Below, piece after piece: positions 1 to 35,169 of a stretch of DNA of 35,169 bases (the stretch's first letter is position 1; each line of letters starts with the position of its first letter). The position numbers and the translations under genes are program-made. The notes under the pieces are model-generated. The model worked only from the letters and a program-made list of their open reading frames with translations. It did not search any database and had not been told where the DNA came from. Source of the DNA: a virus; IMG/VR virus record IMGVR_UViG_3300020195_000098, positions 1 to 35,169 of that record. One strand, given 5' to 3'.

Positions 1-206
1 GAGTAGGAACCGGGGGGGGGTTGGTGATTCCACATAAGCGGCTTTGCTTCAGTGAGCGCGTTTCGTTTGCACCACTGGCGATAGTATTTGAGGATGGTCG
101 TCGCGCTGATTCCGGTTTCGGCTTCGATGCGGGCCTTGGAGTCGCCTTTGTGAACGCGTTCGCAGATCGGGTTCATGACTTCCCATCCATGCGCGACGCC
201 GCTCAT
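1..206 (-). CDS. Partial small helix-turn-helix protein (cut by window edge)
   Basis: An open frame starts at the ATG at 206 and runs without a stop to the left edge, giving about 68 codons and no 3' end. Residues around 12-46 (ICERVHKGDSKARIEAETG, then ISATTILKYYRQW) look like a helix-turn-helix that would bind DNA, as in small phage regulators or resolvase-like HTH segments; this is inferred from the pattern only. The start lies one base after the stop of the lysozyme-like gene, so it is the last visible gene of the leftward late operon. A run of nine C codon bases near its truncated end may be a sequencing artefact, so the last few residues are unreliable. Confidence 0.55.
   Translation of the reverse strand, partial: MSGVAHGWEVMNPICERVHKGDSKARIEAETGISATTILKYYRQWCKRNALTEAKPLMWNHQPPPGSY
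12..20. other. G9 homopolymer at window edge
   Basis: Nine G on the plus strand close to the left edge, within the truncated HTH frame. Such a run can be real or an assembly/sequencing artefact, so any frame read across it is uncertain. Confidence 0.6.
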
Positions 207-207
207 G

Positions 208-555
208 CTATGGAGCCTTTTTCGGAACGAGTTCGGGCTTGAGAAAGAGAGCCTTTTCAAGCGTGCGGCGTTTCTTGAGGATTTTGTCCTCGTCGTTATC
301 AACGATGATGTAGTTCTCGAACTCCTTCGCCGCGTCGAAAAATAGCCCGCGATTGATGAAGCGGAGCAAATCGCTGCGACGGAATTCGGTAAGCGAAATA
401 CTAACCAGCAAACTTACCAGGGCGGAGAATTGATTAGATGTGAGGTCGGCCTTAACCATTCGATTGATGGACCTCTCCGCCGTTTCAACGTCATTTGTCC
501 AGTATTCATCGTCATAGAGATTGACAAGGCGGAGGCCGTCTCCATTGATATTCAT
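208..555 (-). CDS. Lysozyme-like (GH24-related) protein lacking the catalytic segment
   Basis: 115 aa. Residues about 39-106 (LTSNQFSALVSLL, FINRGLFFDAAKEF, KKRRTLEKALFL) match the C-terminal half of phage GH24 endolysins, where the usual pattern is QFDALVSFAFN, then LNAGDYAGAADEF, then RREAERALFL. The N-terminus (NGDGLRLVNLYDDEYW) aligns with the GH24 start, but the catalytic Glu of the FEG motif falls on Asp15, and the following GYGHT loop is absent: about 20-30 residues seem deleted. I therefore infer a non-catalytic relic or a wall-binding/structural protein, not the working endolysin; the SleB-type gene at 1414-1902 is the better endolysin. The start was chosen at 555 because it overlaps the lipoprotein stop (ATGA), giving translational coupling. 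A longer upstream reading is a shadow of that gene. Confidence 0.7.
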   Translation of the reverse strand: MNINGDGLRLVNLYDDEYWTNDVETAERSINRMVKADLTSNQFSALVSLLVSISLTEFRRSDLLRFINRGLFFDAAKEFENYIIVDNDEDKILKKRRTLEKALFLKPELVPKKAP

Positions 556-794
556 TGGCAAGTCTCGCCGATGGCTTGCTGTTGATCGGCAATCAGTTTG
601 ACCCAATGATGGACGCATTGCGGCGGCTTCTGCGCCGCAAGCCATGCTTTCGTGCAAGCGTCGGCCTTTATTGGAACCGGGCAATAGCCATACGCAACGG
701 ATTCGGATTGGTCACAGCCGGTTAACGTCGTCGTCCCAAGAATTGTCAGGGCGAGCCATAAGCTCCGCCTGACGGCGCGCAGATTTAATGGCAT
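552..794 (-). CDS. Small Cys-rich lipoprotein, candidate outer-membrane spanin (Rz1-like)
   Basis: 80 aa with a basic N-terminus, a hydrophobic stretch (residues 12-25) and a lipobox LTGC with the acylated Cys at 27, so a signal-peptidase II lipoprotein is expected. The mature part is about 54 aa and has further Cys at 38, 47, 60 and 79. Many phages of Gram-negative hosts encode a small outer-membrane lipoprotein (o-spanin) in the lysis cassette for the last step of lysis; the size, lipobox and position fit that role, but the sequence is not clearly Rz1. The ribosome-binding site GGAGGA is ideally placed and lies inside the upstream small gene (712-879). Start at 794 is well supported. Confidence 0.7.
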   Translation of the reverse strand: MPLNLRAVRRSLWLALTILGTTTLTGCDQSESVAYGYCPVPIKADACTKAWLAAQKPPQCVHHWVKLIADQQQAIGETCQ

Positions 795-879
795 GTTCCT
801 CCGGTGATTTCTTGCGTGGTAATAGTCGGTCGATCAGTAGCCTGCAAACAGCGACGAATACTTCAAGAAAGAAGGCCAT
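712..879 (-). CDS. Small overlapping membrane-associated protein in lysis cassette
   Basis: 55 aa, short and easily overlooked. ATG at 879 follows the stop of the holin-like gene directly (TAAATG) and the frame ends at TGA 714-712. The N-terminal 20 residues (MAFFLEVFVAVCRLLIDRLL) are hydrophobic/amphipathic; the rest is charged (RKKSPEEH, RRQAEL, DDDVNRL). Its last 83 nt overlap, in another frame, the start of the lipoprotein gene, whose strong Shine-Dalgarno sequence sits within it. Overlapping i-spanin/o-spanin pairs have this layout, but 55 aa is short for an i-spanin and there is no long coiled coil. I call it a probable real gene of unknown function; the back-to-back stop/start is the main support. 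Confidence 0.5.
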   Translation of the reverse strand: MAFFLEVFVAVCRLLIDRLLPRKKSPEEHAIKSARRQAELMARPDNSWDDDVNRL

Positions 880-1176
880 TTATTTAGCCTGATTCATTTT
901 TGCGACGGCGGATTCGATTGCGAAGTGGACTGCGCTCATTACGAAGGAAACGCCGTTGTTATTGAGCGTGGCGACAACGGATTCTTTTGCGGCCTGAAAC
1001 TTCTCTGAGCCGGTTCCGCCCTTGGCTTCTGCGGCGGCGACTGCGGCCAATGCGGCATTCACAAGCAGTTTGCCGCCGTTGTCGGCGAGGAAGTTCACAA
1101 GAGAAAGCAGGTAGTTGGCGAGATCGGATTTTAGCCAATCGGTAATGCTTTTTACGATGTTGGAAAATATGCTCAT
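880..1176 (-). CDS. Holin-like phage protein
   Basis: 98 aa. An amphipathic N-terminus (IVKSITDWLKSDLANYLLSL) is followed by an Ala-rich hydrophobic stretch (LLVNAALAAVAAAEA), then a soluble tail (KFQAAKESVVATLNNNGVSF, IESAVAKMNQ). The tail resembles the end of LL-H-type phage holins, which often have AV.E..V..L...G....IE.AV..MN. Its position among endolysin and lipoprotein genes supports a lysis role. It could instead be a non-holin accessory membrane protein. Start ATG 1176 overlaps the stop of the next gene upstream by 4 nt (ATGA). Confidence 0.55.
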   Translation of the reverse strand: MSIFSNIVKSITDWLKSDLANYLLSLVNFLADNGGKLLVNAALAAVAAAEAKGGTGSEKFQAAKESVVATLNNNGVSFVMSAVHFAIESAVAKMNQAK

Positions 1177-1439
1177 GATTTGCCTTTCTTGATGGTTGAC
1201 GTTGCGTTGATTCGAGCCTGAATAGCGCGAAGCGAGTAATAGATGGTGGCGAGATTGATAAGCGCGCCGCCGCCATGCTCTACAAGCATCTGAATAAACT
1301 CGACGTTGTAGGCGTGTCCGGTAAGGACGGTAATAAGGTAGGCGAGATTGAGGCCGATGGCCTTGAGGGCTGCCTGAATCGTGGCGCTCTGAATAGCGGT
1401 TATCGAGTTGGACTCAGGGGACATTGTTGAAGAATTCAT
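1173..1439 (-). CDS. Small two-helix membrane protein, candidate holin
   Basis: About 88 aa if it starts at ATG 1439; ATG 1454 and 1424 are in frame and also possible, as none has a clear ribosome-binding site. Two hydrophobic segments are visible (AALKAIGLNLAYLITVLTG and GGGALINLATIYYSL), separated by a short loop, then a basic tail (INATSTIKKGKS). This is a class II holin-like design. It lies between the SleB-type endolysin (overlapping its end by 11-41 nt) and the other holin-like gene, so the cassette has two candidate membrane proteins; a holin/antiholin pair is possible but not shown. Confidence 0.6.
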   Translation of the reverse strand: MNSSTMSPESNSITAIQSATIQAALKAIGLNLAYLITVLTGHAYNVEFIQMLVEHGGGALINLATIYYSLRAIQARINATSTIKKGKS

Positions 1440-1902
1440 GTGCGCCGATGACAACGGCGGGGATTAAACCTTGCGCCCATTTCGCTGGGGTTCCAATTAC
1501 CTTGTAATGAGTAGAATGGACAGTTACATCAGGCAAGTCATCATTAAGCGCGTCGCGTGCGAGGTGATAACACGTCGCGAATACTTGTTCTTCAAGGGTC
1601 ACTTTGGATATCGCATGAAGATTTTTGGCGTTGAACTTATCTTTACTCCAGCATGAGAACTGGTAGATGCCTTTGTAATTGGCCAGACATGCGGTCGCTG
1701 CGACGCCATCGCCATAGAGCGGGTGTGATTTGCCGTTGTGGGTCGCAACGTAAGCCTGAGCTTTGGCGACACGGTTCATGATGACGTTGATGACGGCGTG
1801 TATGCCTCCGCTGCCCTCGGATCGAGCTTCGCCATATGCAGTACGGGCGAGCGTGTCGAGATCAGTCACGGCGATGCTTGAGATAAGCCGCCAGATCGTC
1901 AA
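1414..1902 (-). CDS. Cell wall hydrolase, SleB-type (endolysin)
   Basis: 162 aa, covering a whole SleB/Hydrolase_2 domain (residues about 14-160). Recognised by LARTAYGEARSEG with the likely catalytic Glu25, AVINVIMNRV, the Cys-containing YQFSCWSKDK, and the C-terminal STHY...P.W and IGAHEFF motifs. SleB-family enzymes are lytic transglycosylases that cut the glycan of peptidoglycan; in phages of Alphaproteobacteria they serve as endolysins. No signal peptide or SAR helix is evident, so export would depend on a holin, and two candidates follow directly downstream. The ATG at 1902 lies inside the end of the upstream gene and has an AAGG element 7 nt before it; a GTG at 1869 is an alternative. 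Confidence 0.88.
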   Translation of the reverse strand: MTIWRLISSIAVTDLDTLARTAYGEARSEGSGGIHAVINVIMNRVAKAQAYVATHNGKSHPLYGDGVAATACLANYKGIYQFSCWSKDKFNAKNLHAISKVTLEEQVFATCYHLARDALNDDLPDVTVHSTHYKVIGTPAKWAQGLIPAVVIGAHEFFNNVP

Positions 1903-2116
1903 CCTTCTGCTCGGTGCGGATCACGGTTTCCTTGACGGTGCGCCCATCCTGCGCGACCTTTTCTATCTGATCTTCATTCGCGCTGAGACGAAGCTCGTGC
2001 GTAGTGAGCGCGTTAGAGACGCTTGACCAGGCCATGCCCGCCGCGAACAGCGATGTGGAGAAAAGAATCAGTATGTCGAGGTGGCGTCCGAACTGCTTGA
2101 GAACTTTCGAGATCAT
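1862..2116 (-). CDS. Membrane-anchored coiled-coil protein of lysis cassette
   Basis: 84 aa. One membrane helix (about residues 13-35, LDILILFSTSLFAAGMAWSS) is followed by a charged heptad-like region (ELRLSANEDQIEKVAQDG, VIRTEQKVDDLAAYLKHRR) likely to form a coiled coil. The N-in/C-out, TM plus coiled-coil design is that of inner-membrane spanins and of holin-linked accessory proteins; I cannot decide between them. ATG 2116 overlaps the upstream stop (ATGA), which fixes the start; a longer in-frame reading from 2215 lies wholly within the neighbouring gene and is a shadow. Confidence 0.6.
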   Translation of the reverse strand: MISKVLKQFGRHLDILILFSTSLFAAGMAWSSVSNALTTHELRLSANEDQIEKVAQDGRTVKETVIRTEQKVDDLAAYLKHRRD

Positions 2117-2460
2117 TTCGGAAACTGCGCCTTCGTCGCTTCGATGGCGGTTAACAGGTCGGTTGCGTCGGATGGCAACGGATGGCCTTCGGTAAGGGCG
2201 GTAATCGCTTTCCATATCGCGTCAAGCTGATCGCCGGTTGATGGGTAAGCAGCCGCACGCTTCTCCGCGTATGTCTTTTCGGAATCGATCTGCGCCTGCA
2301 TGAGCGGAAAGAACTCCGCGTCGGGAATTATCTTCACGTCAACGTCTTCCATGTCGTAGCCGGAAGCATTCGCGTTGGCGAGCAGAATGTCGAGAGAGGC
2401 TTCATCGTTGGTTTGCGACTCGATGATTCGTCCAGAAGATTTAAGTAGAGCTACTCGCAT
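2113..2460 (-). CDS. XkdW-like / tail fibre assembly-like protein
   Basis: 115 aa, soluble. The middle (EKRAAAYPSTGDQLDAIWKA, about residues 66-86) carries the YPSxGDQLDAxWK signature common to small phage proteins encoded next to tail fibres (XkdW and related families). The N-terminus (MRVALLKSSGRIIESQTND) forms a beta-rich unit typical for them. A chaperone or fibre-attached role is inferred from its position directly after a tail fibre gene. Start ATG 2460 has GAGG just upstream and follows the fibre stop by one base. Confidence 0.65.
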   Translation of the reverse strand: MRVALLKSSGRIIESQTNDEASLDILLANANASGYDMEDVDVKIIPDAEFFPLMQAQIDSEKTYAEKRAAAYPSTGDQLDAIWKAITALTEGHPLPSDATDLLTAIEATKAQFPK

Positions 2461-2461
2461 A

Positions 2462-3364
2462 TTACCTCATGGCTAAATAGTAGATGGTGGCGGTTCCGGT
2501 TGGCGTACCTGTTTTCGTTTTGTTCAATGTGAAGCCATCGGAATCGAGGGAGGAAAGCGCGGCGACGTTGTAATTGCCGGTACTCTGGATGATGTAAACG
2601 GGGCTTCCGGTGGTTTCGTAGGTGCCGGAAGAAATGCCATTCGCGTCCGCAATCATGCCGGATGCGCTGCCGTCCGTTGCTCCGATATGGCTCATTTTCA
2701 CGGAGCTTTGTACGCCGCCGAAAAACAGGATGCCCTTTGGTAAGAATCCGACGCCGGTGATTGCTTGCGAGCCGGTGGTAGATATATCGAATGAGAACGA
2801 ACCGAGCTTGAATGATGCGCCGCCTACGGGCGTTCCGTTCGCGCGGAAATAGCTTACGCAGCGAACAACGCTGGAAGCGTATCCCCGGAAGATAGCGAAA
2901 TCGCCTGCTGCGGTAGTGATATTGGCTCCGCCCGGCAGGACAAGCGACGCGCCATGCGTAAGCGTCAAGGCGCCCGTAAAGCGAACGGTTCGTGAGCGGC
3001 CCTGCGTGAGCGTGATGGCGGTGATGGTGGTTGTGCCGGTTACATCAACCAGGTCGCCTGTGCAGGCGTCAAGATCAATGGTCGATGCTGAGGCCACGTC
3101 TGCGGCCTGATTCGACAGCGAGACGTAACGATTATTCGTGATGTCGATGTAGCCAATTACGATGTCATCGGTTCCATCGTATAAATAGTGCGTCCACACA
3201 GTCGAGGAAGGCGTGTCGTCGTCGATCCACATCTGGCCCGCATAGGGAGTTGACGGGCGGGCGCTTCCTTTATTGGCGCTTGCGATAGCCTGGAGCGAGT
3301 TGTTTACCGCTTGGCGGAAAGCCGCGCCGGAACTGTTGGGAATGACGAAGGTTTCTTGAGACAT
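2462..3364 (-). CDS. Tail fibre / distal tail appendage protein
   Basis: 300 aa, rich in Ser, Thr, Gly and short beta strands, with no enzyme motif. The N-terminus (FVIPNSSGAAFRQAVNNSLQ, then PSTPYAGQMWIDD) is the type of virion-attachment head seen in many phage fibres, followed by a segment (ATTIDLDACTGD-like; GTTTITAITLTQGR, GASLVLPGG) that is common in receptor-binding tail proteins. It follows the tip protein in the operon, in line with a fibre hung on the tail tip. Good ribosome-binding site (AAAGGA) before ATG 3364. Confidence 0.75.
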   Translation of the reverse strand: MSQETFVIPNSSGAAFRQAVNNSLQAIASANKGSARPSTPYAGQMWIDDDTPSSTVWTHYLYDGTDDIVIGYIDITNNRYVSLSNQAADVASASTIDLDACTGDLVDVTGTTTITAITLTQGRSRTVRFTGALTLTHGASLVLPGGANITTAAGDFAIFRGYASSVVRCVSYFRANGTPVGGASFKLGSFSFDISTTGSQAITGVGFLPKGILFFGGVQSSVKMSHIGATDGSASGMIADANGISSGTYETTGSPVYIIQSTGNYNVAALSSLDSDGFTLNKTKTGTPTGTATIYYLAMR

Positions 3365-3373
3365 GTGGTTCCT

Positions 3374-6300
3374 TTAAGTGACGAGTTTGCCGTAGCCTTT
3401 GGCGGTGTAATCGAAGATGCGGGACACACCGGAACCGCCAGCGTTCTTGAAGGCGATGTCGAATCCTTCGGCGTCCTGATTGCTAAGAACGTAGTAATCG
3501 CCGGTAGCCATGTTGTTTGCGGCGATCATGATGGCTGGCGTCGCCCGGAATGCGTGCGGAAAGGCTGCGCTATATGTACCCGTTCCTGACGTGAGGTTGT
3601 GTTCTTCTTCCACCCGGTCAGGCATATCGATGATGACTCCAAGCTCATTTACGAGGATGTTGTGGTGGCCGGAACCGCTCGTCAAGCGCGCTTGAAACTC
3701 AAAAGCCCTGGCCGTGTAGTCGCCCACGAAGAAACGCGCCCAGTCAGACCATTCGGGAGTTCCTGACGGGTCATCGTTCGTCGTTCGCAGGTAGAGCGCG
3801 GCGTTTACGTCATCAAGGATTGGCGCGTCCTGTAGTGGGCCTTCGTAGTAACGCGAGTTCCACAGTTGCACGCCTTCGGCCCCTGTAGTTGTCGGCGTAT
3901 AATCCCATGCGTCGTCCGCAAGACGGAATGAGTTTGATGTCTGTCTTGCCCCGTCTGAATAACCTTCGATCAGGTGGGTTGTCATCCAAATGCGGTAGTA
4001 GCCGTTGGCGGCAGGCTGTATGCCGTAGTCGTCGATTATCAGGTTGGTATCGTCGTCATTGGTTGTTACGTTGACGGTCCCGGCTTGCAAGTCGAATGCG
4101 ACTGTAGCTTCCAATCCAAACTCATCATTCCAGTTTTGGCCCATTCGGATATTGCGGAGTCCGATTGGCTTGACGTAGATTTCCGTCGTGCCAAGGGCCG
4201 GGGCGAATACGGTCGGCGCGACTTGCGTGTCATAAGCGAAGATGAAGGCAAAAGCCGATATATCTTCGATGAATGTTCCGGCGTTGAATGTATTATCCGG
4301 CGCGAGCGTGTCGTATTCCGTAAAGGCGCCGCTGCTCGTGTACCAATAAGGCGAAGTCGCAAAATCGTTGTAACCCGCTCCGTCGATGTCGGTCCAATCG
4401 TCGATGTTTTCCTCGCGCGAGTCCCAAAGGGAATTAATGTCGTAGGCCGATACGCTGAGGATCGCCGATACCTTGGATGTATAAACATCGCCAAGGTCGA
4501 TGGAGTTGGCGAAGTCATATGTACCAAGCATTGCAATTCCGCCGAGCGCATCAAGGTCTTCGATGTCGTCAATATCATCGGGAGAATCGTCGATGGTGAC
4601 TGAACCATCGAGCTTCAATGCTCCAAGGTCAGGGTCGTAAGCGACGCCGTCGCCGGTTCCTGCGAATGCCGGATGTTCGGACAGTGTTTCAACGACATTC
4701 AATTCAATTAGCGACGTGTTGGTGATCGTTATCAACGCGGCGTTTTGGGATGAGTTGTCGGAGCTATCTACGAACTTGGCGAGATAGGTTCCGTCCCTCA
4801 AGGGAACGATAGTGTTTGTGGCGTTGCCTGCTACTGCCCGGCCAATGTCTACCGAGTCGTTCCAGTTCGCCGTAGTCGTTGCCGAAGAATAGCGGATGCG
4901 GACGTAACCGCCGTTGAGAACATCGAGGTCGCTTGCCAAATCCCATGATAAATAGACCGCGTTATGAATGACGGTGGCGTCGAAATTCTGCACGTCGTCC
5001 GGGCGCGCGGTCAGTCCGTATATCTCGACTATGGCCGTGTCCGAATACTCAGAGTGGCTATCGAGCGTGTTGATCGCCTTGACGCGGAAGTTATAGCGGC
5101 CCGGCGCGATGTCGAAGATCGTCGCTATCGGTTCTTCCGCGCGAGGCGCGGCAATCCAGTCGGTCGCGGTAGTCAGTTGATATTCGAGTTGGTACTGGAG
5201 AACGAAAACGTCGGGTGAAGCGGGCCATGTAACGGTGGCCTTGCTTTTGAGCGCGCCGCCATTGGTGGCGTAAAGCTCCTCGGTAACTGCGGGCGATCCT
5301 GGGGGCTGTACGGTGAAGGGATCGGGGAGGTTTGTATCTGGAGAGAGATCGATGACGGTAGCTTCTCCGCTGTTCCAATCATAGCTCGCGCTGCTTTCCT
5401 CTTGAAGCGAAAGAGAGATTGGGCCAACGCCGTTTGTGCTGACTTTCTTGATGCGGAATACTTTGTTCGACCATCCGAAGGTTGGGTCGGTGTATGTGAT
5501 CGTGTCCCATACTGCAAATGACAGCGCGTGGTGTTTAAGCTGCATCTCGATCTGGATGCCCTGCCTGCTCTGCTCAAGGATGACCTTGGCGATGCGTTGC
5601 GCGGCTTCCTGGTCGTTCGTAAGTGGTAGCTGAATGTCCTTGAAGATGGTCTGTCCGCCGTCCTGCGTTGCGTAGGTAGCGTTTGTGACGGGATGAAAAT
5701 CGGTGGTTTGGTAGTTGAATGACGGATCAACGTAGGTGCCTTTAACCGCGTTGAAAACCTGTTGACGCGTCGGACGAGTGCGAATCTTTACTGGCCCGGC
5801 GAGCATGTCGGTGTCAATGTCGCCAACAGGAGAATTGTAAGCTCCTGCGTAAGCGCGGAATTGGCCTTGAACGTATGTAACAGTCCCAGCCATTGCGGCT
5901 ACGAGCGCGTTGAGATTATCAATGGCGTTGTTTGCGGTGTCTATGATGCCGTTGGAGGAATACCGCGCTTGCGTATCGCCATTGGTAAGCGTTACGGATT
6001 CATCGCAGACGTTGGCGGCGGAGATGAAGAAATCGTCATTGACTTCATCATCGGGGCAATTGAATCCGTAGTCATTGGTCAAATAATCGCGGACGCAGAG
6101 GGCGACGTTATCCGTCCAGCCGCTTGTGTCCGTGCGCGGGTCATAAACCTTCTTGCCTTGCACGACGGCGCTGATATTTGGGATGCCTTGCGAAAAGACT
6201 TTCTGGTTGTACTGCAAGCGGACATGGACGTAGGCGATGCCGCGTAGGCGATGAGTTGAATCCCATCCCTCGACTTCGGCTAGAAGTTCCGGGGAGACTT

Positions 6301-7351
6301 CCTGATCCGCCGCGCCAAGGAATTTCTTGACCCGCGCGTAGCTTGGCGTCGTCGATGTGAATACTTCACTTTCAGCCGTTCCATCGGTCGCGCTGAGAGT
6401 AGAGCCATGATGGTCATAGGTAAAGGTCGTGCTGGTGGGCGTGTCCGTAATCTCGAACGTGCCTTTCAACGCTTTCTTCGATGTCTTGATTAGTACGGAG
6501 TGGCCAACGATGAAACCATGCGGAACGGAAGTCGTAACCGTAACCTCGCCGTCGTCGCGGACAATTGAGTCAATCGTGCGGCTTTGGGTTTCGGAAGTGG
6601 ATGCGCTGCCGGTCTGGTCAACCGCAGTACCTCCGGTCGCTGAACTATCCGCGCCGCCGTTGCTGTACGTGAATGTGGTGGTTGTTGGCGTATCGACGAT
6701 GACGAAACTTCCATTCATCGTGGAATCTGAAATCGCCGCCGTCGTTACGATGTCGCCAATATTGAAGCCGTGAGATACCGTTGTGGTTACGGTGGTGACG
6801 CTGCTTGAACGGATCGCTGTGGTGATCTTTCGCGTGACGGCATTGGGCGAGTATGGATAGGGCGCGCTTGTGACCCAACCATCCTCGTCTATAGAGACCG
6901 GCTGGTCGTTGAAATAAATCTGCGTGATGTCGTCAATTTCATGTCCAGCGAGAGCGATGACCATGTGTAGAAATACGTTAGTGCCATTCACCGTGTCGCC
7001 GTTGGCATCCTTGCCGGAATCGGTCGTTCCGATAAAGACAATGGGGCCGGACACGCGGGCGATTCCGTAAATGATCTTATGGCTTTCAACGGATGACCGA
7101 ACCATGACGGTTCTGGCTTCCTTATTGAAATTGTTGTGTTCGGATTTTGGCGCGAAAGCCATCGCGCCGATGGTGCTAAGGGCGGTCGATACCAAAAAAC
7201 CCGCGATGCTGTTGGCAAAGGCCGTTGCGCCAAGAAAGCTAAATCCAACGCCAGAGTTGAGGAGCGACAAACCAAAGGTAGCGAAGCCTACGCCCTCCGC
7301 AGTAACAGCGGCGCCTGCGACGGCGGCGACTAAAGGTATAGCGGCTGGCAT
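3374..7351 (-). CDS. Tail tip / central fibre protein, gpJ-like host specificity protein
   Basis: 1325 aa, the largest gene. Order of parts: a hydrophobic Gly/Ala-rich N-terminus (1-67), a gpJ-type tip body (about 68-660; RQQVFNAVKGTYVDPS and the region round 575-650 match the COG4733 core), two fibronectin-III-like domains (about 684-776 and 785-878), a variable beta region, and a C-terminal module ending GYGKLVT that often caps such proteins. Within the tip body, residues 176-243 and 260-326 are a duplicated insertion. gpJ-type proteins close the tail tip and carry receptor recognition; the FN3 and C-terminal parts are the likely host-range determinants. Its start overlaps the stop of the NlpC-like gene (TAATG). 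Confidence 0.88.
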   Translation of the reverse strand: MPAAIPLVAAVAGAAVTAEGVGFATFGLSLLNSGVGFSFLGATAFANSIAGFLVSTALSTIGAMAFAPKSEHNNFNKEARTVMVRSSVESHKIIYGIARVSGPIVFIGTTDSGKDANGDTVNGTNVFLHMVIALAGHEIDDITQIYFNDQPVSIDEDGWVTSAPYPYSPNAVTRKITTAIRSSSVTTVTTTVSHGFNIGDIVTTAAISDSTMNGSFVIVDTPTTTTFTYSNGGADSSATGGTAVDQTGSASTSETQSRTIDSIVRDDGEVTVTTSVPHGFIVGHSVLIKTSKKALKGTFEITDTPTSTTFTYDHHGSTLSATDGTAESEVFTSTTPSYARVKKFLGAADQEVSPELLAEVEGWDSTHRLRGIAYVHVRLQYNQKVFSQGIPNISAVVQGKKVYDPRTDTSGWTDNVALCVRDYLTNDYGFNCPDDEVNDDFFISAANVCDESVTLTNGDTQARYSSNGIIDTANNAIDNLNALVAAMAGTVTYVQGQFRAYAGAYNSPVGDIDTDMLAGPVKIRTRPTRQQVFNAVKGTYVDPSFNYQTTDFHPVTNATYATQDGGQTIFKDIQLPLTNDQEAAQRIAKVILEQSRQGIQIEMQLKHHALSFAVWDTITYTDPTFGWSNKVFRIKKVSTNGVGPISLSLQEESSASYDWNSGEATVIDLSPDTNLPDPFTVQPPGSPAVTEELYATNGGALKSKATVTWPASPDVFVLQYQLEYQLTTATDWIAAPRAEEPIATIFDIAPGRYNFRVKAINTLDSHSEYSDTAIVEIYGLTARPDDVQNFDATVIHNAVYLSWDLASDLDVLNGGYVRIRYSSATTTANWNDSVDIGRAVAGNATNTIVPLRDGTYLAKFVDSSDNSSQNAALITITNTSLIELNVVETLSEHPAFAGTGDGVAYDPDLGALKLDGSVTIDDSPDDIDDIEDLDALGGIAMLGTYDFANSIDLGDVYTSKVSAILSVSAYDINSLWDSREENIDDWTDIDGAGYNDFATSPYWYTSSGAFTEYDTLAPDNTFNAGTFIEDISAFAFIFAYDTQVAPTVFAPALGTTEIYVKPIGLRNIRMGQNWNDEFGLEATVAFDLQAGTVNVTTNDDDTNLIIDDYGIQPAANGYYRIWMTTHLIEGYSDGARQTSNSFRLADDAWDYTPTTTGAEGVQLWNSRYYEGPLQDAPILDDVNAALYLRTTNDDPSGTPEWSDWARFFVGDYTARAFEFQARLTSGSGHHNILVNELGVIIDMPDRVEEEHNLTSGTGTYSAAFPHAFRATPAIMIAANNMATGDYYVLSNQDAEGFDIAFKNAGGSGVSRIFDYTAKGYGKLVT
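6374..6826 (-). repeat. Duplicated ~68-residue insertion module in tail tip gene
   Basis: Two protein-level copies, at about 6623-6826 and 6374-6574. Both share the order TVTT.V.HGF..G..V, then a central GxF.I.DTPT, TFTY, and SAT.GTA. The second copy (VPHGFIVGH, GTFEITDTPTSTTFTY) differs at many positions from the first (VSHGFNIGD, GSFVIVDTPTTTTFTY), so the duplication is old at DNA level. Confidence 0.7.
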
Positions 7352-7740
7352 TAGTCAACCTTCCATGCCCTCGTGCAGAGGAGCGTTTTTATAGTGATGT
7401 CGCCGGTCATGGCGATAAAGTGACTCAAATAGCCGTTGCAGATGCCAAGTGGCCCCATAGGGTGCAACACGAGATCGCCACGCTGCGCCGCCTTGACGGC
7501 TATCTCTTTAAGATAGTGACCGGCAATATCGGCGGGAGACGGTAATCCTTTGGATTCCATAAACGCTTGGGCTTCGTCCTCGGTCGCGTAGTTACCACGC
7601 CACTCGCCCGCATAGTCCTGACCTGTGGCCTGGTGAATCCAGTCTGCAGACCATAGCGCGCAATCTGTCTGGCCCCATTTGAACGGTCGCTTGTTTTCGA
7701 GATACTCGCTGAGTAGACGTTCCCAGCCTTCCCGTCTCAT
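7351..7740 (-). CDS. NlpC/P60-like tail peptidase (DUF6950 type)
   Basis: 129 aa. The N-terminal motif KWGQTDCALWSADW supplies the presumed catalytic Cys, and HFIAM near residue 107 the likely His; small cysteine peptidase-like proteins of this type (lambda gpK N-terminal/GTA gp14 counterparts, DUF6950) lie directly before the tip protein in many siphophages. They help tail-tip assembly or open peptidoglycan during DNA entry. The start at 7740 was chosen because it overlaps the upstream stop (ATGA) and has GGCGGA upstream. Confidence 0.75.
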   Translation of the reverse strand: MRREGWERLLSEYLENKRPFKWGQTDCALWSADWIHQATGQDYAGEWRGNYATEDEAQAFMESKGLPSPADIAGHYLKEIAVKAAQRGDLVLHPMGPLGICNGYLSHFIAMTGDITIKTLLCTRAWKVD

Positions 7741-8306
7741 GCTTTTCCGCCCCATGTGACGCTACGTTCCGCCGCCTGTTCAACGAAGCGAAGCCCTTTG
7801 TCGCCTGGGTAGCGAGCCTGCTGGTCGGCGTTGTTGTATCTGCGAATGACGGGAGCTTGCCATGCGGCGAAGCGGTTGCCGATGGAAAGCGAGACGGAAA
7901 ATGTCGCGCCTTGATCGATGTCGGCGGTGTCGATCAATCCCCGGTAGATGATGCAGGGATCGGCGATGAGCGAGTACGTGGTTAGGTCTAAATATGCGAG
8001 ATAGATCGTCGCGCGGCGTCCTTGGTATTGCTCGGCAAGAAGGACAGCTACGATGTCGTTGGGAATGCCGGAGAGAGATATGGAGATTGGCGCATTGGAT
8101 AAGTCGCTGGTTTCAGTAGCCGTTCCGATTCCCGCAAAACGTCCCACTCCAAGGTAAGTATCGCCATTGAAAGCGATGCTTCCGAGTCCGCTATGGGCTG
8201 TAACGTCGCCGCCATCAAATTCCAGCTTGGCCATAAGAATCGGCTGAATGGCGTCGGCTGACGCAGCGTCTTTCGTGGCGGTGGTGATATCTCTTGTTCC
8301 GGTCAC
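7737..8306 (-). CDS. Minor tail protein (tip assembly, DUF2163-like position)
   Basis: 189 aa, beta-rich. The motifs AKLEFDGGDVTAHSGLGSI, ETSDLSNAPISISLSG, QYQGRRATIYLAYLD, and the C-terminal RRYNNADQQARYPGDKG (followed by F..Q...R.V.WG) define a widespread phage tail family encoded between the tape measure and tip genes, functionally like lambda gpL or GTA gp13. Start 8306 overlaps the upstream gene end (ATGA). No metal-binding Cys cluster of the gpL type is visible. Confidence 0.8.
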   Translation of the reverse strand: MTGTRDITTATKDAASADAIQPILMAKLEFDGGDVTAHSGLGSIAFNGDTYLGVGRFAGIGTATETSDLSNAPISISLSGIPNDIVAVLLAEQYQGRRATIYLAYLDLTTYSLIADPCIIYRGLIDTADIDQGATFSVSLSIGNRFAAWQAPVIRRYNNADQQARYPGDKGLRFVEQAAERSVTWGGKA

Positions 8307-8902
8307 GAGAAGACCTCAAGGGCGGTGAAGGTTTTCGGTTGGTATATGCCGTTGTGATCGCATTCCCAGATGGCTTGCGAGTCGTCCGCAAGAATCATCG
8401 TGCAGGTGGGTTTCGAGGTAACGATAGGAGCGTTGTCGGCGGGACTGGTGCGGATGACGGGCTTGAAAGGGATCGTGGCGTTCCCGCTGCCGTCACTTAA
8501 TACGTCGGACGTTGCGCGTTTTAGCTCGCCGAATGAGAACGCATCTCCAGTCTTGAGAACGACGGTATTAGCGGGCCAGCCATCGGTCAAGATACTGGCG
8601 CCGGTCTGCGAACCGCCTTTGACTAGCGGGGTTCCGCCTACCGCGCCTCGTGGAGTAACGCAGTCGGGATCGAAAGCATTGAATGTGTTGACGCTTCCAT
8701 CTAATAGATCGAAGAAAGCCTTCCACGCGGCTGCTTGATTGCGGTTCATGGCCGGAAGCGAATAGGTAGCTATCCAGCGCGCTCCGCCAAGGGAAACCCG
8801 TTGAATGGTCTTGGTTAATGGGCTTTCAAAGCGTTGCGTATTTGTTTCCAACCCGAAACGGCAAAGCGTGAATCCGGGCGACAAGGGCATGTCTATGGAC
8901 AT
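8303..8902 (-). CDS. Minor tail protein downstream of tape measure
   Basis: 199 aa. The pattern is familiar from phage tail proteins next to the tape measure: a beta N-terminal half with SLGGARWIATYSLPAM and AAAWKAFFDLLDG, then FSFGELKRATSDVLSDGSGN and RTSPADNAPI, ending with a short carbohydrate-like beta segment. I infer a distal-tail/tip hub role from its position, in the slot of lambda gpM or Dit. Stop/start overlap with the tape measure gene (TAATG at 8902). Confidence 0.75.
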   Translation of the reverse strand: MSIDMPLSPGFTLCRFGLETNTQRFESPLTKTIQRVSLGGARWIATYSLPAMNRNQAAAWKAFFDLLDGSVNTFNAFDPDCVTPRGAVGGTPLVKGGSQTGASILTDGWPANTVVLKTGDAFSFGELKRATSDVLSDGSGNATIPFKPVIRTSPADNAPIVTSKPTCTMILADDSQAIWECDHNGIYQPKTFTALEVFS

Positions 8903-10710
8903 TAAGACCTCAATCCGGCGATGCGGGATTCCGATCCGCCGTTTTGCATGGCTTGAAATACGCCCGCGTGGGCCATCGCGGCGATGGCGGGAGCAGCTTG
9001 CCGTATGCTGGCGTTGATGAGTTCGGGAACGCCTGGGCTGATTTGAAATGTCTGATTTACGACGATGGACGTTCCACCGATTTTGTTATTAGGCAAGACA
9101 GTTCCAGCGGATTTTGGAACGAATATTTCCGGGCCGTTTTCACCGACTATTGAGGGGCGTCCGACAGGAGGGGAACCACCTTCCGCGAAGAATCCGCCAA
9201 AGCCACTGTTCGCCGCAATGCTTGAACTGATCGCGTTATCGGTCGGGCTGTTGAATAGACCGCCGAGTGCGTCGCCGAGCAGACCAGATCCGCCGCCGCT
9301 GCCAAAAAGAGAATCGGCCAAGGGACCGAGGATGTATTTCTTGGCTACGATCTCAGCAAGAGCCTTCGCAAGATTGCCTACGGCATCGGCGGCGTTCTTC
9401 GAGTTGGTAATGATGCTGCCTGCGGTCTCGGCGAACTGATCTTTGATTTCGGCGGTGAACCGTGTCGCTTCGGCCTGTTGCTGCGCCATGTCATATGTGG
9501 AACGTGCGACATCGGCGTAAGATTGGGCAAGACCTTCCGCATTTTTGGCTCCGGCTTTCTGCGCCAGGGCGAGCGTATCGTAATAGGCTTTCTGCGCGGC
9601 GGCGTCGCGTGGCGACATGCCAGCGAATTCATGCTGATGCTGCAACTCGTCATTGTAGTCGGCGAGAGACTTGGTGGCCTTCTCGATTTCGGGATTGACG
9701 TTAACAAGCTTTTTGCCCGGCGCGGCTTCGCCTGACGTGGATTGCGGATTCGGTCCGTACATGCCCATGCCCGCCTTGCCCGCTTCATTAATCTGTTGCT
9801 GATAGTCGAGTATTTTGGCGCGAAGATCGGGGAATTTGGATGGATCGTCTTCAGAATTAAGCGCATTAACGGTGCGCTGGCGAAGACTTTGCAACGCCGC
9901 AATACGATCCTGAACCTGCGTTAGATTATCCAAATCGCCAAGAGAAACTCTGGTGTCCGATCCAACAGTCTTGTTATAGACGCGCGCGAAAGCGTCATAA
10001 GCCTGCACGAACCCGGATTGGGCGAAGCGTTCGCAGAGGCCAACGAAGACAGCCCACTTGTCATTAAAGTCATCCATTTTGTCGGCTTGCTCTTTTGAAA
10101 TAACAAGCCCAAGCCGTTCGGCTTGATCCATTGCCTTCTTGATCTTTTCCGATCCTCCGTCCATGACGGCGCCAAGCTCATAACCTGATCGTTTGAAGAT
10201 GTCGGCTTTGAGGCTCGCGCGGTCGGACGCGCTGGAGAACTGATTGATTCGATCAACGATAAGAAGGAATCGCTGTTCGTCGGTAAGCCCGTCCAGGTCG
10301 GATACCGAAATACCCAACTGTTTGAATGCTCTCGCTGCGGCTGAGCTTGCGTCGGCGGCATCGGCGATGGATATCTGCATATCCTTAAAGCCGCGTCCTA
10401 CGGCTTCGACTGTCGTGCCATTTTGCTGCGCGACAAGGCGGAACTTTGATAGCGTCTCGACGGCGACGCCGGTACGCTTGCTCATATCGCTAAGAGCATC
10501 GCCTGCGTTAATGGCGTGTCGTTGAAACGCGACAAATCCGATTAGAGAGATAGCGGGAATCAGAGAGCGGATTTGCTGGTTCAAGACTCCAAACCCTCCG
10601 CCCATAGTCTTGGTGCTTTGCTGCACGATTCCCTGCGCGCGTTTCATCTCGCGTTCGAGCTGCGCCGCATCCGCTTTTATGCGGACGACGAGTTCCGAGA
10701 TGTCAGCCAT
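8902..10710 (-). CDS. Tail tape measure protein
   Basis: 602 aa. N-terminal heptad-rich segment (DISELVVRIKADAAQLEREM, then KRAQGIVQQ), hydrophobic stretch at about 48-62, the tape-measure region LSDMSKRTGVAVETLSKFRL (residues ~74-93) and long alpha-helical middle; Gly-rich C-terminal part (GLLGDALGGLFNSP and FGGFFAEGG) as is usual before the tail tip. At about 1.5 angstrom per residue, the known rule for tape measures, 602 aa suggests a tail near 90 nm, a moderate siphovirus length. ATG 10710 has AGGA upstream and overlaps the end of the tail chaperone extension. Confidence 0.92.
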   Translation of the reverse strand: MADISELVVRIKADAAQLEREMKRAQGIVQQSTKTMGGGFGVLNQQIRSLIPAISLIGFVAFQRHAINAGDALSDMSKRTGVAVETLSKFRLVAQQNGTTVEAVGRGFKDMQISIADAADASSAAARAFKQLGISVSDLDGLTDEQRFLLIVDRINQFSSASDRASLKADIFKRSGYELGAVMDGGSEKIKKAMDQAERLGLVISKEQADKMDDFNDKWAVFVGLCERFAQSGFVQAYDAFARVYNKTVGSDTRVSLGDLDNLTQVQDRIAALQSLRQRTVNALNSEDDPSKFPDLRAKILDYQQQINEAGKAGMGMYGPNPQSTSGEAAPGKKLVNVNPEIEKATKSLADYNDELQHQHEFAGMSPRDAAAQKAYYDTLALAQKAGAKNAEGLAQSYADVARSTYDMAQQQAEATRFTAEIKDQFAETAGSIITNSKNAADAVGNLAKALAEIVAKKYILGPLADSLFGSGGGSGLLGDALGGLFNSPTDNAISSSIAANSGFGGFFAEGGSPPVGRPSIVGENGPEIFVPKSAGTVLPNNKIGGTSIVVNQTFQISPGVPELINASIRQAAPAIAAMAHAGVFQAMQNGGSESRIAGLRS

Positions 10711-10926
10711 TGGTTATGTTCCTGTTCGCGTTCGCGGAGTTCATCGCGGGTTGGATAGTGGTCGGCGGGTTTCTTGATGCCGTTGGCGAGGGCATAGCCT
10801 TCGTAGGCGTCTTCCACGTCCCAAGGGGAGGCGCGCCAGAATGCTTCGGGAGTCCAGTGAAGAACGCCTAAACAGAATCGCTTGTAGTCAGCCCAGGGGA
10901 ATCGGGTCGGCCCAGAAGCTCCCCCA
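10677..10926 (-). CDS. Tail assembly chaperone, -1 frameshift C-terminal extension (gpT-like)
   Basis: The frame has no ATG, GTG or TTG near the start of the recognisable domain; the only upstream ATG in frame (11042) lies deep within the other gene. The protein segment FPWADYKRFCLGVLHWTPEA, then FWRASPWDVEDA matches the C-terminal part of GTA/Phage_TAC tail chaperones. It is reached by slipping -1 from the chaperone gene at 10868-11278 in the overlap, as lambda G and T are joined in gpG-T. The two possible slip points are the G5 run (10921-10925) and the AAAA run (10931-10934). The fusion would be about 200 aa. Downstream it overlaps the tape measure by 34 nt. Confidence 0.75.
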
Positions 10927-11278
10927 TTTGTTTTGCGACCTCGGCGCGCTCTGAAGGCTTGGCCATCGTGATTCGCAGGAACGCATGGACGTGAAGACAG
11001 AGCATTGCGTATGCCTCTGTCGTGATGCCTACGTCGTTCCAAAGAATGTTGCCAATGGCGTTCGCCGATGTTTTCTCGCCTGATGCGTTAAGGATGGCCG
11101 CGAGAAGTCTGGCGATATCGGATACAGCCATGCCGGGACAGCGCGCGGCGACACTCAGGATGTTGTCCTTGATGGCGTATTCGACCGCTTCGATCAGCCC
11201 GAATGTGCCTTCGACCTCGTAATCCTTTCCGGCGATGGAAAGGACGTATCGCGGTTTTTGAGGATCAAAATCAGGCAT
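10868..11278 (-). CDS. Tail assembly chaperone (gpG-like)
   Basis: 136 aa. N-terminal beta unit (RYVLSIAGKDYEVEGTFGLI) and an alpha-helical body (EYAIKDNILSVAARCPG, DIARLLAAILN, CLHVHAFLRITMA) as in small tail chaperones placed directly before the tape measure. These bind the tape measure during tail-tube polymerisation and are not in the final virion. The reading frame continues in a second product through the -1 frameshift described for 10677-10926. Start ATG 11278 overlaps the stop of the upstream gene. Confidence 0.78.
   Translation of the reverse strand: MPDFDPQKPRYVLSIAGKDYEVEGTFGLIEAVEYAIKDNILSVAARCPGMAVSDIARLLAAILNASGEKTSANAIGNILWNDVGITTEAYAMLCLHVHAFLRITMAKPSERAEVAKQMGELLGRPDSPGLTTSDSV
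10918..10936 (-). promoter_or_regulatory. Candidate -1 ribosomal frameshift site
   Basis: On the minus strand the gpG-like frame reads GCA AAA CAA ATG GGG GAG. A tRNA-Gly on GGG can re-pair with GGG one base back within the G5 run, and tRNA-Lys on AAA can slip on the A4 run. Neither is a perfect X XXY YYZ heptamer, so which is used is open. The downstream frame has no start of its own, which is what makes a shift here likely. Confidence 0.5.
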
Positions 11279-11627
11279 AGGTAGCGAGCTTGATGGCGGC
11301 GACGGTCATGCTAGTGGCAACATCCAGCGTGTAGTTCACCTGCCCATTGCTGTCGTTGAAACGATCCGCTGGGAATGGCCCGACGATGGCCAATCCGCCA
11401 GCCCCGCTACCGGGTAGCGTGACGGCGGTATCCGGTACGACGATAGTGCCAAAGCCTGGCTTGTCAGCGTCATTGGCGGCGATGGTGAGCGTCCGCGCGG
11501 AAGCATTGCCGTTGGTGAACAGCAAAAACGTTTTTCCGTCGTTGCTGAACTTGTCGGCGGTCGATGCGGATGCGGACGTATAGTTGAGTCCGCCAAAGAC
11601 GGAAGTTTGTACGGTGAGCGTCGTCAT
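11271..11627 (-). CDS. Small phage structural protein (beta-sandwich type)
   Basis: 118 aa: a Ser/Thr-rich beta protein with the arrangement SNDGKTFLLFTNGNASARTL, then VTLPGSGAGG, IVGPFPADRFNDSNGQ, and TVAAIKLA. This family is common in phage structural modules; the IGPFP..R(Y/F)ND motif is its best mark. Lying between major tail protein and tail chaperone, it could be a tail-tube decoration or a second tail structural protein; the exact role is not known to me. Start at 11627, after the major tail protein. Confidence 0.65.
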   Translation of the reverse strand: MTTLTVQTSVFGGLNYTSASASTADKFSNDGKTFLLFTNGNASARTLTIAANDADKPGFGTIVVPDTAVTLPGSGAGGLAIVGPFPADRFNDSNGQVNYTLDVATSMTVAAIKLATYA

Positions 11628-11636
11628 GGGAGCCTC

Positions 11637-12041
11637 TTACACTTGCGTTTGGGTTACGGTTCCTGACGACTGCATCGTGAGCGTGAATTTCAGTTCATCG
11701 TCCTGCGCTCCAGCTTCCTGAAAACTCGTAATGAGGAACGACGCTGAAGTCGCGTCGTTGTCCGGGCCGATGACCTGGAAGCTATTGATGCTTCCGGCGA
11801 TGGCGTAGCCTCTCATGGTTTCGTAGGTCGCGCCGTCGGAGGCGATGCCGTCTGCCGAAATATCGACGGATTGAGTGCCTGCCCCTTCGAGGAGCGTGCG
11901 AAATCCACCGGAGTCCTTGTTCGTGATATCGACCGCCTGATTAGCAATCTGGGCGGATAGATTGCGTAAACCGGCGACGGTGCCGCCTGATCCATCTGCG
12001 CCTAATTTGAGTAAATAAAGTCTGCCTTTTTGTGCGGCCAT
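11637..12041 (-). CDS. Major tail protein (tail tube subunit, TP901-1-like)
   Basis: 134 aa. The pattern KGRLYLLKLG, TVAGLRNLSAQIANQAVDIT, NKDSGGFRTLLEGAGTQSVD, YETMRGYAIAG and a final SGTVTQTQ is that of TP901-1-type major tail proteins that polymerise round the tape measure. Such subunits are typically 130-180 aa, in agreement. Ribosome-binding site AGGAG five to six bases before ATG 12041, among the best in the tail module, in keeping with high expression. Confidence 0.88.
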   Translation of the reverse strand: MAAQKGRLYLLKLGADGSGGTVAGLRNLSAQIANQAVDITNKDSGGFRTLLEGAGTQSVDISADGIASDGATYETMRGYAIAGSINSFQVIGPDNDATSASFLITSFQEAGAQDDELKFTLTMQSSGTVTQTQV

Positions 12042-12058
12042 AGAGTTCTCCTGTGGTG

Positions 12059-12487
12059 TTAAGATTCAGTGATAAACGCCCGGAATCGCTGGACGCCGTG
12101 ATAGTACCTGTCGCCCTGTCCCTCTGCGGACGGGTCTTGAAATGTCTGCTCAAACTCGAATTGAAAGATCGGCAGATTGAAGCCGGTGACAGTGACGTTC
12201 GATTCCTGGCGGTGAAGCGCGTCGTAGATTGCGCTCATGATCGCCTTGATGGATTTGCGTCCGGCCTTCTCGTAATCCCAGCAATGGATCGTGATGGTTG
12301 CTTCCCATCCGTTAGCGGGCTTGGTTGACCAGTCGATAACGGTGTCGTCTCCGATGACGACGTAGGGCGGCGTCGCTTCTTCGGGTACGAAGTCGTAAAT
12401 GCGCGTCGATACAAGCGCGGTCAAAGCGGAATAATTCTTGAGCCTCGTATAAATCGCGGCTTGTAGAGCATTGCTCGGCGTTCCCAT
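12059..12487 (-). CDS. Tail terminator / completion protein (DUF3168)
   Basis: 142 aa. Recognised by the DUF3168 layout: N-terminal LQAAIYTRLKNYSALTALV, then IYDFVPEEATPPYVVIGDD and TITIHCWDYEKAGRKSIKAI, and the closing YYHGVQRFRAFI. The family covers the tail-terminator ring at the head-proximal end of siphovirus tails (lambda gpU counterpart). It sits between the HK97 gp10-like gene and the major tail protein, the standard order. Start ATG 12487. Confidence 0.85.
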   Translation of the reverse strand: MGTPSNALQAAIYTRLKNYSALTALVSTRIYDFVPEEATPPYVVIGDDTVIDWSTKPANGWEATITIHCWDYEKAGRKSIKAIMSAIYDALHRQESNVTVTGFNLPIFQFEFEQTFQDPSAEGQGDRYYHGVQRFRAFITES

Positions 12488-12934
12488 TTACTTGGCCTCA
12501 AGGCCGCGACGCAAAGCGTCCTGCAAGCGTTTGGCGATCCATGCCTTGCTCTTTTCCAAGGCGGGGAACATGAATGGGCGCGGAGCGATCTTTGACGTGC
12601 CGAATTCCAGCAACGCGGCGTACTTCACGTTTGAACTGCCGGAGATGGCTAATGCCTCGCCTGGGGCGGCGGCTTCCGCGTGTGTGCTGTTGACAAGTCT
12701 TCCGGTATCGGATGCCGGAGCTTCGCCCGGCGCGGATGCGCGGTGCGCCACGCTCCGGCGTTTATACAGGCGTCCGGTTTTCTGGCCGCTCAATATGGAA
12801 CGTTTGGCTTCGGTTACAACGCGTTGCGCGGCTGAATAAACGCCCGCATTGAGTTCCTTGGCGACATTCAAGCGGATGCGGTCGTTCGCCTGGGCCAACG
12901 CATCCAGCCCTTCGATCTTGACCGAGAAATCCAT
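12488..12934 (-). CDS. HK97 gp10-like neck/tail-completion protein
   Basis: 148 aa. Motifs FSVKIEGLDALAQANDRI, AAQRVVTEAKRSI, APASDTGRLVNSTHAEA, and YAALLEFGTSKIAPRPFMFP (the strongest, residues ~107-126) belong to the HK97-gp10-like family, which joins head-completion and tail in HK97-type phages. Directly adjacent to DUF3168 with no gap. Confident in family, less so in exact position within the neck. Confidence 0.88.
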   Translation of the reverse strand: MDFSVKIEGLDALAQANDRIRLNVAKELNAGVYSAAQRVVTEAKRSILSGQKTGRLYKRRSVAHRASAPGEAPASDTGRLVNSTHAEAAAPGEALAISGSSNVKYAALLEFGTSKIAPRPFMFPALEKSKAWIAKRLQDALRRGLEAK

Positions 12935-13207
12935 CTACTGCTCGCGCACCATGATCTTGAAGCTGCGTTGCTTGATGCGTCCGCCTGCCGTTGTGATTTG
13001 GTTGGTGATGAGATAATCGGTCTGGTGCGTTCCGCCCGTGAGCCAAATGGTCGAGGTTGTGGTGGTGTTACTTGTGGAAAAGTTCGTGATGCCGGTGGGA
13101 ACGGTCCAGGCGGAGGCCGTTATGGTGTCGCTACCAAGCCAGTCTGACCAGTCGAAGCCGTAATCCATCTGGTCCGATGGGTCTTTTACGAAAGCCTCGA
13201 TAGTCAT
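12935..13207 (-). CDS. Phage fibre-tail adaptor-like protein
   Basis: 90 aa. KDPSDQMDYGFDWSDWLG, SDTITASAWTVP, STIWLTGGTHQTDYLITNQI and GRIKQRSFKIMV match a widespread small phage protein annotated as a fibre-tail adaptor: DY..DWS.WL near the N-terminus and a C-terminal TxTGGRIKxRSF. It starts where the block of fibre-like genes ends, consistent with linking fibres to the virion. Stop/start coupling with the following HK97 gp10 gene. Confidence 0.75.
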   Translation of the reverse strand: MTIEAFVKDPSDQMDYGFDWSDWLGSDTITASAWTVPTGITNFSTSNTTTTSTIWLTGGTHQTDYLITNQITTAGGRIKQRSFKIMVREQ

Positions 13208-14013
13208 GCGGCGATAACCCTTATTTCTGAATTGACCTTTATGAAGCGGTTTTGCGCCGGAATCTGAGAGATGCGGGATTCGGAGCGGACGGAAATCGAG
13301 CGTGTATCCGCTTCGATTGCGGTAAAGCGATGGTCGTCCTTGACCTCGATGACGTTTGCGCCAGAGGCGATTAGTTCGTAGGCGACTATCGCCGACGTGA
13401 TGTTTGCGAGCGTGGCCGACAGCGATCCCGAATGGATTAGCTGCGCTTGTGCTACGAGCGAGACATCGGTGAGCGTGACGGCGATGGAGCCGGTCAGCGT
13501 TATGGCGTTCGTAGCTTCGGCGGCAAGCGTTACGCCTTCTAGCGCGGCGGCGATAGCGCCGACAAAGGTTTGTGCGGCGGATGCCGATAGCGATACCCCG
13601 TCCAACGTCGCGGCTATAGACCCGGTGAATGTCTGGGTCGCAATGGCGGAGAGGGCAACGGATGCGAGCGTTGCGGCGATCTGGCCTTCAAATTCCAGCA
13701 ATGCGCTGGCGGACATCGAAACGTCGCCGAGCGTCGCTGCGATAGAACCGATGAATGTCTCCGTCACGCTCGATGTCGATGTGACGGGATCAAGCGTGGC
13801 CGCAATGGTTCCAGCGAATGTCTGCGTGGCGGCGGCGGATAACGAAACGTCGGCGAGGTTTGCGGCAATCGTAGCCGTAAACGTCTGGGTAGCGGTCGCG
13901 GCGAGCGTTACTCCATCGAGGGTGACATTGATGGTTCCGCTGAATCCGCCGCCGGATTCGTTGTAATTGACGGGAGCGTTGTAGTTTATGTGGGCGTTAT
14001 AATTGACTCCCAT
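13204..14013 (-). CDS. Repeat-built fibre/appendage protein (21-residue beta repeats)
   Basis: 269 aa, made almost wholly of repeats. Residues 1-23 hold a short NYNAxx motif in three copies; residues 24-214 hold nine units of about 21 aa with consensus FxGsIAATLxxVsLxAxAxxT; residues about 228-269 hold four to five units of 9 aa with consensus R(F/I/S)xx(I/V)x(S/A)Ex (for example RFIKVNSEI). Hydrophobic residues alternate as in a beta-solenoid or beta-prism fibre shaft. The C-terminal R-rich nonapeptide is a mark of phage fibre-adaptor proteins. I infer a virion fibre; no enzyme motif. Next to the fibre-tail adaptor, with ATGA-type overlap. Confidence 0.75.
   Translation of the reverse strand: MGVNYNAHINYNAPVNYNESGGGFSGTINVTLDGVTLAATATQTFTATIAANLADVSLSAAATQTFAGTIAATLDPVTSTSSVTETFIGSIAATLGDVSMSASALLEFEGQIAATLASVALSAIATQTFTGSIAATLDGVSLSASAAQTFVGAIAAALEGVTLAAEATNAITLTGSIAVTLTDVSLVAQAQLIHSGSLSATLANITSAIVAYELIASGANVIEVKDDHRFTAIEADTRSISVRSESRISQIPAQNRFIKVNSEIRVIAA
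13372..13944 (-). repeat. Nine 63-nt-period protein repeats (21 aa units)
   Basis: Units begin at F/L/H of the pattern FxGsIAATL and lie in phase: six units of exactly 21 aa, one of 23, then two of 21. The match is at protein level; DNA copies are diverged, so an old expansion kept by selection is likely. Confidence 0.75.
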
Positions 14014-14042
14014 GAACGCTCACATTTAGATTTTAGGGTTGC

Positions 14043-14249
14043 TCATTGGTCTCCAGGATTGATAACTGGAGCGGAAATCAAAACAGGCGGCTCCCCTGAC
14101 AAGTCGAGCATCATGCCCAGCGTATTCGTTCCTTCGGGGAAGGCGATTTGCAGTAACGGATCGGCAACGATTGGTGCTTCGTCGCTCGTAACGGCTGCGC
14201 TGATGACTCCCTCGTTGGCCGGGTCGTACTGCACAAAAGTTTGTCGCAT
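14043..14249 (-). CDS. Small phage structural protein, function unknown
   Basis: 68 aa. Begins MRQTFVQYDPANEGVI, contains PLLQIAFPEGTNTLGMMLDL and ends VINPGDQ. Small acidic beta proteins of this sort often accompany fibre genes. I chose ATG 14249 because it sits at the stop of the upstream gene (TAATG) with GGGGAG about 8 bases upstream; a longer in-frame start at 14273 would read into that gene. Function not recognised. Confidence 0.6.
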   Translation of the reverse strand: MRQTFVQYDPANEGVISAAVTSDEAPIVADPLLQIAFPEGTNTLGMMLDLSGEPPVLISAPVINPGDQ

Positions 14250-15331
14250 TAGTAAAACTCCCCTAAATCCCACTGAGCGGATGTAATCGCTGCGGTACTG
14301 AATCCCCTTGTCCCGGTAATTGTGGTCGCATTGGTCAGCGTGACGCCTTCGAGGCCGGAGCGCAGGGTAGTAGTCCCACTGTCGATGCTTTGACCGTTGT
14401 AAAAAGTTACGGCGCGGCTGGTCGTAACGGAATTTACGGTAGTCGTTGCTGACGTGCCGCTGCTAATGGACGTGGCCGCGTTTTTCTTGGTCTTGAGTAC
14501 ATAATCGTTGTATTCAACGACTTGATACCGAATGTTCCTGGCGCAGCTTGTGTTGTAGCTTCTTGCGATGGTGACGCTCGTGGCGTTTGTAAGGGACAGC
14601 GAGCTTAACGAAACAAGATTCGACGCATTATCGGTGTAGTAACCGCCGTATCGAAGAATCGAATTCTCAGGCTTTACTGCCGTTACGGTGTCCGTATCGC
14701 TGGTCGTCGTTCCGCTTAGCGCGACTGTGCGATTCTGAATCGACTTGATGGCCGCAGGATCGTGATTTATTACGACGAATCCAACTGTGACGGAGCCTGT
14801 GCCGGTGTTTCGCTTTGCGGTTACGGTCGTCGTATTCGTCAATTCAACGGACGGGACGTTGGTATTGGCCGCAGTAGTGGAATTGTTGGTCGTATAGCCA
14901 AGGAATCCGATTACGGCGTTGGCGGTAGTGACCGCCGTGATGGTGGCGGTGTTGGTTGTTACCGTGCTTCCCAGAGTAATCGTTCCGTACTGAATCGCGG
15001 ATGCAAGCGCGATGGCGGTGTATTCGACTACCGTGGCCTGAACGGTCAGCGTTCCCACAGCGGAGGTATTGCGCGTCGCGGTGACGGTCGTGGTATTGGT
15101 TAGCGTGATCGAGCAGGCGAACGAATCCATAGTCGCGCCGGAATCGCCGTGATAGATGCCGCCCCAGACGATATCCGTGTTCGCGGTGACTACGCCGGTG
15201 ATCGTAGCGGTCCCGGTCGTTGCGCCATTGGCGATAGTGATCGTGACCTGCTGGACGCTATTGATAAAGAAGGGCTTGGCCGGCGTGCCGAATGACCCCT
15301 GAAGGCCAAGGGCCGCTGGCAGGGACATCAT
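14249..15331 (-). CDS. Fibre-like protein with four tandem beta modules
   Basis: 360 aa. After a 25-residue leader (MMSLPAALGLQGSFG) there are four copies of an about 80-residue module, at residues 25-105, 112-190, 197-274 and 278-360. Each has a strand with Thr-rich turns, a Y/GG turn in the middle (for example WGGIYHG, FLGYTTN, RYGGYYT), then the line (L/V)TN.TTVTA.RN and a closing VxxxVxxY. Thr/Ser content is very high and there is no enzyme signature. I infer an Ig-like or beta-sandwich shaft of a virion fibre. ATG 15331 overlaps the stop of the upstream gene (ATGA). Confidence 0.7.
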   Translation of the reverse strand: MMSLPAALGLQGSFGTPAKPFFINSVQQVTITIANGATTGTATITGVVTANTDIVWGGIYHGDSGATMDSFACSITLTNTTTVTATRNTSAVGTLTVQATVVEYTAIALASAIQYGTITLGSTVTTNTATITAVTTANAVIGFLGYTTNNSTTAANTNVPSVELTNTTTVTAKRNTGTGSVTVGFVVINHDPAAIKSIQNRTVALSGTTTSDTDTVTAVKPENSILRYGGYYTDNASNLVSLSSLSLTNATSVTIARSYNTSCARNIRYQVVEYNDYVLKTKKNAATSISSGTSATTTVNSVTTSRAVTFYNGQSIDSGTTTLRSGLEGVTLTNATTITGTRGFSTAAITSAQWDLGEFY

Positions 15332-15795
15332 ATAGTCCAGACCGTCTTGTTAATTCGTTCGGTAGGGTTGGTTGTTACTGCGTCCTTAAATCCGTTGGCT
15401 TTAGCGGTGATGGCATCGGCCATGCGGCTGAAATAGAGATCGCCCTTGTCGGAATTGTGGATATCCCAGAGGGCATACGCCGAATCGGCCTCGTATTCCG
15501 CGACGATTTGGATGGTTTTTTCATGCGCGATTCGGACGGAATCAGCAAGTTCAATGTAATCTCCGATTGCGGTCGTTGCGAGCTTGAGCGCGCCGCTTAC
15601 ATGGATGTAGAACGCGAGCGACAATTGCGTCTGCCCGTCGTCGTACATGAATATGCGAAGCTGCCGCTTGCGATCAAAGAGCCGGTCGATAAAGTCCGGC
15701 GTCAGATTTTCCCGGTAATGGTCGTTCATTTCGCCCTGTATGGCGATGAAACGGGTTATGGATTCGGAATCGTTGCGGGCGATTTCACTCCACAT
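15328..15795 (-). CDS. Hypothetical protein in fibre block
   Basis: 155 aa, mixed alpha/beta and quite unlike the Ser/Thr-rich fibres on both sides. Visible: an acidic helical N-terminus (MWSEIARNDSESITRFIAIQ), DFIDRLFDRKRQLRIFMYDD, strand-like LSLAFYIHVSGALKLATTAI, and AHEKTIQIVAEYEADSAYAL. I do not recognise the family. A chaperone or a cap of the neighbouring fibre is possible but unsupported. It overlaps the next upstream gene by 11 nt, so the pair is probably translated together. Confidence 0.5.
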   Translation of the reverse strand: MWSEIARNDSESITRFIAIQGEMNDHYRENLTPDFIDRLFDRKRQLRIFMYDDGQTQLSLAFYIHVSGALKLATTAIGDYIELADSVRIAHEKTIQIVAEYEADSAYALWDIHNSDKGDLYFSRMADAITAKANGFKDAVTTNPTERINKTVWTI

Positions 15796-16249
15796 GAGTA
15801 AGATTCCATGAGGAGCAATTGCGGGCGAGGCTTAGGTGGAACAGCTTCGCTCCGTATCGCCTTGCGAAGCCCAAAATGTTTGGCGAGGCGGATTCAACGA
15901 CGATGTGCGTCAGGTTTGTAAAGTTCGGCGCGGGCATCGTCATAACGCGCTCGACATCGCCCATGAGCAAGTGAGGCTGGTAGCAACCCCAATACCTTTG
16001 GAGATCGGGCGGCGGCGTGATTGAAGCGTCCGTGTGGATGATCCACTCGATGTCTCCAAGGGCGGATGCGACATTGTAATAAACGGTTGGCCGCTCGCAT
16101 GGAAACAGGTTGGTTGAGCACTTGAGGCGCCGGTCTTCATACTCAAAGCCGATTTGTTTGAGGATGTCTTGCGCAACATCTACGAACACGGCATGGTTCT
16201 TGATACGCGTCAGAATCGGGTCTTGTTCATTCTCGAATAGTATCCTCAT
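15785..16249 (-). CDS. Hypothetical protein in fibre block
   Basis: 154 aa, Cys- and aromatic-containing alpha/beta protein with no family I know. Segments of note: NHAVFVDVAQDILKQIGFEY, CSTNLFPCERPTVYYNV, RYWGCYQPHLLMGDVERVMT and LGFARRYGAKLFHLSLARNC. The start at 16249 is fixed by ATGA overlap with the LamG-containing gene; the longer frame to 16513 lies wholly inside that gene. Because it and its neighbour are globular and lie between fibre genes, they may be fibre-tip or fibre-assembly factors; this is inference only. Confidence 0.5.
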   Translation of the reverse strand: MRILFENEQDPILTRIKNHAVFVDVAQDILKQIGFEYEDRRLKCSTNLFPCERPTVYYNVASALGDIEWIIHTDASITPPPDLQRYWGCYQPHLLMGDVERVMTMPAPNFTNLTHIVVESASPNILGFARRYGAKLFHLSLARNCSSWNLTHVE

Positions 16250-17349
16250 GCGTAACTGAACCCTCCTCCCGATATGCCGACCGACTGCACAGTTCCGCCA
16301 ACGTTCCTGAATTCGATTGATCCCCTGAGATTTCGGATCGGGTGACGGCGATAAGAAATCTTGACGAAACAGTGGTTCCAGTTGATGCCGCCATCTTTGC
16401 TGATCGACGGCGTTTTCAGATTGAGTCTCATACCGTCGATATCCGACTGAGAAAGCGCGAGATAGTCGCTTCTGGTTGAAATTGCGTCCGAACCGGAGAA
16501 GGATTGCCCCCACACCGTCTGCTCAACGGCATTAATTGTGACGCTGGCCGACGGGTTTTCCGTATCGTCGGTATTGCCTTTGATACTTTGGGTCGTGGCG
16601 AATGCGGAATATCCAGACGGAACGGTAAACGTCGTCAGTTCACAGGTATAGGTTTCGTTGTCATCGGAGCTTCCGGCGCTAAGATACGATCCATCGTCGC
16701 TTGCGATGCTTGAGAAGTTGCCTGAGCCAAAAGTATTGGCGACATCGGCGCTTGGCGTGATGTTCGTATTTGATGCCGTGTATTCGCCAACTGGAAAATC
16801 GTCCATCGGAATGTATTGAACAAGATTCGTCGGAAAATCCAACGGCGCGTCATATTTTCTGCGCGCGGTTAGTAATTTCATCGTAGTTGCGCTTAATTGA
16901 GCGTTATACCACGCGAATCCGCCTATGTATCCCGCGCCTGTGGTTCCGCCGCCAAGCGTCCAGACATCCGTTTTCATCGTGTCGGTGCTGTCGCCGGTTT
17001 GGTAAAGGGTGACCGTCAGCGCAACCCCGTTAGCGTAAACGACGGGCGCGGAACTGTTGTTCCATTGCAAGGCGATGGCTATGTCATACCATGTGCTCGG
17101 AGAAAGCGGGACTGTCCAAATGTAAGGGTCGTCATGCGTGCCGCAGGGCTTCTGAATCGCCAATACATTCGATCCGGTATTGGTATAATAGATAGAGCAA
17201 TCCTCGCCGCTCGATGCCGATCCCTGCGCGCCGAAAATCTCTCCACCTCCGAACGTCGCCGGAGTTTTTACTATGAAGCGAAGCGTGCAGTTCGTGAGGG
17301 CGGTGACGCTACTTGCGGAGATCAGCGATCCGAAAGGAAAGCTGAACAC
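16246..17349 (-). CDS. LamG/concanavalin A-like fibre protein
   Basis: 367 aa. Residues about 15-165 form a LamG/ConA-like jelly-roll: TLRFIVKTPATFGGGEIFGA, STWYDIAIALQWNN, PVVYANGVALTV and GYIGGFAWYNAQLSATTMKL are the typical strands and last-strand motif. These domains bind sugars in many phage tail fibres. The remaining 200 aa are Ser/Thr-rich beta structure ending GGFSYA. A role in host surface binding is inferred. Start ATG 17349 overlaps the stop of the large fibre gene. Confidence 0.72.
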   Translation of the reverse strand: MFSFPFGSLISASSVTALTNCTLRFIVKTPATFGGGEIFGAQGSASSGEDCSIYYTNTGSNVLAIQKPCGTHDDPYIWTVPLSPSTWYDIAIALQWNNSSAPVVYANGVALTVTLYQTGDSTDTMKTDVWTLGGGTTGAGYIGGFAWYNAQLSATTMKLLTARRKYDAPLDFPTNLVQYIPMDDFPVGEYTASNTNITPSADVANTFGSGNFSSIASDDGSYLSAGSSDDNETYTCELTTFTVPSGYSAFATTQSIKGNTDDTENPSASVTINAVEQTVWGQSFSGSDAISTRSDYLALSQSDIDGMRLNLKTPSISKDGGINWNHCFVKISYRRHPIRNLRGSIEFRNVGGTVQSVGISGGGFSYA

Positions 17350-19916
17350 TAGCTGAACTCCAGGACAATCCCGGCCAATTGCGCGTTGCCCGTCATGGTG
17401 TCCGAGCCATTGGAGGCGTTGCGCGATATTCGCAGCGAAACAATGTCGCCTGCATCCATCGAATCCTTATTGGTAAGCGTGATAGATGTCGTATTGACCC
17501 GTCCTGCCGCCGTCGCATTGGTGGCGGTAGTCGTCGCATTTACAGTGTCGAACGAATCAGTTTCGAGCGTCGCGGCGTCTGATGGCGTCGTGGCCATGAC
17601 TGCCGCGTTCCATACCACGCTGCCCGAAGTAGCGGATGCCGCCGTCCACGTGAGCTTGGCGGTAGCCGTCATGTTCGTGTTGTAGGTGAACGGCATCATG
17701 AACTGCCATTCGGCGAACCATGCGGTAGCGTCGTCGAATAACAGATAGTCGCGGTTCTGTCCGCCGTCCAGCGTCGCCGCCGTTACAGCGGTCGGAAGTT
17801 TGGCGTTGCGAATCAGTAATGGGATGGCGAAAACGGAACCGTTGCCGCCGATGACATAAATTGCCGATGATCCACCGGCATTGGTGGTCACGTAGACGGT
17901 GAGCATCGACCATTGGCCGTTGGTCTTGGTAAATGATGCGGGCGTGCGGATCGTCGCGCCTGCGCCTGCGGCCAGCGTCACTTGTCCTGCGCCGGTCTGA
18001 ACGATGGTGCAGCAAAATCCAGCGGCGAGACTGTTCGGAAGCGTCAGCGTAATCGCGGATGCGTTACTGCATTCCACGACTTTGCCAGCGTCTCCTGCGA
18101 CTAATGTATAGGTTGTTCCGCTCTGCGCGTTGATCGTCGCGCCGTAACCGGCGATGTTGTTGCTCGAATCGAGCGTGACGCCGGACGCTACCGGAGCCGC
18201 GCCCGCGCCGCCGCCTTTGACGATGGCGTTGGAAGTGAGCGCAGCGGATGAAGTAAGCGCGCTCGTACTTGAGTAATAAGGAATACCGCCAGAAGTTCCT
18301 GTATCGGGGATAGTAGTGCCCGAAGTAAGGAAATTCGTCCCATCGCTGCGAAGAAATGTTCCTGCGCTTCCCGCCGCTGTCGGAAGAGTCGGCGTAGAGG
18401 CTATCCAGTTAGTTCCATCGGAACGGATGAACTTGCCGCTGGTCGCGCTGGCATTGGGGAAAGTCGGCGTCGATGTGATCCAGTTGGTGCCGTCCGATAC
18501 GACTATCTTTCCAGCCGTAGATGGGCTATCGGAAAGAGTAGAGGTTGAGGTAATCCAGTTGGTTCCGTCGCTGCGGAGCCATTTCAAAGCGGTAGAAGGC
18601 GTATCTGAATATGTTGATGTGGAGGCGATCCAATTCGTGCCGTCAGATCGAATGTGTTTTAACGAGGTTGCGGACGCATTCGGAAAAGTCGGCGTTGATG
18701 CTACAAAACTCGTTCCGTTGCCGATAAGGATTTTACCCGAAGTCGCGGCGCCGTTTACCTTGTAACCCGTCACCGCATCGACTGTAGAAGAGAAGATAAT
18801 CGCGCCCGCAGTCGTCATAGAACTTAGGGTCGTCGAACCCCATTTCGTGCTTAGAACATCGTTAGCAGGCGTACCGCTATTATTGCGCTGCATGGTGAAG
18901 GTGCTGGTATCGCCAGTCATGCGCCATTCAAAATACGCAAGACCTGTGCCGCCGCCGCCGGATACCTGCGCCCTAAATCCCGCGCTAGTATTGACGCCGC
19001 TGGAATTTGCCGACATACCAACGCCATTCAGCGTATTTACATTGAGTATGGAACCATCGAATGTAAGGTTAGCGCTATCTCCCCATGTATTTGTTCCAGT
19101 GGCATATGGAACGCGGGTCGATGTCGCTGCGTTAGGTAGGATCAGGGTTGACCACAATGGGGCGGTCGTAACTCCACCGGAACGCAAATATGAGCCTGCG
19201 GCAACGTCCGCGAGATTAGATAAGGCGGTAGAACCGCTTGCATATAAAATATCGCCAACGGCATAAGAGCTTTGGCCAGTTCCGCCTTGCGCCGCCGTTA
19301 CCACCGCATTATCGGTAAGGATGGTCGCGGAAGCATTTGGTAAAGTGAACGTCTTTTCAGTAGAGGCAGGGCCAGATAGCTTGGCGAATCCGTTACCAGT
19401 GCCGCCGTAGGTCGAGGCGATTACTTGCGTGAGCGCAGCCGAACCGTCGAAGTTATTGCCGTAAATAGCGCGTGGCGTGGTAAGCGTTGCCGCTGACCCG
19501 GTAGTATTCTGGTTGAAAGTCGGGAAAGTGTTTGTTCCCGATGACAGGTCTTTGTTGGTGAGCGTTTGGGTATCGCTGTCGCCGACAGCCGCTCCCGATG
19601 GCGCTGTTTTTCCGGCCCATGCGGTCAGGTCGGCGTCATACGCCTGGATGCTGACGCCGATGTCGGCGGCTTGTAATGCTGATTCCGCTTTCGAGTGCTT
19701 GTGGCCGGGATCGAGACTGGACGTACTCTTGAGCAGATAATCGAGCGACGCGGTAACTACGCTGCTGTCAATCCCGACTTTGGCCTGGAGAGCTTCGATG
19801 GCGTCGTTAGCGTTAGCGTGCTGTTCGTCATGCTCTACGCCGGTCGTATCGAGATCGTCGGTGTCGGCATCGGGATTGGTAAAGTCATCCAGTGATGCGG
19901 GAAAGGCGGTGGTCAT
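17349..19916 (-). CDS. Large tail/head fibre protein with repeated shaft
   Basis: 855 aa. N-terminal virion-attachment part (DDFTNPDADTDDL, GVEHDEQHANANDAIEALQA) is the standard start of a phage fibre; residues 195-215 include TLPNASATIL and VTAAQGGTGQ-type motifs seen in fibres. Residues about 384-540 carry about six 25-residue units ending RSDGTNWIxST. A C-terminal domain begins near TLVAGDAGKVVECSNASAIT and continues with LPNSLAAGFCCTIVQTG, a module found in receptor-binding proteins. A trimeric fibre with a receptor-binding tip is the natural reading. It is the largest gene of the fibre block. Confidence 0.82.
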   Translation of the reverse strand: MTTAFPASLDDFTNPDADTDDLDTTGVEHDEQHANANDAIEALQAKVGIDSSVVTASLDYLLKSTSSLDPGHKHSKAESALQAADIGVSIQAYDADLTAWAGKTAPSGAAVGDSDTQTLTNKDLSSGTNTFPTFNQNTTGSAATLTTPRAIYGNNFDGSAALTQVIASTYGGTGNGFAKLSGPASTEKTFTLPNASATILTDNAVVTAAQGGTGQSSYAVGDILYASGSTALSNLADVAAGSYLRSGGVTTAPLWSTLILPNAATSTRVPYATGTNTWGDSANLTFDGSILNVNTLNGVGMSANSSGVNTSAGFRAQVSGGGGTGLAYFEWRMTGDTSTFTMQRNNSGTPANDVLSTKWGSTTLSSMTTAGAIIFSSTVDAVTGYKVNGAATSGKILIGNGTSFVASTPTFPNASATSLKHIRSDGTNWIASTSTYSDTPSTALKWLRSDGTNWITSTSTLSDSPSTAGKIVVSDGTNWITSTPTFPNASATSGKFIRSDGTNWIASTPTLPTAAGSAGTFLRSDGTNFLTSGTTIPDTGTSGGIPYYSSTSALTSSAALTSNAIVKGGGAGAAPVASGVTLDSSNNIAGYGATINAQSGTTYTLVAGDAGKVVECSNASAITLTLPNSLAAGFCCTIVQTGAGQVTLAAGAGATIRTPASFTKTNGQWSMLTVYVTTNAGGSSAIYVIGGNGSVFAIPLLIRNAKLPTAVTAATLDGGQNRDYLLFDDATAWFAEWQFMMPFTYNTNMTATAKLTWTAASATSGSVVWNAAVMATTPSDAATLETDSFDTVNATTTATNATAAGRVNTTSITLTNKDSMDAGDIVSLRISRNASNGSDTMTGNAQLAGIVLEFS
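18297..18767 (-). repeat. About six 25-residue repeats in the large fibre shaft
   Basis: Protein-level repeat with consensus xTxxxSATxGKxxRSDGTNWI plus A/T-S-T. The core RSDGTNW appears at least four times, with SDGTNW, GNGTSF and SDGTNF as variants. DNA copies are partly similar, so slippage or recombination between units could vary shaft length. Confidence 0.7.
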
Positions 19917-19960
19917 TTTGAGACCCTGTTTTTACGGGCGAGGAATGACCGGCATTGCGG

Positions 19961-20191
19961 TCAGATGATGCGATAGATCTTGTATGCGGGGTCGGAGGTA
20001 GGTTGTCCGACGGCGTAACCGAAAGACTGCGCTTCGGCGTCGGCCCAGACCTGGTACTCAGCGACGACGGACGTGCGTGTCTCGCCGTTATGTTCGTGAA
20101 TATCGACTACGCGGAAACGCGAGTCTGACAAAATGACTACGTTTGACGCATTGACGTTGAGCGCCTGGAGAAAAAGCTCTTTTCTTTCCAT
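19961..20191 (-). CDS. Small hypothetical protein
   Basis: 76 aa, alpha/beta: MERKELFLQALNVNASNVVI and VVAEYQVWADAEAQSFGYAV. No family recognised. It is coupled to the structural gene at 20191-20601 by one-base overlap (stop/start), and a 44-nt gap separates it from the large fibre gene. It may be a fibre accessory, but nothing in the sequence shows this. Confidence 0.5.
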   Translation of the reverse strand: MERKELFLQALNVNASNVVILSDSRFRVVDIHEHNGETRTSVVAEYQVWADAEAQSFGYAVGQPTSDPAYKIYRII

Positions 20192-20601
20192 TACGCATTC
20201 CCCGCTGTAAACGCAGCGCTGGTGACAGCGACAGCGGCGTGTTGCTGGATGTCGGCGCTGTTAATATTGAGATCGCAGCCGGAAGTTCCGACCGTTCCGT
20301 CCATAACGACAGTCGTGGCGTCCGATTTAAGCAAGCGGAAGAACGTGGCCGTACCTGTCGCGTCTGCATCGCTGTCGCTCGTGATGGAATTGAGCGTGAG
20401 TACGCCGCTTGACGCCCCTGGGGCGAAGGTTGAATTGCAGGTGAGTTGGGCGAGCAACGTATTGCCGGATAAAGAAGTATTCGCGTCAGTGGGCTGCGTG
20501 CCGGAATAGAGATTGAGTAATGCGCTTGCGCCTGCCGCTGTGGTGATGCCATCGAGCATCTTGTTGCGGGTGGCGGTAGCGAGTTTCATGTTGGATGCCA
20601 T
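20191..20601 (-). CDS. Phage structural protein of head-tail region
   Basis: 136 aa. Motifs LATATRNKMLDGITTAAGAS, LLNLYSGTQPTDANTSLSG, TLLAQLTCNSTFAPGASSGV, DADATGTATFFRLLKSDATT, and MDGTVGTSGCDLNINS define a common phage virion protein encoded close to head-closure genes. It is beta-rich; a decoration or small fibre-base role is often assumed but not established. Start at ATG 20601, next to the head-tail adaptor gene stop at 20602. Confidence 0.7.
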   Translation of the reverse strand: MASNMKLATATRNKMLDGITTAAGASALLNLYSGTQPTDANTSLSGNTLLAQLTCNSTFAPGASSGVLTLNSITSDSDADATGTATFFRLLKSDATTVVMDGTVGTSGCDLNINSADIQQHAAVAVTSAAFTAGNA

Positions 20602-20934
20602 TTATGCTCTCTCGATTGCCTTTAGGATTAGGAAGCGTCCGGCTTCCTCGACGTTGATCGCTTCCTTCACCCAGTAAATGCGGGAACCGTATTTGAGGCG
20701 TGAGGCGGTCGTAACGTCAGCGCGGTAGCGCATGGTGATCTTGTGCGTGATGGGCGTCTGCATCTGCATCGCCTGAAACTTCTCGTATGCTTTTACTGGT
20801 TCGATGAAGGCGGATACGGTATCGCCGTCATTCCACGTTTCGGTAAATCCGCCCTGGCCGTCCGATGCGGATGACTTACTCTGAATCGTGACCTGGTGTT
20901 TCATCTTCGCCGGGAGGTAGTCGCAACACGTCAC
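20602..20934 (-). CDS. Head-closure / head-tail adaptor protein
   Basis: 110 aa if it begins at GTG 20934, which overlaps the previous stop (GTGA); the reading TCCDYLPAKMKHQVTIQSKS fits the CC-containing N-terminus of this family. A shorter ATG at 20904 is possible. The core MKHQVTIQ, GGFTETWNDGDTVSAFIEPV, KAYEKFQAMQMQTPITHKIT and MRYRADVTTASRLKYGSRIY is that of phage head-tail joining proteins (SPP1 gp16/HK97 gp7-like), which close the portal channel before the tail docks. It directly follows the gp6-like connector. Confidence 0.82.
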   Translation of the reverse strand: MTCCDYLPAKMKHQVTIQSKSSASDGQGGFTETWNDGDTVSAFIEPVKAYEKFQAMQMQTPITHKITMRYRADVTTASRLKYGSRIYWVKEAINVEEAGRFLILKAIERA

Positions 20935-21566
20935 AGCGGAACGCCCATACGGCGGTATTGCGATAGCAATTGTTTCGACGGAGCGGGTAAATCCATATCG
21001 CATTGCCCGCGCTGTTCGTAAAGCGTCGCGACGTGGATCATGAGCGCGGTCTTGATCGGCTGCGGGATAGATGACGGCGTTGCGCCATAGCCTGCGACGA
21101 ATGTGATGGCGACGGATGCCTCTGGCCGCATGTTGGATGGCCATTGCGCGCCTTCCACAAGAATCAGGCGTGAACCGTCAGCGTCTATGGTGTAATTTGC
21201 TGAATCGTATGTGGATTCGGCGTTATCAGTGTCGTATGTCTTGACGGAGGAAATCGCCGATGCCGGGCCGCGCGGCAATTCGATTACTCTGGGCAGATTT
21301 CCGTAGAGCGCGGAGACCGGAAGATCGTAAACGCCTTCTCCAAGCGAGTCGTAACATGCGGAGGTCGGTAGATCAATCGTTAGTCTATATGTTTGGCTTA
21401 TCAGCGACCTGCGAAGAAACGCCTCGGCGGATTGCGTGGCGGCGTCGATCAGTTGCGTGATTAGCGCGTCATCGTCATTACCATCGATCCTCGCCCATGT
21501 CTTGGCTTCAGGCAGCGTGATTGGCTGCGCGCCCGGAGCGGTAACGAGGGTGATGGATTTCCGCAT
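20931..21566 (-). CDS. Head-tail connector protein (HK97 gp6-like)
   Basis: 211 aa. The N-terminal LPEAKTWARIDGNDDDALIT and the helix TQLIDAATQSAEAFLRRSLI are the standard mark of gp6-like/PhiE125 gp8-like connector proteins; the C-terminal PQPIKTALMIHVATLYEQRG completes the pattern. Such proteins form a ring under the portal. The middle, with strand-rich YDSLGEGVYDLPVSALYG and an SSVKTYDTDNAEST segment, is typical for longer members. ATGA/GTGA overlaps on both sides show coupling. Confidence 0.88.
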   Translation of the reverse strand: MRKSITLVTAPGAQPITLPEAKTWARIDGNDDDALITQLIDAATQSAEAFLRRSLISQTYRLTIDLPTSACYDSLGEGVYDLPVSALYGNLPRVIELPRGPASAISSVKTYDTDNAESTYDSANYTIDADGSRLILVEGAQWPSNMRPEASVAITFVAGYGATPSSIPQPIKTALMIHVATLYEQRGQCDMDLPAPSKQLLSQYRRMGVPL

Positions 21567-21842
21567 TTACTCGGATGGGGTTTCGGTTTCCGAATCGTCC
21601 TTGTCGGCTTTCTTCTTGAGGGAAAGCTTGCGGGCCTTGTTGGCCGGGACAGTCTCAATCGCTTTTTCTTCAGCGGATGGCGAGGCGGATGTAGGAATAC
21701 AAGGCTCGGCAAGGCCAGCCGGTACTACGACCGCCGCCAGATGTTCGGACAGATCGGCGACTTCACCTTCAACGAACTGTTGCGTTGGGCCAATGCCGGT
21801 CTGGTTGCCGGGAAAGCTTTTGAGAATCAGATGCGGGGTCAT
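21567..21842 (-). CDS. Small head-module protein, function unknown
   Basis: 91 aa. The first 50 residues (ILKSFPGNQTGIGPTQQFVE, then GEVADLSEHLAAVVVPAGLA, EP) follow a pattern common to small phage head proteins: F.EGE, L...LA..VV.AG.AEP. The rest is low-complexity and charged (KARKLSLKKKADKDDSETET), probably disordered. Start chosen at ATG 21842, six bases past the spike base gene stop; the longer frame from 21908 would overlap that gene for 60 nt. Confidence 0.6.
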   Translation of the reverse strand: MTPHLILKSFPGNQTGIGPTQQFVEGEVADLSEHLAAVVVPAGLAEPCIPTSASPSAEEKAIETVPANKARKLSLKKKADKDDSETETPSE

Positions 21843-21847
21843 AAGAA

Positions 21848-22123
21848 CTACCAGAGAGCTACGAGGTTGGTTGCGGAAGTGCCGGTCAATTTGACGCGCG
21901 ATGCGCAAACGTGGAGTACGGTCCCTACAGGGATGTTTCCAAGAAGCGCAACGGTGTCGCCGCCTTGGCTGATGTAGGTCAGCGTTCCCGTGCCGCCGAC
22001 ATAGATGGCACGGGATACGTTGGTGAGATCGACGGTATCGCTTGGAGAAACAGCGGCCCCATGACGATATGGGCTGCTGAGTCCTGAAGCGAGGTTTGCA
22101 AAATCGTCGGTTGCGGCGGTCAT
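21848..22123 (-). CDS. Spike base protein (Rcc01079-type)
   Basis: 91 aa, almost the full length of the family. FANLASGLSSPYRHGAAVSP, SDTVDLTNVSRAIYVGGTG, and ALLGNIPVGTVLHVCASRVK with a closing GTSATNLVALW are its clear marks. In gene transfer agents this protein forms the base of head spikes/fibres, so its location in the head module, just after the capsid genes, suggests that this phage carries capsid spikes. That the neighbouring fibre block belongs to those spikes is a further inference. Confidence 0.88.
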   Translation of the reverse strand: MTAATDDFANLASGLSSPYRHGAAVSPSDTVDLTNVSRAIYVGGTGTLTYISQGGDTVALLGNIPVGTVLHVCASRVKLTGTSATNLVALW

Positions 22124-22124
22124 G

Positions 22125-22829
22125 TTAGTTCAGGCAAATGAGAGTGAAATCGAGATTCGACGCGCCGGGATCGGTGTTGACCGTTACGATAACCTGATCG
22201 GTTCCGGCTGCGGCTGACTTGATATATGCCGTATTGCTCGGAACTTCGTTGCCGGTGGCGACGCATTTGGAGGATGCGGTTACGCCGGTGAGACTGGTCG
22301 TTTTGGCAGTCTGTCCGGAGGCTATCGCGTCAGATGCGAAACGGATCGCGGTAATGGACGTGCCATCGGTTGCGTTTACTTTCAGGCTGGTATTGGCCTG
22401 AAGGGTGGTAAACGTGCCTGCGGCTGCCGTTGTTGCGCCAATTGCGCCGCCGTCCCATGTCAGCGTGCCGCCTGATGGCTGCGCGAGAGCATATGAAGGG
22501 GTGTTGCCGTTGGTGAACGTGCCGAATGTCTTGTAGGCCGTGCCGTCAACGTCATACGCTTGCAAGAGCATCGTATGGGCGGTGGTGGTGTCCGGGTGCA
22601 ACGCCTTGCCGGTGGCAAGCGTAACGTCATTGCTGAGGTTGGTCGTACCGGATAGCGTGGTAGTTCCGGCGAGCGTAACCGTGCTGCCGCTGGCGGACGT
22701 GAGCGTACAACCGCTGGCGAGCGTCCATGTATCGGAAGTGCGATAGCACGGGCCGTTGAAGGTTTGGGCGGCTGCCGGTGATGCGGTGATCGCAAGCAAT
22801 ACGGCGAGCAGCTTGTAGATATTTTTCAT
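22125..22829 (-). CDS. Exported-type structural repeat protein with Sec signal peptide
   Basis: 234 aa. N-terminal KNIYKLLAVLLAITASPAAA (residues 2-21) is a textbook signal peptide with an AxA cleavage site before Gln22. The mature part is Ser/Thr/Gly-rich beta repeat (TLTSASGSTVTLAGTTTLSG, TTNLSNDVTLATGKALHPD, GGTLTWDGGAIGATTAAAGT), like the shafts of phage fibres, and ends with NLDFTLICLN. A signal peptide is unexpected for a virion protein assembled in the cytoplasm. Start ATG 22829 is certain from its GGAG ribosome-binding site 8 bases upstream, and lies after a terminator-like hairpin. The nature of the protein (virion spike or protein displayed on the host) is open. Confidence 0.7.
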   Translation of the reverse strand: MKNIYKLLAVLLAITASPAAAQTFNGPCYRTSDTWTLASGCTLTSASGSTVTLAGTTTLSGTTNLSNDVTLATGKALHPDTTTAHTMLLQAYDVDGTAYKTFGTFTNGNTPSYALAQPSGGTLTWDGGAIGATTAAAGTFTTLQANTSLKVNATDGTSITAIRFASDAIASGQTAKTTSLTGVTASSKCVATGNEVPSNTAYIKSAAAGTDQVIVTVNTDPGASNLDFTLICLN

Positions 22830-22837
22830 CGTGTTCT

Positions 22838-22876
22838 CCAAAAAGAAGGAATGGAGGGACATTTCTGCCCCTCCAT
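22838..22876 (-). terminator. Rho-independent terminator-like hairpin after capsid-region genes
   Basis: On the minus strand an 8-bp perfect stem ATGGAGGG/CCCTCCAT (22869-22876 with 22851-22858) with a 10-nt loop is followed by TCCTTCTTTTT. It lies between the decoration-type gene and the signal-peptide gene, and so may end part of the capsid mRNA while some transcription reads through. Confidence 0.65.
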
Positions 22877-22883
22877 CAAAGGT

Positions 22884-23348
22884 TTAGGTGTAGCTGTTCG
22901 CAGGCTGCATCCGGTTGCGGCCTTTTAAGCCAAGCAACGCGACGGACGTTCCCGTCGAATGCGTACCGCTGAAGTTGAAGCGGCCACGTATGTAGCGTTT
23001 GCTTCCGCGATAGCCGACGACGTAGGACTGCGCGCAATTCGCATCGGCGGTCAGTACCTTGATCGTGCCGACGTTGGTGCCGGTGACGTAGTTGGTCAGA
23101 TCGGCATTGGCGACAGCGGTATAGCTGCCGTCAACATCGGTGTCCGATTCCTGGACTTCCAGTTCCAGCTTGTCGGTGCTGGAATAGGTGTCACCGTTCG
23201 CGCCGATCAAAAAGATCAATTCGGCGCTATCGCAATTGGCGAGGTCGAGTCCTGAGCCGTCTGCGGGTACGGCGTCAGCCGTGCGAATCAGCGGAACCAG
23301 CAACGTGGCGACGCCCACATCGCTGTGGAGAGTAGAGTGATTAACCAT
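22884..23348 (-). CDS. Capsid decoration/stabilisation-type protein
   Basis: 154 aa. It lies directly after the major capsid gene, where HK97-type phages encode a decoration or second head protein. Beta-rich, with features of that family: ELIFLIGANGDTYSSTDKLE, LEVQESDTDVDGSYTAVANA, and the C-terminal SKRYIRGRFNFSGTHSTGTS. The YxGxKRYIRxxF pattern is typical of small proteins covering capsids. Exact role on the capsid is inferred from location. Confidence 0.7.
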   Translation of the reverse strand: MVNHSTLHSDVGVATLLVPLIRTADAVPADGSGLDLANCDSAELIFLIGANGDTYSSTDKLELEVQESDTDVDGSYTAVANADLTNYVTGTNVGTIKVLTADANCAQSYVVGYRGSKRYIRGRFNFSGTHSTGTSVALLGLKGRNRMQPANSYT

Positions 23349-23378
23349 AGTAGAGTCCTTCCTTGGATAAGTTATTGA

Positions 23379-24683
23379 TTACGCGCTGATCTTCAAGATT
23401 TTCATTGCCTCGAAGTTGACGAGTCCGCCACCGACGCGACGCGTCGTGTAGAAGCCGATGAACGGCTTGTTCGTATACGGATCGCGCAGGATGCGGGTGC
23501 CCATGCGGTCAACGATCTGATACGCCTGGCGGAAGTCACCGTATGCAGCGGCAAGCGCGCTGGAGGATACGGTGGCGATATCAGCCGCAAAACGAACAGG
23601 CGCGCCAAGGAGCGACGGCGCAAGACCGGCGTTCCTGTCATAGTTCATGTTGAAGATCGGTCGGTTTTCACCGTCTTTAATCAGCATCATAACCGCGTTG
23701 GTCGCGCGGTGATAAAGCCAAGTCGCATTCGCCTGATATGGTTCTTTCAGAGCGTTCTGCGTGTTGACCAGACCGTCCCAGACAATGCTCGTGGCATTTG
23801 CGCTGTTCACCTGCTCGACCTGACCCGAAGAAAGGGTCGTGCCTGCGGTGTAGCTCATGATGCCTTTGGGCTGTCCGACGCCGGAGCCGGTGACGAACGC
23901 GGTCGCTTCCTTGCGAGCGAACTTATCCGCTACCTTTTTCTGAATCCAGGCTTCGATGTCGATAACGCTGTCATCGAGCATTTTCTGGGTGACTTGCGGA
24001 TTAGCGTACATCTCATGGGCGTTGATGTTGATGAGACCCAGAGTAGGCGTGGTGGTCGCCGTGCGTGATGCGCGTTCGGTGGTCCATGACGCTTCGCTCT
24101 CGTCAATATCGGGAACGATTTCGAGCGTGTCGGAACCAATGGTCGTCACGTTCGCCAGTTGGCGCATGGGCGAGGATTCAAATACCTTGGTCTGAATGAT
24201 GCCTGCGAATTCCGGCATGGTGAGGAAACCGCCATTCGGATCGCTGTCAACGGACATCGCTTTGATTTCAACGTCCTTTTCAGCGGCCTGTTTCATGAAC
24301 TCGCCGAAATACATCGACGTGTTGCCGGTATCCATGCGAGCGAATTCATTGAAGAGCTTGTTGGCTTTCTTGCGCAGATTCTTCGTCTGGTCTTCGCCGG
24401 AGCCGGGCGACACGCGATTGAGCGCGGTCACTAGCTGGTCGATTTCCTTTTGCTGGGCTTTGCGGCCTTCTTCAAGGGCAATAGCTTTAGCTTCGGCTTT
24501 CTGAGCGGCTTCCATGCCGTCGGCTACGGATTTCTCCATGCGCTTGAACGAGGCCTGGGTAGAGGCGTCTAACTCCTCGAACTTCTTGCCCAGAGGCAAT
24601 ACGTCGGATTTGATCGCTTCAAACGCTTTTATCGCGTTCTCGGCGGCGGTTACGGCGTCCGCAGCGGTTTTAACTTCGGTCAT
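23379..24683 (-). CDS. Major capsid protein, HK97 family
   Basis: 434 aa. Residues 1-100 are helical and charged, a delta-type scaffolding domain removed after assembly; residues from about 130 show the HK97 fold: DSDPNGGFLTMPEFAGIIQT, SSPMRQLANVTTIGSDTLEI, PQVTQKMLDDSVIDIEAWI, the AYGDFRQAYQIVDRMGTRIL segment and a C-terminal FYTTRRVGGGLVNFEAMKIL. The protease and portal lie just upstream in standard order. I start at ATG 24683 (AAGGA ribosome-binding site) rather than 24722, since this avoids long overlap with the protease gene. Confidence 0.92.
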   Translation of the reverse strand: MTEVKTAADAVTAAENAIKAFEAIKSDVLPLGKKFEELDASTQASFKRMEKSVADGMEAAQKAEAKAIALEEGRKAQQKEIDQLVTALNRVSPGSGEDQTKNLRKKANKLFNEFARMDTGNTSMYFGEFMKQAAEKDVEIKAMSVDSDPNGGFLTMPEFAGIIQTKVFESSPMRQLANVTTIGSDTLEIVPDIDESEASWTTERASRTATTTPTLGLININAHEMYANPQVTQKMLDDSVIDIEAWIQKKVADKFARKEATAFVTGSGVGQPKGIMSYTAGTTLSSGQVEQVNSANATSIVWDGLVNTQNALKEPYQANATWLYHRATNAVMMLIKDGENRPIFNMNYDRNAGLAPSLLGAPVRFAADIATVSSSALAAAYGDFRQAYQIVDRMGTRILRDPYTNKPFIGFYTTRRVGGGLVNFEAMKILKISA

Positions 24684-24691
24684 AGGTATCC

Positions 24692-25315
24692 TTACAGTTG
24701 GAATTGGTTGAGTAGTTTGCAAAGGGTGTTTAGCTCCTGCTGCTCAGCGTCTCGCTGGTCAACAATCGCCTTGAAGCCTTCGGCGACGATCTTTTTCGCC
24801 TCCGAACGGCTGAAGCCTGCGTCTCGCAGGTAATGCTCTAAATCCCGCGCGTTGTCGGGTTTGTTCTTTACGCTGGTAATGCGGGCCTGCTCGTTGGCCG
24901 GGAATGTCACGAGCGAAACTTCCCACAGGTCGATCTTGCTGATCGTGCGCGTGCCTGTTTTTACGTCTATCTCATATTCGGTCGGGCTGTAGCCGATGCT
25001 CATGCTGTCGATTGCGCCCGCCTTGAGTAGGGTGTACGCGTCGTTGCCGAGCGTCGTGCCGAGAATGCGGCCTTTGACGTACAAGCCCTGGTCGCTCTCG
25101 CGCGCCTCGTCCCAGATTCCGGGGATATGGCGGCTGTCGTGCTGCCAGCACATCTTGGGCATACGCTCTTTCAGCGACGCGGCGAATGCGCCGGGGAGAA
25201 TGATGTCGTTGTCGCTATCGGTGTTGCCGAACGTGGATGCCCAGCCTTCGATGGCGCGGTCGTCGCCTTCCGCTTTTATGGAGAGCGGGAAAGACTTGCG
25301 GAGAATGGTCGTCAT
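24692..25315 (-). CDS. Prohead protease, HK97 family (S78-type)
   Basis: 207 aa. Motifs EGWASTFGNTDSDNDIILPG, WQHDS with catalytic His59, and AIDSMSIGYSPTEYE with catalytic Ser106, plus WEVSLVTFPANEQA, identify the S78-type prohead protease that cleaves the capsid delta domain during maturation. The neighbouring capsid gene has such a domain. The C-terminal 50 aa (DLEHYLRDAGFSRSEAKKIV, EQQELNTLCKLLNQFQL) are helical and may contact scaffold. ATG 25315 overlaps the upstream gene stop. Confidence 0.92.
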   Translation of the reverse strand: MTTILRKSFPLSIKAEGDDRAIEGWASTFGNTDSDNDIILPGAFAASLKERMPKMCWQHDSRHIPGIWDEARESDQGLYVKGRILGTTLGNDAYTLLKAGAIDSMSIGYSPTEYEIDVKTGTRTISKIDLWEVSLVTFPANEQARITSVKNKPDNARDLEHYLRDAGFSRSEAKKIVAEGFKAIVDQRDAEQQELNTLCKLLNQFQL

Positions 25316-25527
25316 GCGGTTTCCTTGCTTGGGTGAAGGTCGATGACGACGTGATGCGGAGGTAGGGCATCGGAAGATTGGCCATTGACCAGGTAGGTCA
25401 CGCGCGCAAGGGCGACAAGATCGTCGCGGTAGAGGAGCGTCGCGTGGAAGGTGATGTTGAGCGTTAATTTGGTGGGTCGAAAATCAGCCTGTATGACGTT
25501 GCGGTCTTGCTTGACGATCCGGCTCAT
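25312..25527 (-). CDS. Small hypothetical protein
   Basis: 71 aa, basic and beta-leaning (LTLNITFHATLLYRDDLVAL, RVTYLVNGQSSDALPPHHVV). Not recognised. It lies within the head-morphogenesis genes and is coupled on both sides by 4-nt overlaps (ATGA), which argues for a real gene. Confidence 0.55.
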   Translation of the reverse strand: MSRIVKQDRNVIQADFRPTKLTLNITFHATLLYRDDLVALARVTYLVNGQSSDALPPHHVVIDLHPSKETA

Positions 25528-25796
25528 TGGTACGTCGGTACGCCAAGAAGTGGTGCGCGGAGGAGAAGATCAGAAAAGATGTCGGCTCGCTGTTCTGGCG
25601 ATGCGAGGCGAGGTTCGCGCCGTTCGGTGGAATGAACGATGAAGCGATAGCCCCGGACTCTGTATTTCGTCCATCCAAAGCAGATTTTGATGCACAGCCA
25701 GTTGGTCTGGATAATTTCCAGGTAGTCGGGTTGCGGCAGATGAGCCTTAGCGCAGGCTTCTTGCAGAGCTTTCTTGGCTGCTTGGGTCGGGTTCAT
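25524..25796 (-). CDS. Small hypothetical protein
   Basis: 90 aa: helical N-terminus NPTQAAKKALQEACAKAHLP, strand-turn TNWLCIKICFGWTKYRVRGY, and a C-terminal helix ADIFSDLLLRAPLLG. Not recognised. ATGA overlaps with both neighbours, including the MuF-like gene, indicate coupled expression within the head module. Confidence 0.55.
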   Translation of the reverse strand: MNPTQAAKKALQEACAKAHLPQPDYLEIIQTNWLCIKICFGWTKYRVRGYRFIVHSTERREPRLASPEQRADIFSDLLLRAPLLGVPTYQ

Positions 25797-26542
25797 TCAG
25801 CCTCGGAATAAAAAACGGTGCACCGGCAATTGATTACGTTGTCAGGACTAGCGGATGGATCGCCGGGACGGTCAAGCTCTTCGCCGTCCACGATGAACCT
25901 GTCATCCAGCGGAATCGGATCGGAGCCTTGCATTGCCGCATGGGCTGGCCGGGTGCGGTCGTCGAGCGTAGGCGCCCATTCCTTCAGCATCGTCACGCCA
26001 AGTTTGTCCTCGGCATCGCGCACGCTTTCGATTCCGGCATACGTCGCGGCGGCGTGGGTTTCGGTGCGCGCGATCAATTCGGAGCGAAACGGCGACAGGT
26101 CTGTCACTTCGGCGATGCGCCGCGCGATGGAAGCGGTTCCTTCGCCTTCATCCATGCCGCGCGCGATGGCTGCAAGAACGTCGGCTTCAGTGGTGTCAGC
26201 GATCAGATGGGAGCGTTTCAGCCCTTCGGTGTGTATCCAGCGATCAGCGAGGTCAGCGAATAGAGAATCTTCTTCGGCGTCCTTGAACTGCCTGCTCTTG
26301 ATCTGCGTGAGGCTGAGCGCGCCGAAAGCTGGAATGACTTTGCGGTAGTGGGCTTTCAGTGTTTCAAATAATTGCTGCTGGTGGTCGTCAACCAGATCGA
26401 AGAAATTCGGCGTGCCGTGATCGGCGTAACGCTGCGAGGCGGCTTCGATGAATAGCTTCTTGTCGGCGACAATGCGCGGTAACAGCCTCGCTTCAAAACG
26501 ATCAAGCGTCGCAAGGAATACGACGTGCGCGCGCTTGGGCAT
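25793..26542 (-). CDS. MuF-like / SPP1 gp7-type head morphogenesis protein
   Basis: 249 aa. The C-terminal third (LIARTETHAAATYAGIESVR, EWAPTLDDRTRPAHAAMQG, then NVINCRCTVFYSE with C239-R240-C241) is the MuF/minor head protein signature. The N-terminal half is helical. These proteins are ejected or help head assembly and DNA entry. Position directly after the portal gene is standard. The family may carry toxic effector domains in some phages; here the length suggests only the basic domain. Start ATG 26542 follows the portal stop. Confidence 0.85.
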   Translation of the reverse strand: MPKRAHVVFLATLDRFEARLLPRIVADKKLFIEAASQRYADHGTPNFFDLVDDHQQQLFETLKAHYRKVIPAFGALSLTQIKSRQFKDAEEDSLFADLADRWIHTEGLKRSHLIADTTEADVLAAIARGMDEGEGTASIARRIAEVTDLSPFRSELIARTETHAAATYAGIESVRDAEDKLGVTMLKEWAPTLDDRTRPAHAAMQGSDPIPLDDRFIVDGEELDRPGDPSASPDNVINCRCTVFYSEAE

Positions 26543-27928
26543 TTACGCGTAGATAAGTTTGGCCAGGCGTTCGGCGCGATCCTTGGAATATCCCTGCTCA
26601 ATGAGCCATGACATGCGTTTGGCGACTTGATCGGGCGGAAGGTTGGGCGTATTCGTGACGGATGGCGCGGCATTAAAGTCTGGCGATCCCGCGATGTCGA
26701 GCGGGATGTCCTGTGCGGATACGAATACGATGTCGCCGCCGTCAATGTCATCAAGGCCCATCGCCTGCCGCTTTTCGTTGATCGTCATGTACTCGGCGGA
26801 GTTGATACGGTCGGCCTTCGCTTTGCGCAGCGGCTCCAGCGCGGGAATCATTTCCTCGTCGTACCAGAGGAACAGATCGTCGCCGTATAGCGGCGTCAAC
26901 CAGCGATTGAGTCCTTCGAGATAGAGCGCAAGGAGCGGCAATGCGGTGTCGGTCCAAAAGGCTGTTTTGGCTTCGGAGTAATTGGAGAACGTAGAATCGC
27001 CGGGTATGCCAAGCAACTGCGGCGGGACTCCGAATGTGAGGGCGATGTCGCGCGCGGCGGAATGCTTGCCGTCCAGGAACTCCATGTCCTTGGGATTGAG
27101 TGACATTTCCTGCCATTCAACCCCGCCTTCTAACAGGAAGGGGCGTCCGGCGTTATCCGGGCCGCTGAACTGCTGGTCGATCATTTCCTTGACGCGACCG
27201 TATTGCTCGTCGCTAAGGCTCGCGGGTTTGCCATCTTCACCTTTTACGGTGAGCGCGCCACTTGGACGTGCGCCGCGTTCGATCAGGCTCTTGTTCCATT
27301 GCTGTCCGCCCGTATGGATATCGACCGATAGCGCGGCGGGCGTGATAGCGGGAAGGCCATACCACGCATTGAGTGGGTGGAACGTCTTGAGTTGGAGAAT
27401 TGCGGAACGTCCGGTGACTTGTTCCACCGGGAAGATAATCTTGTTGCTAGGATCGGGTTTGTATTCGTACTGGAGCGGAAAGAATCCCCTTCCCTTCTCC
27501 ACGCTCATGCTGCCGGGATTGAGCAATTGAAGTTCGGCGGGCGGCTTGGGCTTGCGCGATTTCGCGTCGATGCCATTGCCCCATAGATACGCATTTCCAG
27601 CAAGTTGGTGGTAACTCGTCAGATGCCGGATGAACTCCTTGCCGGACTGCGCGGGGTTCGGACGTTCAAGCAAGTCGAGCAATGGGCTGTCATCAACCTT
27701 TTGGAGCTTGCCTTTCTTGCCCTTGCGGTAAAGCTGAGGCTCTACGGAAGCAACGGATGCGGCGATGCGATTGATGCACGCGAATGCGACAAGGCATTCG
27801 ACGTAGCCCTCGGCGGCGAGCTTGTTATAGGCCGCGCCAGTAAGGCCGGAGCGCGATGGCGACAAGCCGTAATAGAATGCCGCGCTCTTGGCGGAAGTGG
27901 GAGTGACTGCCTTGCGAAATGGCCACAT
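26543..27928 (-). CDS. Portal protein, HK97 family
   Basis: 461 aa. Recognised by the HK97-type portal pattern: FACINRIAASVASVEPQLYR, RPNPAQSGKEFIRHLTSYHQ, LAGNAYLWGNGIDAKSRKPK, and ALTFGVPPQLLGIPGDSTFS, NYSEAKTAFWTDTALPLLA. It forms the dodecameric ring at one vertex through which DNA is packed and ejected, between TerL and the MuF-like gene. The C-terminus (SWLIEQGYSKDRAERLAKLI) is helical. ATG 27928 follows the terminase stop (TAAATG). Confidence 0.92.
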   Translation of the reverse strand: MWPFRKAVTPTSAKSAAFYYGLSPSRSGLTGAAYNKLAAEGYVECLVAFACINRIAASVASVEPQLYRKGKKGKLQKVDDSPLLDLLERPNPAQSGKEFIRHLTSYHQLAGNAYLWGNGIDAKSRKPKPPAELQLLNPGSMSVEKGRGFFPLQYEYKPDPSNKIIFPVEQVTGRSAILQLKTFHPLNAWYGLPAITPAALSVDIHTGGQQWNKSLIERGARPSGALTVKGEDGKPASLSDEQYGRVKEMIDQQFSGPDNAGRPFLLEGGVEWQEMSLNPKDMEFLDGKHSAARDIALTFGVPPQLLGIPGDSTFSNYSEAKTAFWTDTALPLLALYLEGLNRWLTPLYGDDLFLWYDEEMIPALEPLRKAKADRINSAEYMTINEKRQAMGLDDIDGGDIVFVSAQDIPLDIAGSPDFNAAPSVTNTPNLPPDQVAKRMSWLIEQGYSKDRAERLAKLIYA

Positions 27929-29128
27929 TTAGAGACGCCTGATCGTGGGCGTCAAACGTGGCACGCTGAATTTGCTCCGCGCCAGGGCGAGGGCGCACAC
28001 GGCGTCATCGTGCAATCCCTGCGGCGCGCTGTACCGGACGCCCGTTCGCGTGTATTCAAACTCGAACTGTTCAAGTTCCATGACGATGATTCCTTCGGGA
28101 TAGCTGATCTCTTGTTGCTGAATGGCGATAGCAAGCCCCTCCATCAACTGTTGCTTACTCGCCTGCGAGAATTTGAACCCCTCGAAATTGGATTGCCCTT
28201 GTTGCAAGGCTTCAAGGATCGGATCGCCTACGCCAGTGGAATCGACAAGAGCGGGAGTTGGGCCGACGATCTGCTTGATGGTCGAAATCGTATCGAGCCA
28301 CGGTTTTTGGAATCGCTCAAGGCGACATGCCCGACCATTGGCGTCCAGGCCGATGCAGACCGTCCAGTCGTAACTCTTGGCAAGATCGATGCCCCAGCAC
28401 ACGGGCGCGGCGGCTGATAGGGGCGCAATGCAGTTGCGTATCGCGAGAAGGCCGAATGGGTTTCCGCCGTCGTCCGATGGCTCTGCGAGGTATAGCTCGC
28501 GGAATACCTGATCGGGTAGCGTTCGTTTGGCGTCTTCGACTTCATCCGCCGATAGTATGCCCGCCTGTACGGCGTCATATGCGAGGAGTTTGGCGTAAGC
28601 CATTCCTTTCTCACCGGACTCGGCGCGGCGGGCGAGTTGGTAAAACCAATTCTGCCGTCCTTTGACGTTGCCGATGATGCGTATCGGTCCCTGCGTAGCG
28701 GTGAGGGTGGTGCGCACGGCGTACCATGCGTCTTCCTTGGTACGGCTGGCCTCGTCGATCACGGCGGCGTGTACGTCATCGCCGTAGAGCGAATCGGGTT
28801 TGTCCGCGCCCTTGAACCAGATACACGCGCCGTTGGCAAGCGTGATGAAGCAATCAGAATCGTTGGCGGTATAAACCTCGCGCGGTAGGCCGCGTTTAAG
28901 GCGACGGTAAGCGATCTTCGCGACTGCAAACGTGGGCGCGACCCACCAGTAGTTCCATCCGGGCTTGCCCTGCATGGCCATTTCCGCAAGCCAAATAATG
29001 CAGCCAACGGTTTTGCCGGTCTTGGTGCTTGCTTCGATTAAGGCGTAGCGTGAGGGATTGAAAATGGCCTGGCGTTGCTTCTCGTAAACCCACGGGCGGG
29101 TGTATTTAAGCTCTATCGTTTCCTGCAT
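27929..29128 (-). CDS. Terminase large subunit
   Basis: 399 aa. ATPase: Walker A ASTKTGKT at residues 33-40, Walker B AAVIDEAS with D125 and catalytic E126, and coupling motif IIGNVKG near 151-157. Nuclease: GIDLAKSYDW (D248), ALVDSTGVGD (D296), and GLHDDAVCAL (D374/D375) form the RNase H-like acidic triad. The protein cuts concatemers and pumps DNA into the prohead via the portal. It overlaps the small TerS-like gene by 23 nt at its start. Length and spacing are normal for a compact HK97-group terminase. Confidence 0.95.
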   Translation of the reverse strand: MQETIELKYTRPWVYEKQRQAIFNPSRYALIEASTKTGKTVGCIIWLAEMAMQGKPGWNYWWVAPTFAVAKIAYRRLKRGLPREVYTANDSDCFITLANGACIWFKGADKPDSLYGDDVHAAVIDEASRTKEDAWYAVRTTLTATQGPIRIIGNVKGRQNWFYQLARRAESGEKGMAYAKLLAYDAVQAGILSADEVEDAKRTLPDQVFRELYLAEPSDDGGNPFGLLAIRNCIAPLSAAAPVCWGIDLAKSYDWTVCIGLDANGRACRLERFQKPWLDTISTIKQIVGPTPALVDSTGVGDPILEALQQGQSNFEGFKFSQASKQQLMEGLAIAIQQQEISYPEGIIVMELEQFEFEYTRTGVRYSAPQGLHDDAVCALALARSKFSVPRLTPTIRRL

Positions 29129-29372
29129 CGCCGATATTGATGCTGAAGGCTATAGGCGCGCCTTCAATTCCAGAATGCTCGGCGTGAATTTCTTGTGGGA
29201 GTATTCTTGACCAGAGCTTGTAGAACTCGGTTGGGTTACTACGCGCCCAACTGGTCAACTCAACAACGCCGCCAAGTTTATCGAACGCAGCGATGAGAGC
29301 GGACTTAACCGCGTGAGTCGTCTTGTTGGGCGTGCCTTTTGTTCGTCCGCCAGTTTTTTTTCCTTTTGCCAT
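29106..29372 (-). CDS. Small terminase-like DNA-binding protein upstream of TerL
   Basis: 88 aa. A basic N-terminus (KGKKTGGRTKGTPNKTTHAV) is followed by helices (KSALIAAFDKLGGVVELTSW) and the motif NPTEFYKLWSRILPQEI. This motif and layout recur in small phage proteins directly upstream of TerL that serve as, or replace, the terminase small subunit. As the next gene upstream has only the N-terminal TerS segment, this may be the functional TerS. It overlaps the TerL start by 23 nt, indicating coupled translation. Confidence 0.65.
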   Translation of the reverse strand: MAKGKKTGGRTKGTPNKTTHAVKSALIAAFDKLGGVVELTSWARSNPTEFYKLWSRILPQEIHAEHSGIEGAPIAFSINIGDAGNDRA

Positions 29373-29382
29373 GTATTTTCGC

Positions 29383-29976
29383 CTAGTTTAGACCACGAGC
29401 GGTTAGTCCGCGCAGATATTGGCCAGAAGCGATGTAGCTGTATTCGCCTATGATGTCCCAATACCACTTGATATGGTTCGGTTCGCGGGGCTTCTCATTA
29501 AGCCATTGGCAGAAGGGCTTTATTCTTTTGAGTGTTAACTGGGCCTCGACTCGATCTCGCTCATGTTTAGTGAATTGGCCGGGCGCGAGGTTGGTAAGAC
29601 GTGATAGCCCAATGGAGGCGATGGCTACGCGTTCGATGGCGTAGGCATCATTCTCAGTTAAGCCTTGGGCGAAGCAACGTGGGATTATCGCGCCGCCCGC
29701 TTTAATGATCTCGCCAATGCGCTGGGTCTTCTTGCAATTGATAGTATGCAGCGTAATCCACTCGCGTATGTGTCGAGCAAACCGCTGGCGTTTGCCTTTG
29801 CCGATATAGAATATCTCGCCGTTACGACTGTCAGTAAGAAAGTAAACGTAGTATTTCCTCGGTTTGTCACAATGGGGCAGACTATACCCGGCGCGTATTG
29901 CGGCCTGGGTCGCATTGAGGTCAATGAGATACTCTGCGACGAAGCGTTCCTGTTTAGGCGTAAGTTCCTTGACCAT
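29383..29976 (-). CDS. TerS N-terminal DNA-binding segment fused to GIY-YIG nuclease
   Basis: 197 aa. Residues 4-32 (LTPKQERFVAEYLIDLNATQ, AAIRAGYS) are the unmistakable N-terminal helix-turn-helix of Terminase_2-type small subunits. At residue 33, where TerS proteins normally continue with a second helix (often KTA...), the sequence changes to a GIY-YIG nuclease: YYVYFLTDS, FYIGKGKRQRFARH (Gly59, Arg63/65, His69), catalytic-type Glu115 in AYAIERVAI, and Asn129 in LTNLAPG. It resembles LEM-3/ANKLE1-type GIY-YIG domains. The C-terminal 60 aa (WYWDIIGEYSYIASG) are not recognised. A homing endonuclease insertion in terS, or a site-specific nickase targeted by the TerS domain, are the main options. 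AAGG lies just before ATG 29976. Confidence 0.8.
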   Translation of the reverse strand: MVKELTPKQERFVAEYLIDLNATQAAIRAGYSLPHCDKPRKYYVYFLTDSRNGEIFYIGKGKRQRFARHIREWITLHTINCKKTQRIGEIIKAGGAIIPRCFAQGLTENDAYAIERVAIASIGLSRLTNLAPGQFTKHERDRVEAQLTLKRIKPFCQWLNEKPREPNHIKWYWDIIGEYSYIASGQYLRGLTARGLN

Positions 29977-29978
29977 AT

Positions 29979-30016
29979 CCTTAAAAAAGAAATAACCCGC
30001 CAGTCGCCCAGCGGGT
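29979..30016 (-). terminator. Rho-independent terminator immediately upstream of late genes
   Basis: Minus strand: ACCCGC (30011-30016) pairs with GCGGGT (29995-30000) across a 10-nt loop, followed by TATTTCTTTTTT. The U-run merges into the ribosome-binding site AAGG of the TerS-GIY-YIG gene, leaving no space for a promoter between. Upstream early transcription would stop here unless antiterminated. Confidence 0.75.
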
Positions 30017-30106
30017 CATTCGTCAACGGAGGAGTTTTGTGTCGAGCCGCGTTTTCCCAAACTCTAGGCGTGCGAAAACATGGCTCAATCTCGAATATAG
30101 CTCAGG

Positions 30107-30637
30107 TCATGAAGCATGGCAAGCGTTTTCTTTGGCTTTATTGGCGGCGTCATGAATCGCATGTAGCTCGTCCTCGATCTGCGGAATTAGGCGGAGAAGA
30201 AAATCGAATGCGGACAGGTACTTGAATCGCGCGGCATACACGCCGTCTCGGTTTGATGGCGTCACGTCGTCCGATATAGCGCGCTCGATGGCGTCCTGAT
30301 GGTAACGATCAAGGCGACGCAGCAACATGCGGTACGCGCTTTCATCGAATGATCCGTTCTCGCTTTGGCCAAGCAGCTCGATCAGATAAATCTTTCTCGG
30401 CTCGGCGAAGAATGGTTTGCGGAAGGCGTGCTGCCATAAGGCATACGTCGCGGCGGCGGAGAGGTGGCCGTAATCGAGGGCGCGGATTTCGATAAGGTAA
30501 GCGAGGATTGTGCGGTCTGTGACATTCGCCTGGTTGATGTATCCGGCTGCGTCGCGGGAAACGTCAAGATCGCCTTTGCGTAAACGCCAGTTACTAATCA
30601 AGTTTTCGCGTTTAGTCGGATAGGCGTCCTGGTGCAT
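30107..30637 (-). CDS. Hypothetical protein between early and late regions
   Basis: 176 aa, mostly alpha-helical and charged: RTILAYLIEIRALDYGHLSA, AATYALWQHAFRKPFFAEPR, DESAYRMLLRRLDRYHQD. No nuclease or HTH signature is evident; helical bundle proteins here can be late-gene regulators or antiterminators, but I have no sequence support for that. It is the last gene before the terminator at 29979-30016 and starts after a 75-nt gap with a weak promoter-like element, so it may be a separately controlled gene. Confidence 0.6.
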   Translation of the reverse strand: MHQDAYPTKRENLISNWRLRKGDLDVSRDAAGYINQANVTDRTILAYLIEIRALDYGHLSAAATYALWQHAFRKPFFAEPRKIYLIELLGQSENGSFDESAYRMLLRRLDRYHQDAIERAISDDVTPSNRDGVYAARFKYLSAFDFLLRLIPQIEDELHAIHDAANKAKENACHAS

Positions 30638-30659
30638 TCAGCGATCCCGCGTTTTGTGG

Positions 30660-30688
30660 AGAGTAACGCAACGCGCGCGATCTGACAA
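30660..30688 (-). promoter_or_regulatory. Weak sigma70-like promoter candidate
   Basis: Minus strand: TTGTCA (-35, five of six matches) at 30683-30688, 17-nt spacer, and TACTCT (-10, three of six) at 30660-30665, in the 75-nt gap before the gene starting at 30637. Support is by consensus only. Confidence 0.3.
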
Positions 30689-30712
30689 GACGTTTATGGA
30701 AAACTTATAACA

Positions 30713-31201
30713 TCAATCGTCATGCGTTAGAAGTTTGTGTTGAGAAATTTGGCGTTGCGCCTCGTTGAAGTTGTCGTTCTCGTCGGCCAATTGGTCGATA
30801 GCGGATCGTTCGCAATCGCGGAGAAATTGTCTTTCATGGTCCAAAGGAAAGTACCCATCATGGATGCGCTTCTTCAACCCGATATAGGCGGGCCATGCGG
30901 GTTTGGGGCGCGGTGGGTTTAGAATCGCTTCGATGTCAGAGGGTCGTGGAATGTCGGGATGCTTGCGAACGTAGTGCGTCATGGCTTCGATGATGCGGAG
31001 CATCGGGTAATCCGAAAGAATCATGGAGAAACCTTCGACAAGCGTTTCGAGTTCAGCCTCAGTCTGACCGTATTGTTTCTGAAGTTTGCACGCCGTCGCC
31101 AGGGCTTTCAGCAAGAGAAGTTTGTCCGTCGGACTGTGTTGCCCATTTAGCGGCGATACGCTCGGCTTCAATGTCCCATTTGGATTTTGGACTTGCGGCA
31201 T
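30713..31201 (-). CDS. Replication-associated helical protein, partner of DUF1376
   Basis: 162 aa. The centre (KLQKQYGQTEAELETLVEGF, ILSDYPMLRIIEAMTHYVRK, HPDIPRPSDIEAILNPPRP) is a pattern I know from small phage genes downstream of DUF1376-type replication initiators, likely helicase-loader-like or primosome proteins; that role is inferred. ATG 31201 with AAAGGAA nearby lies inside the DUF1376 gene (143-nt overlap in another frame), a type of overlap common in phage early regions. The longer frame to 31282 is a shadow. Confidence 0.65.
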   Translation of the reverse strand: MPQVQNPNGTLKPSVSPLNGQHSPTDKLLLLKALATACKLQKQYGQTEAELETLVEGFSMILSDYPMLRIIEAMTHYVRKHPDIPRPSDIEAILNPPRPKPAWPAYIGLKKRIHDGYFPLDHERQFLRDCERSAIDQLADENDNFNEAQRQISQHKLLTHDD

Positions 31202-31838
31202 TGGAATTTCCTTTCGCTGAAAAAATGAGTTTCTTGGCATGGGCATTTCTGACGCGGTTGCGCCAAGTTGCGCTCCAGTCAAGCTTGACCCCTTTTTGAC
31301 CGGGGACTGCTGACCAATAATCTTTGAACTCCGCGAATAGTTCGTCTGGATTTATGTCCGGCCTCCTCTCGTGGCAGAACCGCGTCCATTCCTCTGGCAA
31401 ATCAGTGAGCGCGAAGCGCGAACCTTTCTTTGCATCCGATAGGATGTTTCTTTCTTTCTTATCTGGTTGTGGTTGTGGTACGCGCGCGTGTAGCACTCCC
31501 GTGGCATTGCCGTGGCTGTGCCGTAGCTTTGCCTTGGCTGATTGTGAATCACGATATTTCAATTGCTTGGAGATTTCTGAGTCGCATTTTTTGTTACGCA
31601 ACAGCGTTCCAGATTCGATGAAGAATTTAGCTGCCGTGGACAGCACTGCGGCGCGTTCGGATGGCGTGTGCGCGCGGCAAATTCGGTATAGCTCTTTGGG
31701 CGAATTCGGAAGGGGTTGTCTGGTGGCGTAATAGTGGTCAAGGAGCAGCCGGTATGCGCCGTGTTCAAGAAGCGATAGGTGCGCCGTTTTGCGGGCGTAG
31801 TCGCCGACGTAAAATGGATACCAGACGATTTCGGTCAT
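31059..31838 (-). CDS. DUF1376 replication protein (initiator-like)
   Basis: 259 aa. The N-terminal domain (VWYPFYVGDYARKTAHLSLL, EHGAYRLLLDHYYATRQPLP, CRAHTPSERAAVLSTAAKFF) is DUF1376, a winged-helix-like domain in phage replication initiators (DnaD-type proteins). The C-terminus contains LPEEWTRFCHERRPDINPDE, LFAEFKDYWSAVPGQKG and WSATWRNRVRNA, typical of these proteins. It probably recruits helicase to the phage origin. Excellent ribosome-binding site AGGAGG before ATG 31838. Its 3' part overlaps the partner gene. Confidence 0.85.
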   Translation of the reverse strand: MTEIVWYPFYVGDYARKTAHLSLLEHGAYRLLLDHYYATRQPLPNSPKELYRICRAHTPSERAAVLSTAAKFFIESGTLLRNKKCDSEISKQLKYRDSQSAKAKLRHSHGNATGVLHARVPQPQPDKKERNILSDAKKGSRFALTDLPEEWTRFCHERRPDINPDELFAEFKDYWSAVPGQKGVKLDWSATWRNRVRNAHAKKLIFSAKGNSNAASPKSKWDIEAERIAAKWATQSDGQTSLAESPGDGVQTSETIRSD

Positions 31839-32009
31839 AAGCCTCCTGAAGCTCGCCTGATTGAGAGTCGGGGCAGGCGGTCAGGAAACCGCTTTTCGAC
31901 TACAAGGAGCTACCTTGGGTCTAGCCCCGCTCATGATTCACCCAGCGGTGTGGGTGAATATCTGCATAGCGCGATTGGGACGCTCAGGCAAGGGATTTTT
32001 ACGATGATT
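31839..32009 (-). other. Intergenic region with perfect hairpin, upstream of DUF1376
   Basis: 171 nt with no convincing gene. It holds a perfect 8-bp hairpin ATTCACCC/GGGTGAAT (31936-31943, 31952-31959; 8-nt loop) and a smaller one GCGGT/ACCGC (31877-31881, 31888-31892). Neither is followed by a U-run on the minus strand, so these may be operator or mRNA-stability elements, or part of a replication origin next to the initiator gene. Confidence 0.4.
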
Positions 32010-32246
32010 TTATTTCGGCGGGATGAATGCGTATTGCTTTTTCGCGTCGCTCCCGCCTTGCGGACCCTGATCGAATTCTTCCCATGTGATTGCTAACGGT
32101 TCTTGCTTTTTATCAAATGGCTCGAATCTCAGTCCCTCACCAGTCATATGAAGTTCGCCCTTGCCTTTTTCGGCATGGGCGATAGCAAAGGGTACGACGT
32201 TAAAACCCATACGAGCAGTAGCGAACAGTATCGCAAGTTCGCTCAT
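32010..32246 (-). CDS. Small early protein, function unknown
   Basis: 78 aa: AILFATARMGFNVVPFAIAH, EKGKGELHMTGEGLRFEPFD and a C-terminal DAKKQYAFIPPK. Not recognised. ATG 32246 overlaps the previous stop (ATGA) at a repeated junction sequence (see 32553-32569), so translation is coupled. Confidence 0.6.
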   Translation of the reverse strand: MSELAILFATARMGFNVVPFAIAHAEKGKGELHMTGEGLRFEPFDKKQEPLAITWEEFDQGPQGGSDAKKQYAFIPPK

Positions 32247-32560
32247 ACGTTATCCCCGGCGGGAACGGTAAAGACCCCCTGCTCCCCAGCGTCGCATATG
32301 ATCGCTATTCGCAACGGATGGCATAAAACTTTTGTCAAATCAGGAGCGTCATATTCCTTAAAATCTCGCAATTCCGCATCTGACGTGAGGCTACCTATCT
32401 TTCCCGCCAATATAGGCAAAACTCCCCACTTCCAACCGATGATAGGATTTACCCACATATATTTCCCTCTATCGGGGTGGTTTTGAAAAAACGATTTCGC
32501 TCCCTCGAAGCATTTAGGGCAATGAATCCATTCTGTAATTAAAGTGCCGCACTCGCTCAT
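32243..32560 (-). CDS. Small early protein, function unknown
   Basis: 105 aa, Cys-containing (HCPKCFEGAKSFF near residues 13-25, a CxxC that could bind Zn) and hydrophobic in the middle (MWVNPIIGWKWGVLPILAGK). No family recognised. ATGA overlaps with both neighbours. Confidence 0.6.
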   Translation of the reverse strand: MSECGTLITEWIHCPKCFEGAKSFFQNHPDRGKYMWVNPIIGWKWGVLPILAGKIGSLTSDAELRDFKEYDAPDLTKVLCHPLRIAIICDAGEQGVFTVPAGDNV

Positions 32561-32877
32561 ACGTTATCCTTGGAGGTTGGATTGCTGGGCGGCTTGCCAT
32601 GCTTCGCGCATAAGGTCTTTTCGGTCCGTAACGGTATCGTGGTAATAGCCGTTAGTTTCGTACCACTCATCAAAGCTCTCCATCGGGCGTTCCATGCGTT
32701 AATTGCGGCGGTTTCTGGATACCATTGATTCGTACGGGCCGCGCATTGCGGATTCTCACAGAGGACGGAGAACCAGGGGTCGGGCTGTCCATGCAGTTCA
32801 GCCGACATATCTTCAATGTGGGCTGGCGAGTCGCAGAATGGACACGGCTTGAGATTATTCTGTTCTTTTGCCGTCAT
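32557..32877 (-). CDS. Lar-like zinc-ribbon protein (restriction alleviation type)
   Basis: 106 aa from the ATG chosen at 32877 (MTAKEQNN), which overlaps the preceding stop (ATGA). LKPCPFCDSPAHIED, WFSVLCENPQCAARTNQWYP and AAINAWNARW match the Lar-type small zinc-ribbon: two Cys pairs (CPFC and CENPQC), then W and AINAWNxR. Lar of Rac prophage alleviates type I restriction; related phage genes are often annotated that way without test. The C-terminal 50 aa are not family-typical. Confidence 0.75.
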   Translation of the reverse strand: MTAKEQNNLKPCPFCDSPAHIEDMSAELHGQPDPWFSVLCENPQCAARTNQWYPETAAINAWNARWRALMSGTKLTAITTIPLRTEKTLCAKHGKPPSNPTSKDNV

Positions 32878-33095
32878 CTTGGACTCCAAAATTTACGATT
32901 AGTGATCTCGCCGAAAACTCTTTGCTGATAGTGAATCCAGCACGGCATGATGCCCACGCTATCGGGATATTTACTGTGGATTTTTGCATAGCAATAAAGC
33001 TCCGTAGCCTCATCGGGGGATTCAGTCACAGCCTGCGCCTTGTCGTCAGGAAAGCATTGCGGACGATCAGCGGCTAAGATCGAATAGCCCCTCAT
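32874..33095 (-). CDS. Small early protein, function unknown
   Basis: 73 aa: RPQCFPDDKAQAVTESPDEA and TELYCYAKIHSKYPDSVGIM, with aromatic C-terminus RKFWSPR. ATG 33095 follows the previous stop closely; the longer frame to 33245 overlaps other genes and is a shadow. It might be an inhibitor or moron-type protein, but nothing is recognised. Confidence 0.5.
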   Translation of the reverse strand: MRGYSILAADRPQCFPDDKAQAVTESPDEATELYCYAKIHSKYPDSVGIMPCWIHYQQRVFGEITNRKFWSPR

Positions 33096-33099
33096 ACGC

Positions 33100-33267
33100 C
33101 TACTCTCCGCTCTTCGGTTGGGGTGATGGGCCAATTGATTTCTGTAAATCACTCGAAAGCTTGCGAAGTATGCTCTTTGCATCGTCGTCTTGCCCCGCAT
33201 CCTGTAATGAGCGCGCCGCTTCCACTCGCTGCGTAATCTGCGCAAAGTTTATTTTTATTTCGATCAT
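33100..33267 (-). CDS. Small early helical protein
   Basis: 55 aa: MIEIKINFAQITQRVEAARS and LQDAGQDDDAKSILRKLSSD, then a low-complexity tail. Probable helical dimer. ATG 33267 overlaps the VRR-NUC stop (ATGA), which is why I accept such a short gene. Confidence 0.55.
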   Translation of the reverse strand: MIEIKINFAQITQRVEAARSLQDAGQDDDAKSILRKLSSDLQKSIGPSPQPKSGE

Positions 33268-33605
33268 ACGCCAATCTTCCCTGCTGGCGGTTGAAGTTTG
33301 ACAGCGTGCGAAGCGAGCATCTTGATTGCCATCATGATTGCGCATACGTCGTCTGTGTCCTCGGCGACAAACACCGTCGCATTCCACTCGCGATGCCATG
33401 TTTCTTGATCTGGCGTGAGCTTGCGCTTGCTCGGCGTCTTCGCGCCGTCTTTGACTTCGACCAGGAAATTGATTCCGCCGAACGCGCATAGAAGATCAGG
33501 GACGCCATTGCCGACGGCATGGAGCGGCTGCACGCTGCATCCGAATTGGCGGAAGGCGCGAACAATGCGCGATTGGTTTTCGTCAACGCTACTGGCGCGT
33601 CTCAT
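33264..33605 (-). CDS. VRR-NUC / PD-(D/E)xK-like nuclease
   Basis: 113 aa. Active-site pattern of the VRR-NUC/PD-(D/E)xK fold: VGNGVPDLLC (Asp37), FLVEVKDG with Glu50 and Lys52, and LTPDQ (Gln67); upstream ENQSRIVRAFRQFGC is the usual first helix. Small phage nucleases of this group resolve recombination or replication intermediates, fitting the nearby ERF annealing protein. Start ATG 33605 overlaps the regulator's stop (ATGA). Confidence 0.85.
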   Translation of the reverse strand: MRRASSVDENQSRIVRAFRQFGCSVQPLHAVGNGVPDLLCAFGGINFLVEVKDGAKTPSKRKLTPDQETWHREWNATVFVAEDTDDVCAIMMAIKMLASHAVKLQPPAGKIGV

Positions 33606-33784
33606 GCGTCGATGGCCTTCATAAGTTTCACCTTGGTCGGCCATCGCGGGCAGCTCTTGCCATTTTCCCAACGCCAGAGTGTGCATTTGTGTTTGCCTGC
33701 GGCTTTGCATATCTGCGCGTCCGTCATCTTACGTTTGCGCGCAAGAGCAAGTAATTCCGTGATCGTAAATGTTTTTTGCTTCAT
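33602..33784 (-). CDS. Small helix-turn-helix regulator (Cro/CI-like)
   Basis: 60 aa. LLALARKRKMTDAQICKAAG, then KHKCTLWRWENGK (residues 11-43) is a helix-turn-helix of the Cro/XRE type with the usual recognition helix ending in W-WENG. It sits first in the leftward operon and faces the rightward ERF operon across 87 nt, the position of a switch or early repressor. Start ATG 33784 was preferred over 33802 because AAGAAG lies ~10 nt upstream. Confidence 0.75.
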   Translation of the reverse strand: MKQKTFTITELLALARKRKMTDAQICKAAGKHKCTLWRWENGKSCPRWPTKVKLMKAIDA

Positions 33785-33871
33785 AGCATTTTCTTCTTGC
33801 ATTGTTTTGCATCTGTGGTAGAGCTATGGCACATGCAAGTTAAAACGTCAACCAGTTTTGTGGAGCAATAC
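33785..33871. promoter_or_regulatory. Divergent control region with TTGCAT repeats
   Basis: 87 nt between the regulator and the ERF gene. TTGCAT occurs twice in direct orientation (33797-33802 and 33807-33812), exactly one helical turn apart, and inverted as ATGCAA at 33833-33838. These could be operator half-sites for the adjacent HTH protein. I see no strong promoter hexamers; the early promoters of both directions must be near here. Confidence 0.5.
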
Positions 33872-34678
33872 ATGGGAGCCGATGGCAAGGAAGTGGATAC
33901 GAAGGTCACGCCGAAAAATGTGTATCAGGCGATTGCACTTGTGCAGGCCGCATTGGCGAAGGTGGGCATAGGTAAAGATAAGAAAAACGAACAACAGAAT
34001 TATAAGTTCCGTGGCATTGACGATGTATATAACGCTTTAGCCCCGCTTCTTGCCGAAAACGGTCTCTGCGTCATGCCGCGAGTATTGAGCCGTCACGTTA
34101 ATGAGCGAGTGACGATGAAAAGCGATGGCAATGGTGGTAAGCGCGAAAGCGTGTTGTTCTATGTCGTCATTGACGTGGAATACGACTTTGTGCTTGCTGC
34201 GGAACCAACGAGTCGTCATACGATTCGCGTATGTGGAGAAGCGATGGATTCGGGCGACAAGGCAACAAATAAAGCGATGTCAGCCGCTTATAAATATGCC
34301 TGCCTACAAACATTTTGCATTCCAACGGAGGGCGATAACGATGCGGACGGAACCACTCATGGCGAAATCGCGCCAAAGGCGGCAAGCGTCTTCGAGTCGG
34401 CTGACTTGCGGGAAATGTTCGTAAAGAATTGGCTTTCGTCAATTGAGAAAGCCGGGTCAACCACTACGCTCAAAGACTTGAAAGCTCTCGACCTGGCCAA
34501 GCTCAATGCGATGAAGGGAAGCGCGAACGAAGATGACGTAAGCGCGTTCACTCGTATCGTGGCCGAATTCAATCCGAAGTTCACGTCGCTAAAACAGAAA
34601 GAAGTAGCCGAAAAGAACAAGACGGTTGATGCGCTTGTGAAAAGCGATCCGCTGAAAGATGACGAAATTCCATTTTAA
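33872..34678 (+). CDS. erf: ERF family single-strand annealing protein
   Basis: 268 aa from ATG 33872 (GGAG six bases upstream); ATG 33833 is a possible longer start. The core NYKFRGIDDVYNALAPLLAE, followed by NGLCVMPR, is the ERF signature; the body continues through FYVVIDVEYDFV, SGDKATNKAMSAAYKYACLQ and TFCIPTEGDNDAD. ERF proteins anneal single-stranded DNA in phage recombination and end-processing, complementing the nearby nuclease. The C-terminus ends in acidic DDEIPF, a typical SSB-like acidic tip. Confidence 0.9.
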   Translation: MGADGKEVDTKVTPKNVYQAIALVQAALAKVGIGKDKKNEQQNYKFRGIDDVYNALAPLLAENGLCVMPRVLSRHVNERVTMKSDGNGGKRESVLFYVVIDVEYDFVLAAEPTSRHTIRVCGEAMDSGDKATNKAMSAAYKYACLQTFCIPTEGDNDADGTTHGEIAPKAASVFESADLREMFVKNWLSSIEKAGSTTTLKDLKALDLAKLNAMKGSANEDDVSAFTRIVAEFNPKFTSLKQKEVAEKNKTVDALVKSDPLKDDEIPF

Positions 34679-34692
34679 TCACGGAGGGTTTT

Positions 34693-35169
34693 GTGGCGAA
34701 GAAAAAAGACGAATCTATAACAGCGTATAAGGGGTTCGACATCGGCTTCGTATGCCGAGGTTTCAAGTATGAAATTAGGAAGTCCTACGATCACGCTGGC
34801 GAGGTTAAAGCTTGCGACGGCGGCTTCCATGCGTGCGAGTACCCGCTCGATGTGTTCGGTTATTACCCTCCGGCCTCATCCGCGTTCGCGATTGTTGAAC
34901 AAAAAGGAACGCTCTCCAAAGATGGCGGCGATTCAAAGGTCGCAAGTTCCCATATAGCAATTAAGGCGCAAGTGAGTTTCGCAGACATGGCGAAAGCGTC
35001 GGTTGATTTCGTCCTGGCCAGAGTTAAGAAAACAAAAAAAGGAACGAACACGGGCAACCAGTCAGCGGCGACGAACACGGGCAACCGGTCAGCGGCGACG
35101 AACACGGGCTACCGGTCAGCGGCGACGAACACGGGCAACCGGTCAGCGGCGACGAACACGGGCAACCGG
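34693..35169 (+). CDS. DUF7666-type protein with nonapeptide beta-repeats (cut by window edge)
   Basis: At least 159 codons, starting at GTG 34693 behind a GGAGG ribosome-binding site, no stop before the right edge. Residues about 11-115 (AYKGFDIGFVCRGFKYEIRK, then GFHACEYPLDVFGYYPP, then DSKVASSHIAIKAQVSF) match DUF7666, a phage-associated domain of unknown function. It is followed by the nonapeptide TNTGNRSAA repeated, with the variants NQ, NR and YR. In related proteins this unit is often ATAGxxGAA, predicted to build a beta-helix or YadA-like beta-roll. The reading frame was verified through all repeats seen. Encoded 15 nt after ERF in the rightward operon. Confidence 0.8.
   Translation, partial: MAKKKDESITAYKGFDIGFVCRGFKYEIRKSYDHAGEVKACDGGFHACEYPLDVFGYYPPASSAFAIVEQKGTLSKDGGDSKVASSHIAIKAQVSFADMAKASVDFVLARVKKTKKGTNTGNQSAATNTGNRSAATNTGYRSAATNTGNRSAATNTGNR
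35044..35169 (+). repeat. 27-bp in-frame tandem repeats (minisatellite), at least 4.7 copies
   Basis: Units at 35044, 35071, 35098, 35125 and 35152 (the last cut by the end). Consensus encodes T-N-T-G-N-R-S-A-A. The copies differ only at two positions: CAG in the first copy versus CGG in the others (Q/R), and TAC in the third versus AAC (Y/N). Both differences change the protein and no silent ones are visible. Confidence 0.95.

Follow-up and report, generated by a model that had tools for sequence, protein, structure and literature searches.

The window analysed here is an entire virus record of 35,169 nucleotides (IMG/VR IMGVR_UViG_3300020195_000098). On its minus strand lie, in order, P0003, a fusion gene (P0001), P0002, the large terminase gene (TerL), and genes for a portal, a MuF-like head protein, a head protease and the capsid. 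The open reading frame originally predicted at 29383-29976 was recovered, and its strand, which that prediction did not give, is minus. The features of this neighbourhood are:

30107-30637, minus strand: P0003, the upstream neighbour, encoding a hypothetical protein, 176 aa
29990-30021, minus strand: terminator-like hairpin of 14 pairs with a T-rich tail, whose end lies a few bases short of the fusion start codon
29383-29976, minus strand: P0001, the fusion gene (small-terminase 5' segment, GIY-YIG nuclease and short helical C-terminal region), 197 aa
29881-29976, minus strand: residues 1-32 of P0001, helices 1-2 of a Terminase_2 DNA-binding domain, without recognition helix 3
29854-29880, minus strand: residues 33-41, a linker of variable sequence (alignment of relatives) between the small-terminase (TerS) segment and the nuclease
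29563-29853, minus strand: residues 42-138, GIY-YIG nuclease domain with an extra tyrosine (YxY...YIG), PD-T4-3/CMoRE type
29386-29562, minus strand: residues 139-197, helical C-terminal region (alignments and AlphaFold)
29106-29372, minus strand: P0002, putative small terminase of family phrog_11043 (position and family context), 88 aa
27929-29128, minus strand: TerL (Pfam Terminase_6N, E 1.1e-5; phrog_2, E 1.6e-31)

The 120-nt stretch upstream of the fusion gene folds strongly (-47.6 kcal/mol), and with the hairpin standing before its start codon, the gene could be expressed only through read-through or antitermination. No such hairpin recurs upstream of the fusion in the other loci, the strong terminator-like one being present in the window only. 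A second inverted repeat lies just upstream of the hairpin, at about 30035-30095. Elsewhere the window holds a match to the Rfam int-alpA RNA (31855-31931, minus strand; 38.8 bits versus a gathering score of 35.8), a gene for a Lar-like restriction alleviation protein (32560-32889, minus strand) and one for an ERF-family recombinase (33776-34675, plus strand).

The fusion of a TerS segment to a GIY-YIG nuclease is real. Profile matches and the alignment of relatives place the join directly after AGYS, as first proposed. Independent contigs show this join again, which excludes chance or misassembly, including the assembly error that the original prediction had named as its possible undoing. An AlphaFold model of P0001, built on an alignment of 17 relatives, had a mean pLDDT of 85. 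A Pfam search found no intein domain in P0001, and Rfam scans gave no group I intron, a structure initially considered, around the fusion.

The N-terminal segment had been described as a TerS helix-turn-helix (HTH) start, which holds for its origin and fails for its completeness. Pfam Terminase_2 (PF03592) matches residues 5-32 (E 7.5e-12; model positions 1-28 of 141), PHROG TerS family 51 matches residues 2-32 (E 1.2e-13), and the solved TerS structures 2cmp, 4zc3 and 3zqp align to residues 4-33. AlphaFold predicts helices at 7-19 and 22-29 with a pLDDT of ~98. The DNA-binding domain of SF6 TerS is a four-helix bundle with an HTH formed by helices 2 and 3, and contacts DNA through the N-terminal arm, the turn and helix 3 (PMC4737164). 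Since residues 1-32 hold only helices 1 and 2, "DNA-binding segment" is an overstatement, and because the fused piece stops after helix 2, the case for it as a guide to the packaging site is weakened. P0001 likewise lacks the oligomerisation domain and C-terminal part of a complete Terminase_2 small subunit, and the rest of such a protein is, as had been claimed, absent downstream, where P0002 has no Pfam match.

The remainder of P0001 is a catalytically intact-looking nuclease, judged from its sequence. Pfam LEM-3-like GIY-YIG (PF22945) matches residues 54-138 (E 3.4e-16), the CMoRE nuclease 9u75 (PDB) aligns to residues 42-131, and PADLOC PD-T4-3 matches with E 2.7e-12 over model positions 15-109 of 256 only. 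In the alignment, Y43, Y45, Y57, G59, R65, H69, E115 and N129 are invariant in the 17 relatives, in keeping with the intact motifs noted at the outset. Credible Foldseek matches in the PDB were solely GIY-YIG nucleases (9u75, T4 EndoII and I-TevI), none of them joining TerS and GIY-YIG; Pfam and PHROGs gave GIY-YIG only, with no HNH motif in P0001. The C-terminal region carries an L..I.PF..W motif common to the terminase-adjacent family in alignments, and AlphaFold places helices at 137-151, 155-160 and 168-192 (pLDDT mostly 67-78, lower toward the end). No NUMOD-type or similar C-terminal DNA-binding domain was found in P0001.

P0002 begins 10 nt past the fusion stop codon. It is probably the functional small terminase, of another family, a call made by position and family context rather than by a named model: its relatives adjoin TerL directly upstream in at least 49 of 80 loci. 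A fusion-type nuclease occurs in none of these 80 loci with a P0002-type TerS.

A single-protein scan of IMG/VR with P0001 returned two distant GIY-YIG genes only. The fusions surfaced in pattern scans of IMG/VR for AGY followed at 55-85 nt by FY(I/V)GKG, with three alanine codons; the nuclease-part alignment was also scanned against viral and genome contigs. After duplicate removal, the fusion was present in 16 distinct loci, mostly metagenomic contigs, and always joined at the AGY codon, followed by a linker of 6-11 aa and then YYVY. Its TerS start is canonical in 10 loci (the window, L119, L099, L114, L116, L107, L105, L109, L106 and L103), decayed yet recognisable and of the same length in six (L112, L113, L115, L124, L184 and L203), and absent in two terminase-adjacent relatives (L120 and P0005 of Rhizobium phage RHph_Y1_10). 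Proteins of this terminase-adjacent family total about 160-220 aa.

The full-length homologue search suggested by the original prediction thus found the fusion recurring beside TerL. The order fusion, separate small TerS candidate, TerL is present in 15 of the 16 loci, with TerL only partly visible in L105 and L106; the exception, L203, has no TerL downstream. Start and stop codons of these three genes often overlap or nearly abut, and the TerLs form at least five groups of weak mutual similarity at most. The partner TerS is a Terminase_2 protein of non-canonical type in L114, L109, L112, L124 and L119 and belongs to phrog_309/1482 in L103, L107 and L097, while partners of the window's kind are small KTGGR..GTxNK proteins. 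Among the loci examined, no partner TerS gene has the canonical motif, but that motif may be confined to a minority of TerS in any case.

Beyond the phage loci, bacterial relatives of the nuclease are longer, at about 230-260 aa, and the two tested with PADLOC belong to PD-T4-3/CMoRE; many such PD-T4-3/CMoRE-like GIY-YIG genes occur in bacterial genomes of many phyla (L160-L231). No TerL was detected near the bacterial relatives with a TerL query set that also missed the TerL of L112, and two phylum-wide sets (~790 bacterial genomes) held no fusion beyond the seed genome. Two candidates that appeared fusion-like in tblastn, MT835625 and MT835521 (L002 and L004), proved to be ordinary full-length TerS genes, and jumbo-phage relatives (Serratia phage Totoro was checked) have neither a TerS segment nor annotated terminase neighbours. 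We found no description of a TerS-GIY-YIG fusion in the open-licence literature; GIY-YIG genes close to prophage terminase genes have been on record since 2006 (PMC1564403), where we saw no fusion of this kind.

We read P0001, with a probability of about 0.62, as a phage-borne homing-type GIY-YIG nuclease sitting inside a small-terminase gene. The nuclease would have inserted in frame right after the conserved NATQAAIRAGY helix codons of terS, so that the terS start signals would be used and the first ~30 TerS residues kept, and packaging would have passed to the second, non-homologous TerS gene immediately downstream. In phages that co-infect the cell, the nuclease would cut a terS that lacks the insert, or DNA close to it, and recombinational repair would copy its gene into the cut allele. 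The region upstream of the terminase is a known hot spot for HEG-like nucleases (PMC10448857).

A sign of such an insertion comes from L114, which lies in a provirus or phage. Its TerL shares 75% amino-acid identity with the TerL of Mannheimia phage 535AP2 and its kin. In these phages terS is an intact Terminase_2 gene lying directly upstream of TerL, and over its first 136 bp the L114 fusion matches nt 1-130 of the 535AP2 terS at 79% identity (E 2e-29), including an unusual prefix (MAKKGEGKSASEGVGKPK against MTKKGEVKATSKGVGK) found in no other fusion. Homology ends at the AGY codon, beyond which the Mannheimia terS continues into helix 3 and L114 into the nuclease, and resumes in TerL; part of the upstream region matches too. 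By this sequence comparison, L114 and 535AP2 are an occupied and an empty site, and the expectation that a related phage without the GIY-YIG part would have an intact TerS is realised in them. They are the sole such pair, none having been found for the window itself.

Base composition and substitution rates also bear on the origin of the join. In L116, L114, L107 and L105 the TerS segment has a third-position GC content (GC3) close to that of TerL, and the nuclease part is AT-rich (p 0.001-0.04); L107 and L105 are related to each other. In L116 the values are 54% for the segment and 22% for the nuclease part (p 0.001). There is no such step in the window, L119, L109, L106 or L103, nor, on average, in 12 ordinary terS genes. 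Canonical N-termini evolve slowly, like TerS (dN 0.06-0.26 versus 0.29-0.78 for the GIY-YIG part), whereas decayed N-termini outpace their nuclease (dN 0.34-0.57 versus 0.14-0.21). Between N-termini, third codon positions are near saturation and the protein is conserved, as expected from a separate terS origin in each lineage and also from an old fusion under strong selection.

Signs of mobility are present as well. A block covering nt 82-1111 is 100% identical between L099 and L119; it runs from the TerS-like start of the fusion to near the end of the partner TerS, and the adjoining TerL half differs by roughly 10-45%; as the L099 contig starts just upstream of the block, its left boundary is visible over 81 nt only. 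Homology between L105 and L107 stops at the fusion start, and TerL relatives at 57-75% identity lack the fusion gene. One of them, L269 (TerL 75% identical to that of L116), has no fusion and no canonical terS and carries the same partner TerS; in the L116 lineage the partner therefore arrived separately from the nuclease, and the comparison fits a simple gene gain upstream of TerS. In a GIY-YIG tree of about 100 columns, 13 of 15 members group together (93/88), and a single clade, as from one ancestral fusion, is not rejected (p-AU 0.52). The tree thus allows either repeated insertion or one old fusion with later exchange of the N-terminus.

Homing is therefore supported, as far as sequence comparison goes, by the fixed join across lineages, the empty site, the GC3 steps, the decaying N-termini, the L099/L119 block and the patchy presence of the gene. 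Weighing against it are the lone empty-site pair, the L116/L269 comparison, the members without a GC3 step, the p-AU value and the lack of a TerL in L203. Of the two original options, that of a homing endonuclease that hijacked terS is the supported one: an empty allele is seen for the relative L114 only, the insertion point is the same in all canonical members, and all but one of the 16 loci have a second TerS candidate directly downstream.

A packaging function could explain the strict location and the close linkage to TerS just as well. Here the GIY-YIG protein would be a domesticated nuclease that cuts or nicks the packaging site with TerS and TerL, in the manner of HK97 gp74, and the TerS helices would dock it. 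This alternative is possible, if unlikely. The conserved gene order across at least five dissimilar TerL groups, the usually overlapping or near-abutting codons and the invariance of all catalytic residues are what it would predict, and gp74, encoded at the same position in HK97, promotes cleavage at cos (PMC9410871). However, the recognition helix is missing, the N-terminus is decayed in six members and absent from L120 and the RHph_Y1_10 protein beside TerL, and neither the 80 loci with a P0002-type TerS nor close TerL relatives have such a gene. The narrower proposal of a nickase guided by its TerS module agrees with the recurrence next to TerL and is weakened by the missing recognition helix, the decayed or absent N-termini and the close TerL relatives that do without the gene; it is less likely than either homing or a dedicated packaging nuclease. 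Homing and packaging roles may also hold at once (PMC10448857; PMC9410871).

For the TerS segment itself, the decayed starts in some members suggest no essential targeting role. A conserved N-terminus selected as a targeting module is disfavoured by the members whose start has decayed, by the GC3 steps and by the comparison of L114 with the Mannheimia phages. The remnant was probably left behind by the insertion as a by-product and erodes over time, and the residues kept would supply a start and perhaps assist folding.

A more elaborate form of selfishness, cleave-and-rescue, is also conceivable, though we hold it only tentatively. The nuclease would destroy terS genes bearing NATQAAIRAGY, and the cassette would bring a target-less, non-homologous replacement TerS, leaving the invaded phage dependent on the cassette. 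The absence of the canonical motif from partner TerS genes and the L099/L119 block, which spans the fusion and nearly all of TerS, are consistent with this, but in the L116 lineage the partner is shared with the fusion-less L269. Separately, P22-pbi (L260) contains an unannotated, decayed relic of a Terminase_2 terS start (40750-40833) upstream of gene 3, a different TerS; the relic occurs in P22 and related Salmonella phages and is possibly a parallel case of terS replacement.

We consider it improbable that the protein is an anti-competitor nuclease which took its DNA-recognition part from the TerS of a rival and cleaves the packaging sites of other phages or satellites. Odn of phage ICP1, in which a GIY-YIG-family nuclease is joined to a parasite's origin-binding domain, proves that such chimeras exist (PMC8263062), and canonical TerS sequence is retained in 10 loci; yet Odn keeps nearly the whole RepA_N domain whereas the fusion has lost the DNA-contacting helix 3, and the L114 segment matches its own phage lineage and not a rival's. 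That one ancient fusion has been inherited and exchanged whole, its N-terminus retained because it serves the nuclease fold structurally, is very improbable given the local terS prefix in L114, the within-gene GC3 step in four members and the nucleases without a TerS segment (L120 and P0005), despite the unrejected single clade and the confidently predicted helices 1-2.

Whether small nuclease genes beside terminases are selfish elements or packaging parts is disputed, the case of HK97 gp74 standing against the HEG hot-spot view (PMC10448857). The fixed terS join, an empty-site phage (Mannheimia 535AP2) and many members make both views directly testable, and the family represents one route by which phages may exchange the small terminase, which decides which DNA is packaged. 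Other arrangements are seen in this region: in Rhizobium phage RHph_Y1_10 (L003, 3998-5464) two different GIY-YIG genes flank a small gene directly upstream of TerL, and in L115 (6777-9128) TerL contains an intein (Hint/intein splicing domain), placing two different parasitic-looking elements in the terminase genes of one phage.

Several known systems resemble the fusion in part. Terminase_2 small terminases (SF6/SPP1 G1P) share their first 28 family positions with it, but it has no helix 3, oligomerisation core or C-terminal part. PD-T4-3/CMoRE (9u75) is the closest solved GIY-YIG relative and has the same GIYxY-YIG motif (PMC12923530), with Y43-x-Y45...Y57 of the fusion spaced as Y17/Y19/Y31; its C-terminal modification-sensing domain is unmatched in P0001, and it is a defence nuclease whereas the fusion lies in a phage packaging module and not in a defence locus. 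HK97 gp74-type HNH nucleases are likewise encoded by a small gene beside the terminase genes of a packaging operon, as in 15 of 16 fusion loci. However, gp74 is an HNH protein with no TerS-derived part known and stimulates cos cleavage in vitro, while the fusion is a GIY-YIG protein.

Free-standing GIY-YIG homing endonucleases (T4 Seg, ICP1 T5orf172) also lie next to or inside an essential phage gene and are patchily distributed, and the terminase neighbourhood is common among them (PMC10448857). The fusion differs from these in being in frame with the 5' third of terS and followed by a separate small terminase gene, without a detected NUMOD-type C-terminal domain. Finally, Odn (Gp88) similarly joins a GIY-YIG-family nuclease to an N-terminal segment from a DNA-binding protein (PMC8263062). 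The N-terminus of Odn matches 93% of the RepA_N domain and binds its target, whereas P0001 retains two of four helices rather than an intact borrowed domain; Odn is nevertheless the nearest proven chimera to the fusion.
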